Source: Edwardsiella hoshinae NBRC 105699 = ATCC 33379 (GTDB lineage: Bacteria > Pseudomonadota > Gammaproteobacteria > Enterobacterales > Enterobacteriaceae). From it: 64,000 nt of DNA. A model generated the notes under the pieces. That model did not search any database. It was not told the DNA's origin and saw nothing but the letters and a program-made list of their open reading frames with translations. The translations under genes were made by a program, and so were the position numbers. Position 1 is the first letter of the stretch. Every line of letters begins with the position of its first letter. Shown one piece after another: positions 1 through 64,000 of the stretch. The stretch lies in NCBI RefSeq assembly GCF_000474215.1, contig NZ_BAUC01000018.1, forward strand, positions 1-64,000, given 5' to 3'.

Positions 1-34
1 CGGAGGAGGCTTTTACTTACTGTGCGAGAGCGGA

Positions 35-391
35 TTACAGGGTGAAGATCCCGATCAGCGCCACGACGCTCAGAATGGCTGCTAAGCCGTAGAATACCCA
101 ACTGCCGGCCGGTACGTGGATCTTCAGGTCGTGCATCATGTGATGCAGACGGTGTAGACCACACCACAGCGGCAGAATGATCATCAGCAGCCAGAAGATG
201 CGGCCGATGATGCTCTGGCTGAAGCTCAGGGCGCGCTCGAAAGTCAACGCATCCGGGAACATGCCCAGTGGCAACAGGATACCGACGATCAGGATCACCG
301 CCGGGGCAAAGATAGCCCCCCACATACCGCCGGCACCAAACAGGCCCCAGAAAACTGGCTCGTCAGAACGTTTGTACACTTTATTGTTCAT
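35..391 (-). CDS. frdD: Fumarate reductase membrane anchor subunit D
   Basis: Small hydrophobic subunit that, with FrdC, anchors the FrdAB catalytic pair to the inner membrane and forms the menaquinol site used in anaerobic fumarate respiration. The 118-residue protein shows three membrane segments (about 27-47, 61-80 and 97-117). The conserved [11 protein letters not shown] stretch, residues 78-88, lies in the quinone-proximal part of the family. It is the last gene of the minus-strand frdABCD operon, 15 bases after frdC, and the GGAG-type ribosome site lies within that gap. Same length class as E. coli FrdD. Only 34 bases of downstream sequence are visible, so no terminator can be judged. 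Confidence 0.95.
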
Positions 392-406
392 CTGCTTTCT
401 CCTCGG

Positions 407-805
407 TTACAGCAGGGCCAGGCCCAGGACCACCACGGTTGCGACGATGGTGACAGCCCACAGCGCCTTAATGATCGGTGCCGGACCCATCTTCTCATCG
501 TTGACCACGATGTTGGCCGCTTTCGGCGCCAGCTCAAACCAGGTCTTGGTATGCAGCACGGCCAGCAGCAGGGAGATGATGTTCAGGACCAATACCAGCG
601 GGTTTTGCAGGAAAGCAACGAAGCTTTCCCAGCCAGCGGCCCCGTCTTTCAGTGAGAAGACGCCATAGATCAGCACGATGCTGAACCAGACGTTCTCCAG
701 CGCTGAACTCTCACGCAGCATGTAGAACTTATAGAAACCCAGCTTTTGCCACCAGTTAGATGACATACCCCGCACATAGGGTTTGCGTTTGGTTGAAGTC
801 GTCAT
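407..805 (-). CDS. frdC: Fumarate reductase membrane anchor subunit C
   Basis: Second membrane anchor of the quinol:fumarate reductase complex; pairs with FrdD and contributes to menaquinol oxidation. The protein has 132 residues, as in E. coli. A conserved N-terminal segment ([14 protein letters not shown]) comes before three hydrophobic segments near residues 35-55, 65-90 and 110-131. It starts with ATG 16 bases after the frdB stop and is followed 15 bases later by frdD, so the four genes are tightly packed in catalytic-to-anchor order. Nothing unusual is seen. Confidence 0.96.
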
Positions 806-821
806 TGCAATCGAGTCTCCC

Positions 822-1556
822 TTATTGCGGTTTCAGCATTGCGATCATGAAGTCTTTGGCACTTTCTACCTTGCCCTGCTGGATGGCCGCAGCCGGATCC
901 ACATGTTTCGGGCAGACTTCTGAGCAATAACCGACGAAGGTACAGCTCCAAACACCATTCTGGGTGTTCAGCACCGGCATACGCTCTTTCTTACCGTGGT
1001 CACGGTTGTCCAGGTTGTAGCGGTGGGCCAAGGTGATCGCGGCCGGGCCGATGAACTCCGGATTTAGACCGAACTGCGGGCAGGCAGCGTAGCACAGACC
1101 ACAGTTGATGCAGCCGGAGAACTGATGGTATTTCTCCATCTGTGCCGGCGTCTGCTTGTTGGTCCCTTCTTCCGGTTTACGATCGTTACCGATGACATAC
1201 GGTTTGATCGCTTCCAGACTCTCGATAAAGTGCGTCATATCGACGACCAGATCGCGCTCGACCGGGAAGTTGGCCAACGCTTCAATGCGCATCCCATTCG
1301 GGTAGTCGCGCAGGAAGGTCTTACAAGCCAACTTCGGCACGTTATCGACCATCATCCCACAGGAGCCGCAGATCGCCATGCGGCAAGACCAACGGAAAGA
1401 GAGGTCGGGAGCCAGATTGTCCTTCACATACAGCAGGGCATCCAGCAGGGACGTGGTTTCGTCATACGGTACATCATAGGTCGCGAAATGCGGCTCGGCA
1501 TCCTGTTCCGGATTGTAGCGCATGACTTCCATTTTCAGGTTTTTCATCTCAGCCAT
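822..1556 (-). CDS. frdB: Fumarate reductase iron-sulfur subunit
   Basis: Electron-transfer subunit between menaquinol in the membrane and the FrdA flavin. The start is ATG at 1556 (protein begins MAEMKNLK), giving 244 residues, the E. coli length. An upstream in-frame extension of 16 basic residues lies inside frdA and is not used. Cys58, 63, 66 and 78 ligate the [2Fe-2S] cluster. The C-terminal [11 protein letters not shown] and [11 protein letters not shown] motifs hold the [4Fe-4S] and [3Fe-4S] centres. The start codon overlaps the frdA stop by 8 bases, implying translational coupling. Confidence 0.97.
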
Positions 1557-3348
1557 TCGCTTTTTCCTCTTTCTTCTGCGCTTCCTGAGCTTCTGCGGCG
1601 GCACCGTATACGCGTTGGGCCGGCGGCAGTTTGGTGATCTTCACATCGCTGTATTCAATACGCGGCGCGCCGCTTTCGTTGAAGTAGGTCAGCGTGTGTT
1701 TCAGGAAGTTCACATCATCACGCGTGGTGCAGCCTTCATCCAGACGCTGGTGGGCGCCACGGGATTCGCGACGGTTGATCGCGGAGTGGGCCATACACTC
1801 GGCCACGTTCAAACCATGCTCCAGCTCGATGGCATACAGCAGCTCGGTGTTGAATACACTGGAGGTGTCGGTGATCTTGACGCGTTTGAAACGTTCTTTC
1901 AGCTCGGCCAGTTTGTCGACCGTCTTCTGCATCAGATCGGTGGTACGGTAGATACCGCAACCCTCTTCCATCGAGATTCCCATCTCGTCACGCAGCGTCG
2001 CCCAGTTTTCGTTGCCTTCCTGGTTGACCAGAGCCTTGAGGTTACCCTCAATGTCTTTCACCTGAGCATCCAGTGCGGCACCGTTGGCCGGGGTGGCCTG
2101 GAGAGCATGTTGCAGGGCGCTTTCACCGGCGACGCGGCCGAAGACGACCAGCTCAGCCAAGGAGTTAGAGCCGAGACGGTTAGCCCCATGCAGACCGACA
2201 GAGGAGCATTCGCCGACGGCGAATAGACCCTTGATACGGGTTTCACAGTGTTGATCGGTTTCGATCCCACCCATGGTGTAGTGCGCGGTCGGACGTACCG
2301 GGATCGGCTCGTTGACCGGGTCAACACCCACGTAGGCCTTGGCCAGTTCACAGATGAACGGCAGGCGCTCGTGCAGCTTCTTGGCGCCCAGATGACGCAG
2401 GTCGAGGTACACCACATCGCCACGCGGAGTAGAGATGGTGCGACCAGCACGCCATTCGTGCCAGAAAGCTTGAGAAACTTTGTCGCGCGGACCCAGCTCC
2501 ATGTATTTGTTCTTCGGCTCGCCCAGCGGCGTTTCCGGCCCGAGGCCGTAGTCTTGCAGGTAGCGATAGCCGTCTTTGTTCACCAGGATACCGCCTTCGC
2601 CACGGCAACCTTCGGTCATCAGGATGCCTGAGCCCGGTAGACCGGTCGGGTGATATTGGACGAATTCCATATCACGCAACGGCACGCCGTGCTTGAACGC
2701 CATCCCCATACCGTCGCCGGTTACGATGCCGCCGTTGGTGTTGTAACGGTAGACACGGCCTGCACCGCCGGTCGCCAGAACCACGGCGTTGGCGCGGATC
2801 TGCACCATCGTGCCTTCCATCATATTGATGGCGACAAGACCGCGAGCCTGCCCCTCATCCACCAAAATATCCAGCACGAAGTGCTCGTCGAAACGCTGGA
2901 TCTGCGGATACTTCAGAGAGGTTTGGAACAGGGTGTGCAGCATGTGGAAGCCGGTCTTATCCGCGGCAAACCAGGTGCGCTCGATCTTCATCCCGCCGAA
3001 ACGACGGACGTTGACCGAACCGTCAGGCTTACGGCTCCACGGACAGCCCCACAGCTCCAACTGGGTCATTTCACGCGGGCAGTTATGCACGAAGTGGTCG
3101 ACGACATCCTGCTCACACAGCCAGTCACCGCCAGCAACGGTGTCATGGAAGTGGAAATCGAAAGAGTCATGAGCCTGAGTGACGGCCGCGGAACCGCCTT
3201 CCGCCGCCACGGTATGGCTGCGCATCGGGTAGACTTTTGAGATTAAGGCAATCTTCAGTTGAGGGTTGGCCTCGGCGGCGGCAATCGCTGCTCGTAAGCC
3301 AGCACCCCCAGCCCCGACGATGGCAAGGTCTGCGTTAAAGGTTTGCAC
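1549..3348 (-). CDS. frdA: Fumarate reductase flavoprotein subunit
   Basis: Catalytic subunit that reduces fumarate to succinate with covalently bound FAD during anaerobic growth. I place the start at the GTG at 3346-3348, where a GGAGG lies six bases upstream and the protein begins [17 protein letters not shown]. This gives 599 residues against 602 in E. coli. The dinucleotide fold is at residues 8-16, the FAD-linking histidine is His45 in [10 protein letters not shown], and the substrate-site motifs [10 protein letters not shown] and [13 protein letters not shown] are intact. First gene of the operon; see the regulatory elements at 3489-3540. Confidence 0.97.
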
Positions 3349-3495
3349 TGCATTCCTCCGGGTGTTCAATGGTAAAGTAACATTTAAAAACAAAGAACCA
3401 TTCCAGACTACATATTAAAGAAAGGTAGCACACTCGTGAACGCGGTCTTTAATGATGCATGGGAATGGTTGTGTTTTTTAAGTTCGAATTCGAAA

Positions 3496-3537
3496 ATTAT
3501 ACCCATATTGAAGTAATGGAAAATTGATGTGGTTGGG
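3496..3537 (-). promoter_or_regulatory. Probable frd promoter with FNR-like and NarL-like elements
   Basis: On the minus strand a perfect TATAAT (3496-3501) could start an frd transcript near 3489, leaving a leader of about 140 bases. An intact FNR half site (ATCAA on this strand, 3524-3528) belongs to a degenerate 14-base element, 3524-3537, centred about 41.5 bases before that start, the class II activator position. TACCCATATTGAAGTA (3500-3515) reads as two NarL heptamers in 7-2-7 inverted order with one mismatch, overlapping the -10 region. E. coli frd is activated by FNR and repressed by nitrate through NarL. The second FNR half is poor, so this is inference. Confidence 0.45.
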
Positions 3538-3770
3538 TGTTTTATCCTTTTTAAGGCGGGAAAAAATAGCAAAACGTGATCTTAATAATGTTTCTGTCGC
3601 TATATTCTAATTTTAATATGTTTTATTTGCTTTTTAAGCCAATGTATATAGTTTGCTCGGCAATCTATTAGTTTCCTAGCAATTTGGCGCATCCCTTCCG
3701 TCCCGGGTACTGTCATCTACGGCGATAAGCGAGTAGACTGCCCATCCTGTTTTATTTCGGAGTTATCATC
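3538..3770. other. AT-rich upstream region of epmA, no gene
   Basis: Divergent frdA-epmA spacer. It has no reading frame with a ribosome site apart from epmA itself. It is clearly AT-richer than the flanking genes. A weak plus-strand promoter is possible (TTTATT at 3622-3627, 17 bases, TATATA at 3645-3650), but both boxes match only partly. The epmA ribosome site CGGAG lies just before the ATG at 3771. Confidence 0.4.
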
Positions 3771-4748
3771 ATGAGCGATACGGCAAGCTGGCAACCCAGT
3801 GCACCTGTGGCCAATTTGTTGAAGCGCGCCAGCATCATGGCCACTATCCGGCGTTTTTTCTCGGATCGCGGCGTACTGGAGGTCGACACACCGTCGATGA
3901 GTCAGGCCACGATCACGGATGTTCACCTGGTTCCCTTCCAGACCCACTTTGTCGGCCCAGGGGTGGCCCAGGGAATGACGCTGTATCTGATGACCAGCCC
4001 GGAATACCATATGAAGCGTCTGTTGGCTGCCGGCAGTGGGCCGATTTATCAGTTGTGCCACAGCTTCCGCAACGAAGAGTCCGGCCGCTACCATAACCCG
4101 GAATTTACCATGTTGGAATGGTATCGGCCGCACTACGATATGTATCGCCTGATGAATGAGGTGGATGACTTATTGCAGCAGGTGTTGGAGTGCGACAGTG
4201 CCGAGACGCTCTCTTATCAGCAGGCCTTTATTCGCCATTTGGATGTTGATCCGCTCTCGGCGGATAAAGCCCAGTTGCGAGAGGTGGCGGCTAAATTAGA
4301 TTTAAGCAACGTGGCCGATAAAGAAGAGGATCGTGATACGTTGCTGCAACTGTTGTTCGCTTTTGGCGTCGAGCCGCATATCGGTAAGGAGCGTCCGGCG
4401 TTTGTCTATCACTTCCCTGCCAGTCAGGCCTCTCTGGCGCAGATCAGTACCGAAGACCATCGGGTCGCGGAGCGTTTCGAGGTCTACTATCGCGGGGTGG
4501 AGCTAGCCAACGGTTTCCACGAGTTAACCGATGCCGACGAGCAGCGCTTGCGTTTCGAGCAGGACAATCGCAAGCGGGCGGCGCTGGGGTTGCCGCAACA
4601 GCCGATCGATGAACATCTGTTGGCGGCATTGGCCCACGGCATGCCGGATAGCTCTGGGGTGGCGTTGGGCGTCGATCGTCTGATCATGTTAGCCCTGTCG
4701 GCCGAGCGCTTGAGTGAGGTGATCGCCTTTTCGGTCGATCGCGCTTGA
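3771..4748 (+). CDS. epmA: Elongation factor P--(R)-beta-lysine ligase
   Basis: Attaches (R)-beta-lysine to a conserved lysine of elongation factor P, which helps ribosomes through polyproline stretches. The 325-residue protein is a free-standing class II lysyl-tRNA synthetase catalytic core without the tRNA-binding domain, as expected for EpmA/PoxA. Motif 2 is visible as FRNEE...EFTMLEWY (about residues 99-118) and motif 3 as [12 protein letters not shown] near the C terminus. The start ATG follows CGGAG. The gene sits beside frdABCD as in E. coli, and a strong terminator follows it. The efp and epmB partners are not in this window. Confidence 0.96.
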
Positions 4749-4778
4749 CCCGTCGCGCCGTTTCCGCGCCACGCTATT

Positions 4779-4803
4779 AACCCGCGCCAAGCGCGGGTTT
4801 TTT
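4779..4803 (+). terminator. Rho-independent terminator of epmA
   Basis: Perfect 8-bp stem ACCCGCGC/GCGCGGGT with a three-base loop, followed by six T residues, 31 bases after the epmA stop. mscM ends just beyond it on the other strand, where the tail is only TTAATA. Confidence 0.9.
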
Positions 4804-4810
4804 GTCGCCG

Positions 4811-7800
4811 TTATAAACCACCGCTGTTGAAGGTGCGCGATGCGGAGCCCTGTGCCGGACGCAGTGAGTCGCGTCCGATCTGGATCGGCGGGAAGGGCAG
4901 TACCAACTGGTGCTGGCGGTAGGCGGCTAAGATTAATTGATGTAATTCATGGCGCAGCGGCATACGATGCGCCATCTCTGAGGCATAGATGCGTAACTCG
5001 AAGATCTGTATCCCCTGCTGAATATCGACCAGATAGGCCTCTGGCGGGGGAGTATCGAGCACTAACGAACATTGCCCGGCGGCCTGCAACAGTAGCGCCG
5101 TCACCTGCTGGCTGTTGGCGCTGGCCTCGGCCGGCACCGTCAATACCACGCGGGTGATGGGGTCGCTGAGCGACCAGTTGATGAATTGTTCCATGATGAA
5201 GGCTTTGTTGGGCACAATGATCTCTTTGCGATCCCAGTCGGAGATAGTGGTGGCCCGGGTATTGATGCGGGTGATGGTGCCGGTCAGATCGCGGATGGTG
5301 ACTGTATCGCCGATACGGATCGGCTTCTCGAACAGGATGATCAAGCCGGAGATGAAGTTGCCGAAGATCTCCCCGAGGCCAAAGCCTAGACCGACGGTCA
5401 GTGCGGCTACTAGCCACTGTAGTTTCGACCATTCGATGCCCAGCAGTGAGAATCCGATCAGCCCGCCGACGATCATCAACAGGTACTTGGTGATGGTGGT
5501 GATGGCGTAACCGGTGCCGGGAGTCAGATCCAGATGCTGTAGCAGTCCCAATTCCAGTAGCGCTGGCAGATTTTTCACCAGTTGGATGGTCACCAAGATC
5601 ACCAGGATGGCGATCAATACCGCGCCCAGAGTGATCGGTTGTAGCGTCTCACCGCCGGCGCTATTAGCCGTCACATCCCACAGGCGAATATTCTCCAGGA
5701 AGGCGAAGGCAGAGTGCAGCTCCGACCAGAGCCAGATCAGTGAGATCAACGCGACCAGCGTCAGGATCGAACGCACCAGGCGTAGCGACTGATCGCTGAT
5801 GGCATCCAGATCCACCCTGATCTCTTCCGCCTCTTGGCTGCCCTCGACACTGGCGGGATGCAGAGCATCCTCCTCGTGACGGCTCCGCTTCTCCAGTCGT
5901 TCGGCGCGCCGTTGCTTGGCGCGATCGAAGGCGATGCGCCGACGTTGGATCAACATCCAGCGCCGGATCACCGAATAGATCATCAGTAGAGCGAACCAGA
6001 TTGCGACAGAGGTTTCCAGACGTGCCAGCAATACCTGAGCGGTGCCGAGATAGCCGAGCAGGGCGGCGAAGATCGCCGCCAGCGGGGCGCAAAGTAGGCC
6101 TCCCCACAGCAGGTAGTTCAGCAGATTTTCGCCCGAGCCAGCGCGGTTGAGATAGAGGGGAATACCGGCGCGATACAGGCTCGAGGTCAATAGCAGCAGG
6201 GCGATGCACAGCATGATAAAGCAGGCACGCCCCAGGGTGGCGCTAAAGCTATGGTCGGCCAGATTATTGAACGTGACCACGGCCATCAGCAGCGGCACGA
6301 TGATCCAGATAGCCATGCGGTAGTAACGCATCGCTCGCCGGACTTGGCGTTCTCCCCAACCGAAGTGGACGATAAATAGGCCGTCGGGGCGGGAGAAGGC
6401 GGCACTGATCATGAAGGCCCACAACACCGGCAGGGCGGCACTGACTCCATCACCGATGGCGACGGCCACGGGATAGGGCCAGGCATTACGTAGCCCATAG
6501 CCGAGCGTTGCCCACAGGACTGGGAGCGGCAGCGCCACCAGGATCGACCACAACAGGGTACGCAGAGTGAGCGAGATATGATCCTGATTAACCTTGCCGA
6601 CTTGCCCGGCGGCGCGCGCCATGAAGGCACGGTAGTGACGGCGTGAGTAGATGCTGAAGCCTACCAGCAGTAGGGCCGCGCATAGCGGAAGCAGTGTGTT
6701 ACGATCGCTGATCATCATCAGCGCCGCCTGGCTGAGCTGTGCCAGGGTATCCAGCGACAGCAGACGATCCAGGTCGCGTAGGGTCATCAGCAGGTAGCCG
6801 AAGCCGACGGGATCGATGTCCGCCGCCCAGAACAGATAACGGTGGGTGGCTTCGCGTACCGCCGTCAGGGCATCGACTAACTGAGTATTGGCAACCTTGA
6901 GCTTGGTCAGTTCGAGGATCTGACTGTCGCAGCCCGACAACAAGGCATTCAGTAGCTCACGCTGCATGGTGAGTTGCGGTGCCAGCAGGCGCTGTTGGGC
7001 GGCGCTGAGCGGCTCGCCGTCGTTCTGCCGGAACTGATCGGCCGGCGTTAGCTCGGCCAGTTGGCTCTCATAGTGTAGGCGTTGTACACGCAAGCGAGCC
7101 ATATCGTTGTCGAGCTGTTGCGGCTTGGGCATCTCCGGCAGGCGAGCCAGGCGGTCACGCAGCGTTTCACCCAGTGCGGGGGAGACGCTCAGCCACTGCG
7201 CCTGTTCGCGCAGGGTGTTCAGTGCCTGGCGTACCTGTTGGGTTTGCCCGCTGATGACGCGCTGGCGGTTGGCTATCTCATCCAGACGTTGCGCCTGCTG
7301 GTTGAGATCGCGCGACAGCATCTGGTTGCGCGTCAGCAGCGCGATGATGGATTGCGGCAGGTTATCGCTCTGCTCTACCAGGCGTTGCGTCCGCGCTAGC
7401 GCCGCTTCGGCCTCCCGTTGGCGCTGGCTATTCAAGCTGTTGCGTAATCCCTGTAGCTGGAGGTCGAGGCGCTCATGGCGTTTGCTCAAAACCTCACTCT
7501 GTAGGCGCACCAACTCTTGTCGGTTGCTGGCCGATAGCTGCTCCAGCTCTAGCTCGTCTAGTTGCGCCTTACGCGCGGCGACCTCGGCTTGGAGCTGGGC
7601 AGATTGCGCTTGAGCGAGTGCGGTGTCAGTGACCGTTAGCTCCTGTAAGCGGCGTTCGGCTTCGCTCAGCGCTTTGCGCGCCGAGGCTTGACGCTGTGCC
7701 ACTTGTCCCAGGGAATCGCTGATATCGCGTGCGCGATCCTGCTCTTGCTGTAGCTGGCGCGCTACTTCCAGCAACTGACTGCTGATTTGCAGGATTTGTT

Positions 7801-8128
7801 GCTCCGCCTCGTCGGCAGGGGGCGGGTTAGTGGGGGGCGGGCTGCTTTCATCGCTTAGCTGTTGGCGTAGCTCGCGGCTCAGGCGTGGGAAGTCGCTGAT
7901 GGTCGTGCGGTACTGTTGTGTGCGCTGTTTAGCAGCCTTCGCCTCGTCGATCCAACTCAGTGCGCTTTGTAGCGCCTCGACAGTCTCGGCTTGAGCCGGG
8001 GCGTTTTTGGCGGCTTCGGCCTGCTTCAGATCCAGGGTGAGCTGGCGTTCGTTGAGTGTGGCCTGAGCCAGCGTCGGCAGACAGAATGCCAGCAGCCCGG
8101 TCAGGAGGAGACGGTGGATCAGGCGCAT
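4811..8128 (-). CDS. mscM: Miniconductance mechanosensitive channel MscM (YjeP)
   Basis: Large MscS-superfamily channel of the inner membrane that relieves hypo-osmotic stress. I choose the ATG at 8128 (MRLIHRLLLTGLL), preceded by GAGGG, which yields 1105 residues and a signal peptide ending near residue 23. The order is a long periplasmic coiled-coil region rich in Gln, Ala and Arg to about residue 450, about eleven membrane segments, and a C-terminal MscS pore and beta domain (GLGFGLGEIFGNFISGLIIL, then IRIGDTV). It lies 58 bases after psd in the rsgA-psd-mscM arrangement known from E. coli. The pore motif follows the usual Gly spacing of MscS. Confidence 0.94.
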   Translation of the reverse strand: MRLIHRLLLTGLLAFCLPTLAQATLNERQLTLDLKQAEAAKNAPAQAETVEALQSALSWIDEAKAAKQRTQQYRTTISDFPRLSRELRQQLSDESSPPPTNPPPADEAEQQILQISSQLLEVARQLQQEQDRARDISDSLGQVAQRQASARKALSEAERRLQELTVTDTALAQAQSAQLQAEVAARKAQLDELELEQLSASNRQELVRLQSEVLSKRHERLDLQLQGLRNSLNSQRQREAEAALARTQRLVEQSDNLPQSIIALLTRNQMLSRDLNQQAQRLDEIANRQRVISGQTQQVRQALNTLREQAQWLSVSPALGETLRDRLARLPEMPKPQQLDNDMARLRVQRLHYESQLAELTPADQFRQNDGEPLSAAQQRLLAPQLTMQRELLNALLSGCDSQILELTKLKVANTQLVDALTAVREATHRYLFWAADIDPVGFGYLLMTLRDLDRLLSLDTLAQLSQAALMMISDRNTLLPLCAALLLVGFSIYSRRHYRAFMARAAGQVGKVNQDHISLTLRTLLWSILVALPLPVLWATLGYGLRNAWPYPVAVAIGDGVSAALPVLWAFMISAAFSRPDGLFIVHFGWGERQVRRAMRYYRMAIWIIVPLLMAVVTFNNLADHSFSATLGRACFIMLCIALLLLTSSLYRAGIPLYLNRAGSGENLLNYLLWGGLLCAPLAAIFAALLGYLGTAQVLLARLETSVAIWFALLMIYSVIRRWMLIQRRRIAFDRAKQRRAERLEKRSRHEEDALHPASVEGSQEAEEIRVDLDAISDQSLRLVRSILTLVALISLIWLWSELHSAFAFLENIRLWDVTANSAGGETLQPITLGAVLIAILVILVTIQLVKNLPALLELGLLQHLDLTPGTGYAITTITKYLLMIVGGLIGFSLLGIEWSKLQWLVAALTVGLGFGLGEIFGNFISGLIILFEKPIRIGDTVTIRDLTGTITRINTRATTISDWDRKEIIVPNKAFIMEQFINWSLSDPITRVVLTVPAEASANSQQVTALLLQAAGQCSLVLDTPPPEAYLVDIQQGIQIFELRIYASEMAHRMPLRHELHQLILAAYRQHQLVLPFPPIQIGRDSLRPAQGSASRTFNSGGL

Positions 8129-8186
8129 GGTCGACCCTCGCGATGGTATGACGAACGGCGCGGTACCCGCCACCGCGCCGAAGGGG

Positions 8187-9080
8187 TTACTCCGTGATGG
8201 GCTCGGCGGTGTGAGGCGCTGCTGGCGCATGGCCCAGCTCGCGTCCCATGCGGGTGACGCTACCCGCGTTCAGGGCGGCGTCGAACTGAATGCGGCCAGC
8301 GGCAAACAGGTTAATCACCGTGGAGCCGAGTTTGAAGCGCCCCATCTCTTGTCCTTTCTGCAAGGTGATGACACCTTCCCCCTCACTGGGGTAGGTCCAG
8401 CGGCGGATGATCCCGGTCCGCTCCGGATTGACGCAGCCCCCCCAGACGGTTTCGATGCTGCCGACGATGGTCGCACCGACCAGGATCTGGGCGAGAGGGC
8501 CGAAGTCGGTATCGAAGATGCAGATCAGGCGCTCGTTCCGGGCGAACAGATTGGCCACATTGGTGGCGGTGAGCGGATTGACCGAGAACAGATCGCCGGG
8601 AACATAGATCATCTCGCGTAGGCGAGCGTCACAGGGCATATGTACTCGGTGATAGTCACGCGGCGAGAGATAGGTGGTGACGAACTGGCCGCCAGCGAAC
8701 TCCTGTGCCAACAGGTATTGGCCGGCTAAGAGCGCCTCAAGGGTATAGTCGTGTCCCTTGGCTTGCAGGATACGTCCCGCCTCGATCGGCCCGAGCTGAC
8801 TGATGGTGCCGTCGGCGGGGAGCACCACACCATCGGCGAACTCGGCAATCGGGCGCACACCGTCACGCAGCGGACGGACGAAGAAGTCGTTGAAGGTTTT
8901 ATAGTGCGCGGGATCGGGGTAAAGCGTCTCCTGCATATTGATGCCGTAATAGCGGGCGAAGCCCTTGATGACGCTCTGCGTCAGCCAGCCGGCCTGTTTG
9001 TCGGCGGCCCAGCCCGCCAAGCGGGTCAGCGCCTGTTTCGGCAGTAAATATTGCAGTTTGATTTTAATGCTATCGAGCAC
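8187..9080 (-). CDS. psd: Phosphatidylserine decarboxylase proenzyme
   Basis: Makes phosphatidylethanolamine from phosphatidylserine at the inner membrane, the last step for the major phospholipid. The 297-residue proenzyme carries the self-cleavage motif LGST at residues 251-254. Cleavage before Ser253 gives the beta subunit and the pyruvoyl-bearing alpha subunit. The His-containing segment RDYHRVHMP is present. It is shorter at the C terminus than the 322-residue E. coli enzyme, where the tail is not conserved. It lies between rsgA and mscM on the minus strand. E. coli psd responds to envelope stress, but no such promoter was identified here. Confidence 0.96.
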
Positions 9081-9181
9081 GTTAGCCTCTTTAGTCCAAC
9101 CAGATAGTCTAGCGGCGGCCTATGGCCCCGCCGGGTCATACAGCGCGCTCCCCCTGCGGGAAGTCAGTGCACCAGACGGCG

Positions 9182-10225
9182 TTAACGCTCGCCGCCGGTA
9201 AAGTTCTTGCGCAGTTTAACCTGCGCCATGCTATCTAGAATACGATGATAGTTATCAAAACGGGTTTCGGCGATCTCTCCGCGCTCGACGGCCTCGCGCA
9301 ATGCACAGCCCGGATCGTTACCGTGTTTGCAGTCGCGGAACTTACAGTTGCCCAAATAATCGCGGAACTCGATAAATCCCAAGGTGATCTGCTCGGCATC
9401 CAGATGCCATAGGCCGAACTCGCGTACTCCGGGGGAGTCGATCACATCGCCGCCTTGCGGGAAGTGATACAGCCGGGCAGCGGTCGTGGTGTGTTGGCCT
9501 AAGCCCGAATTGCCGGAGACGGCCCCGACTTCGATCTGGCTCTCCAATGCTGGCAATAGCGCATTGAGTAGACTAGATTTTCCCACTCCGGACTGGCCTG
9601 CGAAGATGCTGATACGCTGAGTAAGCAAATGTTGCAACTGTGCCATCCCCTCACCGCTGTGGCTGGAAACCAACACCACCCGGTAACCGATGTCCCGGTA
9701 GATGGTCATGGCCTCTTCGACGAACTCACGCCCTGCCGCATCCAACAAATCGACTTTATTCAGCACGATCAGCGGCTCGACGGACAACGTCTCGCAGGCG
9801 ACTAGGTAGCGATCGATGATATTTAGCGAGAGCTCCGGCAGGATCGCCGAGACGATGACGATCTGATCGATGTTGGCGGCGATCGGTTTCACCCCGTCGT
9901 AGTAATCCGGTCGGGTCAGCACCGAGCTGCGCGGATGTACCGCTTCGACGACGCCCTTGCTACCCGCCTGCGTGGCGGGACGCCAGACGACCCGATCGCC
10001 GGTGACCAGCGAGGGCAGGGTGCGGCGGATGTTGCAGCGTTGCTGAGTGCCATCGGCAGCCTCAACATCGGCATGTTTGCCGAAACGGCTGACGACCACC
10101 CCCTCCTGGGCGTCACCGAACAGGGTATCGTCCAGCTCCGCGTTAGGCTCCGTCTGCTGTAGACGACGCTGGTGGTTGGCATGCATCCGCCGTTGCTGGC
10201 CGTGCGATAGTCTTTTTTTACTCAA
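9182..10225 (-). CDS. rsgA: Small ribosomal subunit biogenesis GTPase RsgA
   Basis: Circularly permuted GTPase that checks late 30S subunit maturation. The protein appears to start at a TTG (10223-10225), reading [13 protein letters not shown], which aligns with the family N terminus. GTGAGG lies just upstream and no in-frame ATG exists nearby. The length is 347 residues. The order is OB fold, G4 NKVD, G1 [10 protein letters not shown]3 DSPG and a C-terminal zinc site (CKFRDCKH...C). First gene of rsgA-psd-mscM and divergent from orn. The TTG start may limit expression. Confidence 0.95.
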
Positions 10226-10376
10226 CTGCGCCTCACTCTCTTTGCTGCGGCACTGTGGCGATCGCCCACAGCGCGGAAAGTGTCTATGATACACGCTGGG
10301 CTGTGTCTCGCAATTGAGCGTCATAACGATCGCCCTAGACACGCCGCACCAATTCATACTATTTGCCGGGGGAACT

Positions 10377-10922
10377 ATGAGTGCAAGCGAAACGCGTCTG
10401 ATTTGGATTGACCTGGAGATGACCGGGCTGGATCCCGAGCGCGACCGGATCATCGAGATAGCCACATTGGTGACGGATGCCGAGTTAAACGTGTTGGCCG
10501 AGGGGCCGGTGATTGCGATCCATCAGGACGACGCCCAGCTAGCACTGATGGATGAGTGGAATGTGCGTACTCATAGCGCGAGCGGTCTAGTACAACGCGT
10601 AAAGGAGAGCCATTACGATACGGCCGCCGCCGAGCAGGCCACCCTCGACTTCCTGCGCCAATGGGTGCCGGCTGGGGTCTCGCCGATCTGCGGTAATAGC
10701 GTCGGCCAGGATCGCCGTTTCCTGTTCCGCTATATGCCTGAGTTGGAGCGCTACTTTCACTATCGTTACCTGGATGTCAGCACCTTGAAGGAGTTGGCGC
10801 GTCGCTGGAAGCCGGAGATCCTGGCGGGGTTCCATAAGCAAAATACGCATCAGGCACTGGATGACATTCGCGAATCGGTGGCGGAATTGGCTTATTACCG
10901 CAGCAATTTTATTCGGTTGTAA
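10377..10922 (+). CDS. orn: Oligoribonuclease
   Basis: 3'-5' exoribonuclease of the DEDDh family that degrades RNA dinucleotides to mononucleotides and clears pGpG from cyclic-di-GMP turnover; normally essential in enterics. The ATG at 10377 follows GGGGGA and gives 181 residues, matching E. coli. Visible motifs are [10 protein letters not shown] (Asp and Glu ligands) near the N terminus, [11 protein letters not shown] in the middle and [10 protein letters not shown] near the end (catalytic His and Asp). Divergent from rsgA, with about 150 bases between. A 10-bp inverted repeat follows it. Confidence 0.97.
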
Positions 10923-10928
10923 GCGTGT

Positions 10929-10967
10929 TTGCCGATAATGTGCGCGCTCCGGCGCTTTTATCGGCAA
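10929..10967. repeat. Inverted repeat after orn
   Basis: TTGCCGATAA (10929-10938) and its exact complement TTATCGGCAA (10958-10967) flank a 19-base GC-rich loop, directly after the orn stop. There is no T run immediately after. A weaker 5-bp stem (AGTCA/TGACT, 10970-10986) ending in TTTTT follows and may complete termination. Confidence 0.5.
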
Positions 10968-11003
10968 TCAGTCAATTTATCTGACTTTTTCGCCTCGGGG
11001 GGC

Positions 11004-11031
11004 TTGCGGGAGATAAAAATCCCCGTATAAT
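11004..11031 (+). promoter_or_regulatory. Promoter of the tRNA-Gly cluster
   Basis: TTGCGG (11004-11009), a 16-base spacer and a perfect TATAAT (11026-11031) come before the first tRNA by about 60 bases. The GC-rich discriminator GCGCTCCCCG just after the -10 box is typical of stable-RNA promoters under stringent control. Confidence 0.8.
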
Positions 11032-11094
11032 GCGCTCCCCGTACCGAGACGGAATTGTGATGTTTTTCAAACATAGGCCGTTCGGTTACGCGAC

Positions 11095-11170
<76 letters not shown>

Positions 11171-11217
11171 AATTTAGAAGGTCGCTATGCGGCTGGATGA
11201 AAAAAAGCAGTACCATT

Positions 11218-11293
<76 letters not shown>

Positions 11294-11344
11294 AACTTCC
11301 AAACACCATTACTGTTATGGTGTCGATGCCAGAAGCATCACTCT

Positions 11345-11420
<76 letters not shown>

Positions 11421-11509
11421 ATTTTCTTCTTCGTTTCTCCTAGTCTAAAACCTCCCTACCTGACGCGCTGCGCCGTCGGTGGTGATTGCACACACTTCCA
11501 TCAACAGAG

Positions 11510-11518
11510 TTATCCACA
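11510..11518 (+). promoter_or_regulatory. Consensus DnaA box, isolated
   Basis: TTATCCACA is an exact match to the strongest DnaA box type, lying in the tRNA-queG spacer next to an AT-rich stretch (11560-11690). I saw no second box in the spacer, so it is not an origin. It could titrate DnaA or be chance. Confidence 0.35.
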
Positions 11519-11700
11519 GGATTTCGTCGGTCTCGTCGCTGCTTTCACCGCTAGCAAAAATGCACCATCAATATAACATATTGATTTTTAATCATAAAAT
11601 AAGAGAAAAATCGGGATGTGGCGCACTTGCATTTGGCCTGAGGGTTGAATAACAACAAAATTTTATTTTTATGCACAGTAGCGCAGTGCGGCTTGTTCGA

Positions 11701-12843
11701 CTAAGCGTCGCGTGGCAGTCCCTTTTCGACGGCGCGGATCAGCCGACGTTGTTGGTTGCTGATCACCTCGACGGTGAGTGCGTTGCGTTTCGCTAACTGT
11801 TGCGCCAGCGCCCAGTGGATGTGCTCATCGATGAGCGGGCTGATCCCTAGGCGGCCTGTTAATAGTTCTACGATCTCGGCGGCGTAGGGCGCGTTGCCGA
11901 GAGCGACGCTCAGATTACGCAGCCAACGTTGATAGCCGATACGGCGGATGGCTGAGCCTTCGGTCATGCGGAGGAACGTGGCTTCATCCCAGGCGAATAG
12001 GGTGGTCAATGTGGCAGCGTGCAGCGCCGCGCGGGGCTGGAAGTCGGCCTCTGTGCTCAACGGCGCCAAGCGATTCCAAGGACAGATCATCTGGCAATCG
12101 TCACAGCCATAGATACGGTTGCCAAGCAATGGGCGCAGGGCCTCTGGGATGGCGCCCTCCGCTTCGATCGTCAGATAAGAGATACAACGCCGCGCATCCA
12201 CGGTATACGGGGCGACGATGGCACCGGTCGGACAGGTGGTCATACAAGCGACACAGCGCCCGCATTGCGCCTCTTGCGGTGTATCGACGGGCAGTGGCAG
12301 ATCGACTAAGAGTTCGCCGAGGAAGAACCAGGAACCAGCCTGTGGGTTAATCAGGAGCGAATGTTTACCGTTCCAGCCGAGTCCGGCTTTGGCCGCCAAG
12401 GGGCGCTCCAGCAGAGGTGCCGAATCGACGAACGGACGGAAACCGAGGGCACCGCCGCAGTGCGCTTGGATCATTGCGCCTAACTGCTTAAGACGGCCGC
12501 GCAGTACCTTATGGTAGTCGCGTCCCAAGGCATACCGGCTGATGTAACCGCGCGTCGGATCGTTCAGGGTCGAGGCGAAGGCCGCATTGGGAGGCAAGTA
12601 GTTCATGCGGACACTGATCACCCGCAAGGTACCGGGCAACAGTTCGGCGGGACGCGCCCGCATCATGCCATGGCGTGCCATCCACGCCATTTCCCCATGG
12701 TAGCCCTGATCCAGCCACGCCTGGAGCCGATCCTCTTCGACGCGCAGATCCGTATCGGCGATCCCTACCTGTTGGAATCCTAGCGATAGCCCCCATTGCT
12801 TGATATGTTGGGCTAACTGATGCAGATCGAGGGGATGAGTCAT
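11701..12843 (-). CDS. queG: Epoxyqueuosine reductase QueG
   Basis: Last step of queuosine synthesis: reduces epoxyqueuosine in the wobble position of GUN-anticodon tRNAs, using cobalamin and two [4Fe-4S] clusters. The 380-residue protein (E. coli 379) has Cys194, 197, 200 and 204 (CGRCVACMTTC) and a second cluster motif, CDDCQMICPWN, with Cys247, 250 and 254. The C-terminal HEAT-like region RRIGYQRWLRNLSVALGN is present. The start codon overlaps that of divergent nnr by two bases, so each gene's control signals lie in the other gene's coding region. Confidence 0.96.
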   Translation of the reverse strand: MTHPLDLHQLAQHIKQWGLSLGFQQVGIADTDLRVEEDRLQAWLDQGYHGEMAWMARHGMMRARPAELLPGTLRVISVRMNYLPPNAAFASTLNDPTRGYISRYALGRDYHKVLRGRLKQLGAMIQAHCGGALGFRPFVDSAPLLERPLAAKAGLGWNGKHSLLINPQAGSWFFLGELLVDLPLPVDTPQEAQCGRCVACMTTCPTGAIVAPYTVDARRCISYLTIEAEGAIPEALRPLLGNRIYGCDDCQMICPWNRLAPLSTEADFQPRAALHAATLTTLFAWDEATFLRMTEGSAIRRIGYQRWLRNLSVALGNAPYAAEIVELLTGRLGISPLIDEHIHWALAQQLAKRNALTVEVISNQQRRLIRAVEKGLPRDA

Positions 12844-14338
12844 GATGGGCCATTCTTGCTACGGAAACGCCAGCAGTTTAGCACACTATGTAGCGCCAGC
12901 GGATTGGGTACGTGACGCAGAGCGCCGGGCCGCGCAGGCGCATGGCATCACGCTGGCGCAATTGATGCAGCGCGCCGGACAGGCGGCGTTTAATCGAGTT
13001 CGCCAATATTATCCCGTAGCGCGTCACTGGCTGATCCTGTGCGGGTCAGGTAATAACGGTGGCGATGGCTATGTGGTGGCGCGTCTGGCACGCGCCAGTG
13101 GAATGCAGGTCACCCTGTTGGCGGTGGCGGGGCATAAACCATTAGCGCCTGAGGCGGAACAAGCACGCGCACAGTGGTTGCAGGCAGGGGGCACGGTGCA
13201 GCCGGCCACGCTGCCGTTGCCGGAGGCTGAGGTGATCGTCGATGCCTTGCTGGGCATCGGTCTACATGCTGCTCCACGCGCGCCCTATGATGGGTTGATC
13301 GCCGCGATCAATGCCCATCCCGCTCCAGTGGTTGCACTCGATCTTCCCTCGGGATTGGATGCCGACACCGGCATTGCCGCCGGCGCCGTCGTGCAGGCCG
13401 CACATACCCAGAGTTTTATCTGCCTGAAGCCGGGGCTACTGACCGGGCAGGCGCGCGCTGTCGTCGGGCAATTGCATTGTGATCCCTTAGGCCTCTCGAC
13501 CTGGCTGGCGGCGCAGCGCTGGCCATGGCGTCGGCTGGATGGCCGGGATTTAGCGGGATGGTTGCCGCCGCGCTCGCCCTTGACACATAAGGGCGAGCAG
13601 GGGCGACTGGTACTGATCGGTGGCGATCGCGGCATGGGGGGGGCGATTCGCCTCGCGGGCCAGGCGGCGTTGCGTAGCGGTGCCGGACTGGTGCGGGTAT
13701 TGACGCGGGCGGAGCATGTCGCGCCGTTGTTGGCGGCCTGCCCTGAATTGATGGTCGAGGTGTTGGGGCCGGCCGCATTGCGCGAGGCGCTCGCGTGGGC
13801 CGACGTGGTCGCGATCGGACCGGGCTTGGGGCAGCGGGCCTGGGGACGGGATGCCTTGGCGGCGCTCACCGACTGTCACCACCCGATGCTCTGGGATGCC
13901 GACGCCCTCAACCTGTTGGCTCACGCACCACATGGCAATGCGCGCCGGGTGATTACGCCACATCCGGGAGAGGCGGCTCGTCTATTGGGATGCAGCATTG
14001 CCCAGATTGAGCAGGATCGGCCGGCGGCGGTGCGCGCGTTACAGCGGCGTTACGGTGGTGTCGCGCTGTTGAAAGGCGCGGGAACCCTGATTGTCGATGA
14101 GACCCGCTGTGCGATTGCTGATATTGGTAATCCCGGGATGGCAAGCGGCGGGATGGGTGACATACTCTCTGGTATCATTAGCGGTTTGCTGGCGCAAAAG
14201 CTCCCGCTGTATGATGCCACCTGCGCCGGCGTTGTCCTGCATGGCGTTGCCGCCGATGTGCTGGCGCAGCGCGAGGGCCCGCGCGGTATGCTGGCCAGTG
14301 ATCTGCTGCCTGAGATCAGGCGTTGGGTAAATCCTTGA
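12842..14338 (+). CDS. nnr: Bifunctional NAD(P)HX epimerase/dehydratase
   Basis: Repairs hydrated NADH and NADPH. The N-terminal YjeF_N domain (about residues 1-220, GSGNNGGDGYVVARLA) interconverts the R and S forms. The C-terminal ribokinase-like domain (about 230-498, GNPGMASGGMGDILSGI) dehydrates S-NAD(P)HX with ADP. GAGGGG (12829-12834) serves the ATG at 12842; a second in-frame ATG at 12845 is equally possible. First gene of the plus-strand run to hflC, followed after 30 bases by tsaE. Confidence 0.95.
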   Translation: MMGHSCYGNASSLAHYVAPADWVRDAERRAAQAHGITLAQLMQRAGQAAFNRVRQYYPVARHWLILCGSGNNGGDGYVVARLARASGMQVTLLAVAGHKPLAPEAEQARAQWLQAGGTVQPATLPLPEAEVIVDALLGIGLHAAPRAPYDGLIAAINAHPAPVVALDLPSGLDADTGIAAGAVVQAAHTQSFICLKPGLLTGQARAVVGQLHCDPLGLSTWLAAQRWPWRRLDGRDLAGWLPPRSPLTHKGEQGRLVLIGGDRGMGGAIRLAGQAALRSGAGLVRVLTRAEHVAPLLAACPELMVEVLGPAALREALAWADVVAIGPGLGQRAWGRDALAALTDCHHPMLWDADALNLLAHAPHGNARRVITPHPGEAARLLGCSIAQIEQDRPAAVRALQRRYGGVALLKGAGTLIVDETRCAIADIGNPGMASGGMGDILSGIISGLLAQKLPLYDATCAGVVLHGVAADVLAQREGPRGMLASDLLPEIRRWVNP

Positions 14339-14368
14339 ACTTGAACGACCAGAACGAATAATACAACG

Positions 14369-14830
14369 ATGACAAATCTCGTACTGCAACTGCCGGATGA
14401 AGCGGCAACCATCGCATTGGGCGACGCGCTGGCGCGCGCCTGTCATGCGGCCACCGTGATTTACCTGTATGGTGATTTGGGGGCGGGTAAGACCACATTT
14501 AGCCGTGGTTTCCTGCAAGCCTTGGGGCATCAAGGAACGGTGAAAAGCCCAACCTATACCCTGGTCGAACCCTATCTGTTGACACCGCGTCCGGTGTATC
14601 ACTTCGACCTGTATCGCCTGGCCGATCCTGAAGAGCTGGAGTTTATGGGAATCCGTGACTATTTTGCCCAAGATGCGCTGTTGCTGGTGGAGTGGCCACA
14701 GCAAGGGATGGGCTTCCTGCCGGAGCCGGATATTACGCTACATCTGACTTATAACGGCAACGCGCGTCAGGCGGTGATCGAGGCGCATAGCGTCCACGGT
14801 CAGACCGTGATGGCCGCATTGGCGCGGTAA
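14369..14830 (+). CDS. tsaE: tRNA threonylcarbamoyladenosine ATPase TsaE
   Basis: ATPase that works with TsaB and TsaD to put threonylcarbamoyl on A37 of ANN-decoding tRNAs. The protein has 153 residues with Walker [14 protein letters not shown] (about residues 35-47), the switch segment [10 protein letters not shown] and the LVEWPQQG motif, closely matching E. coli YjeE. The upstream bases show no good Shine-Dalgarno sequence, so translation may depend on coupling with nnr. amiB follows after 16 bases. The tsaB and tsaD partners are elsewhere. Confidence 0.96.
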
Positions 14831-14846
14831 TAAGGGACGGGCATTG

Positions 14847-16499
14847 ATGAGGTGGTTGCAGCGGTTTTTGCGTTTTATCTTACCCCTGGCGCTGGGGTGG
14901 TGCCTGGCTACGATGGCCTCCGCCGCCCAGTTGACCAATATTCAGGTGAGCAACGGCGATCGTCAGGCGGTGGTCACGCTGACCTTTACCGCCCCTCCGC
15001 AACTGACTCAGCGTGTCGAGCGTAACCCCGATCGGGTGTTGGTCGAGATCGCCGAGAGCAAACGCATCACCGGTGGTTTGCCGATGGAGTTCAGTGGCGA
15101 AAACATGCTGAGTCGTATTCGCGACGGTGGTGAGCAGCGTGCGGGTAAGGTGCTGTTGGTATTCGATATCACGCACCCCGCGCGGGTCACGCTGAGCCGG
15201 AGTGGCAATCGGGCGGTATTGACCTTGCGGGCGGAGACGCGGACTACGCCGGCGTCTAAGCCCACGATGGCGGGCAAGAATCCTTTCCATGGCGCTTCCC
15301 GCCCGCAGGTGTCCGCTCCGCAACCGCGCGTGGTATCGACGCCTGCGGTACCGGTACAGATGGCAAAGAATCGTGGGCGCTATGACGGCTCCCGTATCGT
15401 GGTGGCGATCGATGCCGGGCATGGCGGACAGGACCCCGGCGCCATCGGTCAGGGCGGACTACGGGAAAAAGATGTTACCTTGGCGATCGCTCGCCGTTTG
15501 AAAGGCCTGATGGAAGAGGACCCGATGTTTCAGCCAGTGCTGACGCGCACGGGGGATTACTTCATCTCGGTGATGGGGCGTTCAGATGTCGCTCGGCGAG
15601 AGAGGGCCAACCTGTTGATTTCGATCCATGCCGACGCGGCGCCGAATCGCAGTGCAAACGGCGCCTCAGTGTGGGTGCTTTCGAATCGTCGCGCCAATAG
15701 TGAGATGGCCGGCTGGCTGGAGCAGCATGAGAAACAGTCCGAACTGCTAGGCGGTGCCGGTGACGTGTTAGCCAACAGCAATCAGGATAAGTACTTGAGC
15801 CAGACTGTGCTCGATCTGCAATTCGGCCACTCGCAGCGGGTCGGTTACGACGTGGCGGTGCAGGTGTTGCGCCAGATGCAGAGCGTCGGGCGTCTGCACA
15901 AGCGTCACCCGGAGCACGCTAGCCTAGGGGTGTTGCGTTCGCCGGATATTCCTTCATTGTTGGTGGAGACCGGCTTTATCAGTAACAGTGAAGGGGAGCG
16001 CCTGCTGGGGAATGCTCAGCATCAGGAGCGCGTCGCGCGGGCGATCTACTTGGGGGTACGCAGTTACTTTCTGGCGCACCCGTTGCAAAGCGGCCCAAAA
16101 GTGGAAAACCGGCCGCTGAAAGCCAGCGCGGCCGGTAGCGACGCTCAGGCTACGACGGCGGAACCGTCCGCGACGCAGCTCCACGTGGTACAACGGGGTG
16201 AGACGCTGTTGGGGATCGCCAACCGTTATGGTTCGACCCTGAGCGGCATGATGCGGCTCAACAACCTGAAGAAAGAGGGGGTCTGGGTGGGCCAGCGTCT
16301 AAAGGTGCCGGCGCAGACGCGCGCCGTTTCTCGCCCGGCAGTGAGTCGTGGACCGGTTAGTCATCTGGTGAAACGTGGCGACACGTTGACGCGTATCGCC
16401 GCGCAATATGGCGTCAGCATGGAGGCCATTCGCCAGGCGAATAAAATGAAGAGCGATGAGGTGCAGTTGGGGCAGCGACTGCGCATTCCGTCGCGTTAA
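14847..16499 (+). CDS. amiB: N-acetylmuramoyl-L-alanine amidase AmiB, two LysM domains
   Basis: Zinc amidase that splits septal peptidoglycan for daughter-cell separation, activated by EnvC. A signal peptide ends near residue 26 (MASA-A). An AMIN domain for septal targeting follows (about 30-130), then a linker, then the Amidase_3 domain (about 185-405) with [17 protein letters not shown] and VETGFISN carrying the metal and catalytic residues. Two LysM repeats end the protein ([13 protein letters not shown] and [13 protein letters not shown]). At 550 residues it is about 100 longer than E. coli AmiB, which has one LysM. I use the ATG at 14847 rather than the adjacent TTG at 14844. Confidence 0.95.
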
Positions 16500-16515
16500 C
16501 CCGAAGGATAGCGTT

Positions 16516-18474
16516 ATGCCGATTCAGATCTTGCCGCCACAGTTGGCCAACCAGATTGCCGCCGGGGAGGTGGTCGAGCGCCCGGCATCGGTGGTGAAAG
16601 AGCTGGTAGAGAACAGCCTGGACGCTGGCGCGACGCGTATCGACATCGACATCGAGCGCGGTGGTGCCAAGCTGATCCGCATCCGCGACAATGGCAGTGG
16701 CATCGGTAAGACGGAGCTGACCTTGGCGCTAGCGCGTCACGCCACCAGCAAGATCAGTACATTGGACGATCTTGAGGCCATCGTGAGTCTGGGTTTTCGC
16801 GGTGAGGCGTTGGCCAGTATCAGTTCAGTGTCGCGTCTGACCATGACATCACGCCCCGCCGAGCAGGCGGAGGCGTGGCAGGCCTATGCCGAAGGGCGCG
16901 AGATGGCGGTAACGGTCAAGCCCGCGGCCCATCCGGTCGGTACCACGGTGGAAGTGCTGGATCTGTTTTATAACACCCCGGCACGGCGTAAGTTCTTGCG
17001 TACCGAGAAGACCGAGTTCGCGCATATCGATGAGGTGGTGCGGCGCATTGCCCTCGCTCGCTTCGATATTACTCTGACTCTCCAGCATAACGGCAAGGTG
17101 GTTCGTCAGTACCGAGCGGTACGGGAGAGCGAGGCGCGTGAGCGCCGCCTGGGTGCCATTTGTGGCGCGCCCTTCATGCAGCACGCTCTCGCGCTAACCT
17201 GGCGGCACGACGATCTGGCCATTCACGGCTGGGTGGCTGCGCCGCAAGGGATCCGTCAGATCGGCGAGCTACAGTACTGTTATGTCAATGGACGCATGAT
17301 GCGTGACCGCCTGATTACTCACGCCATTCGCCAGGCATATCAGGATCGGCTAAGCGATGAGCATCAGCCGGCCTATGTGTTGTATCTGGAGATCGATCCC
17401 CGCCAAGTCGATGTTAATGTCCATCCAGCCAAGCATGAGGTGCGCTTCCATCAGGCGCGCCTGGTGCATGACTTTATTTATCAGGCGGTGGTCGAGGTAT
17501 TGCAACAAGCACATCCTAGCGCTGGGGCGACCCCGCCTTGCGCCGCGTCATCGCTTACGGAGGCGGACGCCGCGCCCCGTCGCGGGGGCGAAAACCGCGC
17601 CTCCGCCGGTGAAAATCGCTTTATCCGGCCAGCCGTGGAGGCGAGTGTAGCCACGGTGCATGCCGCTCCGCGCCCCGCCGCGACACCGCGCCTGCCTGCG
17701 GGGGATATTTTCCGTCGGCGCGAGGGCGAGCTTTATCAGCGTTTGCTAGCGGTGGAGGCTGTACCAGCCCAGCGCGCGCATGAGGCAACGTTGGCGGCGT
17801 CATCCGTACCGACCTCGTCGCCAGCACCGGTGCCGACGAGCATCGATGCGCCTCCGCTGGCCCCGACGGCGCTCGCCCTGGCCGATCGTCCCGAGGCGGC
17901 GGCGGAGACATTGGGGCGGGTGTTGACACTGTGTGCCGACGGGATCGCCTTGACCGAGAGCCCAGCCGGCGTGGCTTTGCTCAACTTGGACTATGCGCGC
18001 CGCTGCGTGTTGCGGGCGCAACTTTTACCGCTACAGGATGCGGCGTTAAAGGCGCAGCCGCTGTTGATCCCTGTACGACTGACGCTGAAGGCGGCGGAGC
18101 GAGAGGCGGCGCAGGCGCAGCAAGGCGTGTTACAGCAGTTGGGTATTCAGTTGACGCTGGAGCGCCAGCATGCCTTATTGCATGCGGTTCCGCTTCCCTT
18201 ACGGCAACAAAACTTGCCGCACTTGATCCCGCAGCTGTTGGGATATCTGGCGACGGCATCGACGTGCGATCTACCGAGTGTGGCGGCTTGGCTGGCCGCT
18301 CACTGGCAGGGCGAGGAGGCTGCGCGATGGACGCTGGCGCAGGCGGTTCAGCTGCTGGCTGATCTTGAACGTCTCGCCCCCCAACTGGTAAAGTCGCCGC
18401 CCCGCGCGCTCTTACAGCCGTTGGATTTACAGCCTGCCGTGGTGCAATTACGCCAGGCAGAACAACCCCAGTGA
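16516..18474 (+). CDS. mutL: DNA mismatch repair protein MutL
   Basis: Matchmaker between MutS and MutH/UvrD in methyl-directed mismatch repair. The start is ATG 16516 with AAGGA upstream, giving 652 residues against 615 in E. coli. The GHKL ATPase motifs are clear: [24 protein letters not shown] and [10 protein letters not shown] in the first 110 residues. Residues about 335-470 are a low-complexity Ala/Pro-rich linker that accounts for the extra length. The C-terminal dimerisation domain shows no DQHA(X)2E nuclease motif, as expected where MutH does the nicking. Its TGA overlaps the miaA start. Confidence 0.96.
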
Positions 18475-19424
18475 GTAACGACAAGCAGATGCAGAAACTA
18501 CCTCCGGCAATTTTTATTATGGGGCCGACCGCCTCGGGCAAGACGGCGCTGGCCATGGCGCTGCGTGAGCGTTTTCCGCTGGAGATCATCAGTGTCGATT
18601 CGGCGTTGATCTATCGTGGCATGGATATCGGTACCGCCAAGCCGAGTGCCGACGAATTGGCGCGGGCGCCGCATCGCTTGATCGACATTCGCGATCCGGC
18701 GCAGAGCTACTCTGCGGCTGATTTTCGCGCCGATGCCTTGCGTGAGATGGCCGAGATCACCGCCCAGGGGCGTATCCCGTTGCTGGTGGGGGGGACCATG
18801 TTGTATTACAAGGCGCTATTAGAGGGACTCTCTCCGTTACCGCCGGCGGATGCGGCTGTGCGTGCGCGCATCGAGCAGCAGGCCCGTGAACAGGGGTGGG
18901 CGGCGTTGCATCAGGAGCTGGCTCGCATCGATCCTATCGCGGCGGCACGTATTCATCCGAATGATCCACAGAGACTGAGCCGTGCACTGGAAGTTTTTTT
19001 CGTTTCGGGTAACACTTTAACAGAACTGACTCGCGTTAGTGGGGAGGCGTTGCCTTATGCTGTTAGCCAATTCGCCATCGCGCCGTCGAGCCGTGAATTG
19101 TTGCACCAGCGTATCGCACTGCGCTTTCAGCAAATGTTGGCGGCAGGGTTCGAGCAGGAGGCGCGCGGGCTATTTGCCCGTGGCGATCTGCACCCTGATC
19201 TACCGTCAGTGCGTTGCGTCGGTTACCGCCAGATGTGGTCCTATCTGGCCGGCGAAATTGATTATGATGAGATGGTTTACCGCGGTATATGCGCGACCCG
19301 TCAGCTGGCGAAGCGGCAGATGACCTGGCTGCGTGGATGGGAGTCAGTGCAGTGGCTGGACAGCGATAAGCCCGCCGAGGCGCTGGATTACGTGGCACAG
19401 GTTGTTAGTGCATCGCTTGACTGA
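18471..19424 (+). CDS. miaA: tRNA dimethylallyltransferase
   Basis: Adds an isopentenyl group to A37 of UNN-decoding tRNAs, the first step to ms2i6A. The protein has 317 residues. The P-loop [11 protein letters not shown] is near residue 20, the substrate-site segment [18 protein letters not shown] follows, and [16 protein letters not shown] is intact. The best start is the GTG at 18471, overlapping the mutL stop as GTGA, which preserves the family N terminus. An ATG at 18489 would cut it short. It lies between mutL and hfq, the E. coli order. Confidence 0.96.
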
Positions 19425-19510
19425 TTGTGTACAATTGGGCTATGGCTGTGCGTTTGCTTGGCCTTTGTGAACCAGATAGTACATCGTGCGCATTTTTTAC
19501 GCAGTTTATT

Positions 19511-19557
19511 TTGATTAGAACCATCGGGTTCTTAGTACTGAACGATTGTTATATACA
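19511..19557 (+). promoter_or_regulatory. Candidate hfq promoter region with small hairpin
   Basis: Two overlapping promoter readings are possible in the miaA-hfq gap: TTGATT (19511-19516) with TAGTAC (19533-19538), and TTCTTA (19529-19534), 17 bases, TATACA (19552-19557). Between them AGAACC and GGTTCT (19517-19532) form a 6-bp inverted repeat. E. coli hfq has several promoters, including ones inside miaA, so this is only a local candidate. Confidence 0.3.
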
Positions 19558-19588
19558 ACAAGCAACTAGCAAATAAGGAAAAGATAGA

Positions 19589-19900
19589 ATGGCTAAGGGG
19601 CAATCTTTACAAGACCCGTTCTTGAACGCGCTGCGTCGTGAACGTGTCCCAGTTTCGATCTATTTGGTGAATGGTATTAAGCTGCAAGGTCAGATTGAAT
19701 CTTTTGATCAGTTTGTCATTCTGTTGAAGAACACGGTCAGCCAGATGGTCTATAAGCATGCGATTTCTACCGTGGTTCCTTCCCGTCCGGTGTCTCATCA
19801 CAGCGGTAATGCGGGTGCAGGCAGCGCGGGCAGCAGCAACTATCACCACGCCGGTCAGGCCGCTTCCCAGTCCACTCAGGGCAGCGATGACGCTGAATAA
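19589..19900 (+). CDS. hfq: RNA chaperone Hfq
   Basis: Hexameric Sm-like protein that pairs small RNAs with their target mRNAs. The protein has 103 residues and a fully conserved Sm core (about residues 7-66). This includes the proximal-face segment [24 protein letters not shown] with the Gln8/Phe42-type pocket, the YKHAIS Sm2 motif and the rim arginines RRER at 16-19. The tail from about residue 70 is rich in His, Ser, Gly and Ala and ends in acidic DDAE, as in enterics. AAGGA precedes the ATG. It sits between miaA and hflX. Confidence 0.98.
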
Positions 19901-19998
19901 GGCGTATTGTTGGTCAGTCCCGTCGGGGAGCCGTGATGGCGGATCGTCATCTGCGCTCTCCGTTCTCATCGGGCTATGCCGTTTGAGAGGTTTCTCCT

Positions 19999-21279
19999 TT
20001 GTTTGACCGTTACGAAGCCGGTGAACAGGCCGTATTGGTTCATATCTATTTTTCTCAGGAAAAAGATAGCGAAGATCTGAGCGAGTTTGAGTCTCTGGTC
20101 TCCTCAGCGGGCGTGCAGGCGTTGCGCGTCATTACCGGTAGCCGTAAGGCTCCCCATCCCAAATATTTTGTCGGTGAGGGTAAGGCGCAAGAGATCGCCC
20201 AGGCCGTCGCCGAGACTGATGCCTCCGTGGTGTTGTTCGATCATTCGTTGTCGCCGGCACAAGAGCGTAACCTCGAGCGGTTGTGTCAGTGCCGCGTCAT
20301 CGATCGTACCGGATTGATCTTGGATATCTTTGCCCAACGGGCGCGTACCCATGAAGGTAAATTGCAGGTTGAGTTGGCTCAGCTACGCCACCTGGCGACC
20401 CGTCTGGTGCGCGGCTGGACTCACCTGGAGCGTCAGAAAGGGGGAATCGGCTTGCGTGGGCCGGGTGAGACGCAACTGGAGACGGACCGTCGTCTGTTGC
20501 GTGATCGCATTCATTTGATCCTGGGACGCTTGGAAAAGGTGGAAAAACAGCGTGAGCAAGGGCGTCGGGCACGCGTACGCGCCGAGATCCCGACGGTCTC
20601 GCTGGTCGGTTACACCAACGCTGGCAAGTCGACGCTATTCAATACCCTGACGACGGCCAGCGTCTATGCCGCCGATCAGTTGTTCGCCACGTTAGATCCT
20701 ACTCTGCGTCGGGTCGAGGTTGATGATGTGGGGGCGACGGTGTTGGCCGATACGGTCGGTTTTATCCGTCATCTCCCGCACGATTTGGTCGCCGCGTTCA
20801 AGGCCACGTTGCTGGAAACCCGGCAGGCTTCACTTTTATTACACGTCGTTGATGCATCGGACCCGCGGGTCGATGAGAATATCAACGCCGTCAATACCGT
20901 ACTGGCAGATATCGGGGCGGATGCGATCCCGGTATTGTTGGTGATGAACAAGATCGACATGCTGCCGGATTTCGTGCCGCGTATCGATCGTGATGAAGAA
21001 AACCGCCCGTGGCGTGTTTGGGTCTCTGCCCAGCAAGGCAGCGGGATGGATTTGATATTCCAGGCGTTAAGCGAACATCTGGGCGGCGAGATCGCCAGCT
21101 ATACGCTGCGTTTGCCGCCAGCGGCAGGGCGTTTGCGCAGCCGTTTTTACCAGCTTCAGGCAATCGAAAAGGAATGGATTGAAGAGGATGGCAGCATCGG
21201 ACTCCAGGTCCGTATGCCGGTCGTTGACTGGCGTCGTCTCTGCAAGCAACAACAGGAATTGATAAGCTTTATCGTTTAG
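19999..21279 (+). CDS. hflX: Ribosome-splitting GTPase HflX
   Basis: Obg-related GTPase that splits stalled 70S ribosomes after heat or antibiotic stress. It starts at TTG (19999) with GAGAGG upstream. This gives [10 protein letters not shown] and exactly 426 residues, the E. coli length, and no ATG fits. The order is an N-terminal HflX nucleotide-binding domain, a helical linker with [18 protein letters not shown], and a G domain with [20 protein letters not shown] and NKID. It lies between hfq (98-base gap) and hflK. Confidence 0.96.
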
Positions 21280-21337
21280 CAATTGCCTGCTAGATTGAGT
21301 CCTGAGGAACACCAATCAATGAAGAATGGAGCGAAGC

Positions 21338-22594
21338 ATGGCGTGGAATCAGCCCGGTAATAACGGACAGAACCGCGACCCGTGGGGGAGCAGCAATAAT
21401 AATGGCGGCAACTCCGGCGGAAACAATAATAAAGGGGGGCGCGATCAGGGGCCTCCAGATCTGGATGATCTGTTTCGTAAGATGAGTAAAAAGCTGGGCG
21501 GTCTCGGTGGAGGCAAAAGCAACGGCTCAGCAGGCGGCCCGCGTTCATCGATCGGCGGTAAGAAAGTGGTGGGCTTGGCTGTGGCCGCGGTGGTGGTGAT
21601 CTGGGCCGCCAGCGGTTTCTACACCATCAAGGAAGCAGAGCGTGGCGTTGTGACTCGCTTTGGTAAGTTCAGCCACCTGGTACAGCCGGGTCTGAACTGG
21701 AAGCCGACCTTTATCGATGATGTTATCCCGGTGAATGTCGAGTCGGTGCGTGAACTGGCCGCCTCAGGGGTGATGCTCACCTCCGACGAAAACGTGGTAC
21801 GCGTCGAGATGAACGTGCAATACCGGGTGACCAACCCGGAAGAGTACCTGTTTAATGTGACCAATGCCGATGACAGTCTGCGCCAGGCGACGGACAGCGC
21901 TTTGCGTGCGGTGATCGGCAAATACACCATGGATACCATCCTGACGGAAGGGCGTACCGTGATCCGTAACGATACCCAAAAGGTACTGGAGGAGATCATT
22001 CGTCCGTACCATATGGGGATCACGATTCTGGACGTTAACTTCCAGGCCGCGCGTCCGCCGGAAGAGGTGAAGGCGGCCTTCGACGACGCGATTGCCGCGC
22101 GTGAGAACGAGCAGCAGTATATCCGCGAGGCCGAAGCCTACGCCAACGAGGTGCAACCACGCGCCAACGGCCAGGCACAACGTATCCTGGAAGACGCTAA
22201 GGCGTATAAGGATCGTACCGTGCTAGAGGCACAAGGTGAGGTCGGGCGTTTCTCCCGTCTGTTACCGGAATATAAAGCCTCGCCAGAGATCACCCGTGAG
22301 CGTTTGTATCTGGAAACCATGGAGCGCGTATTGGGCCATACCCGCAAGGTGTTGGTCGACGACAAGAGCAACAACCTGATGGTGTTGCCGTTGGATCAGA
22401 TCATGCGAGGCGGCGATAAGGGCGCGGCAGCGGCGAGCGACAGTAAGGATACCAGCCTGATCCGTCTCAACCCGCCGCAGGCTAGCAGTAAACCGGCCAG
22501 CACTAGCAGTAGTAGCACGGATAGCAGCGTGATGGACCAGCGTCGCGTCAACGCTCAGCGTAACGATACCACTCGCCTGGGGAGAGATTATTAA
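21338..22594 (+). CDS. hflK: FtsH regulator HflK
   Basis: Inner-membrane band-7/SPFH protein. With HflC it forms the large periplasmic cage around FtsH and limits its access to membrane substrates. The conserved start MAWNQPGNNG at 21338 gives 418 residues; an in-frame ATG 12 bases upstream overlaps the ribosome site and is less likely. A Gly/Asn-rich cytoplasmic tail (1-75) comes before one membrane segment (about 77-96, VVGLAVAAVVVIWAASGFYT), the SPFH domain and a long helix. The Ser-rich C terminus is variable. It overlaps hflC by one base (TAATG). Confidence 0.96.
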   Translation: MAWNQPGNNGQNRDPWGSSNNNGGNSGGNNNKGGRDQGPPDLDDLFRKMSKKLGGLGGGKSNGSAGGPRSSIGGKKVVGLAVAAVVVIWAASGFYTIKEAERGVVTRFGKFSHLVQPGLNWKPTFIDDVIPVNVESVRELAASGVMLTSDENVVRVEMNVQYRVTNPEEYLFNVTNADDSLRQATDSALRAVIGKYTMDTILTEGRTVIRNDTQKVLEEIIRPYHMGITILDVNFQAARPPEEVKAAFDDAIAARENEQQYIREAEAYANEVQPRANGQAQRILEDAKAYKDRTVLEAQGEVGRFSRLLPEYKASPEITRERLYLETMERVLGHTRKVLVDDKSNNLMVLPLDQIMRGGDKGAAAASDSKDTSLIRLNPPQASSKPASTSSSSTDSSVMDQRRVNAQRNDTTRLGRDY

Positions 22595-23595
22595 TGCGTA
22601 AGTCTTTGTTAGTGATTCTCATCGTCGTGCTGGTCGCGTTGTATGCTTCGCTGTTCGTGGTGCAGGAAGGGCAGCGTGGTATCGTGCTGCGCTTTGGTAA
22701 GGTGTTGCGTGATGACGAAAACAAGCCGCTGGTGTATGCGCCGGGCCTGCATCTGAAGATACCGTTTATTGAGTCAGTGAAGATGCTGGATGCGCGTATC
22801 CAGACCATGGATAACCAGGCGGATCGCTTTGTGACGAAGGAGAAGAAAGATCTGATCGTCGACTCCTACATCAAGTGGCGTATCAGCGATTTCAGTCGTT
22901 ACTACTTGGCGACCGGCGGCGGTGATATCTCCCAGGCCGAGGTGTTGCTGAAGCGTAAGTTTAGCGACCGTCTGCGTTCTGAGATCGGTCGTCTTGACAT
23001 CAAGGATATCGTGACCGATTCGCGTGGCAAGCTAATGGAAGATGTGCGTAACGCCTTGAACACCGGTACGGTGGATGATGCGGCGGCGCCGACGGAGGCA
23101 GATGATGCCATCGCCAGCGCGGCGGCGCGGGTAGCGCGCGAGACCAACGGCAAACAGCCGGCGGTAAATCCGAACAGCATGGCGGCGCTGGGGATCCAGG
23201 TTGTCGATGTGCGAATCAAGCAGATCAACTTGCCGACCGAAGTTTCCGATGCCATCTATCAGCGTATGCGCGCCGAGCGTGAGGCGGTAGCTCGTCGTCA
23301 CCGTTCTCAGGGGCAAGAAGAGGCCGAGAAGTTGCGCGCTACCGCTGACTACGAGGTAACGCGTACCCTAGCGGAAGCAGAGCGTTCAGGACGTATTATT
23401 CGTGGTGAAGGGGATGCTGAAGCAGCGAAATTGTTCGCTGATGCCTTTAGCAAAGATCCGGACTTCTTCGCCTTTATCCGTAGCTTGAGGGCCTATGAAA
23501 ATAGCTTTAAGGCTGGCCAGGATGTGATGGTGCTGCGCCCGGATAGTGATTTCTTCAAATATATGAAATCACCGGATGGTAAAGGCAGCAAATAA
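22594..23595 (+). CDS. hflC: FtsH regulator HflC
   Basis: Partner of HflK in the SPFH cage around FtsH. The protein has 333 residues, with an N-terminal membrane anchor (about 4-20), an SPFH domain beginning VVQEGQRGIVLRFGK, and a long C-terminal helix (RAEREAVARRHRSQGQEEAE). Translationally coupled to hflK through the TAATG overlap and followed by a strong terminator, so it ends the nnr-to-hflC run. The protease itself, ftsH, lies at the far end of this window. Confidence 0.96.
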   Translation: MRKSLLVILIVVLVALYASLFVVQEGQRGIVLRFGKVLRDDENKPLVYAPGLHLKIPFIESVKMLDARIQTMDNQADRFVTKEKKDLIVDSYIKWRISDFSRYYLATGGGDISQAEVLLKRKFSDRLRSEIGRLDIKDIVTDSRGKLMEDVRNALNTGTVDDAAAPTEADDAIASAAARVARETNGKQPAVNPNSMAALGIQVVDVRIKQINLPTEVSDAIYQRMRAEREAVARRHRSQGQEEAEKLRATADYEVTRTLAEAERSGRIIRGEGDAEAAKLFADAFSKDPDFFAFIRSLRAYENSFKAGQDVMVLRPDSDFFKYMKSPDGKGSK

Positions 23596-23621
23596 GCCGA
23601 GTCCTCGCAATGAGACAACCC

Positions 23622-23648
23622 AGGGATGCCAATCGGCATCCCTTTTTT
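23622..23648 (+). terminator. Rho-independent terminator of hflC
   Basis: Nine-bp stem AGGGATGCC/GGCATCCCT with loop AATC and six T residues, 27 bases after hflC. Its sequence resembles the acyltransferase terminator at 23907-23934. Confidence 0.93.
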
Positions 23649-23906
23649 ATTATCGGGCGAAACTCAGCGCTAGTGCCGTACGCTTCGGCGCGGTGCTGCG
23701 GTGCAGGCGAGCCGCTGCGTGTATGGTTATCGTGGCGCAGAGCGGTGTCGCTGGGAGCGCATGGGGCTCGGGTCGTGCGACTGGGGGAAGCGCTATGCCC
23801 TGGCCAACAGTTGGGGTTATTGCCTTGCCCACGTCATGGGCAGTACAAGGACGGTGATCGCGGGAGGCGTTATGATGCGTCGTGGGACGCAGGGAGATGG
23901 CGAGCA
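23649..23906. other. Intergenic stretch between hflC and acyltransferase, no gene supported
   Basis: About 260 GC-rich bases lie between two facing terminators. Several open frames cross it on the plus strand, but none has a ribosome site, a recognisable domain or a conserved start, and they run through the terminator hairpins. I see no repeats or RNA gene. It may be remnant sequence from insertion of the neighbouring acyltransferase gene. Confidence 0.5.
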
Positions 23907-23934
23907 AGAAAAAGGGATACCCGTAGGTATCCCT
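23907..23934 (-). terminator. Terminator of the acyltransferase gene
   Basis: On the minus strand AGGGATACC/GGTATCCCT forms a 9-bp stem with a four-base loop followed by a T run, starting 23 bases after the acyltransferase stop. Confidence 0.85.
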
Positions 23935-23956
23935 GATAACCGGGCCGAGTCCAGCG

Positions 23957-25069
23957 TCAGGCGGCAGGCATTTGCCCAGCATTGCGGCGTAACGTCTTGC
24001 TCATCAGCAGTCGTTCGGTCTTCACCGCCAAGGGTTTAAACAGTAGCGATAGACGTTCGATGGTCACCAATACGATCAGGTATAGGGCGATAGCCTGGCT
24101 GGCATTGAGCAACGACATGTCCAGATTGACACTCAGGAAGATCACTACCACATGCTGCAACAGCATGATGATATAGGCCCGCGAAGCCAGGCTGAGCAGT
24201 ACTTGGCTGACCTGCGGCCGGCTGAGCCACGGATGCAGCAATTGATAGAGCGCCTGGACGATGAAAAAGAAGGCGACGGCGAACAACAGACTTACCGGAG
24301 CCAGAGGGAACAGCACCTCACGTACCGTCTGGTGGCTGATGTGCGCCCAGGTGACCCCGGCAGTGATCAGCAATCCGGCCAGCAACGCCAGCGGACGAGC
24401 GTAGCGGGTAAACTGGATCTGGAGATGGATAAACAGCATCCCAAAGGTAAAGTCGCTGATACGCACTTGAGCCGACCAATAAGGGTTCGTAACACGCGTG
24501 TCATAGGCTAGCAGTGTGATGGCGACGGTAGCCAACATAGTCCACATCGGATAGCGTACCATAGCGCGGTAAATCAGTGGCGAGATGGCATACAGTAGAA
24601 TGATGCATCCGATAAACCACTCTCCAGTGAAGTAGACCGTCTTGATCTCGTACACCCCGTGCAGGTAATGATCGAAGCCGAGTACCGACGGCAGCATATC
24701 CAGTAGCGAGCGGGTTCCGTTCGGGCCGACTTCGGCCAGTGGGTTATTGGGATAGATGAAGAATGCGCTCAGTGCCAACAGCAGCAGCGCCATGCCAAAG
24801 TAGGCGATGTTGTAAGGGATCAACACCGAATAGACGCGCCGTAGGTAATACTCCCCGGCCGCATATTTGCGTAGCGACAGGTAGGCCAGCGCGCCAGAGA
24901 TCATAAAGAAAAATGAGACCCCCAGTCGGCCGATACCCGCCGTCAGGTATTCACGCGGGAAGGTCAGTACGTTACTGGTGTCGAACATATAGCTGTAGTG
25001 CGAGGTGATCACGAAGAGCACCGATACGACGCGCAAAATGTCAAAGAAGTGGTTGCGCCCTGGTTTCAT
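23957..25069 (-). CDS. Acyltransferase-3 family membrane protein
   Basis: Integral membrane protein of the OafA/NodX/WecH family, which usually moves acetyl or succinyl groups onto surface sugars. The protein has 370 residues and about ten membrane segments. The N-terminal signature FDILRVVSVLFVITSHY (residues 9-25) carries the conserved Arg and His, and the FFFMISG segment follows. No C-terminal SGNH domain is present, so it is the single-domain type. AGGAGG lies just before the ATG. The gene is inserted between hflC and yjeT, neighbours in E. coli, on the opposite strand, and has its own terminator. The substrate is unknown; LPS, O-antigen or enterobacterial common antigen are possible. Confidence 0.85.
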   Translation of the reverse strand: MKPGRNHFFDILRVVSVLFVITSHYSYMFDTSNVLTFPREYLTAGIGRLGVSFFFMISGALAYLSLRKYAAGEYYLRRVYSVLIPYNIAYFGMALLLLALSAFFIYPNNPLAEVGPNGTRSLLDMLPSVLGFDHYLHGVYEIKTVYFTGEWFIGCIILLYAISPLIYRAMVRYPMWTMLATVAITLLAYDTRVTNPYWSAQVRISDFTFGMLFIHLQIQFTRYARPLALLAGLLITAGVTWAHISHQTVREVLFPLAPVSLLFAVAFFFIVQALYQLLHPWLSRPQVSQVLLSLASRAYIIMLLQHVVVIFLSVNLDMSLLNASQAIALYLIVLVTIERLSLLFKPLAVKTERLLMSKTLRRNAGQMPAA

Positions 25070-25259
25070 TTCGCCTCCTGAAAAAAGTTGGCGGATTATA
25101 GCGGATGTTATGCCTTATTGGCTAAGGCGTGTTCTGAAAATTATGCCGCCCGCGGGCGTTGCGGGCTAAGCGAGTTGGGTTTGGCGTTCTGCTATTCCAA
25201 TTATAGAATCGCGCACCTTATTCAGACACTCGGCCTGAGAGGTCGTTCACGGGGGAAAG

Positions 25260-25460
25260 ATGAATTCGACGATTTGGATGGCGCTGGCGCTGGTATTGGT
25301 GGTTGAAGGGTTAGGGCCGATGCTATTTCCGCAGGCATGGCGGCGAATGATCGCCACCATGACTCAGTTGCCTGATGGATTATTGCGCCGCTATGGCGGC
25401 GGTCTTGTGGTTGCAGGGCTGGTGATCTACTACATGTTGCGTAGTCGCCTCGGCGGATGA
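25260..25460 (+). CDS. yjeT: DUF2065 membrane protein YjeT
   Basis: Small inner-membrane protein of unknown function with 66 residues and two hydrophobic helices (about 3-20 and 44-61). It closely matches E. coli YjeT (MNSTIWMALALVLVVEGLGP start, GGGLVVAGLVIYYMLR end). GGGGGA lies before the ATG. In E. coli it follows hflC directly; here the acyltransferase separates them, so it must use a promoter in 25070-25259. purA follows 99 bases later. Confidence 0.92.
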   Translation: MNSTIWMALALVLVVEGLGPMLFPQAWRRMIATMTQLPDGLLRRYGGGLVVAGLVIYYMLRSRLGG

Positions 25461-25477
25461 TATGTCAGACAAAATTT

Positions 25478-25493
25478 GCGCAATCGTGTGCGA
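25478..25493 (+). promoter_or_regulatory. PurR-like operator before purA
   Basis: GCGCAATCGTGTGCGA matches the palindromic PurR consensus ACGCAAACGTTTGCGT at 12 of 16 positions, including the central CG. It lies 66 bases before the purA ATG. A promoter CTGAAA (25501-25506), 17 bases, TAGAAT (25524-25529) follows. PurR control of purA is known in E. coli; use of this site is inferred. Confidence 0.6.
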
Positions 25494-25550
25494 AAAAGAG
25501 CTGAAAGCTGAAATATGAGATGGTAGAATCCATTTTTAACAACGTGGTGA

Positions 25551-26858
<1,308 letters not shown>

Positions 26859-26879
26859 GCGCCTCGCGCTGTCGTCAAC

Positions 26880-26902
26880 AAACCGGCCCGCTGGGCCGGT
26901 TT
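26880..26902 (+). terminator. Terminator hairpin after purA
   Basis: Perfect 10-bp stem AAACCGGCCC/GGGCCGGTTT with loop GCT, 21 bases after the purA stop. The T run is short, so termination may be incomplete. Confidence 0.75.
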
Positions 26903-27206
26903 ATGATTTCCTACCCCATGCATCGGCATGATTGTCGCCGATATCACTAAATAAATTAGTCGCTTTCATCCGGCTGGTTTATTATCCAGTATAGGTAGTT
27001 TCCCTAACGATTCAGGCGCCGTGAGAACGTGTGTCGTTATGGAGTCTAGCCTAGCTCCCCTGCTGCGCGCGCGTTGCCGTGTCCGTGAGCGATTAGGGCG
27101 CTCTCCTCGCCGTGACGAGGCGTGGCGAGCCGGCAGCGAAGCCGTACGTCAGGCCGACCCTTCTCCCCGACTCACCGCCAGTGCGGTGCGATAAATAGAG
27201 GTATTC
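26903..27206. other. Spacer before nsrR, no convincing gene
   Basis: About 300 bases. The first 100 are AT-richer and could hold the nsrR promoter, though I cannot name firm -35/-10 boxes. A 57-codon GTG-start frame (27021-27194, Arg-rich) ends 12 bases before nsrR but lacks a good ribosome site. A small CACCGC/GCGGTG hairpin (27173-27188) comes just before the nsrR ribosome site. Confidence 0.45.
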
Positions 27207-27629
27207 GTGCAGTTAACCAGTTTTACCGATTTTGGCTTGCGCGCTTTGGTGTATATGGCTGCCTTGCCAGAAGGCCAGATGACCAGCATCAGCCAGGTGA
27301 CGGAAGTCTATGGCGTGTCGCGCAATCATATGGTCAAGATAATCAACCAGCTCAGTCGGGCCGGCTTTGTCGCCGCCGTTCGTGGTAAGCATGGCGGCAT
27401 CCGCTTGGGGCGCCCGGCGAACGAGATCCGCATCGGCGATGTGGTGCGTGAGTTGGAGCCGTTGACACTGGTTAACTGTTCGCAGTCATTCTGCCATATC
27501 ACTCCGGCATGCCGGCTTAAGCCTGTGCTGCAACGTGCGACAGAGGCCTTCTTGGCAGAGTTAGATAAATGCACCCTGGCCGACCTGATAGAACACAACT
27601 CACCGCTTTATAAACTGCTGCTGGTCTAG
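27207..27629 (+). CDS. nsrR: Nitric-oxide-sensing repressor NsrR
   Basis: Rrf2-family iron-sulfur repressor. Nitric oxide destroys its cluster and so releases NO-defence genes such as hmp and ytfE. It starts at GTG (27207) behind AGAGG and has 140 residues. A winged helix with [27 protein letters not shown] covers residues 27-53. The three cluster cysteines are Cys91, Cys96 and Cys102. In E. coli it heads nsrR-rnr-rlmB, and the same order is kept here with a 37-base gap to rnr. A matching operator lies before ytfE at 37503-37525. Confidence 0.96.
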
Positions 27630-27666
27630 CCCTGCGGCAGCACGCTGATGACAACGGAGGAACCCA

Positions 27667-30117
27667 ATGTCACAAGATCCCTATCTGGAACGCGAGGCCG
27701 AAAAATACGCCTCTCCGATCCCCAGTCGTGAATTTATTCTGATGCATCTGGCCAAGCGCGAGAAGCCGGTCAGTCGAGAGGAGCTGGCGCAGGAGTTAGC
27801 GCTGACCAGCGACGATGATCTGGAGGCGCTGCGCCGTCGTCTGCGCGCTATGGAGCGCGACGGACAGCTGATTTTTACCCGTCGCCAGTGTTATGCCTTA
27901 CCGGAGCGCCTCGATCTGATCAAGGGTACGGTGATCGGCCACCGTGATGGCTTTGGTTTTCTGCGCGCTGAAGGGCAGAAAGAGGATCTCTACCTGTCGC
28001 CGGAACAGATGAAAATGTGTATGCACGGCGACGTCATCCTGGCTCAAGTGACCGGTAGCGATCGCCGCGGCCGCAAGGAGGTGCGTGTCGTTCGTGTGCT
28101 GGAGCCGCGTGCCGGTTTGATCGTCGGACGTTACTTTACCGATGCCGGTACCGGGTTTGTGGTGCCAGATGATGGCCGTCTAAGCTTCGACATCTTGATT
28201 CCGGCGGAGTCGATCGCCGGTGCCCGTATGGGCTACGTGGTGGTAGTCGAGTTAACACAGCGCCCGACGCGTCGTACCAAAGCGGTCGGCAAAATTGTCG
28301 AGGTGCTGGGTGACAACATGGGAACCGGCATGGCGGTGGATATCGCGTTGCGTAGCCATGAGATCCCCCATACTTGGCCGGAGCAGGTTGAGCGCCAGGT
28401 GGCGGACCTCAGCGAACAGGTGCCAGAAAATGCCAAGGCTGGGCGCGTGGATTTGCGCGATCTACCGTTGGTGACTATCGACGGCGAGGACGCCCGCGAC
28501 TTTGACGACGCAGTGTATTGCGAGAAGAAACGGGGCGGTGGTTGGCGGCTGTGGGTCGCTATTGCCGACGTCAGTTACTATGTACGTCCCAACACCGCGT
28601 TGGATCATGAAGCGCGCAGCCGTGGCAACTCGGTCTACTTCCCTTCCCAGGTGGTGCCGATGTTGCCTGAGGTACTCTCCAACGGACTATGCTCGCTCAA
28701 CCCGCAAGTCGATCGCCTATGCATGGTGTGCGAGATGACCGTCGCGGCCAGCGGGCGCCTCTCCTCTTACAAGTTTTACGAGGCGGTGATGAGCTCTCAT
28801 GCGCGTCTGACCTATACCAAGGTGGCGCACATCTTGGCCGGCGATGCGGAGTTGCGTGAGCACTACCATGCGCTGGTCAAGCCGCTAGAAGAGTTACATG
28901 CCCTGTACAAGGCGCTGGATCACGCCCGCGAGCAACGCGGTGGCATCTCTTTCGAGACGGAGGAGGCCAAGTTTATCTTTAACGCCGAGCGACGCATCGA
29001 GCGTATCGAACCGACGGTACGCAACGACGCCCATAAGTTGATTGAAGAGTGTATGATTCTGGCCAACATCTCGGCGGCGCGCTTTATGGAGAAATATCAT
29101 GAGCCAGCGCTGTTCCGTATTCACGATAAGCCCAGCGAGGATCATGTCATGGCGCTACGCAGCGTCCTGGCTGAGCTGGGGCTATCACTCGGTGGTGGAA
29201 CACAACCGGAGCCGAAGGATTACGCGTTGCTGATGGATCAGGTGGCCGATCGCCCCGACCATGAGATGTTGCAGACCATGTTGCTGCGCTCGATGAAACA
29301 GGCGGTCTACGATCCGGAAAACCGCGGTCACTTCGGGTTGGCACTACCGGCCTATGCGCACTTTACCTCGCCGATCCGCCGTTATCCTGATCTGTCGTTG
29401 CATCGCGGCATCAAATACCTGCTGGCACGTGAGCAGGGGCGCACGGAGCGTTGGACACCGAGTGGCGGCTGGCACTACCACATGGAAGACATGTTACAGC
29501 TGGGCGAGCATTGTTCGATGACTGAGCGGCGCGCCGATGAGGCGACCCGTGACGTCGCCGACTGGTTGAAGTGTGACTTCATGCAGGATCATGTTGGTCA
29601 GATCTACGGCGGCATCATTACCAGTGTGACCGGCTTCGGCTTCTTTGTGCGGCTGGATGATCTGTTCATCGATGGTTTGGTGCATGTCTCGACGTTGGAT
29701 AACGACTACTATCGTTTCGATCAGGTGGGGCAGCGTCTGATTGGCGAATCTTCCGGGCAGGTCTATCGCCTGGGTGATAAGGTCGAGGTGAAGGTGGATG
29801 CGGTACACTTGGATGAGCGTAAGATCGACTTCGCGTTGATTTCGACGGCGCGCGGCGTGCGTGGGGCGGGTAAGACGGCGCGCGTCAAAGCGCAACAGGC
29901 GAGTAACGGTAAAGCGAAGAAGCCGTCGCGCCCGACTCGGCGCGGTGGTAAGATGCCGGCCAATTTTGAGCCGGATAGCGCTTTCCGTCGTGGCGATGAC
30001 GCCGCGTCTGCCAAGAAAGCAAAGGGCAAAAGCAAGAGTAAGAAGCCATCGGCGCAGACGCGTAAGATCGCTGCCGCCACCAAGGCGAAGCGGGCGCGCA
30101 ACAAGACTGCCGGTTAA
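27667..30117 (+). CDS. rnr: Ribonuclease R
   Basis: Processive 3'-5' exoribonuclease that degrades structured RNA, acts in cold shock and helps trans-translation. The 816-residue protein has an N-terminal helix-turn-helix (about 20-85), two cold-shock domains (about 85-240), the RNB catalytic domain with DARDFDDAV (about 276-284), an S1 domain (about 642-725), and a Lys/Arg-rich tail of about 80 residues that binds the ribosome and unwinds RNA. GGAGG precedes the ATG. Follows nsrR; a hairpin (30133-30152) and the rlmB leader come next. Confidence 0.97.
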
Positions 30118-30132
30118 GCCGCTGCGTCATAC

Positions 30133-30152
30133 GGGCGGCTTAGCTGCCGCCC
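30133..30152 (+). terminator. Hairpin after rnr without T run
   Basis: GGGCGGC/GCCGCCC with a 6-base loop begins 15 bases after rnr. The lack of following T residues suggests mRNA 3'-end protection or partial attenuation before rlmB, not full termination. Confidence 0.4.
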
Positions 30153-30198
30153 ATCGAGCCATCTAACCATCTAACGCCGGTTCGCCAAGGAGCCGGCG

Positions 30199-30228
30199 AT
30201 GAGTAATAAATCTGACGATTATGAGTGA
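30199..30228 (+). CDS. Nine-codon upstream cistron coupled to rlmB
   Basis: ATG at 30199 lies six bases after a near-perfect AAGGAG and encodes MSNKSDDYE before a TGA at 30226-30228. This stop lies inside rlmB, whose ATG (30221) overlaps the end of the frame by eight bases in another frame. The rlmB start itself has no good ribosome site. Ribosomes ending here could re-initiate on rlmB. The AAGGAG sits in the 12-base loop of a CGCCGG/CCGGCG stem (30175-30198). Expression is untested. Confidence 0.5.
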
Positions 30229-30964
30229 AATCATTTACGGCATTCACGCCGTTAAAGCCCTGTTGGAGCGTTCCCCGCAGCGTTTCTTAGAAGTGTTTGT
30301 CATGAAGGGACGCGAGGATCGTCGCCTGCTGCCGCTGTTGCAACAGTTGGAGGAGGGCGGTATCCGAGTACAGGTTGCCCAACGCCAATGGTTGGATGAG
30401 AAGGTGGACGGTGCGGTACACCAGGGCATCGTGGCGCGCGTCAAGCCGGGCCGGCAATATCAGGAGAACGATCTGCCCGAACTGTTGGCCGCATTGGATC
30501 ATCCGCCGTTCCTATTGATCCTGGACGGCGTGACCGACCCGCATAACCTGGGCGCTTGCCTACGCAGTGCCGATGCAGCGGGTATCGATGCGGTGATCGT
30601 GCCGCGCGACCGTTCCGCTCAGCTTAATGCCACAGCCAAGAAGGTGGCTTGCGGGGCGGCAGAAAGCGTGCCATTGATCCGGGTGACCAATCTGGCTCGT
30701 ACTATGCGCTTATTGCAGCAAGAAAATATTTGGATCGTCGGCACCGCTGGTGAGGCGGATCATGATCTGTACCAGAGCAAGATGACTGGCGGGATGGCGC
30801 TAGTCATGGGTGCAGAGGGGGATGGCATGCGTCGCCTGACGCGTGAGCATTGCGACGAGTTGATCCGTATTCCGATGGCGGGCAGCGTGTCTTCGCTTAA
30901 CGTCTCTGTTGCCACCGGTATCTGCCTGTTTGAGGCGGTGCGCCAGCGTAGCGCGGCGCGTTGA
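30221..30964 (+). CDS. rlmB: 23S rRNA (Gm2251) 2'-O-methyltransferase
   Basis: SPOUT-class enzyme that methylates the ribose of G2251 in the P loop of 23S rRNA. The 247-residue protein has an N-terminal L30e-like substrate domain (about 1-75) and a trefoil-knot catalytic domain. The latter carries [26 protein letters not shown] and [14 protein letters not shown], the three SpoU motifs. The start ATG has a weak ribosome site and overlaps the small cistron at 30199-30228. Third member of the nsrR-rnr-rlmB group. Confidence 0.96.
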
Positions 30965-31026
30965 TAGACGCTGGGGACCGCGATTCGCTGGCCCCCGTGT
31001 TTGAGCGGCGCTTTCGTCAACGCTCC

Positions 31027-31302
31027 TTAGCGGTAGAGCGCCGCCGTCGCTCGCCATCCTCTTTGCCCTTCCTCTTCGCGCATACTCAGAATCCGGTAAT
31101 AGCTGGCGCCACGCCGATCGGCTTGGTGCGCGATGGTGCGCTCAACATCCTGCGGATCGCCGAGGATACCCTGTAGTGAGAGTAAGTCCATCTGACTGAA
31201 GTCGGTAACTTGATCGGCCTGCGCATACTCGGCCGATTGCGCAGAGGTACCGATCAGACCGATAGAGAGCAGTAATGATGTGAGTAGTGGAGAACGACTC
31301 AT
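31027..31302 (-). CDS. yjfN: DUF1471 periplasmic protein YjfN
   Basis: Small secreted protein of the YdgH/BhsA/McbA (DUF1471) family. E. coli YjfN is reported to stimulate the protease DegP. The protein has 91 residues: a signal peptide (about 1-23, cut near AQSA), then the single DUF1471 fold ending in the characteristic RGASYYRILSM...RATAALYR. The GDPQDVER segment is shared with E. coli YjfN. It lies downstream of bsmA on the same strand, with an elaborate inverted repeat between them. The member is assigned from the neighbourhood and this segment. Confidence 0.85.
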   Translation of the reverse strand: MSRSPLLTSLLLSIGLIGTSAQSAEYAQADQVTDFSQMDLLSLQGILGDPQDVERTIAHQADRRGASYYRILSMREEEGQRGWRATAALYR

Positions 31303-31391
31303 GGCACCTCCCGGTGATAGCCCGCTAAGCGGGGGACACTTTGGCTGCGCGCTACCTCCTCATACCACACCCCTAGGGTGCGAACGCGGCC

Positions 31392-31445
31392 AAAAAATCT
31401 ACACGACCGTTTTATAATGAAACAGTGGGTGTAGATTTTTATTGG
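31392..31445. repeat. Nested inverted repeat between bsmA and yjfN
   Basis: AAAAATCTACAC (31393-31404) is complemented exactly by GTGTAGATTTTT (31429-31440). One-base slippage extends the arms to GCCAA/TTGGC (31388-31392 and 31442-31446). The 24-base centre contains a second near-palindrome GTTTTATAATGAAAC that includes TATAAT. It could end bsmA transcripts in either direction, or act as an operator over a promoter. I recognise no named element. Confidence 0.7.
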
Positions 31446-31475
31446 CGTTATGTAAACTTTCTTAAAAACAGTCGA

Positions 31476-31796
31476 TTAGCGATAAAGTGTCGCCACGCAG
31501 TACCACTGCCCCGGTACGGCCGTCTCCTGTAACATCACGATATAGTAGTAGCGCGCACCGGCGGCATCCGCCCGCTGTTGGATCACTTCCTGCACGTTCA
31601 TGGGGCTGCCGTAGACACTGGCGGTAATGTTCCACATCTTGGTCAACCCTTCGGTCTGGTCGCGGCGTAACTCCTGAGCGTGGCCGGCAATCGGCGGCGG
31701 CGGTGGGAACGGCTTACCCTCCATCACGCTGCAGGCTCCGAGCAGCAAGGTCAACAGCAAGGTTAGCGTCAGTTTATAGATCTTCATGAGGTTCAT
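31476..31796 (-). CDS. bsmA: Biofilm/peroxide-stress lipoprotein BsmA
   Basis: DUF1471 lipoprotein linked in E. coli to biofilm stress and peroxide resistance. The protein has 106 residues with a signal peptide and lipobox LLGAC near residues 18-22, a Pro-rich stretch (FPPPPP) and the DUF1471 domain with ARYYYIVMLQE...GQWYCVATLYR. HAQELRRDQTEGL and GSPMNVQEVI mark the BsmA branch. Two starts are possible, 31796 or an ATG three codons later; neither has a strong ribosome site. Followed by the inverted repeat and yjfN. Confidence 0.85.
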   Translation of the reverse strand: MNLMKIYKLTLTLLLTLLLGACSVMEGKPFPPPPPIAGHAQELRRDQTEGLTKMWNITASVYGSPMNVQEVIQQRADAAGARYYYIVMLQETAVPGQWYCVATLYR

Positions 31797-31955
31797 CCGT
31801 CGGCTGAGAAAAGGGGGTAAGCTGGATTTATTTTAGCGCCGCCGGTCAGGGATTGCCCGGAGAAATCGCTATCCGCGAGCAGACGGCGAGACTTGTCTGC
31901 TTGGCGTCTTCGGGCGATGATGCAGGCTCAGTCCCTCTCTCTTTGGAGTTAATGT

Positions 31956-32705
31956 ATGGTGGAGATGTTTGAACAGACGGTAGCCGGGATCCCGCTGCTG
32001 CATGCTGTCCCTGCGGGGCGACGTCAGGCCCCGTTACCGACGATATTTTTCTATCATGGCTTTACTTCATCGAAGGAGATGTATTGTTATTTTGGTTACG
32101 CCTTGGCCGCAGCCGGTTTTCGTGTGCTGTTGCCCGAGGCGGCGGGGCATGGCCAGCGTTATGACGGCGATGAGCGCCGTCGTTTGGCGCATTTTTGGGA
32201 TATCTTGAAAAGCAATATCGATGAGCTACCGACGTTGTACGACCATGTGCAGAGCGCGGGACTGATCCTGGATGGACGTGTTGGCGTGGCGGGAGCCTCG
32301 TTGGGCGGTATGACGGCATTGGGGGCTAAGGCGCGTTACCCTTGGCTGCGTGCTACGGCCAGCTTCATGGGGTCTGGCTTTTACCTGTCGTTGTCACAGC
32401 GCCTTTTTCCACGAGAGCATCAGCCGACGGAGGATGAGCGAGCGTGGGTGCGCCAGCGGGTCGAGGCGCTGGCCGACTACGATGTCAGCGAGCGCTTGGC
32501 ACAGTTGGCGGATCAGCCGTTATTGATTTGGCATGGCCTGGCTGACGATCTGGTCCCGGCCGATGAGAGCTTGCGCCTGGTGCAGGCGTTAACCGCGCGT
32601 AATTTGATGGCGCAGGTTCGCTTCGTCACCGAGCCGGGCATTGCTCATAAGATCACCGCTGCGGCGTTGGCGCAGGGTGTGGCGTTTTTCCGCGAGCAGT
32701 TATGA
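31956..32705 (+). CDS. yjfP: Alpha/beta-hydrolase esterase YjfP
   Basis: Cytoplasmic serine esterase with reported activity on short acyl esters and acetylated sugars in E. coli. The protein has 249 residues, the same as E. coli YjfP. The oxyanion segment FYHGFTSS (about 32-39), the nucleophile elbow GASLGG with Ser115, the acid ADDLVP and the C-terminal His in IAHKITA form the triad. GGAG precedes the ATG at 31956. It keeps its E. coli place after bsmA, but the ula ascorbate genes that follow it there are missing. Confidence 0.92.
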   Translation: MVEMFEQTVAGIPLLHAVPAGRRQAPLPTIFFYHGFTSSKEMYCYFGYALAAAGFRVLLPEAAGHGQRYDGDERRRLAHFWDILKSNIDELPTLYDHVQSAGLILDGRVGVAGASLGGMTALGAKARYPWLRATASFMGSGFYLSLSQRLFPREHQPTEDERAWVRQRVEALADYDVSERLAQLADQPLLIWHGLADDLVPADESLRLVQALTARNLMAQVRFVTEPGIAHKITAAALAQGVAFFREQL

Positions 32706-32711
32706 TGCGAT

Positions 32712-32731
32712 GCCGCGCCATACGGCGCGGC
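32712..32731. terminator. Hairpin between yjfP and yjfY
   Basis: Perfect 8-bp GC stem GCCGCGCC/GGCGCGGC with a four-base loop in the gap between convergent yjfP and yjfY. No T run on either side, so it may be a weak bidirectional terminator. Confidence 0.45.
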
Positions 32732-32750
32732 GGATCGAGTGGCGGGGGCG

Positions 32751-33026
32751 TCAGTGATACAGTACGGCGCTGACGTGGATCTGCCCATTGGCGAGCGGTT
32801 GGTGGATGGCGATAATCTGATAGTAGGCGGCCCCCTCGGCGGCGGCCTGCGCACGGATATCGGCCATGGCATCCTGCACATTGATGACATCATGATTAAC
32901 GCTGATGACGGCGAACTCTCGCGCCAGCAACGTATTTCCCTGGCTGCCGCTGATCTCGCTGGCGGCGTTGGCTGTCAGGCTAAGCCCTAGCAGACACAAG
33001 GTGACAAAAAGGTAGGAGGTTTTCAT
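32751..33026 (-). CDS. yjfY: DUF1471 periplasmic protein YjfY
   Basis: Third small DUF1471 protein of this region, of unknown function. The protein has 91 residues with a signal peptide ending near residue 21 (ANA-A) and one DUF1471 domain (AEGAAYYQIIAIHQP...IHVSAVLYH). AAGGAG is placed six bases before the ATG, an unusually good ribosome site. It lies next to rpsF as in E. coli. The assignment to YjfY rests on length, position and the VNHD...DAM segment. Confidence 0.82.
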   Translation of the reverse strand: MKTSYLFVTLCLLGLSLTANAASEISGSQGNTLLAREFAVISVNHDVINVQDAMADIRAQAAAEGAAYYQIIAIHQPLANGQIHVSAVLYH

Positions 33027-33197
33027 CGGAGGCTCCTTACGGATCGCATCTACCGCGTTTATTGAGCATCGTCCTGATGAGTTGTGATGGCCATCACTCT
33101 CTGGTTAGCCAAGTTAAGTGTAGCAGGCTTATCGTTCTTTGCCGGCTATTCCCTACGCCCCCGTCCACAGTGTGCCGTAATTAATTTGCGCTATGGC

Positions 33198-33226
33198 TTG
33201 AGTTTCCTTGCCGGCGTCAGTATTAT
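33198..33226 (+). promoter_or_regulatory. rpsF operon promoter
   Basis: TTGAGT (33198-33203), a 17-base spacer and TATTAT (33221-33226) predict a start near 33233 and a leader of about 93 bases before rpsF. Confidence 0.65.
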
Positions 33227-33240
33227 GACGCGTCATTTTT

Positions 33241-33284
33241 CAGCCGCCCACAAATACGTTCCTTGCCTCCATGGGCTGCGGCTG
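33241..33284 (+). promoter_or_regulatory. Structured rpsF leader, possible S6:S18 feedback site
   Basis: CAGCCGC (33241-33247) pairs with GCGGCTG (33278-33284), continued by CCA/TGG after a three-base bulge on the 3' side. Leaders of this operon in other bacteria hold a bulged stem bound by the S6:S18 complex, which represses translation. The position fits; identity with that motif is not proven. Confidence 0.4.
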
Positions 33285-33313
33285 ACCCCGACAGGAGGCT
33301 GAATAATCCGTAA

Positions 33314-33721
<408 letters not shown>

Positions 33722-33729
33722 TTGTCGCT

Positions 33730-34279
<550 letters not shown>

Positions 34280-34321
34280 TCGGCTGCGTTGTCAATTAAC
34301 GACTTTTGAGAGGATAAGGTA

Positions 34322-34771
34322 ATGCAAGTTATTCTGCTTGATAAAGTAGCAAACCTGGGTAGCCTGGGTGATCAGGTTAACGTTAAAGCAGGTTACGCTC
34401 GTAACTTCCTGGTACCGACCGGCAAAGCTGTTCCGGCTACCAAGAAAAACATCGAGTTCTTCGAAGCCCGTCGCGCCGAACTGGAAGCCAAACTGGCTGA
34501 CACTCTGGCTGCTGCCGAAGCACGCGCTGCGAAGATCAATGAACTGGCCACCGTTACCATCGCGTCCAAAGCGGGCGATGAAGGTAAACTGTTCGGTTCT
34601 ATCGGTACCCGTGACATCGCCGATGCAGTGACCGCTGCCGGTGTTGCTGTTGCGAAAAGCGAAGTTCGCCTGCCGAATGGCGTGCTGCGTACTCTGGGTG
34701 ACCATGAAGTTCACTTCCAGGTTCACAGCGACGTCTTCGCTCAGCTGAACGTGGTTGTTGTTGCTGAGTAA
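34322..34771 (+). CDS. rplI: 50S ribosomal protein L9
   Basis: Elongated large-subunit protein at the base of the L1 stalk that limits frameshifting. The protein has 149 residues: N-terminal rRNA-binding domain [19 protein letters not shown], a long connecting helix (about 41-74) and the C-terminal domain ending [12 protein letters not shown] precedes the ATG. Last gene of the operon and followed by a strong terminator. Confidence 0.98.
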
Positions 34772-34790
34772 TCGACTCAGGCAATGACCT

Positions 34791-34823
34791 AAAACGCCGG
34801 CCTTGTGCCGGCGTTTTGTTTTT
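34791..34823 (+). terminator. Terminator of the rpsF operon
   Basis: Eleven-bp perfect stem AAAACGCCGGC/GCCGGCGTTTT with loop CTTGT followed by GTTTTT, 20 bases after rplI. Confidence 0.94.
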
Positions 34824-34892
34824 GAGTCTGCCGCTGCGCGATCGTATGGCGTACACTCAATACGCAAATGGATATCACGTGGAGGCAATATT

Positions 34893-35261
34893 ATGGCGTC
34901 GATCCGGCTGTTACGGGTGTATGACGTGCAGGCACCCTTTCCCCCCCATACCTTTCTCACTGATCGCCTCTGGCCACGCGGCATAACCAAGGCACGTCTA
35001 GAGGGCGTCTGTTGGTTGAAGGCGGTGGCTCCGTCGACGGCATTGCGCCAAGCGTTTCATCATGCCAGCGTAGATTGGCCGGGGTTTGTCGCGCGTTATC
35101 GGGAAGAGTTAGCGGCGGCGCCACAGGGTTGGCAGCCGTTGGCGCATTTATTGCGCCAGGGGGAGACGATCACCTTACTTTATGCCAGCCGCGACAGCCG
35201 TTGTAATCAAGCCGTGGTGCTGCGCGACTGGTTGTTGGCGCAGGTTAACGCAGACGAGTAA
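34893..35261 (+). CDS. DUF488 family protein (YeaO-like)
   Basis: Cytoplasmic protein of unknown role in the DUF488 family, related to E. coli YeaO. The protein has 122 residues. The family signature LTDRLWPRG (about 26-34), the APSTALRQAFHH segment and the C-terminal LLYASRDSRCNQAVVLRDWL are clear. GGAGG lies eight bases before the ATG at 34893; a longer frame from 34803 would overlap the rplI terminator. Its last 17 bases overlap the end of ytfB on the other strand. It is not at this place in E. coli, so it is a local insertion or a loss elsewhere. Confidence 0.85.
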   Translation: MASIRLLRVYDVQAPFPPHTFLTDRLWPRGITKARLEGVCWLKAVAPSTALRQAFHHASVDWPGFVARYREELAAAPQGWQPLAHLLRQGETITLLYASRDSRCNQAVVLRDWLLAQVNADE

Positions 35262-35880
35262 AGCGCCCGTCGCGAGTTCGCTGGAAGGTGACCTGTTGGT
35301 TGGTTGTAGTTTCGATCTTCAAGGCTTGGATTTGCCCCTGAGCGTTGTGGCGGATCAGTACGTGCTGCCCGGCCTTGAGGTTACTTAGCGGGCGCGCCTC
35401 CCCCTCAACGCGAGCCATGGCAAAGGCATCGGTGACGTCGAGATTATGATCGCGGAGTAACTGCGCCAGTGTTTGCCCCGGTTGAATCAGATACGCCTGC
35501 CAAGTCGCCTGTTCCAGCGGGAGCGTCGCGTCTTGAAGCTCGGCCTGCATGGGCACTGAGTCGACATGCGGTTCGGCTGGAAATGCGGAGGGGGCGGGAT
35601 CGGTCGTCGGCCACAGCAGTGCCAGCAGGAGTAGGGTCGCGGCGGCGACGATCCCGCGGCGATGGAAGGCGGGCAAGGGTGACATCCAGGCGAACCGCTC
35701 CGGTAGGTGCCAGAGGGCGGACAGCGCCGCTCGACTCCACTGCCAGCCACGCCGGAGATCATCGGGACGTAGGCGTAGAGCGGGTCGACTCAAGCTGGCG
35801 CGCAGACGTGACCATACCGCCCGGCTGAAGAGTGCATCATAGCCGGGAGCCTTGCTCTTTTTGGGCGCAATTCTGCCCAT
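35245..35880 (-). CDS. ytfB: OapA-family cell-division protein YtfB
   Basis: Inner-membrane protein of the opacity-associated protein A family. E. coli YtfB localises to the septum and binds glycans. The protein has 211 residues. A basic cytoplasmic part (1-73) comes before one membrane segment (about 74-90) and a periplasmic LysM-like OapA domain (about 125-211, SNLKAGQHVLIRHNAQGQ). GTGAGG precedes the ATG. The cytoplasmic part is longer and the periplasmic linker shorter than in E. coli. Divergent from fklB, and convergent and overlapping with the DUF488 gene. Confidence 0.9.
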   Translation of the reverse strand: MGRIAPKKSKAPGYDALFSRAVWSRLRASLSRPALRLRPDDLRRGWQWSRAALSALWHLPERFAWMSPLPAFHRRGIVAAATLLLLALLWPTTDPAPSAFPAEPHVDSVPMQAELQDATLPLEQATWQAYLIQPGQTLAQLLRDHNLDVTDAFAMARVEGEARPLSNLKAGQHVLIRHNAQGQIQALKIETTTNQQVTFQRTRDGRFTRLR

Positions 35881-36129
35881 GTTAACCTCACTCGCGTGAT
35901 AGGCCGCGCCATCCGGGCCATATTTAGCCTAGCGACTCCGACGTGGCAGAAATAGGATAACAATCCGAAAAATCGCCGTTGTCACCCGAGAAAGCGCTAT
36001 CGGCGATAGATTGGCGGTTATTGTTTCTTTTTCACTGACAAAAGTCACCCTTAGCGCGACAACATTTTACCCGTCGCAGTGGCGCTGTTATGCTGCGCGT
36101 TCTACTTTCTGTGACAAAAAGGAAACATC

Positions 36130-36750
36130 ATGTCGACCCCGGCTTTTGACAGTATAGAAGCGCAAGCAAGTTATGGTATTGGTCTCCAGGTCGGTCAGCA
36201 GCTCAATGAGTCTGGCCTTCAGGGTTTACAGCCGGAGGCATTGCTGGCAGGTCTGCGCGATGCGATGGAAGGGAATGCGCCGGCAGTGCCGGTGGAGACT
36301 GTGCATCGTGCGCTGCGTGAGATCCATGAGCGTGCCGATGCGGTGCGCCGTGAGCAGCAGAAAGCGTTGGCAGAGGCCGGTGAGCGCTTTCTGGCTGAGA
36401 ATGCCCAACAGGACGATGTGACCGTGACAGAGTCCGGTTTACAGTTCAAGGTATTGAAGCAGGGGGAGGGCGCCATCCCGTCGCGTCAGGATAAGGTACG
36501 TGTGCACTATACCGGCCGTTTGGTCGATGGTACGGTGTTCGATAGCTCCGAGCAGCGTGGCGAGCCCGCCGAGTTTCCTGTCGGCGGGGTGATCGCCGGG
36601 TGGATCGAGGCGCTGAGCATGATGCCGGTCGGCTCTCGCTGGCAACTGTATATCCCGCATCAACTGGCCTACGGTGAGCGTGGTGCCGGTGCTGCGATCG
36701 CACCCTATAGCGCATTGATTTTCGATGTTGAACTGCTGGATATCCTCTAA
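36130..36750 (+). CDS. fklB: FKBP-type peptidyl-prolyl isomerase FKBP22
   Basis: Cis-trans prolyl isomerase, a V-shaped dimer with chaperone activity. The protein has 206 residues, the E. coli length. The N-terminal helical dimerisation region (1-90) starts [18 protein letters not shown]. The FKBP domain (about 95-206) has [31 protein letters not shown] and [14 protein letters not shown]. No signal peptide, so cytoplasmic. It has an AAAGGA ribosome site and its own terminator. cycA, its neighbour in E. coli, is not present. Confidence 0.96.
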
Positions 36751-36770
36751 GGATATCTGTCGGATGGGAG

Positions 36771-36803
36771 ACGGGGCCGGTGTCGTACGGCCCCGTTTTT
36801 TTT
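36771..36803 (+). terminator. Terminator of fklB
   Basis: Nine-bp stem ACGGGGCCG/CGGCCCCGT with an 8-base loop and eight T residues. It lies between fklB and convergent ytfE. Confidence 0.93.
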
Positions 36804-36811
36804 GAGCAGCC

Positions 36812-37477
36812 TCAGGCTGCGCTGAGCGCACGGGGAAACAGTAGGTTATTTTCCAGGCTGATGTGTTCCATCAAATCTTCGAGTAGCTCGCTAATACCGG
36901 CGTACAGAGCACGCCAGGTGGTACAGGCACCCGCTGGCGGCGTGATGTTGTCGGTCAGAAAGCGGATGACCTCGAGCTGTTCGCCAGCATTGCGGTGCTC
37001 AAGCTCCATGACGCTGATAGGCCCCTGACAACGCGTGCCATTACCCTGTTCGATCAGGGGGAACAGGATACGCTCCTCTTTCATCATATGACTATCCAAC
37101 TCCTGGCGCAGTAATTCCAACTGCTTGGCCAGCCCGCGTGGACAGCCGGCCTTGTCGGCATGCACCTGTTCGACCTTCTGCGCCATCAATACCAGTTCGG
37201 GGAGTTGCTCGCGGTGGCGCTGATGATAACGGGTAACGATGAAGTCGGTCAGCTCAACCAGGGAAGCCTGTTGCCAGTCTCGCTGAGTAGATGGGGTGTG
37301 TTCCAACTCGGCCAGTTGACGTTCCAGTGCATCCAAATCCAGGGAGTGACGGGCCGCCGCACGCTGTAAGGTCTGCTTACCGCCGCAGCAAAAATCCAAC
37401 TCGTACTGGCGGAATAGGCGTGTGGCACGGGGAATACGAATGGCTAGCTCGCCGAGTGGACGATCACGATAGGTCAT
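36812..37477 (-). CDS. ytfE: Iron-sulfur cluster repair di-iron protein YtfE (RIC)
   Basis: Repairs iron-sulfur clusters damaged by nitric oxide or oxidants. The start is ATG 37477 with AAGGAG seven bases upstream, giving 221 residues; a 57-residue upstream extension is rejected. The N-terminal domain ends in the CCGGK motif (about residues 30-34). The hemerythrin-like domain supplies di-iron ligands in [25 protein letters not shown] and HISLENN. The minus strand upstream carries an NsrR-type operator, tying it to nsrR at 27.2 kb. Confidence 0.96.
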
Positions 37478-37502
37478 AGTGGGCTCCTTAGGGTAGAAAC
37501 AT

Positions 37503-37525
37503 AAGATGTATTTTATATGCAATTT
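37503..37525 (-). promoter_or_regulatory. NsrR-type operator before ytfE
   Basis: AAGATGTATTT, one base, ATATGCAATTT: two 11-base halves in inverted order with the 11-1-11 spacing known for NsrR. The left half is a full match to the E. coli motif; the right half is degenerate. Located 26-48 bases before the ytfE ATG, where it would cover the -10 region (TATAAA on the minus strand). Confidence 0.65.
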
Positions 37526-37716
37526 AATCTTGGCGCCATCTCTGCGGATGGCGTGTAGCGAAATTGCCGTAGCATTGTGGGGAAAATTACCATGCACGCT
37601 GGCGTTTATTGCCAGCAAAACCGATGATGACAAACGTGGGGCCGCCACACTGGCGGCGCATAGCCCGAGCTGAAAGGGCGCGCAGTTGTTGCATTTAACC
37701 CAGGGGAGGGAGGCGT

Positions 37717-38457
37717 ATGTTAGAACAGGTGTGTCAGCTGGCGCGTGCCGCCGGTGCGGAGATCATGGCGGTGTATCAAGGTGCCCAGCCGTTGGACTTG
37801 GCTTATAAGGGCGATGACTCGCCGGTGACGGCGGCCGATCTAGCGGCACATGCGCGGATTAAGCGTGGTCTGGCGCAGATCGCGCCACAGATTCCATTGC
37901 TGTCGGAAGAGGCCCCGCCGGCATGGGCGCAGCGGCGTGACTGGCAGCGTTATTGGCTGGTGGATCCGTTGGATGGCACCAAGGAGTTCTTGCAACATAA
38001 CGGTGAGTTTACCGTCAACATTGCGCTGATCGAGCAGGGCGTGCCAACACTGGGCGTGGTCTATGTGCCAGCCAGCGGCGTACTGTATGCCGCCTGTGAT
38101 GGCAAGGCCTGGAAAGAGCTGGATGGAGTGCGTATGGAGATCGGGGTGCGCAATGCCATTCCGCCGCTGGTGGTGATCAGCCGCTCACACGGTGATGCGG
38201 AGTTGACGGACTATTTGCAACAGTTAGGTGAGCATAAGACGATGATGGTCGGTTCGTCATTAAAGTTCTGCCTGGTGGCTGAAGGGGTTGCTCAGCTCTA
38301 CCCCCGTTTTGGACCGACGCATGTTTGGGATACGGCGGCAGGCCATGCTATTGCTCAGGCAGCCGGAGCCCAGGTACGCGATTGGCAGGGTAAAACGCTG
38401 GACTATACGCCAGCCGAGTCGTTGCTCAACCCTGGATTTCGTGTCTCGCTGTATTGA
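37717..38457 (+). CDS. cysQ: 3'(2'),5'-bisphosphate nucleotidase CysQ
   Basis: Hydrolyses 3'-phosphoadenosine 5'-phosphate to AMP, preventing its build-up during sulfate assimilation. The protein has 246 residues, equal to E. coli. The inositol-phosphatase-type metal motif [12 protein letters not shown] (about 86-97) and the second signature [17 protein letters not shown] are intact, as is the lithium-sensitive site around [14 protein letters not shown] precedes the ATG. Divergent from ytfE. cpdB, next to it in E. coli, is missing. A 7-bp hairpin without a T run follows (38471-38502). Confidence 0.95.
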
Positions 38458-38786
38458 TATCTTCGATCTTCGGCGCGTGCCCCCGGTGAGGTGGTCGCGC
38501 CGGGAATGTGTGTGCCTCTCGTACAGCCTCGCCCTGCGCATCTTGCTGCTTGCGACATGCTTTTCCTCTAGACTGCCCGATTAACAATATATAAATATAA
38601 AAATACTATTACTTTTTGCATACCATTCTGTCAGCTAAGGTAAATTTAGCGAAATATTCGGTTCTGCTGGCACTAATCATCGGTAAAGCTGTCTATAGTT
38701 AACGTCTACAGTGCGCGGCGTTCGTGTGCCGGTTCGGCAGGGGCAAAGGTTGCCTTACTTCGAGCGTGATAGAGGGAGAGATAAAA
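38458..38786. other. AT-rich spacer between cysQ and ytfK
   Basis: About 330 bases without a gene. It holds the CGGCGCG/CGCGCCG inverted repeat just after cysQ, an AT-rich core (38583-38660), and a possible -10 TATAGT at 38694-38699 with no good -35. A single CTGTCAG heptamer resembles half of a PHO box; E. coli ytfK is PhoB-linked, but the second half is not seen. Confidence 0.4.
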
Positions 38787-38993
38787 ATGAAAATCTTTCA
38801 GCGGTATAACCCGCTGTTGGTCGCTAAGTACGTCAAGACGCTATTTCGTGGTCGTCTGTATATTCATGGCATCGGTGCCTTCGAATTTGATATGGGGCGC
38901 ATTCTGCTGCCGAAGGTGCGTGACAAGCGTCATCTCAGCGTGATGTCAGAGATTAACCGCCAGGTGATGCGCCTACAGGCGGAGATGGCCTAA
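38787..38993 (+). CDS. ytfK: SpoT-stimulating protein YtfK
   Basis: Small cytoplasmic protein shown in E. coli to tilt SpoT toward (p)ppGpp synthesis during phosphate or fatty-acid starvation. The protein has 68 residues: [26 protein letters not shown] start and [12 protein letters not shown] end, almost the same as E. coli. The start is ATG 38787 behind GGGAG; upstream in-frame codons lack a ribosome site. Convergent with paeA, separated by 43 bases. Confidence 0.95.
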
Positions 38994-39036
38994 GGCGCAG
39001 TAGAGAAGAGCATGAGGCGGCTATGCCGCCCACAGG

Positions 39037-40386
39037 TTATTTTACCGTTTGCTGAGAGGCTTCGTTTTCACTGCCCCCCTCACCGGGTTGAGTGGCCGGG
39101 AGACGTTCAGCCAGACGGGTAACCAACAGTTGATCAATCTTATAGCTGTCGATATCCACCACTTCGAATTTATATCCCGCATATTTGACGGCGTCGGTAC
39201 GTTTGGGGATCTTGCGCAACATGTACATCATGAAACCACCGATGGTTTCGTAGTTGCTGGACTGGGGAAACTCCTCGATATCCAAGACTCGCATTACGTC
39301 ATCGATTGGGGTGACACCTTCGACCAGCCACGAGTTTTCGTCACGGGCGATGATCTGCTCCTCCTGCCCCTGACCGACCAGGTCACCCATCAGAGTGGTC
39401 ATCACATCGTTTAGCGTGATTACCCCGACCACCAAGGCATACTCGTTAAGGATTACCGCGAAGTCTTCGCCAGCGTTCTTAAAGCTCTCCAATGCCTCGG
39501 AGAGTGTCAGCGTATCCGGCACGATCAACACATTACGGATTTGTACCCCGCTGCTGAGTACCAAACTTTGGTTGCCGAGTACGCGATTAAGCAGATCCTT
39601 GGAGTCGACATAACCCACGACGTGGTCGATAGCGCCATCGCAGACTAAGAACTTGGAGTGGGGATGGGTCGATACCTTCTCTTTGATGCCCTCTTCGCTC
39701 TCACTCAGATCGAAGTAGATGATGCTTTCACGTGGCGTCATGGAGGAGGGAACGGTGCGTGACTCCAGTTCAAACACATTCTCGATGATCTCGTGCTCTT
39801 GCTTACGCAGTACCCCGGCCAGCGCTCCCGCCTCGACCACGGCGTAGATATCATCTGGCGTAATATCATCCTTACGGACCATCGGAATCTTGAACAGGTG
39901 AAAGATCAGGTTAGCCAGGCCGTTAAAGAACCACACCAACGGGCGGAACAGTAATAGGCAGAAACGCATCGGGTTGACAATCCGTATGGCCACCGCTTCG
40001 GGGGAGATCATACCGATGCGCTTCGGTGTCAGGTCGGCGAACAAGATGAAGCTGCCGGTGACTAATACGAAGGAGCAAATAAAGCTGGCTTGCTGGGAGA
40101 CATCCAGCGGCATGAAGCGGTCGAACAACAGGCGGAAGGCTGGCGAGAAAGCGGCGTCGCCAACGATACCACCGAGAATGGCGACGGCGTTGAGGCCAAT
40201 CTGCACCACAGTGAAGAAGTACCCTGGTTGTTCTTGCAGCGCCATGACGCGCGCCGCGTTGATATCCCCCTCGTCCGCCATGGTTTTCAGCTTCATCTTG
40301 CGCGAGGCGGCCAGAGATATTTCTGAGATCGAGAAAAAGGCACTGATCGCGATCAGTAGAATAATCAGTAATATACTGTTTAACAT
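39037..40386 (-). CDS. paeA: Polyamine exporter PaeA (YtfL)
   Basis: Inner-membrane protein of the CorC/HlyC (UPF0053) family. In Salmonella and E. coli it exports cadaverine and putrescine and protects stationary cells from polyamine stress. The protein has 449 residues. A DUF21 membrane domain with four hydrophobic segments (about 1-190, SEISLAASRKMKLK) comes first. Two CBS domains (about 200-330) follow, then a CorC_HlyC C-terminal domain ending near residue 425. The tail is Gln/Glu/Ser rich. The ribosome site is weak and lies at the end of a long folded leader (40387-40561). Confidence 0.93.
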   Translation of the reverse strand: MLNSILLIILLIAISAFFSISEISLAASRKMKLKTMADEGDINAARVMALQEQPGYFFTVVQIGLNAVAILGGIVGDAAFSPAFRLLFDRFMPLDVSQQASFICSFVLVTGSFILFADLTPKRIGMISPEAVAIRIVNPMRFCLLLFRPLVWFFNGLANLIFHLFKIPMVRKDDITPDDIYAVVEAGALAGVLRKQEHEIIENVFELESRTVPSSMTPRESIIYFDLSESEEGIKEKVSTHPHSKFLVCDGAIDHVVGYVDSKDLLNRVLGNQSLVLSSGVQIRNVLIVPDTLTLSEALESFKNAGEDFAVILNEYALVVGVITLNDVMTTLMGDLVGQGQEEQIIARDENSWLVEGVTPIDDVMRVLDIEEFPQSSNYETIGGFMMYMLRKIPKRTDAVKYAGYKFEVVDIDSYKIDQLLVTRLAERLPATQPGEGGSENEASQQTVK

Positions 40387-40570
40387 AATCTATCCGTATT
40401 AACCGGGAACGGTCCGGGAGGCCGGAAAGGCGGTGTAACGCCATCGGGAATATTGTGTATTGGGGCCGGTAGAGGATCCCCCCGGAGTTTACCGGGTTGT
40501 CTTAGCAAACCCGGGTCAGGCACCGCACCAGATCGGATGGCTGGGGGCGCTTGACCCGGTTAGTATAGCA
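40387..40570 (-). promoter_or_regulatory. Structured 5' leader of paeA with extended -10 promoter
   Basis: On the minus strand TGCTATACT (40562-40570) is an extended -10 box predicting a start near 40555. The transcript would then open with a long stem: 40552-40560 pairs with 40509-40518 (ACCGGGTCA/TGACCCGGGT, one bulge). Inside, GCGCC/GGTGC and CCAG/CTGG stack. CCCGG/CCGGG and ACCG/CGGT hairpins follow, the last about 12 bases before the start codon. The leader is about 170 bases and ends at a weak ribosome site. This looks like a cis-regulatory RNA; I recognise no named class. All pairings were made by eye. Confidence 0.5.
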
Positions 40571-40658
40571 GGAGCAACAAGCAACCAGCTAGTGGTGAAA
40601 ATCTGCCCGCTATCGTTCTAACCCTTTGCTATGACACTAATTAGGGGCAACCTTCCCT

Positions 40659-41291
40659 TTACTCCGGCAGACATACGCCAATGCCGCCCAGGCCGCAATA
40701 CCCTTGTGGGTGTTTATACAGGTACTGTTGATGCGCCTCTTCCGCATAGTAGAAGGGGCCTGCGGGCGTGATCTCGGTAGTAATGGCGCGAAGATCGCCC
40801 GCCTGTTGCATCGCTTGGGCGAAATGCGTCCGGCTGTCCTGGGCGGCCTGCAATTGCTGTGACGTCAGTGGGAACAATGCTGAACGGTATTGGCTACCGA
40901 TGTCGTTACCTTGGCGCATGCCCTGGGCTGGATCGTGGTTTTGCCAGAATAGGCGCAGCAGCGTGGGATAGTCGATACGTGTTGGATCGAAGACCACACG
41001 TACCGTCTCGGCGTGACCGGTTTGACCGCTGCATACCTCGGAGTAGGTGGGGTTTGGCGTCACTCCACCACTGTAGCCAGCCGCGGTGCTATACACCCCC
41101 GGTTGCTGCCAGAAGAGGCGTTCGACGCCCCAGAAGCAGCCCATGGCAAACAGCGCCTCTTCCATACCGCGAGGGACGCCATAGCGCGCATGGCCGTTAA
41201 CCGCATGCAGCGGGTTAATCATCATTGCTTGGCTACGCCCGGGTAACGCCTGAGTGGGGGCCAAGGGCAGGGCATCGTGAGCGTTGTGCAA
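40659..41291 (-). CDS. msrA: Peptide methionine sulfoxide reductase MsrA
   Basis: Reduces methionine-S-sulfoxide in proteins after oxidative damage. I place the start at TTG 41289-41291, five bases after GGAGG; this leaves 14 residues before the conserved ALPGR, exactly as in E. coli. The protein has 210 residues. The catalytic Cys52 lies in GCFWGVE, substrate residues in YEEAHQQYL-type context ([11 protein letters not shown]), and resolving cysteines near the end in [11 protein letters not shown]. Divergent from tamA; its own downstream sequence is the paeA upstream region. Confidence 0.94.
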
Positions 41292-41384
41292 AATATCCTC
41301 CAAAAGCTAATAAATAGGCAGTTGAGCGGCGAAAAATCTGAAAACGTATGCGGAGCCGTCCTAGGCAAGAGGTGACTCGTTGTA

Positions 41385-41413
41385 TTGTGAATAACAGTCT
41401 AATCTCGAATAAT
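41385..41413 (+). promoter_or_regulatory. Candidate tamA promoter
   Basis: TTGTGA (41385-41390), 17 bases, AATAAT (41408-41413). It predicts a leader of about 147 bases before tamA. Boxes match at 4 and 5 of 6 positions. Confidence 0.45.
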
Positions 41414-41566
41414 CATGATTTTCCTGTTTCGTTGTATCCCACGCCGACTTTGCGCACAATATGTCCGCATGAGTGCGTCGTTGAAGGGAGAGCTCGCGCC
41501 TAGGCCAGCGCGGGGATGTACGGCGGTGGAGAGAGTGTTAGCGTTACGTTTACTGCGGGAGTTTGC

Positions 41567-43303
41567 ATGCCACGATTGCCTAAGGTTGGCCTACTGTGTC
41601 TGTTATTGGTTGCGCCATTGGCGCATGCCGCGCAACTGAAACTGGTGGTAGAGGGGTTAAGCGGACGGCTGCAAAAAAATGTGAATGCCACGCTGTCGAC
41701 CATCGGCGAGGATGAGATCAGCAATGATGGTCGTTTTCGGGTACGTGCCGCAGACGCTATTCGCCAAGGTTTACGGGCCTTGGGCTATTTCCAGCCGACT
41801 ATCGAATTCTCCTATCGTCCAGGATCTGCGTTTTCGCGTCCGCAATTGATAGCGCAGGTGACGCCGGGCGAGCCGGTACGCATCGCCGGACTGAACGTCC
41901 GTATTCGTGGCGAGGCCAAGGATGATCCCGCCTATCAGGCGTTGCTGGCGAGCGCTTTACCGCCCATCGGCAGTATATTGGACCAAGGCGACTACGATAG
42001 TTTAAAGAGCGCCCTGAACTCGCTGGCGTTGCAGCGTGGCTATTTCGACGCCACCATGCCAGTGCATCAACTCGGGGTGATCGAGGATCAGCATAAGGCC
42101 TATTGGGACATCGAATTCGATAGCGGGGCGCGTTACCGTTTTGGCGCTGTGCAGTTTAGCGGTTCGCAGATCCGCACACCTTATCTGCAAAATCTGCGTC
42201 CCTTCACGTCGGGCGATTATTACAATGCGGGCGAACTGGCTAAGTTCAGCGGCAATCTGTCGGCGACGAACTGGTTTAATTCGGTGGTGGTTTCGCCCAA
42301 TTTTAAAGCGGTCGGGGCGGATCATACCCTGCCGATGCAGGCGGTAGTAACGCCGCGTAGCCGTAACATGGTTGATCTCGGGGGCGGTTACGCCACCGAT
42401 GTCGGGCCACGCTTGAAGATCGGTTGGAAGCGCCCTTGGACGAACTCCTATGGTCATAGCCTGGATACCTCGCTCAACCTCTCAGGGCCGGAGCAGACGG
42501 TGGACTTCAACTATAAGATCCCGCTGCTGAAGAACCCGCTGGAGCAGTACTATCTGGTGCAGGGCGGTTTTCAACGCACCGATCTGAATGATACCGAGTC
42601 CGATGCCACCACTCTGAATGTGGCGCGCTACTGGGATCTGTCTAGTGGCTGGCAACGGGGGATCAACCTGCGTTGGAGCCTCGATCACTTTACCCAAGGC
42701 AACACCACCGAGACCGCCATGCTGCTTTATCCCGGTGTCAGCGTGAACCGCACCCGCTCACGCGGCGGGCTGATGCCAACCTGGGGTGACACGCAGCGTT
42801 ACTCACTGGAGGTCTCCAACATGAGCTGGGGATCGGCGGTCGACTTCGCGGTGATCCAGGCGCAGAACGTCTGGATCCGTACCCTGGCGGAAAAGCACCG
42901 TTTCGTGGTACGTGGCAATCTGGGGTGGATTGAAACCAATGACTTCAATAAGGTTCCCCCCTCTTTGCGTTTTTTCGCCGGCGGTGATCGCAGTATCCGC
43001 GGTTATAAATACAAGTCGATTTCGCCCAAGGATAGCGATGGCAAGTTGACGGGGGCCTCGCGCTTGGTGACCGGTTCGTTAGAGTATCAATACAATCTGA
43101 GCGGTAAGTGGTGGGGGGGCGCCTTCATCGATTCCGGTGAGGCGGTAAACGATATTACTAAGAGTAATTTTCATACCGGTGCTGGCGTCGGACTGATCTG
43201 GGTCTCGCCGGTCGGCCCGATCCGACTCAACTTAGCCGTACCGGTCGGCAATGAGGATAAACACGATTTGCAGTTTTACATCGGACTGGGGCCTGAGTTA
43301 TGA
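41567..43303 (+). CDS. tamA: Translocation and assembly module subunit TamA
   Basis: Outer-membrane Omp85 protein that, with TamB, moves phospholipid and helps assemble autotransporters. The start is ATG 41567 with GGGAG upstream, giving 578 residues and a signal peptide ending near residue 22 (AHA-A). Three POTRA domains (about 25-270) precede the 16-strand barrel. The L6 signature [13 protein letters not shown] is present and the last strand ends [11 protein letters not shown]. The upstream ATG at 41516 would hide the signal peptide. Its stop overlaps tamB (ATGA). Confidence 0.95.
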
Positions 43304-46300
43304 GGCTGTATAACATCTCGCGCTATGTGTTGATGGCGTTATTGGGGCTACTGCTGTTGGTGGTGGCGCTAGTCGGGGCATTGATGACGCAGAGCGGATT
43401 ACATTTAGCTCTGAATGCCGCCGCACGCTGGGTTCCCGGTTTGGAGATCGGTCGTGTAGAAGGCGGATGGCGAGATCTAACTCTGAGCGATGTCGGCTAC
43501 CGTATGCCGGGCGTGGCAGTACAGGTTGGTCAGTTTCATCTGTCGTTGGATATTGGCTGTTTAAAGCAGAGCGAGTTGTGCCTGAATGTGCTGAGTGCGC
43601 AGCGGGTGCGTGTCGATGTGAATACTCAAGCGTTGCCGCCGAGCGAACCGCAGACGGTGCCGGTGCAGCCGTTGGGGCGTTTGCATACCCCCTATCCGTT
43701 GTTGGTGCGTTTGTTGCGCCTCGACGATGTGCAGGTCAACGTCGATGGGACGGCGATCGCCTTGACGTCGCTGCGTAGCGGAGCGGCGTGGCGTGCGCAG
43801 AGTGTGCGTGTGCTACCCAGCCATATTCAGGGGCTGCGCATCGTAGTCGCGCAGGCGCGCGCATCATCACCGACGCCACCGCCGGCGTCCTCCAGCGCAC
43901 AGACGATGCCTGAATCATTAGGCGAAACCTTGACGACCCTGTTCTCTCGTCCATTACTGCCCGCATTGACGGGGCGAGATCTGCCACTGGATGTGGCGAT
44001 CAGCCGTATCTCGGCCGAACAGGTGCAGATCCAGGCGGCGAGTGAGTTGGCTATCTCCTCATTAGAGCTACGTGCGGCCGTGGATCAGCACCGCTTGGTC
44101 TTGCATACCCTAAAGATCCGCGCGGCGCAGGGGGCATTGACGGCTCGGGGTAACGCACGGCTCACTGGCGATTGGCCGTTAGATTTACAACTGAATGCCA
44201 GTGTCAATCAGGCGCCCTTGAAGGGGGAAAAACTCCGTTTGGCACTGACGGGAGCGTTATACGGCAAGGTGGCGCTTGACGCCAACCTCTCCGGCCCGCT
44301 GCGGGCAACCTTGCGGGGCGAGGCTCAATTGGCTAAGGCGGGTCTACCTCTGTCGCTGACTCTCGATAGTAACGGCCTGCGTTGGCCATTAAGCGCGCCC
44401 CCCGACTACCAGGTTGATGCATTGAAACTGCGCCTGGCGGGAAGCGCGCATGACTACCGTTTGCAACTGAGCGGCGCTTTCCGAGGCAAGGGGCTGCCGG
44501 ACGCACGTGTTGATCTACAGGGTAACGGTAATGAGCGGCAGTTTACCCTGAGTAAACTACAGCTGGCGGCGTTGGATGGTCAGGCGGAGGTACAGGGGGT
44601 GGCCGACTGGAGCAAGGCGATCAGTTGGCGCGCCAATCTGACACTGGCGGGGATCAATACCGGTCGCCAATGGCCCGAGTGGCCCTCGAAATTGACAGGT
44701 AAGCTGGAGACGCGCGGTAGCCTGTACGGCGGTAGTTGGCAGCTAAACGTACCCCAGTTGCAGCTGGCGGGGCGGATTAAACAAAATACGGTCGATGTGC
44801 GTGGTCAATTACGCGGTAATCAGGCCGGACAGTGGCAGATCCCACAGTTGCATGTCGCATTGGGGCGCAATCGCATCGACGTTAACGGTGATCTGGCCGA
44901 GAAGCGCTGGTCGCTAGATGTCGGCATCGATGCACCGCATTTGGATGGTACGCTGCCGGGGTTGGCCGGTACGGCGCGCGGCACGTTGAAGTTACGTGGC
45001 GATCGTCAGGCACCGCAGTTATTGGCCGATCTACAGGCGAACGGGCTACGTTGGCAGGCGCTGACTATTCGCCACGTGGCGTTGTTGGGCGATGTACGCT
45101 CTGATAAGCAGATCCAAGGAAAATTGGATCTGCGGGTGGATCAGTTACAGCAGGGCGAGATCGCGATAAGCCAGCTCACCCTGCGTGCTGGGGGAAATGA
45201 GCGTCAGCATCGCCTCCAGTTGGTGGTTCAGGGAACGCCAGTGGCTGGCCAACTAACGTTGAACGGTAGTTTGGCGCAGGATAAGCAGAGTTGGAGCGGT
45301 AGTTTAACGAATACCGACTTCACGACCCCGGTTGGGGAGTGGCGTCTGACGCGCCCGATCGCATTGAATTATCGTGTTGCCAAGCAACAAATGGCTATCG
45401 GTCCACACTGTTGGGCCAATCCCCATGCCCGCCTGTGTATACCGCAGACGATCGAGGTAGGGGAAAGCGGTCACGCCAGCCTGGTGTTAGAGCGTTTCGA
45501 TTTGGCGATGCTGCAACCCTTCCTCGGGCCGGATAGTCAAGTGAGCGGGAGCTTCAGTGGACGGGCGCAGGCGACCTGGCAGGCGGGGCAAGGACTGCCG
45601 CAGGCAGGGCTAACCTTGAATGGCGATGGGGTGAAGATCAGCCAGAATGTGCAAGGGAATACACTGCCGATAGCTCTGAACCAGGTGACGCTGGAGGCGC
45701 GTCTGACGCAGGGACAGGCTCGGTTAACCTGGCTGTTGGGCATCGCTGGCAATGGTCAGTTGCGCGGTGACGTGCGTGTCGCCAATCTGTTGGGAGCGCG
45801 TAACCTGTCTGGTAATGTCGCGATCGATCGCTTCTCCCTGGCACTACTGAATCCGGCCTTGATGAAAGGGGAGAAGGCGCAAGGGATGTTGAATGCGGCC
45901 CTGCGCTTGGGGGGGACGACGTTGCATCCGCAACTGTATGGCCGCTTGGCACTGGCGGGGGTCGATATCGATGGCCAATTCATGCCGTTCGATGTCACCG
46001 ATGCCAATCTGGCAATCGATTTTGCGGGCGTGAGTTCAGTCTTGCAAGGCGTGATCAAGACGTCCCAGGGACAGTTGAATCTGTCGGGTAACGCCGATTG
46101 GCGTAATCTGAACGCTTGGCGGGCGAGTATCGCCGCTAAGGGAACCCGATTACGGGTGACTGTGCCACCGATGGTACGTCTCGACGTCTCGCCGAATATT
46201 GTCTTCGAGGCATCGCCCGAACAGTTGTCGTTAAATGGACGGGTCGATATCCCCTGGGCTCGCATCACGGTGCAGGAGTTGCCGGAGAGTGCGGTCGGCG

Positions 46301-47073
46301 TCTCCGCTGACGAGGTGATGCTGAACAATGCTCATCAACCGATCAAGCCGGCGACGGCGTCCATCCCATTGCACACCGATCTGACCATTGCCATCGGCAA
46401 TAACGTGCGCCTCTCGGCCTTCGGCCTCAAAGCGGCGCTCAAAGGTGAGCTGAAAGTGATCCAGAATCAGAACGGTTTGGGGCTGAACGGCCAGATTATG
46501 ATTCCGCAGGGGCGCTTTGCCGCCTACGGCCAGGATCTGTTGATTCGTCAAGGTGAGTTGGTTTTCGCCGGCCCGCCGGGTAATCCGTTGCTGAATATCG
46601 AGGCGGTGCGTAATCCCGAGTCGACAGCGAACGATGTTACGGTAGGTGTACGCGTCACGGGACTTGCCGATCAACCGAAACTGGAAGTATTCTCAGATCC
46701 GGCAATGTCACAACAAGAAGCCCTATCATATCTGTTGCGTGGCCAGGGATTGGACAGCACTGGCGCGGACAGTAACGCCATGACGTCGATGCTGATCGGT
46801 CTTGGTGTTGCGCAGAGTGGTAAGCTGGTGGGTAAAATCGGCGAAACCTTCGGCGTGAGTAATCTGACGCTGGATTCACAAGGGGTGGGTGACAGTTCTC
46901 AGGTTGTGGTCAGCGGTTATGTTCTGCCGGGACTACAGGTGAAGTACGGCGTGGGGATCTTTGATTCGCTGGCCACGCTGACGTTGCGTTACCGCCTGAT
47001 GCCGAATCTGTACCTGGAAGCGGTGTCTGGCGTGAATCAGGCACTTGATCTGCTCTATCAGTTTGAGTTTTAA
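43300..47073 (+). CDS. tamB: Translocation and assembly module subunit TamB
   Basis: Long inner-membrane-anchored periplasmic protein of the AsmA/TamB group that bridges to TamA and is thought to carry phospholipids along a hydrophobic beta groove. The protein has 1257 residues (E. coli 1259). One N-terminal membrane segment (about 8-30), a very long repetitive beta-rich region and the C-terminal DUF490 domain (about 900-1257) with [13 protein letters not shown] and SYLLRGQGL. The start overlaps the tamA stop by four bases; ytfP follows two bases after the stop. Confidence 0.95.
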
Positions 47074-47075
47074 CC

Positions 47076-47426
47076 ATGCGAGTGATTGTCTACGGAAGTC
47101 TGCGCCGTAAGCAGGGCAACAGCCACTGGATGACCAATGCCACCTGGCTGGGCGATTATGTACTGGAGGGCTACGAGCTGTATGATCTTGGCCATTATCC
47201 GGCGGTAGTGCCAGGTGAGGGGAAGGTTTATTGCGAAGTGTATCGTATCACCTCATCAATTCTGGCGGAGCTGGATGAGCTGAAGAGCAACAGTAAGGAT
47301 TATCGGCGTGAGTTGATTAAAACCCCGTATGGCGTCGCCTGGATCTACATCTATCTCAATGAGGTGAGTGGATTGCCGCGTATCGTTAGCGGCGATTGGC
47401 TAAAGCGTGATGGTGATGTAGCGTGA
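47076..47426 (+). CDS. ytfP: Gamma-glutamylcyclotransferase-like protein YtfP
   Basis: Small protein of the GGCT fold. Its relatives cyclise gamma-glutamylamines, but the E. coli role is unknown. The protein has 116 residues. The YGSLR binding-loop motif (residues 6-10) and the acidic residue in LAELDELKS are conserved. NSHWMTNATWLGDY and the GLPRIVSGDWL end match E. coli YtfP. Two bases after tamB, so translated from the same mRNA, and followed by a strong bidirectional terminator. Confidence 0.93.
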   Translation: MRVIVYGSLRRKQGNSHWMTNATWLGDYVLEGYELYDLGHYPAVVPGEGKVYCEVYRITSSILAELDELKSNSKDYRRELIKTPYGVAWIYIYLNEVSGLPRIVSGDWLKRDGDVA

Positions 47427-47431
47427 AAGAC

Positions 47432-47462
47432 AAAAAACACCGCCAATGGCGGTGTTTTTTTT
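47432..47462. terminator. Bidirectional terminator between ytfP and ppa
   Basis: AAAAAACACCGCC/GGCGGTGTTTTTT with loop AAT: 13 paired bases with a T run on both strands, serving ytfP (plus) and ppa (minus). Confidence 0.95.
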
Positions 47463-47476
47463 AACACGTTAAGCGA

Positions 47477-48007
47477 TTACTTGTTCTTAGCGCGTTCGAA
47501 AGAGGCGATGATTTCGGCCTTAGCGGCGTCGGCGTTATCCCAGCCGTCAACCTTGACCCACTTGCCTTTTTCCAGATCTTTGTAGTGCTCAAAGAAGTGC
47601 GCGATCTGGGCGCGCAGCAGTTCCGGCAGGTCGTTCACATCGTTGATGTGATCGTACTCTTTGGTCAGTTTGCTGTGCGGAACGGCGACCAGTTTGGCGT
47701 CTTCGCCAGCTTCGTCGGTCATCTTCAGTACACCGACCGGGCGGCAACGGATCACTGAGCCCGGCTGCAACGGATACGGCGTCGGAACCAGCACGTCAAC
47801 CGGGTCACCGTCCAGGGACAGAGTGTGGTTGATGTAACCGTAGTTGCACGGGTAGAACATAGCGGTAGACATGAAGCGGTCTACGAACAGGGCGCCAGTG
47901 TCTTTGTCGATTTCATATTTGATCGGATCGGCGTTAGCCGGGATTTCGATCACTACATAGATATCTTCCGGCATATCTTTACCGGCCGGGACGTTGATCA
48001 AGCTCAT
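47477..48007 (-). CDS. ppa: Inorganic pyrophosphatase
   Basis: Splits pyrophosphate to two phosphates, pulling biosynthetic reactions forward. The protein has 176 residues, the type I hexameric enzyme of E. coli length. Metal and substrate residues are visible in [32 protein letters not shown] (the catalytic Asp cluster) and [16 protein letters not shown] precedes the ATG. Terminates at the shared hairpin with ytfP. The -10 box appears to lie in the palindrome at 48036-48066. Confidence 0.98.
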
Positions 48008-48035
48008 GTCGGTTTCCTTTCATCAAACCAGAAAT

Positions 48036-48066
48036 GGAGTGACGGCTATTATAGCCGCCACTCCAC
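48036..48066 (-). promoter_or_regulatory. Palindrome with probable ppa -10 box, possible fbp terminator
   Basis: TGGAGTG and CGGCTA (48036-48049) pair with TAGCCG and CACTCCA (48053-48066) around a TTA centre, with one mismatch. On the minus strand the centre reads TATAAT, a perfect -10 box about 40 bases before the ppa ATG. The same hairpin lies 45 bases after the fbp stop, so it may both end fbp mRNA and start ppa mRNA. The -35 region is poor. Confidence 0.55.
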
Positions 48067-48111
48067 AAATGAACAGAGCATGGCGCGTAATGCGCCTTGC
48101 CTGACGCGGGA

Positions 48112-49116
48112 TTATTCGTCGGGGAACTGATGCATGAAATGTTCAGCATCGTCGACCATGGCGCGGCTGCCGACAAAGAAGGGGCAACGCTGGTGCAGAT
48201 GGTCTGGTTCGATGTCCAGAATGCGCCGGAAGCCATCGCTGGCTTTGCCTCCGGCCTGTTCCGCCAGGAAGGACATGGGGTTGCACTCGTACAGCAGGCG
48301 CAGCTTACCTTGCGGATGGCTAGCGGTGCTGGGGTAGATGTAGATGCCGCCCTTCAGCAGGTTGCGATGGAAGTCCGCTACCAGCGAGCCGATATAGCGT
48401 GAGGTATAGGGGCGCTGCGTTGCGCTATCTTGCTCTTGGCAGTACTTGATGTACTTCTTCACGCCCAACGGGAATTTGATGTAATTACCTTCGTTGATCG
48501 AGTACATATTGCCGTTGTGTGGGAAACGCAGGCGCTCGTGGGAGAGACAGAACACCCCTAGAGAGGGATCATAGGTGAAAGCGTGTACCCCGTTACCGGT
48601 GGTATAAACCAGCATAGTTGAGGAGCCGTACACCACATAGCCCGCCGCTACCTGGCGGTTGCCTGGCTGGAGAAAGTCCTCGCGCGTCACCGGCGTGCCG
48701 AGCGGCGTAATGCGACGATAAATGGAGAAAATGGTCCCGACAGAGACGTTGACATCGATGTTGGAGGAGCCATCCAGCGGATCCATCAGTACGACATATT
48801 TGGCGTTATTGGCGCGGTCGCCTTCGAAGATGACAATATCGTCCTCTTCCTCGGAGGCGATCCCCGCCACCTCACCGCGCGCCTTCAGCGCCGCCTTGAG
48901 TTTTTCGTTAGCGTACAGATCCAGTTTCATCTGTACTTCACCTTGAATGTTTTCAACACCGCTGGCACCGATGATATCGACCAGTCCCGCTTTGTTGATA
49001 TCGCGGTGGATGATTTTGGCGCCCAGTTTTATTGCGGAGAGAAGCGCGGTAAGCTCACCAGTAGCGTGAGGAAAGTCCTGCTGTTTTTCGACGATAAACT
49101 CGCCTAGCGTTTTCAT
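48112..49116 (-). CDS. fbp: Fructose-1,6-bisphosphatase class I
   Basis: Key gluconeogenic step, fructose-1,6-bisphosphate to fructose-6-phosphate. The protein has 334 residues (E. coli 332). [21 protein letters not shown] is the metal and substrate signature (about 112-132). The [10 protein letters not shown] loop and the C-terminal [10 protein letters not shown] segment are intact. Divergent from mpl as in E. coli, with a GC-poor promoter region between (49117-49283). Confidence 0.97.
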
Positions 49117-49220
49117 GTCACATTTCCTGATTGTGAGGAGTAGCGATCTTTTTTACAAACCGCCAACGTTTTCGCAGCGTATTTTAGCTAATGTATGGGG
49201 GCATTCCTAGGCAATTTCCT

Positions 49221-49249
49221 TTCGCCAGCGCTGGAGTCAGCGTTAGAAT
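49221..49249 (+). promoter_or_regulatory. Candidate mpl promoter
   Basis: TTCGCC (49221-49226), 17 bases, TAGAAT (49244-49249); start near 49256, about 28 bases before the mpl ATG. The -35 box is weak. Confidence 0.4.
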
Positions 49250-49283
49250 GTGAACTAAATCAATGCAATCTACTGGAAGTATT

Positions 49284-50654
49284 ATGCGCATTCATATTCT
49301 TGGAGTCTGCGGCACGTTTATGGGCGGGCTAGCATTGCTGGCTCGCCAGCTGGGGCATGAGGTTACGGGGTCGGACGCCAATGTCTACCCGCCGATGAGT
49401 ACGCTATTGCAACAGCAGGGCATCACCCTGTTGGAGGGCTATGATCCCGCTCATCTGGATCCTCAGCCGGATCTGGTGATCATCGGGAATGCGATGGCGC
49501 GCGGCAACCCGTGCGTCGAGACGATTCTGGAACGAAATATTCCTTACGTCTCTGGCCCGCAGTGGTTGCATGATGAGGTCTTACGCCACCGCTGGGTGAT
49601 TGCTGTCGCGGGTACTCATGGTAAGACCACTACCGCCGGGATGGTCAACTGGATCCTTGAGGCCTGTGGCTATCAACCCGGCTTTGTCATCGGTGGCGTA
49701 CCAGGAAACTTTGAAGTGTCGGCCCGCCTAGGCGACAGTCCGTTTTTCGTCATCGAGGCGGATGAGTATGACTGCGCCTTCTTCGATAAGCGTTCCAAAT
49801 TTGTCCACTATTGCCCGCGTACGCTAATTCTGAATAATTTAGAGTTTGATCATGCGGATATCTTCGACGATCTACGGGCGATCCAGAAACAGTTCCATCA
49901 TTTGGTGCGTCTGGTGCCAGGCAAGGGGCGGATTATCTCGCCAGCGAACGATGCGAATCTGAAGCAGGTGCTGGCGATGGGATGCTGGAGTGAACAGGAA
50001 CAGAGTGGCGAAGGTGCCGCTTGGCATGCGCAAAAATTGTCGCCAGATGCCAGTCACTTTGCTGTGACCCTCGACGGCGAATCCGTCGGTGAGGTGGCGT
50101 GGTCGCTGGTGGGCGAGCACAATATGCATAACGGGCTGATGGCGATTGCCGCCGCCCGTCATGTCGGTGTCCCGCCTGCCGAAGCATGCCGGGCGTTGGC
50201 CAGCTTCATTAATGCGCGCCGTCGCCTAGAGTTGCGCGGTGAAGCCTATGGCGTCAGCGTCTACGACGATTTTGCCCATCATCCGACGGCGATTCTGGCT
50301 ACGCTGGCGGCCTTACGCGGCAAGGTTGGCGGTACTGCACGTATTTTGGCGGTACTGGAGCCTCGCTCGAATACCATGAAGATGGGGGTATGTAAGAATG
50401 AGCTGGCGCCGGCCTTGGGGCGAGCCGATGAGGTGTATCTGTATCAGCCACAGCACATTCCTTGGCAAGTGGTTGAGGTGGCTGAGGCTTGTGTGCAACC
50501 GGCACACTGGAGTGCCGATCTCGACACCTTAGTTGATATGATCGTCAAGAATGCCCAGCCAGGCGATCATATTCTGGTGATGAGTAATGGCGGTTTCGGC
50601 GGCATTCATGATCGCCTGCTACAGGCATTGGCACAGAAAGGCGCTCAACACTGA
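49284..50654 (+). CDS. mpl: UDP-MurNAc:L-alanyl-gamma-D-glutamyl-meso-DAP ligase Mpl
   Basis: Peptidoglycan recycling ligase that joins the salvaged tripeptide to UDP-MurNAc. The start is ATG 49284 (MRIHILGVCGTFMGG) with GGAAG upstream, giving 456 residues. Mur ligase features: N-terminal nucleotide fold, the ATP loop AVAGTHGKTTTAGM (about 106-119), EADEYDCAFFDKRSKF, the HNMHNGLMAIAAA segment and the C-terminal DDFAHHPTAILATL. Close to E. coli throughout. Ends at a very strong terminator. Confidence 0.97.
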   Translation: MRIHILGVCGTFMGGLALLARQLGHEVTGSDANVYPPMSTLLQQQGITLLEGYDPAHLDPQPDLVIIGNAMARGNPCVETILERNIPYVSGPQWLHDEVLRHRWVIAVAGTHGKTTTAGMVNWILEACGYQPGFVIGGVPGNFEVSARLGDSPFFVIEADEYDCAFFDKRSKFVHYCPRTLILNNLEFDHADIFDDLRAIQKQFHHLVRLVPGKGRIISPANDANLKQVLAMGCWSEQEQSGEGAAWHAQKLSPDASHFAVTLDGESVGEVAWSLVGEHNMHNGLMAIAAARHVGVPPAEACRALASFINARRRLELRGEAYGVSVYDDFAHHPTAILATLAALRGKVGGTARILAVLEPRSNTMKMGVCKNELAPALGRADEVYLYQPQHIPWQVVEVAEACVQPAHWSADLDTLVDMIVKNAQPGDHILVMSNGGFGGIHDRLLQALAQKGAQH

Positions 50655-50681
50655 GAGACGGTTCTCCCAACGGTAACGATG

Positions 50682-50720
50682 AAACAAGACAGCGCAGCCT
50701 CGGCTGCGCTGTCTTGTTTT
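50682..50720 (+). terminator. Strong terminator after mpl
   Basis: Perfect 17-bp stem (50682-50698 with 50703-50719) with a CTCG loop, followed by TTTT only if the last stem bases are counted. AAACAAG at the 5' side gives a T-rich end on both strands. It is the longest perfect stem I saw in the window and lies at the junction between the E. coli 96-minute and 73-minute regions. Confidence 0.85.
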
Positions 50721-50818
50721 CACCGCCACCGTTGAGAAGGTGTTGCCACCAGCGTGGCCATGCAGCGATGCGCTAAGGGAAACAGGTGCCGGGCGTGGCG
50801 CTAGGGGCGTGTGAGGGT

Positions 50819-50842
50819 AAAAAAAGCCCGGCAAGCGGGCTT
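50819..50842 (-). terminator. Terminator of argR
   Basis: Minus strand: AAGCCCG/CGGGCTT with a five-base loop and seven T residues, 46 bases after the argR stop. Confidence 0.9.
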
Positions 50843-50888
50843 ATTATGCGGAGAGGCGATACGCGACATCATGTCGCGCGGCGCGCGT

Positions 50889-51362
<474 letters not shown>

Positions 51363-51382
51363 TCACCGTAAGGTAGCTATAG

Positions 51383-51420
51383 ACGCTATCATTATGCATA
51401 TTTATGAATTTTTATGCAAT
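51383..51420 (-). promoter_or_regulatory. argR promoter with tandem ARG boxes
   Basis: Minus-strand promoter TTGCAT (51414-51419), 17 bases, CATAAT (51391-51396). Two ARG boxes cover it: 51403-51420 (core TGAATTTTTATGCA, 9 of 10 conserved positions) and 51383-51400 (6 of 10), separated by two bases. The two-base gap is the one known for E. coli argR, where it gives autoregulation. Confidence 0.65.
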
Positions 51421-51814
51421 TTTGTCTGTAAGAAAGCGTGTCATCATCGTCGCTTCACTAGGAAGTGGACGAATTCTAAAGCGTACTGGCGTAAGCAAAG
51501 AGGAAAAAAGAGAGCGGTCGCACGGAAAAGGTAAATGAAATGTTATTAATATGATGTTGTTGTAATGTAAATTATCGTCTGGATGTAATGCTGGCGTGAA
51601 TAAGGGCGGTGCGTGACGGGATCGCGCTGACGATTTGTTGCTATATCTTTCATCATTAAACCCTTTTTCCCATAAACATTGCAGCAGAGCATGGAATTAG
51701 TGTGTCAGCTCGCAATCTGAGTGTTAACAGATTGTTTTTTATAGAGTGATCAACTAAGGTGCTAAGCAATGCATTCACGGCATTCTCCATTTAAATAGTA
51801 ACAAGGAGTATAGA
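51421..51814. other. Upstream region of mdh, no gene
   Basis: About 390 bases, AT-rich from 51530 on, between divergent argR and mdh. No open frame with a ribosome site. Likely holds the mdh promoter and sites for ArcA and CRP known from E. coli, but I found no site I can defend; TTGTTT at 51732-51737 lacks a good -10. AAGGAG before mdh is clear. Confidence 0.45.
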
Positions 51815-52753
51815 ATGAAAGTTGCGGTTCTCGGCGCAGCGGGTGGCATCGGCCAGGCGCTCGCTCTTCTGCTTAAGACACAGCTGCCTTCAGGTTCAGA
51901 ACTCTCTCTCTATGATATCGCGCCGGTAACCCCGGGGGTCGCCGTTGATCTGAGCCATATCCCAACGGCGGTCAAGGTACGCGGTTTCGGTGGTGAGGAT
52001 GCCTCTCCTGCCCTGGAAGGGGCGGATATCGTATTGATCTCTGCCGGTGTAGCGCGTAAACCAGGGATGGATCGTTCTGATCTGTTCAACGTTAACGCGG
52101 GTATTATCCGTAACCTGATCAGCCAGGTTGCTCGCGCTTGTCCGAATGCCTGTATCGGTATCATCACCAACCCGGTGAATACTATGGTGCCGATCGCGGC
52201 GGAAGTATTGAAGAAAGCCGGTGTCTATAACCCGAACAAACTGTTCGGTGTGACCACGCTGGATATCATCCGTTCTAACACTTTTGTGGGTGAACTGAAG
52301 AACTTGGATCCGGCGACGTTGGATGTTCCGGTGATCGGTGGACATTCCGGCGTGACCATTCTGCCGTTGCTGTCTCAGATCCCGGGTGTTAGCCTCAGCG
52401 AGCAGGAAGTTGCGGATCTGACCAAACGCATCCAGAACGCCGGTACCGAAGTGGTAGAAGCCAAGGCGGGTGGCGGATCAGCGACGCTGGCAATGGGTCA
52501 GGCAGCCGCGCGTTTTGCCCTTTCGCTGGTGCGCGCCATGCAGGGCGACGAGAATGTGGTCGAGTGCGGCTATGTTGAGAGTGATGGCGAGTATGCCCGC
52601 TTCTTCGCTCAGCCGCTGCTGTTGGGCAAGGAAGGGTTGGTACAGCGTCTGAATATCGGTACCTTGAGTGCCTTCGAACAGCATGCGTTAGAGAGTATGC
52701 TGGATGTGCTACGTAAGGATATCGCGTTGGGCGAAGACTTTATTAATAAATAA
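51815..52753 (+). CDS. mdh: Malate dehydrogenase
   Basis: NAD-dependent oxidation of malate to oxaloacetate in the citrate cycle. The protein has 312 residues, as E. coli. The N-terminal dinucleotide fold [20 protein letters not shown] carries the Gly-rich turn. The substrate-binding Arg loop [13 protein letters not shown], the [11 protein letters not shown] segment and the catalytic His in [12 protein letters not shown] are intact. AAGGAG precedes the ATG. Strong terminator follows; convergent with sfsB. Confidence 0.98.
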
Positions 52754-52773
52754 GTCTTACTCGTGTACAGACG

Positions 52774-52802
52774 AAACCGCAGGCATAGCCTGCGGTTTTT
52801 TT
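52774..52802 (+). terminator. Terminator of mdh
   Basis: Eleven-bp stem AAACCGCAGGC/GCCTGCGGTTT with loop ATA, T run to 52802, 20 bases after mdh. Confidence 0.94.
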
Positions 52803-52812
52803 ATGTGGCGGA

Positions 52813-53097
52813 TTATGTTTTTCCTTTGCTTACTGTCGTACGGATCAGGCTTTTGCGATCGAGCAGCTCATGAGTGACGGGATCATAGTAGCGGCTGGGC
52901 CAGATCTTGCTGGGGTGGATTTCTAACGCATCGGCGATCAACCATTCACCTTTAGGCCAAGCGCGTGTCAGGGCGTTGGCGAGGGTGGAGCTGGAGAGGC
53001 CAGCATTGCGTGACACCTGAGTGAGCGTCAGTTTGCGTTTATGCAGGGCGGCGATGATTTCTGCCGGGTGCCAATCTTCCGGAATTGCTTTTTTCAT
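52813..53097 (-). CDS. sfsB: Ner-like DNA-binding regulator SfsB
   Basis: Small transcription factor of the Mu Ner/Nlp type; in E. coli extra copies activate maltose genes without CRP. The protein has 94 residues from ATG 53097, which has AAGGA upstream; 21 upstream in-frame residues are not used. Helix-turn-helix LTQVSRNAGLSSSTLANALTR (about 26-46), then the conserved WPKGEWLIADAL and IWPSRYYDP. The C terminus is basic. Convergent with mdh, and upstream of ispB's terminator on the same strand. Confidence 0.9.
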   Translation of the reverse strand: MKKAIPEDWHPAEIIAALHKRKLTLTQVSRNAGLSSSTLANALTRAWPKGEWLIADALEIHPSKIWPSRYYDPVTHELLDRKSLIRTTVSKGKT

Positions 53098-53251
53098 CGG
53101 TGGTTTCCTTCTCACTGGACATACCTTCATGGTATCGGCGTTTGAAAAATGCCCTATCACTATCTAAAAACGATGTTTTCTTTTCAATTAATTTCTAACT
53201 TATGCAGTTAATGGAAAGCAAGAATTGTGATTTTGCATGCAATGCAGCGTG

Positions 53252-53279
53252 AAAAAACAAAAGGCGCCGCAAGGCGCCT
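53252..53279 (-). terminator. Terminator of ispB
   Basis: Minus strand: AGGCGCC/GGCGCCT stem with a four-base loop and TTTTGTTTTTT tail, 20 bases after the ispB stop. Confidence 0.9.
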
Positions 53280-53299
53280 GTGTGCTTTGAGGAAAATTT

Positions 53300-54271
53300 T
53301 TAGAATGTACGATTGACGGCGAGATTGGCCAAGCCGATTAATGCTTGCTTATAGGGCGTATCGTCAAGTACAGCCAAGGCGGCGATAGCCTTGTCTGCCT
53401 CTTCTTCAGCCCGACGGCGGGTATAGTCGAGCGAACCGACCTGTTGCATGGTTTCCAGCACCGGATCCAGTAGGTGGCGGCCGTTACCCTGTTCGATCGC
53501 CTGGCGGATCATGGCGGATCGTTCCGGGGAGCCGTGGCGCATGGCGTGCAGGAGCGGTAGCGTCGGTTTACCCTCATTGAGATCGTCGCCTGTGTTCTTA
53601 CCCAGCGTCGCCCCATCGGCATCATAGTCAAGCAGGTCATCGATCAGTTGAAATGCCGTGCCGAGATAACGCCCGTAATCTTGCAACGCCCGCTCCTGAT
53701 GTGCATCGGCGCCGGCCAAGATGGCGGAGCATTGGGCGGCGGCCTCGAACAAGCGGGCGGTCTTGCTGTAGATCACCTGCATGTAATTTTCTTCACTGAT
53801 ATCCGGATCGTTCACGTTCATCAGTTGCATGACCTCGCCTTCGGCGATGACATTGGTTGCCGCGGACATTAGCTCTAAAATACGCAGCGATTGCAGGCTG
53901 GTCATCATCTGGAAAGCTCGGGTATAGATGAAGTCGCCCACCAGTACGCTGGCGGCATTGCCGAAGGCGGCATTAGCGGTGGCTTTACCTCTCCGCATAT
54001 CTGATTCGTCGACTACGTCATCGTGCAGTAGTGTGGCGGTATGGATGAACTCGATGAGGGCAGCGATGATGACATGGCGATCACCCTGGTAGTGGAGTGC
54101 CCGCGCCGCGAGTACCGCGATCATCGGACGGATCCGCTTGCCGCCGCCGCTGATGATGTAATAGCCAAGCTGGTTGATAAGCGTGACGTCCGAGTTTAAC
54201 TGGTGAAGAATTTTTGCGTTAACATCCGCCATATCCTGCGCGGTTAACTCAGTAATTTTTTCTAAATTCAT
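53300..54271 (-). CDS. ispB: Octaprenyl diphosphate synthase
   Basis: Makes the C40 side chain of ubiquinone and menaquinone from farnesyl and isopentenyl diphosphates. The protein has 323 residues, the same as E. coli. Both Asp-rich motifs are present: HDDVVDESD (about 84-92) and LIDDLLDYDAD (about 211-221). GGGKRIRPM and the MQLMNVNDPDISEE segment are intact. Divergent from rplU with about 260 bases between, the E. coli order. Confidence 0.97.
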   Translation of the reverse strand: MNLEKITELTAQDMADVNAKILHQLNSDVTLINQLGYYIISGGGKRIRPMIAVLAARALHYQGDRHVIIAALIEFIHTATLLHDDVVDESDMRRGKATANAAFGNAASVLVGDFIYTRAFQMMTSLQSLRILELMSAATNVIAEGEVMQLMNVNDPDISEENYMQVIYSKTARLFEAAAQCSAILAGADAHQERALQDYGRYLGTAFQLIDDLLDYDADGATLGKNTGDDLNEGKPTLPLLHAMRHGSPERSAMIRQAIEQGNGRHLLDPVLETMQQVGSLDYTRRRAEEEADKAIAALAVLDDTPYKQALIGLANLAVNRTF

Positions 54272-54429
54272 TGTTTTATATCAACTGTGTATGGATATCC
54301 CGCCAGGTGGCAGCCCTTGCCAAGCTGCCATGGGCAGCCAACTATAGTATGATTGTACTTGAAAAATGGTTTAGATAAACGGCGGGGAGGGAACTGTGTT
54401 TTTTTTCTTCTTTTCTCCTGATTCTACCC

Positions 54430-54842
<413 letters not shown>

Positions 54843-54848
54843 TTTTAG

Positions 54849-55118
<270 letters not shown>

Positions 55119-55144
55119 GTTTTTCGCGTCCTGAAAGATGTAAG

Positions 55145-55172
55145 GCCCCGCAATACTTTGCGGGGCTTTTTT
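55145..55172 (+). terminator. Terminator after rpmA
   Basis: GCCCCGCAA/TTGCGGGGC with loop TACT and six T residues, 26 bases after rpmA and 34 before the yhbE start; likely attenuates read-through into yhbE-obgE. Confidence 0.92.
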
Positions 55173-55205
55173 GCGTTATAAAGACCGACAGTGGCAAGGA
55201 TGGTC

Positions 55206-56141
55206 ATGGAGAATAAGCAGAGTGCGGTCTTAGGCATCGCGTTGGCGCTGACCACCGCTATTTTCTGGGGGGCGTTACCGATCGCCATGAAGCAGGTTTT
55301 GCCTGACATGGCTCCGGAGACCATTGTCTGGTATCGCTTTACCATGGCTGCCATCGGTCTAGGGGGCGTGTTGTGGCTGCGCGGTCAATTGCCGCCGTTG
55401 GCCTCATTACGTCAGCGGCGCTGGCTATTGTGGTTAACGGTCGCCACGGCGGGTCTGCTGGGCAACTTTATTCTGTTTAGCACCTCGTTACAGTACCTGA
55501 GTCCGACCACTTCGCAGGTGATTGGCCAGCTTTCTCCGGTTGGGCTAATGTTTGCCAGCGTGCTGGTACTGAAAGAGCGAATGCGGCCGGCGCAGGCCGT
55601 CGGGGCCGCCTTGCTGATCGCGGGGTTAGTCTTATTCTTTAACACCAGCCTAGCCGAAATTCTGACCCGGCTGACGGATTATACTCTAGGGGTACTGCTT
55701 GGCATGGCGGCGGCGGGGGTCTGGGTCTGTTACGGTATCGCGCAAAAGATACTCTTGCGTCGTCTGGCCTCGCAGCAGATCCTGTGTCTGTTGTATGCTT
55801 TGTGTGCTATTTGCCTATGGCCGTTGGCGCATCCGGAGCAGATTTACCGGCTGAGTACATGGCAACTGGCTTGCCTGCTGTTTTGTGGGGTGAATACTCT
55901 GGTCGGCTATGGCGCCCTAGCCGAGGCGATGGTGCGTTGGCAGGTGGCGAAAGTGGGGGCCATCGTGACGCTTACTCCCCTGTTTACACTGATGTTTTCT
56001 GACGTTCTGGCGCTACTCTGGCCAGCGACTTTTATGGCGCCTACGCTGAATGCGGTGGGCTATATCGGTGCCATCGTGGTGGTGGCCGGAGCCATGTTTT
56101 CTGCGATAGGTCACCGTTGGTGGCCGCGCCAGCGCAGATAA
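55206..56141 (+). CDS. yhbE: DMT-family transporter YhbE
   Basis: EamA-type inner-membrane transporter of unknown substrate. The protein has 311 residues and ten hydrophobic segments in two EamA repeats (about 7-140 and 155-300). TTAIFWGALPIAMKQVLP and YLSPTTSQVIGQLSPVGLMFASV match E. coli YhbE. I choose ATG 55206, five bases after AAGGA; upstream GTG 55191 and ATG 55200 overlap the ribosome site. Located between rpmA and obgE as in E. coli. Confidence 0.93.
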   Translation: MENKQSAVLGIALALTTAIFWGALPIAMKQVLPDMAPETIVWYRFTMAAIGLGGVLWLRGQLPPLASLRQRRWLLWLTVATAGLLGNFILFSTSLQYLSPTTSQVIGQLSPVGLMFASVLVLKERMRPAQAVGAALLIAGLVLFFNTSLAEILTRLTDYTLGVLLGMAAAGVWVCYGIAQKILLRRLASQQILCLLYALCAICLWPLAHPEQIYRLSTWQLACLLFCGVNTLVGYGALAEAMVRWQVAKVGAIVTLTPLFTLMFSDVLALLWPATFMAPTLNAVGYIGAIVVVAGAMFSAIGHRWWPRQRR

Positions 56142-56189
56142 ACCGGGCTGCCAGCGGGCGGCTCGGTCACTGATTTACGGAGACAGTAG

Positions 56190-57365
<1,176 letters not shown>

Positions 57366-57384
57366 TACGCCTCTCACTCGCCTA

Positions 57385-57408
57385 CAGGGCCGCCTAATGG
57401 CGGCCCTG
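57385..57408. terminator. Hairpin between obgE and basS
   Basis: Ten-bp stem CAGGGCCGCC/GGCGGCCCTG with loop TAAT between convergent obgE and basS. T runs are weak on both sides (TGTCATTTT on plus). Confidence 0.7.
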
Positions 57409-57467
57409 TGTCATTTTATCCGGAGCCCCGAGGCGCAGTCTCGCCGCGGTTGAGCCGGCTTGTGGTG

Positions 57468-58538
57468 CTAGTAATCGTGTAGGGTAAGCGGCAGCTGGCA
57501 GCTGGCATTGAGTCCTGGTCCTGGACGGTTATTGCGTAAGCTGAGCTGTCCTTTATGGAGTTGCAGCACGCGTACCACGATATGCAGCCCTAAACCGCTA
57601 CCACCGAAGCGGCGATCTAAGCGGTGGAAGGGTTCGGTTAGCTCATTGGCGCATGACTCGTCGATCCCTGGCCCGCGGTCGATTACCTGGAGAATGCCGT
57701 AGCGCTCGCTGGGATCGCGCTCGACGCGTAACAAGATATCACTCTGCTCGGGGCTGTAGCGATGGGCGTTTTCCAGGAGGTTACGTAGCATCAGGCTCAA
57801 GAGCATCGCATCGCCATACATCGGTAGCTGGGGCGGGATCTCCAATAGCAAGCGTTGGCGGCGTTGGGCTAACATTTCCCGTAGTGCATGTTGTTGTGGC
57901 CGGATCACGTCGGCGATCAGATCTACGCGCGGACAGTGGCCGCCGGCGAAGTCTTGCCCAGTGCGGGACAGCATTAACAGCTGTTCTACCGTTGCCATCA
58001 ACTGATCGATGCGTTGTACCAGCATGGCGGCCTGCTCAACACCATTCTGCTCCATGAGCTCCAAGTGTAGGCGTATACCGGCTAACGGGGTGCGTAATTC
58101 GTGGGCCGCATCTGCCGTAAAGAGGCGCTCCTGGCGTAGGGTATGCTGTAAGCGGGCGAACAGATGATTGAGGGTGCGGGTGACCGAGGTGATTTCGACC
58201 ATCTTGCTGTCGATATCGATGGGGGTCAGGTTGCTGGGCGAGCGTTTTTCCAGACGTGCCTGGAGTTGATTGAGCGGACGTACGATCCAACTGACGGCCA
58301 GTGATGAGACCAGTAGAGTAATGCTCATCATCACCAGCGAGGGGATCAACAGAGCGGCGATAGCCTCGCGGATTTCCTTGTCGACATGGGCATTGCGGAC
58401 CTTGGCGCTGAGGGTTTCGTTGACCAGAAAACTGATTTGCTCTCGGCTCTCGTGCCAGAGCCATAGCGCGCTGACTAGCTGCGTGATCAACAAGATTAGC
58501 GCCAGCATGATCAGCAGGTTGCGCCGCATACTGATCAT
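57468..58538 (-). CDS. basS: Sensor histidine kinase BasS (PmrB)
   Basis: Inner-membrane kinase that senses ferric iron, aluminium or low pH and activates BasR, driving lipid A modification and polymyxin resistance. The protein has 356 residues. TM1 is at about 8-27. The short periplasmic loop holds two ExxE metal motifs (Glu30/Glu33 and Glu55/Glu58). TM2 is at about 64-84, then HAMP and His146 in DAAHELRTPLAG. ATPase boxes are NLLENAHRYS, DRGPGI and GGSGLGLHIV. The start overlaps basR by four bases (ATGA). Near dacB here, not beside eptA as in E. coli. Confidence 0.94.
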   Translation of the reverse strand: MISMRRNLLIMLALILLITQLVSALWLWHESREQISFLVNETLSAKVRNAHVDKEIREAIAALLIPSLVMMSITLLVSSLAVSWIVRPLNQLQARLEKRSPSNLTPIDIDSKMVEITSVTRTLNHLFARLQHTLRQERLFTADAAHELRTPLAGIRLHLELMEQNGVEQAAMLVQRIDQLMATVEQLLMLSRTGQDFAGGHCPRVDLIADVIRPQQHALREMLAQRRQRLLLEIPPQLPMYGDAMLLSLMLRNLLENAHRYSPEQSDILLRVERDPSERYGILQVIDRGPGIDESCANELTEPFHRLDRRFGGSGLGLHIVVRVLQLHKGQLSLRNNRPGPGLNASCQLPLTLHDY

Positions 58539-59197
58539 GGTGCTTTTTCCAGTCGGTAGCCGACACCCCGCAGGGTCTTGATCCGATCGCGCCCCAGTTT
58601 ACGGCGCAGGTTATGGATATGTACCTCCAGCGAATTGGAGCTGAGCTCGTCCTGCCAAGAGTAGAGATCTTGCTGTAAAACTTCACGGCTGATGGTCTGT
58701 CCCGCGCGCGTCATTAGACGCGCTAGGATGGTGAATTCCTTGGGGGTGACCTCCAGTGGCTGGCCGTTACAACTAACCTGATGGCTGGAGAGATCGAGAC
58801 GAATGTTATCCACCTGGAGGATGTTGTCGCACAATCCCTGCATGCGACGGATCAGAGCGCGGGTTCGCGCCAGTAATTCAGCCAGGGCGAAGGGCTTCAC
58901 CAGGTAGTCATCGGCACCGGCATCCAGGCCGGCGACCCGCTCACTGATGGTATCGCGCGCGGTTAGGATCAAGACCGGCGTAGTGATCCCCTCGCGACGC
59001 CACTGACGTAGTGCGCTGCCGCCGTCCATATCGGGTAGACCGAGATCGAGGATAATCAGACTGTATTGCCCGCTCTGTAACAGCGCATTGGCCGCGGCGG
59101 CGCTGCCTGCGCAGTCGCAGGCGTAGTTTTCCCGGCTCATCGCCTGCGCTAATCCCTGTTGGATCAGCGTGTCGTCTTCGACGATCAGGATCTTCAT
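58535..59197 (-). CDS. basR: Response regulator BasR (PmrA)
   Basis: OmpR-family regulator of lipid A modification genes. The protein has 220 residues. The receiver domain (1-115) has phosphoacceptor Asp51 in LIILDLGLPDMDG, the acidic pocket EDD at 7-9 and Lys in YLVKPF. The winged helix DNA-binding domain spans about 125-218 with VHIHNLRRKLG. GAGG precedes the ATG, and dacB ends just nine bases upstream on the same strand, so the two are probably co-transcribed. The basS start overlaps its stop. Confidence 0.95.
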   Translation of the reverse strand: MKILIVEDDTLIQQGLAQAMSRENYACDCAGSAAAANALLQSGQYSLIILDLGLPDMDGGSALRQWRREGITTPVLILTARDTISERVAGLDAGADDYLVKPFALAELLARTRALIRRMQGLCDNILQVDNIRLDLSSHQVSCNGQPLEVTPKEFTILARLMTRAGQTISREVLQQDLYSWQDELSSNSLEVHIHNLRRKLGRDRIKTLRGVGYRLEKAP

Positions 59198-59206
59198 ACA
59201 GCCTCG

Positions 59207-60640
59207 TTAGTTATTACGGTAGATATCACGGTATAGCCGGCTTTCGAAGCGTACCAGTGGCTGACGCCGGATGCGTTGATCTTGCGGTGGCACCGCATAG
59301 CCTGACAGATACTGGACGAAAGCCATACGTTGGCCACTGGCGGTAGTGATGAAGCCGGCCAGGTTATACACCCCCTGTAACGATCCCGTTTTCGCCGAAA
59401 CCTTACCATCCACACCCGCTTCATGCAGCCCGCCACGGTATTGCAGCGTGCCGTCATAGCCGGCCAGCGGCAGCATGCTGATGAAGTTTAGCTGGTTATC
59501 ATTTTGCGCAATGTATTGCAGGACTTCCATCATAGTAGCCGGGGAGATTAGGTTATGACGCGATAGACCCGAGCCGTCGACTACCACGGAGTTACCCAGA
59601 TTGATCCCCGCCTTCTTACGTAAGATCTGACGCACGGCGTCCGAACCGGCGCGCCAGGTACCCGGCACCCCGAAATAGTTATGGCCGATGGTACGGAAGA
59701 CGGTATCGGCGATCATATTGTCCGATTTTTTTAGCATGATACGCAGTAGATCATGCAATGGGGCAGACTGCGTCTGTGCCAAGATGGTACCCTGCGGCGT
59801 CACTTGGGTTTCGCGGCGTAGATGGCCGCCGATATCGATGTTGGCCTGTTGCAGCTCTGCTTTGACGATCGCGCCGGCATAGGCCGCCCCATCCTGTACC
59901 GCAAAAGCCAACGGTAAAGGGTCGGCGCGTTGGGTAAGGCAACCGGTCAGGGTATAACGGTTTAGCTCGCCGGGGACCACATCCAGCTCACAGTACTGAG
60001 CTTCGGCAGAGCCACGCGCCAGCGTTTTGACCTCACTGAACATGTGGACCGGATAGTAGGAGGCGACGCGGATAAACGCCCGTTCACCCGCTTTAGGTGC
60101 GCTGTACAGCGAGACAGAAAAGCAGTTGCGGTCGACAATCGCCGCCGCGGGCGGCGCACTGAAGCATTGGGTGAGGTCGTTCCACGGCCAACCCGGTGCC
60201 TTGTCATGGCTGGCAAACACGGAGGTGTCGATGAATATATCGCCGCTTATCCGTTCGACGCCCTGCTTCTTCAGCGTGGCAACCATATTGCGGATCTGCT
60301 GACGCCGTAGGGTCGGGTCACCGTCGAAGCGCACCACCAGATCGCCATTCAGGGTGCCGGCATTGATCTGTCCGTGAGTCTCAAATGTCGTGGTGAAGCG
60401 GAAGTCTGGCCCCAGTTGCAGCAGTGCGACCAGGGCAGTGATCACCTTCTGGGTACTGGCCGGCAACGCCATCTGTTGCCCGTGGTAGTCAATGGCTGGC
60501 GTGGTGGCACCGACTTTTTGCACCAACAGTGCCAAATTCGTGCCATCGGGCAGGTATTGGGTATAGTCCTGCACCGGAGTCGCTTGGCTGCTAAATGCCA
60601 GCGCACAGGCCAGTCCGCTCAGTAATCGTGAAAATCGCAT
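59207..60640 (-). CDS. dacB: D-alanyl-D-alanine carboxypeptidase/endopeptidase PBP4
   Basis: Class C penicillin-binding protein of the periplasm that trims D-Ala and cuts cross-links. The protein has 477 residues, as E. coli. A signal peptide ends near residue 20 (SSQA-T). The active-site SxxK is Ser62-Thr-Gln-Lys65, the second motif SDN lies in KKSDNMIAD, and the KTG triad in SAKTGS. A large inserted domain separates the first two motifs, as expected. Divergent from greA; followed nine bases later by basR. Confidence 0.96.
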   Translation of the reverse strand: MRFSRLLSGLACALAFSSQATPVQDYTQYLPDGTNLALLVQKVGATTPAIDYHGQQMALPASTQKVITALVALLQLGPDFRFTTTFETHGQINAGTLNGDLVVRFDGDPTLRRQQIRNMVATLKKQGVERISGDIFIDTSVFASHDKAPGWPWNDLTQCFSAPPAAAIVDRNCFSVSLYSAPKAGERAFIRVASYYPVHMFSEVKTLARGSAEAQYCELDVVPGELNRYTLTGCLTQRADPLPLAFAVQDGAAYAGAIVKAELQQANIDIGGHLRRETQVTPQGTILAQTQSAPLHDLLRIMLKKSDNMIADTVFRTIGHNYFGVPGTWRAGSDAVRQILRKKAGINLGNSVVVDGSGLSRHNLISPATMMEVLQYIAQNDNQLNFISMLPLAGYDGTLQYRGGLHEAGVDGKVSAKTGSLQGVYNLAGFITTASGQRMAFVQYLSGYAVPPQDQRIRRQPLVRFESRLYRDIYRNN

Positions 60641-60742
60641 AGTCCCAAGGAAGCCGATAGTTGAAGGTGATATGTTATGTGCCTGCCATACTAAGGCGCA
60701 ATGTGGGTCAAAGTAAACGATGATACTTCGCCGACTCTAGGC

Positions 60743-60811
60743 TAGAATGGCCGGCAAAAGACAGAATTGTGCCTGACCGGGATCTTGTTTCTGGCCAGGA
60801 TTATTTTGTGT
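60743..60811 (+). ncRNA. Possible GraL-like greA leader RNA
   Basis: A -10 TAGAAT (60743-60748) before greA starts a leader in which CCTGACC (60772-60778) pairs with GGCCAGG (60793-60799, one mismatch), followed by a T-rich tail TTATTTTG. In E. coli a terminator at this place makes the small RNA GraL from the greA leader. Position and hairpin fit, but the sequence match is unverified and the -35 is weak. Confidence 0.35.
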
Positions 60812-60888
60812 GGCGCCGGGCCGGTTGGCTGGCGATAACGCCGTCGGAGGCGGGCGTCGACAAAGCAGATTTCGAGGTGACTAAAACA

Positions 60889-61365
60889 ATGAATCAGATT
60901 CCGATGACGTTGCGCGGTGCAGAGAAACTGCGTGAAGAGCTAGAGTTTTTAAAAGGGACCCGTCGCCCGCAGATCATCGCGGCGATCGCCGAGGCACGCG
61001 AACACGGCGATCTCAAGGAGAATGCGGAGTATCACGCGGCGCGTGAGCAGCAAGGATTTTGCGAAGGACGCATTCAGGAGATTGAAGCGAAACTCTCCAA
61101 TGCCCAGGTGATCGACGTCACTAAGATGCCGAATAATGGCCGAGTGATCTTCGGCGCTACCGTGAGTGTGGAAAACCTGGATACGGAAGATCAGCAAACC
61201 TACCGCATCGTGGGTGACGATGAGGCGGACTTCAAACATAATCTGATTTCGGTCAATTCACCGATCGCGCGCGGCCTGATTGGGAAGGAAGAGGGTGACG
61301 TGGTGACGATCAAGACGCCGGGCGGCGAGGTTGAATACGAAATCTTGAAAGTTGAGTATCTCTAA
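60889..61365 (+). CDS. greA: Transcription elongation factor GreA
   Basis: Enters the RNA polymerase secondary channel and stimulates cleavage of backtracked RNA. The protein has 158 residues from ATG 60889 ([18 protein letters not shown]); 40 upstream in-frame residues are leader sequence. The N-terminal coiled coil (about 10-75) carries the acidic tip in [17 protein letters not shown]. The C-terminal FKBP-like domain has [22 protein letters not shown] lies about 11 bases upstream. Ends at a hairpin. Confidence 0.98.
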
Positions 61366-61430
61366 GCTTTGGCTTCGTTCGGCGTGACGCTACGTGGCAT
61401 AGCGGAACGGCGCCCAGTGTAAAGATAGGA

Positions 61431-61451
61431 AAAGGCCGCATTGCGGCCTTT
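61431..61451. terminator. Terminator between greA and yhbY
   Basis: AAAGGCCGC/GCGGCCTTT with loop ATT; short T runs on both strands; lies between convergent greA and yhbY. Confidence 0.75.
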
Positions 61452-61510
61452 GCTATATGCTGAGAAAGCCGTGCTTTCTGTGTTATATCTTTTCTTTATA
61501 CGAAAAGAGA

Positions 61511-61804
61511 TTAACGCGGTAAACTGATCTTACGCTCTTCGCTTGGGCGATAAATCACTAAGACGCTACCGATCAGTTGCACGTTACACGCACCGGTTTC
61601 ACGGACGATGGCGTCGGCGATCAGGGTTTTGGTTTCGCGCTCTTCAGCGGCGATTTTCACCTTGATCAGCTCATGGTGCGCCAGCGCCTGTTCAATTTCT
61701 GCGAGCACCCCTTCGGTAAGGCCGTTCGCGCCGAGTTGCACTACAGGCTTCAGCGAATGGGCCAAGCTTTTCAGGTGCTGTTTTTGCTTGTTAGTCAGAT
61801 TCAT
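61511..61804 (-). CDS. yhbY: CRM-domain ribosome assembly protein YhbY
   Basis: RNA-binding protein of the CRM family associated with pre-50S particles. The protein has 97 residues, equal to E. coli. LKPVVQLGANGLTEGVLAEI, then HELIKVKIA (positive surface) and the GSVLVIYRPSEE end are typical. Divergent from rlmE with about 130 bases between; this pairing with rlmE and greA is the E. coli order. Confidence 0.96.
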   Translation of the reverse strand: MNLTNKQKQHLKSLAHSLKPVVQLGANGLTEGVLAEIEQALAHHELIKVKIAAEERETKTLIADAIVRETGACNVQLIGSVLVIYRPSEERKISLPR

Positions 61805-61934
61805 CGTCTTTTTTGCTTAGGTTGGGATTGAAAACGGTACATTCTAGCGCCATCTCAGCATTATCACCAAATCGGTCTTGCGCCGTTGTGGTGTTTTCAA
61901 AGCAGATGAACCTGTAATTTAGTGAGTATTAAAG

Positions 61935-62561
61935 ATGGGTAAAAAACGTTCAGCCAGTTCGAGTCGCTGGTTACAGGAACATTTTAGCGATAAATATGTG
62001 CAACAAGCACAGAAAAAGGGGCTACGTTCGCGTGCCTGGTTTAAACTGGACGAGATCCAGGGGACAGATAAGATCTTCCGGCCGGGGATGACCGTCGTAG
62101 ACCTAGGGGCTGCGCCCGGAGGATGGTCACAGTATGTGGTCACACAAATCGGCGATAAAGGCCGGGTGATTGCGTGTGATCTTTTACCTATGGATCCTAT
62201 CGTTGGCGTCGATTTCCTCCAGGGCGATTTTCGTGATGAATTGGTACTGGCGGCGCTGATGGAGCGAGTGGGGGATGCCAAGGTGCAGGTAGTGATGTCT
62301 GACATGGCACCGAACATGAGTGGTACTCCCTCGGTAGATATTCCTCGTGCCATGTATCTGGTTGAATTGGCATTGGAAATGGCCAAAGATGTTCTGGCAC
62401 CCGGTGGTAGTTTTGTGGTGAAGGTCTTTCAGGGAGAGGGATTTGACGAGTATCTGGGCCAGATCCGCTCCCTGTTTACGAAGGTGAAGATTCGTAAGCC
62501 TGAAGCTTCGCGTGCGCGTTCACGCGAAGTGTACATCGTAGCGACAGGGCGGAAACTGTAG
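61935..62561 (+). CDS. rlmE: 23S rRNA (Um2552) 2'-O-methyltransferase
   Basis: Heat-shock-inducible methyltransferase (FtsJ/RrmJ) that modifies U2552 in the A loop of 23S rRNA late in 50S assembly. The protein has 208 residues. SAM-binding motif [14 protein letters not shown] (about 55-68) and the catalytic K-D-K-E set: Lys38 (WFKLDE), Asp in [10 protein letters not shown], Lys in VVKVFQG and Glu in REVYIVA. ftsH follows after 47 bases, probably in one operon under heat-shock control. Confidence 0.97.
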
Positions 62562-62608
62562 TACCCTAACGCTGTTTGTTAACACAGTTGTAAAAAGAGG
62601 TTAATCCC

Positions 62609-64000
62609 TTGAGTGACATGGCGAAAAACCTAATTCTCTGGCTGGTCATCGCAGTAGTACTGATGTCGGTTTTCCAGAGCTTTGGGCCCAGCGAATCAAA
62701 TAGCCGCAGGGTGGACTACTCGACGTTCCTGACCGAGGTTAACCAGGATCAGGTACGCCAGGTCAGCATTGATGGGCGTGCGATTAACGTTACCAAGAAG
62801 GATGGTAATCGTTATACCACCTACATTCCGATTAATGATCCGAAACTGTTGGATTCTCTGTTAACCAAGAATGTGAAAGTGATCGGTGAGCCGCCGGAAG
62901 AACCGAGCCTGCTAACCTCGATCTTTATCTCTTGGTTCCCGATGCTATTGCTGATCGGGGTCTGGATTTTCTTCATGCGCCAAATGCAGGGCGGTGGCGG
63001 GAAAGGCGCCATGTCGTTCGGTAAGAGCAAGGCGCGCATGTTGACCGAAGATCAGATCAAAACCACGTTCGCCGATGTGGCCGGTTGTGACGAGGCCAAA
63101 GAAGAAGTCGGCGAACTGGTGGAGTACCTGCGCGATCCGAGCCGTTTCCAGAAATTGGGCGGCAAGATCCCCAAAGGCATCCTGATGGTGGGGCCGCCGG
63201 GGACAGGTAAGACCTTGCTGGCCAAGGCGATTGCGGGTGAGGCGAAGGTTCCATTTTTCACAATTTCCGGTTCTGACTTCGTCGAGATGTTCGTCGGTGT
63301 CGGCGCGTCTCGTGTGCGCGACATGTTTGAACAGGCGAAGAAAGCGGCACCGTGTATTATCTTCATCGATGAGATCGATGCCGTGGGGCGTCAGCGTGGC
63401 GCCGGTTTGGGGGGCGGTCACGATGAACGTGAGCAGACCCTGAACCAGATGCTGGTTGAGATGGATGGTTTCGAAGGTAATGAAGGTATCATCGTCATCG
63501 CTGCGACCAACCGTCCAGATGTGCTGGACCCGGCCTTGTTGCGTCCCGGGCGCTTCGACCGTCAGGTCGTGGTTGGTCTGCCGGACGTGCGCGGGCGTGA
63601 GCAGATCCTGAAAGTGCATATGCGCCGTGTGCCATTGGCTACGGATATCGATGCTTCCGTGATCGCGCGTGGTACGCCGGGCTTTTCCGGCGCCGATTTG
63701 GCTAACTTGGTCAACGAGGCGGCGTTGTTCGCTGCGCGTAACAACAAGCGCGTGGTATCGATGGTCGAATTTGAGAAGGCCAAAGATAAGATCATGATGG
63801 GAGCAGAGCGTCGCTCCATGGTAATGACCGAGGCGCAGAAAGAGTCCACGGCTTACCACGAAGCCGGGCATGCGATCATCGGTCGCCTGGTGCCGGAGCA
63901 TGATCCGGTGCATAAGGTGACGATTATCCCGCGTGGCCGTGCGTTAGGGGTGACGTTCTTCCTACCGCAGGGGGATTCCATCAGCTACAGCCGTCAAAAG
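62609..64000 (+). CDS. ftsH: ATP-dependent zinc metalloprotease FtsH (5' part)
   Basis: Essential membrane AAA+ protease that degrades LpxC, RpoH and damaged membrane proteins. The gene runs past the window; 464 codons are visible. I start at TTG 62609, eight bases after GAGG; ATG 62618 (MAKNLILW) is too far from it. TM1 (about 8-26) and TM2 (about 101-122) flank the periplasmic domain. Walker A GPPGTGKT, Walker [14 protein letters not shown], the SRH and the zinc motif HEAGH are all present. HflK and HflC, its regulators, are encoded at 21-24 kb. Confidence 0.97.

Follow-up and report, generated by a model that had tools for sequence, protein, structure and literature searches.

Two classes of described systems are relevant to the leader of paeA (ytfL), the gene for an exporter of putrescine and cadaverine. 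One comprises messengers such as ompA and papA, in which, as a review describes, 5'-terminal stem-loops act as stabilisers. The other comprises transporter genes with Rho-regulated leaders, such as mdtJI and ytfL of E. coli. Expression of a fusion carrying the E. coli ytfL 5' UTR and ORF under a fixed promoter is reported to rise by a factor of more than 2 when rho is mutated (PMC7815308), and Adams et al. place the Rho signal in either the 5' UTR or the ORF, leaving unspecified which one. Like these genes, paeA combines a transporter product with a structured leader and a C-rich stretch ahead of a weak ribosome site. However, mdtJI is described as working via a translated upstream ORF (PMC7815308), whereas inspection of the paeA leaders revealed no conserved upstream ORF.

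The same locus has also surfaced in surveys of small RNAs. Rfam places the sRNA STnc450 (RF02051) here; an E. coli RNA termed ytfL5' is listed as a ncRNA with its start shifted downstream (PMC7967276); and the E. coli ytfL-msrA sRNA is reported to be lower in an hfq mutant and to lack an intrinsic terminator (PMC4070566). A table from EHEC assigns about 20 reads to STnc450 (PMC5331693). In Salmonella, a paeA promoter fusion is described as unaffected by low Mg2+ or constitutive PhoQ and as falling slightly without PhoPQ, with the PhoPQ response being carried by read-through from msrA; the authors call the induction of PaeA in low Mg2+, when polyamines are needed, counterintuitive and suggest control at the protein level (PMC9972920). 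Among the open-access matches listed there was no dedicated study of the paeA/ytfL leader or its RNA, and among the matches listed there was no Edwardsiella transcript map covering paeA.

Here we consider the paeA leader of Edwardsiella, within a 64-kb stretch of DNA (the window), together with its equivalents in other Enterobacterales. The explanation that we tentatively favour, at a probability of about 0.4, is that a 5'-end hairpin and Rho-linked premature termination operate in a conserved enterobacterial paeA leader, the steps in Edwardsiella being extrapolated from the E. coli papers and the sequence. Such a conserved leader of one exporter would unite STnc450, the ytfL5' ncRNA, the Rho termination of ytfL and perhaps the Hfq-dependent ytfL-msrA RNA. 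It would also provide, besides the protein level, another candidate layer of control for PaeA in low Mg2+, this one post-transcriptional. Should the leader do no more than cap the RNA, its significance would be modest.

Promoter, hairpins and ribosome site of the Edwardsiella leader

The identification of the gene as paeA in the initial annotation is confidently upheld by a match of its product to the NCBIfam PaeA equivalog NF052568 (754 bits against a cut-off of 500), and the product contains the Pfam domains CNNM, CBS and CorC_HlyC. By analogy with Salmonella, the upstream msrA gene is a possible origin of read-through RNA into the leader; tamA is divergent. The features of the locus are:

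39037-40386, minus strand: paeA, encoding a 449-aa polyamine exporter of the CNNM/CorC family
40392-40395, minus strand: weak Shine-Dalgarno sequence GGAT, read directly
40424-40430, minus strand: CCTTTCC, a pyrimidine tract some 40 nt upstream of the start codon
40446-40475, minus strand: C-rich, G-poor, rut-like stretch with 14 C and 2 G in 30 nt
40466-40495, minus strand: possible hairpin with a G-rich loop, 40495-40488 with 40473-40466
40492-40514, minus strand: hairpin II, 40514-40508 with 40498-40492 (CCGGGUU/AACCCGG)
40511-40559, minus strand: hairpin I, outer stem 40559-40552 with 40518-40511 plus stacked inner helices
40562-40570, minus strand: extended -10 box TGCTATACT, read directly
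40659-41303, minus strand: msrA (TIGR00401), upstream of paeA on the same strand, 272 nt apart

Several elements had been described previously from the letters of this DNA, and they are present: TGCTATACT reads exactly at 40570-40562, 40559-40552 pairs with 40518-40511 in a long stem with stacked inner helices, and the weak ribosome site is the GGAT at 40395-40392, the two G residues of which are predicted to be mostly paired (unpaired probability 0.06-0.09). The excess of pairing is confined to the first hairpin. None of 500 dinucleotide shuffles folded as well as the hairpin I region 40561-40509 (z -4.25). The whole leader (-64.7 kcal/mol) had z -1.41, being matched or bettered by 18 of 200 shuffles, and in a second run z -1.64, matched or bettered by 24 of 500; hence the assertion that this much pairing is uncommon was not borne out. 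The two or three further hairpins that had been proposed lie at the chance level, with z +0.31 for 40508-40387 and z -0.44 for the part with the ribosome site. As for the possible hairpin with the G-rich loop, it has 8 bp in three species and one mismatch in both the window and the genome G200, and being nearly invariant it offers no covariation either way; the fold of 40500-40460 was no better than those of shuffles.

The 5' end of the RNA had been placed at the base of the long stem. The stem stands, but this 5' end would not be the usual one: the -10 hexamer ends at 40562, so that the canonical +1 falls at about 40555, four bases inside the outer stem, and weakens it. With this start, 40555-40509 has z -1.12 and 69 of 500 shuffles fold as well, as against z -4.25 from 40561. 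RNA from 40555 retains the inner hairpin and loses the outermost pairs of hairpin I; when the whole leader is folded, the 3' arm thus released forms the second hairpin (40514-40508 with 40498-40492). Hairpin II, which competes for the outermost 4 bp of hairpin I, is accordingly present in the minimum-energy leader fold from 40555 and absent from that from 40561. Starts at 40556 or earlier retain the outer stem, and an 85-nt test piece from 40555 adopts yet another fold, unlike that of the whole leader. The part of hairpin I that lies 5' of about 40555 is transcribed only with an early start or read-through from msrA. Pairing in related genera would favour transcription starting close to the first G in the stem. 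The second base pair of the stem, located in most rows at base five past the hexamer, is intact in all 31 aligned Serratia/Yersinia-like leaders, as G-C, G-T or A-T, and this suggests either that the RNA starts that early or that the read-through RNA has a role.

The C-over-G excess of the C-rich stretch is equalled or exceeded within 6.2% of 5106 overlapping 175-nt stretches of the window. An ORF of 173 codons (39923-40444, minus strand) is out of frame with paeA and overlaps its start; its ATG at 40444 is present in 5/5 Edwardsiella and by eye is without a Shine-Dalgarno sequence. A conserved upstream ORF in the paeA leader was rejected, as frames vary among genera in the printed leaders that were inspected. 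The known RNAs found in the window are ordinary ones, namely the RpsF leader, the greA leader and three tandem tRNA genes (33243-33328, 60685-60806 and 11095-11417, respectively).

Pairing and sequence conservation across Enterobacterales

Within Edwardsiella, the leader matches four other genomes at 79-90%, and the promoter (40610-40562) is 94-96% identical to theirs. Identities to the three more distant species were as follows: promoter, 94-96%; hairpin I, 63-66%; 40508-40460, 84%; 40459-40387, 84-86%; intergenic DNA upstream of the promoter, 56-62%. Hairpin I thus drifts at close to the upstream rate, yet 91% of its cells are paired over the five genomes, which indicates that it is maintained by pairing and not by its letters; the rest of the leader is maintained by sequence. 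Four pairs of hairpin I have changed on both sides, with the covariation score reached by 27/500 shuffles and the number of both-side pairs by 71/500, the structure having been obtained by consensus folding of these very sequences. In hairpin II pairing is complete (100%), and two neighbouring pairs have switched both partners, from UA to CG; here the score was reached by 8/500 shuffles and the number of both-side pairs by 246/500. Sliding the partners by 1-3 columns reduces pairing to 25-48% in hairpin I and 14-57% in hairpin II. The EDWARDSIELLA-only counts come from five genomes and very few independent events.

For a wider survey, upstream regions of paeA were drawn from genome contigs, whole genomes and E. 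coli K-12, giving 196 loci that reduced to 175 distinct leaders; L148 had no tblastn match, and L106, L133 and L176 were excluded because they had no ATG at the expected start. Simple sequence rules divided the leaders into 74 E. coli-like, 52 Serratia/Yersinia/Edwardsiella-like (defined by the context GGA[TC]A[GA]A[TC]TATG), 42 Erwiniaceae-type (selected by the motif AAAATGACA) and 7 others. A -10 box could be placed in 162/175, the remaining 13/175 having no recognisable promoter; a first promoter pattern missed CGCTATACT promoters, and the totals given here derive from a later placement. A CTGGCG-like block occurs 8-32 nt before the TATAMT box (within 40610-40562 and its equivalents) and is unlike a usual -35; the raw counts are 62/74 E. 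coli-like, 30/52 Serratia/Yersinia-like, 35/42 Erwiniaceae-type and 2/7 others. A CCYTTYC-type tract is present in 34/52 Serratia/Yersinia-like (2.9 expected in shuffles) and 61/74 E. coli-like leaders (4.1 expected), and in 1/42 Erwiniaceae and 1/7 others.

A hairpin recurs in other genera at the same place as hairpin I of Edwardsiella. The 60 nt after the -10 box have a mean z of -2.47 in 93 non-redundant leaders, versus -0.63 upstream (91), -0.74 in paeA coding sequence (51) and -0.57 in the last 60 nt before the ATG (93), all of these controls being drawn from paeA loci. The difference between the 5' stretch and the upstream control has a Mann-Whitney p of 6e-16 when related leaders are treated as independent. 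By group the mean z of the 5' stretch is -3.03 in Serratia/Yersinia-like (28), -2.53 in E. coli-like (44), -1.85 in Erwiniaceae-type (17) and -0.55 in other leaders (4). Exceptions without a strong hairpin I are L039 (H. alvei), at z +0.3, and L131, L138, L163, L137, L120, L065 and L069, with z between 0.0 and 0.7. Beyond the hairpin the mid-leader varies between lineages in length and content, and the Edwardsiella leader had no blastn match to similar leader DNA in E. coli. The Yersinia leader L046:2326-2485 carries an inserted mid-leader element that scores below threshold against Rfam Ysr49 (34 bits, where the gathering score is 95).

Covariation was assessed by an imitation of R-scape, using a G statistic with average-product correction, a FastTree tree and a null in which substitutions are redistributed along the tree; two-set E values are p times the number of proposed pairs. 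For the Serratia/Yersinia-like set, 59 leaders including the 'other' class were reduced to 31: 6 had no placed promoter, 2 were duplicates and 20, the five Edwardsiella included, were omitted after their folds had been seen; the structure was the consensus fold of the same sequences. In this alignment a stem of 7 bp is paired in 27-31 of the 31 leaders, and one of its pairs, C-G in 20 and T-A in 11, reaches a two-set E of 0.0005, the other six pairs being individually non-significant. Among the E. coli-like leaders 54 of 74 were aligned, from which five misfits were removed to leave 49, and the structure was the single-sequence minimum-energy fold of K-12. Four of 30 pairs fell at a two-set E<0.05, namely three in the 5' hairpin (E 0.0025, 0.0074 and 0.0375) and one in a hairpin overlapping the ribosome site (E 0.046). 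When all column pairs were tested none was significant, the best E. coli-like pair having E 0.68, so that significance is attained only in the two-set test on the proposed structure. In the ribosome-site region covariation was absent from 43 Serratia/Yersinia-like sequences. The comparison across species envisaged with the initial annotation thus returned covarying pairs, in two groups, and of its proposal of a cis-regulatory RNA the sequence comparisons support a conserved structured leader, and the sensing role finds no support. Since the pairing of the hairpin is retained in many relatives despite changes of letters, it is probably functional.

In E. coli-like leaders (e.g. L116:3714-3752, minus strand) a conserved GAGGAUC precedes the hairpin directly, AUCUGGCC/GGYCGGAU, which has one covarying pair, and AARAUAUG or similar stands just after it. 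This hairpin may place the upstream Shine-Dalgarno sequence next to the start codon, or it may mask the inner GGAU. CsrA was considered as a regulator and set aside: GGA motifs are present, and a Term-seq study is the sole paper on CsrA and ytfL among the matches listed.

STnc450, premature termination and competing explanations

STnc450 matches the start of the K-12 paeA leader at 77 bits, and its model was scanned on K-12 and then on 20 + 4 of the 74 E. coli-like loci. Of the 20 chosen loci 18 had matches at E<=0.1, with 14 exceeding the gathering score, and no match was found in 18 further loci (14 Serratia/Yersinia-like and the 4 E. coli-like classed by rule), nor in 8 Serratia/Yersinia-like and 3 Erwiniaceae-type loci. 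In the Edwardsiella window it has no match at the gathering score of 37 bits, nor at E up to 10 in 40330-40720. The Rfam models (4227 families) yielded, over 40330-40720, only chance-level SNORD82 and Xoo2 matches and no riboswitch or cis-regulatory class, so these covariance-model scans rule out a known Rfam element in the Edwardsiella leader. STnc450 and the Edwardsiella element lie in the same location, which runs from the -10 box across the leader's first hairpin, and share a hairpin kept with some covariation; the Edwardsiella hairpin is larger, nearer the -10 box and without a T run. Hence, the 5'-end hairpin is retained well beyond the loci with a detectable STnc450. Judging by position, the E. 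coli ytfL5' RNA probably corresponds to STnc450, and the ytfL-msrA RNA would be STnc450 too. However, the K-12 interval also has an ES036 match, and the Hfq-dependent RNA may therefore be another one.

According to the explanation that we favour, the messenger would present hairpin I at or near its 5' end, perhaps hairpin II, then a C-rich, poorly structured stretch and a weak ribosome site. The hairpin would tuck in the 5' end and slow the attack of RppH and RNase E on the full messenger. With a poor translation start, Rho would load on the C-rich stretch at 40475-40446 and stop transcription early, and 3' exonucleases would trim the product as far as the hairpin, so that a short 5' RNA resembling STnc450 of E. 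coli would persist as a by-product. Our analysis contributes the conserved position of the hairpin with its excess folding, some covariation, the C-rich stretch and the finding that the E. coli counterpart is STnc450; the Rho dependence of ytfL and the listing of ytfL5' as a ncRNA are brought in by analogy from the E. coli papers. Against this explanation, some leaders are without a strong hairpin I, the C-rich stretch ranks only in the top 6% of the window, and hairpin I of Edwardsiella is unexceptional at the canonical +1, where 69/500 shuffles are as good. This last point bears on the likeness to ompA and papA, which is one of predicted fold: in both cases a stable hairpin stands a few bases from the (here likely) 5' end, but z for the Edwardsiella stem drops from -4.25 at a 40561 start to -1.12 at 40555.

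The strongest competitor, which we nevertheless consider somewhat unlikely, holds that the hairpin only protects the 5' end and that the leader entails neither attenuation nor regulation. Hairpin I is the clearest excess of folding in the three main groups and the window, and in the 31-sequence alignment it begins 3-5 nt after the -10 hexamer, which would fit a stabiliser of the ompA/papA type as the review describes it. This account is at odds with the reported rise of E. coli ytfL in a rho mutant (PMC7815308), with the covariation of one pair, at E 0.046, in the ribosome-site hairpin of the E. coli-like leaders, and with the 84-86% conservation of 40508-40387 in the more distant Edwardsiella, more than a passive spacer would need.

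A trans-acting, Hfq-bound sRNA of the STnc450/ytfL5' type as the chief product of the leader, with the control of paeA secondary, appears improbable. Rfam does classify STnc450 as an sRNA at this place, and the E. coli literature describes an Hfq-dependent ytfL-msrA sRNA (PMC4070566) and lists ytfL5' as a ncRNA (PMC7967276). Yet hairpin I is conserved mainly in its pairing, no shared seed was seen across groups, STnc450 went undetected in the window, the 18 further loci and the 8 Serratia/Yersinia-like and 3 Erwiniaceae loci, and its reads in the EHEC table number about 20 (PMC5331693); the ES036 match again means that the Hfq-dependent RNA may be a different one.

Still less probable is that the inverted repeat functions as DNA, serving as an operator for a repressor, or that it is a remnant of an msrA terminator. 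It does overlap the start region, and a T run follows a stem located within the first 75 nt in 23/68 E. coli-like leaders, where this stem could be an intrinsic terminator, as well as in 13/42 Erwiniaceae and 6/47 Serratia/Yersinia-like leaders. Covariation together with free drift of letters, however, fits pairing in RNA and not a protein-DNA site; the scan found no terminator-like site on the minus strand of the Edwardsiella leader, nor any in the K-12 leader, and Salmonella is reported to read through from msrA (PMC9972920).

The sensing of a polyamine, Mg2+ or pH by a switch in which hairpins I and II alternate with each other and with a long-range helix of 40486-40478 and 40421-40413 strikes us as very unlikely. 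Some bases are common to hairpins I and II, each of which has undergone paired changes in Edwardsiella; the helix belongs to the optimal fold when the RNA begins at 40555, and with a 40561 start it lies 0.9 kcal/mol above the optimum. Nevertheless, the arms of this helix are identical in five species and so prove nothing, and the 175 nt of 40387-40561 contain eight CCGG palindromes, the densest occurrence in the window (mean 1.15, with only one other place reaching 7), which allow many alternative pairings by chance. The mid-leader differs between lineages, as noted above, and low Mg2+ is described as leaving the Salmonella promoter fusion unaffected (PMC9972920). With no Rfam riboswitch and no conserved unpaired core seen across genera, the earlier suggestion that the RNA senses a polyamine finds no support, and a protective 5' cap beside a region of premature termination is the more likely role of the hairpin. 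An equally unlikely elaboration is a two-state paeA leader in which hairpins I and II and the long-range helix compete and Rho and the ribosome read the balance, tuning export to the cation level, with the middle rebuilt in each lineage and, in Erwiniaceae, by means of a domesticated dispersed palindromic repeat.

The Erwiniaceae leader RNA and a dispersed repeat

The 42 Erwiniaceae-type paeA leaders (e.g. L094:2354-2478) contain a near-invariant RNA of about 120 nt with the layout TCTGCCCC ... GGCGCAGACATTTTTGGCACGGATAGC ... GCTGCCCAGGCCAAAAATGACAAG. Its 10-bp stem is identical in 42/42 and hence provides no covariation evidence, and Rfam had no match covering the RNA in the three loci scanned (L094, L071 and L108). 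A covariance model, R1, made from an alignment of 30/42 leaders, scored at least 80 bits in 4/295 genomes of the order and about 30-42 bits in six further genomes. A widespread riboswitch was therefore rejected, given the 4/295 genomes and the resemblance of the weaker matches inspected (L201-L205, L207) to a dispersed repeat. When one weaker match was used as a DNA query it proved to be such a repeat, with 22 matches in genome G040 and 3 in the genome from which the Edwardsiella window derives; blastn with this query did not match the copies in the G424 and G146 leaders. Judged from model scores and visual comparison, the Erwiniaceae leader RNA looks like a fixed relative of this dispersed palindromic repeat, which we presume may be YPAL-like. 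The matches in the genome of the window lie outside the window, at G000:C110:79412-79536 and at G000:C107:114581-114664 and 114727-114767, and perhaps represent two copies, one of them interrupted.
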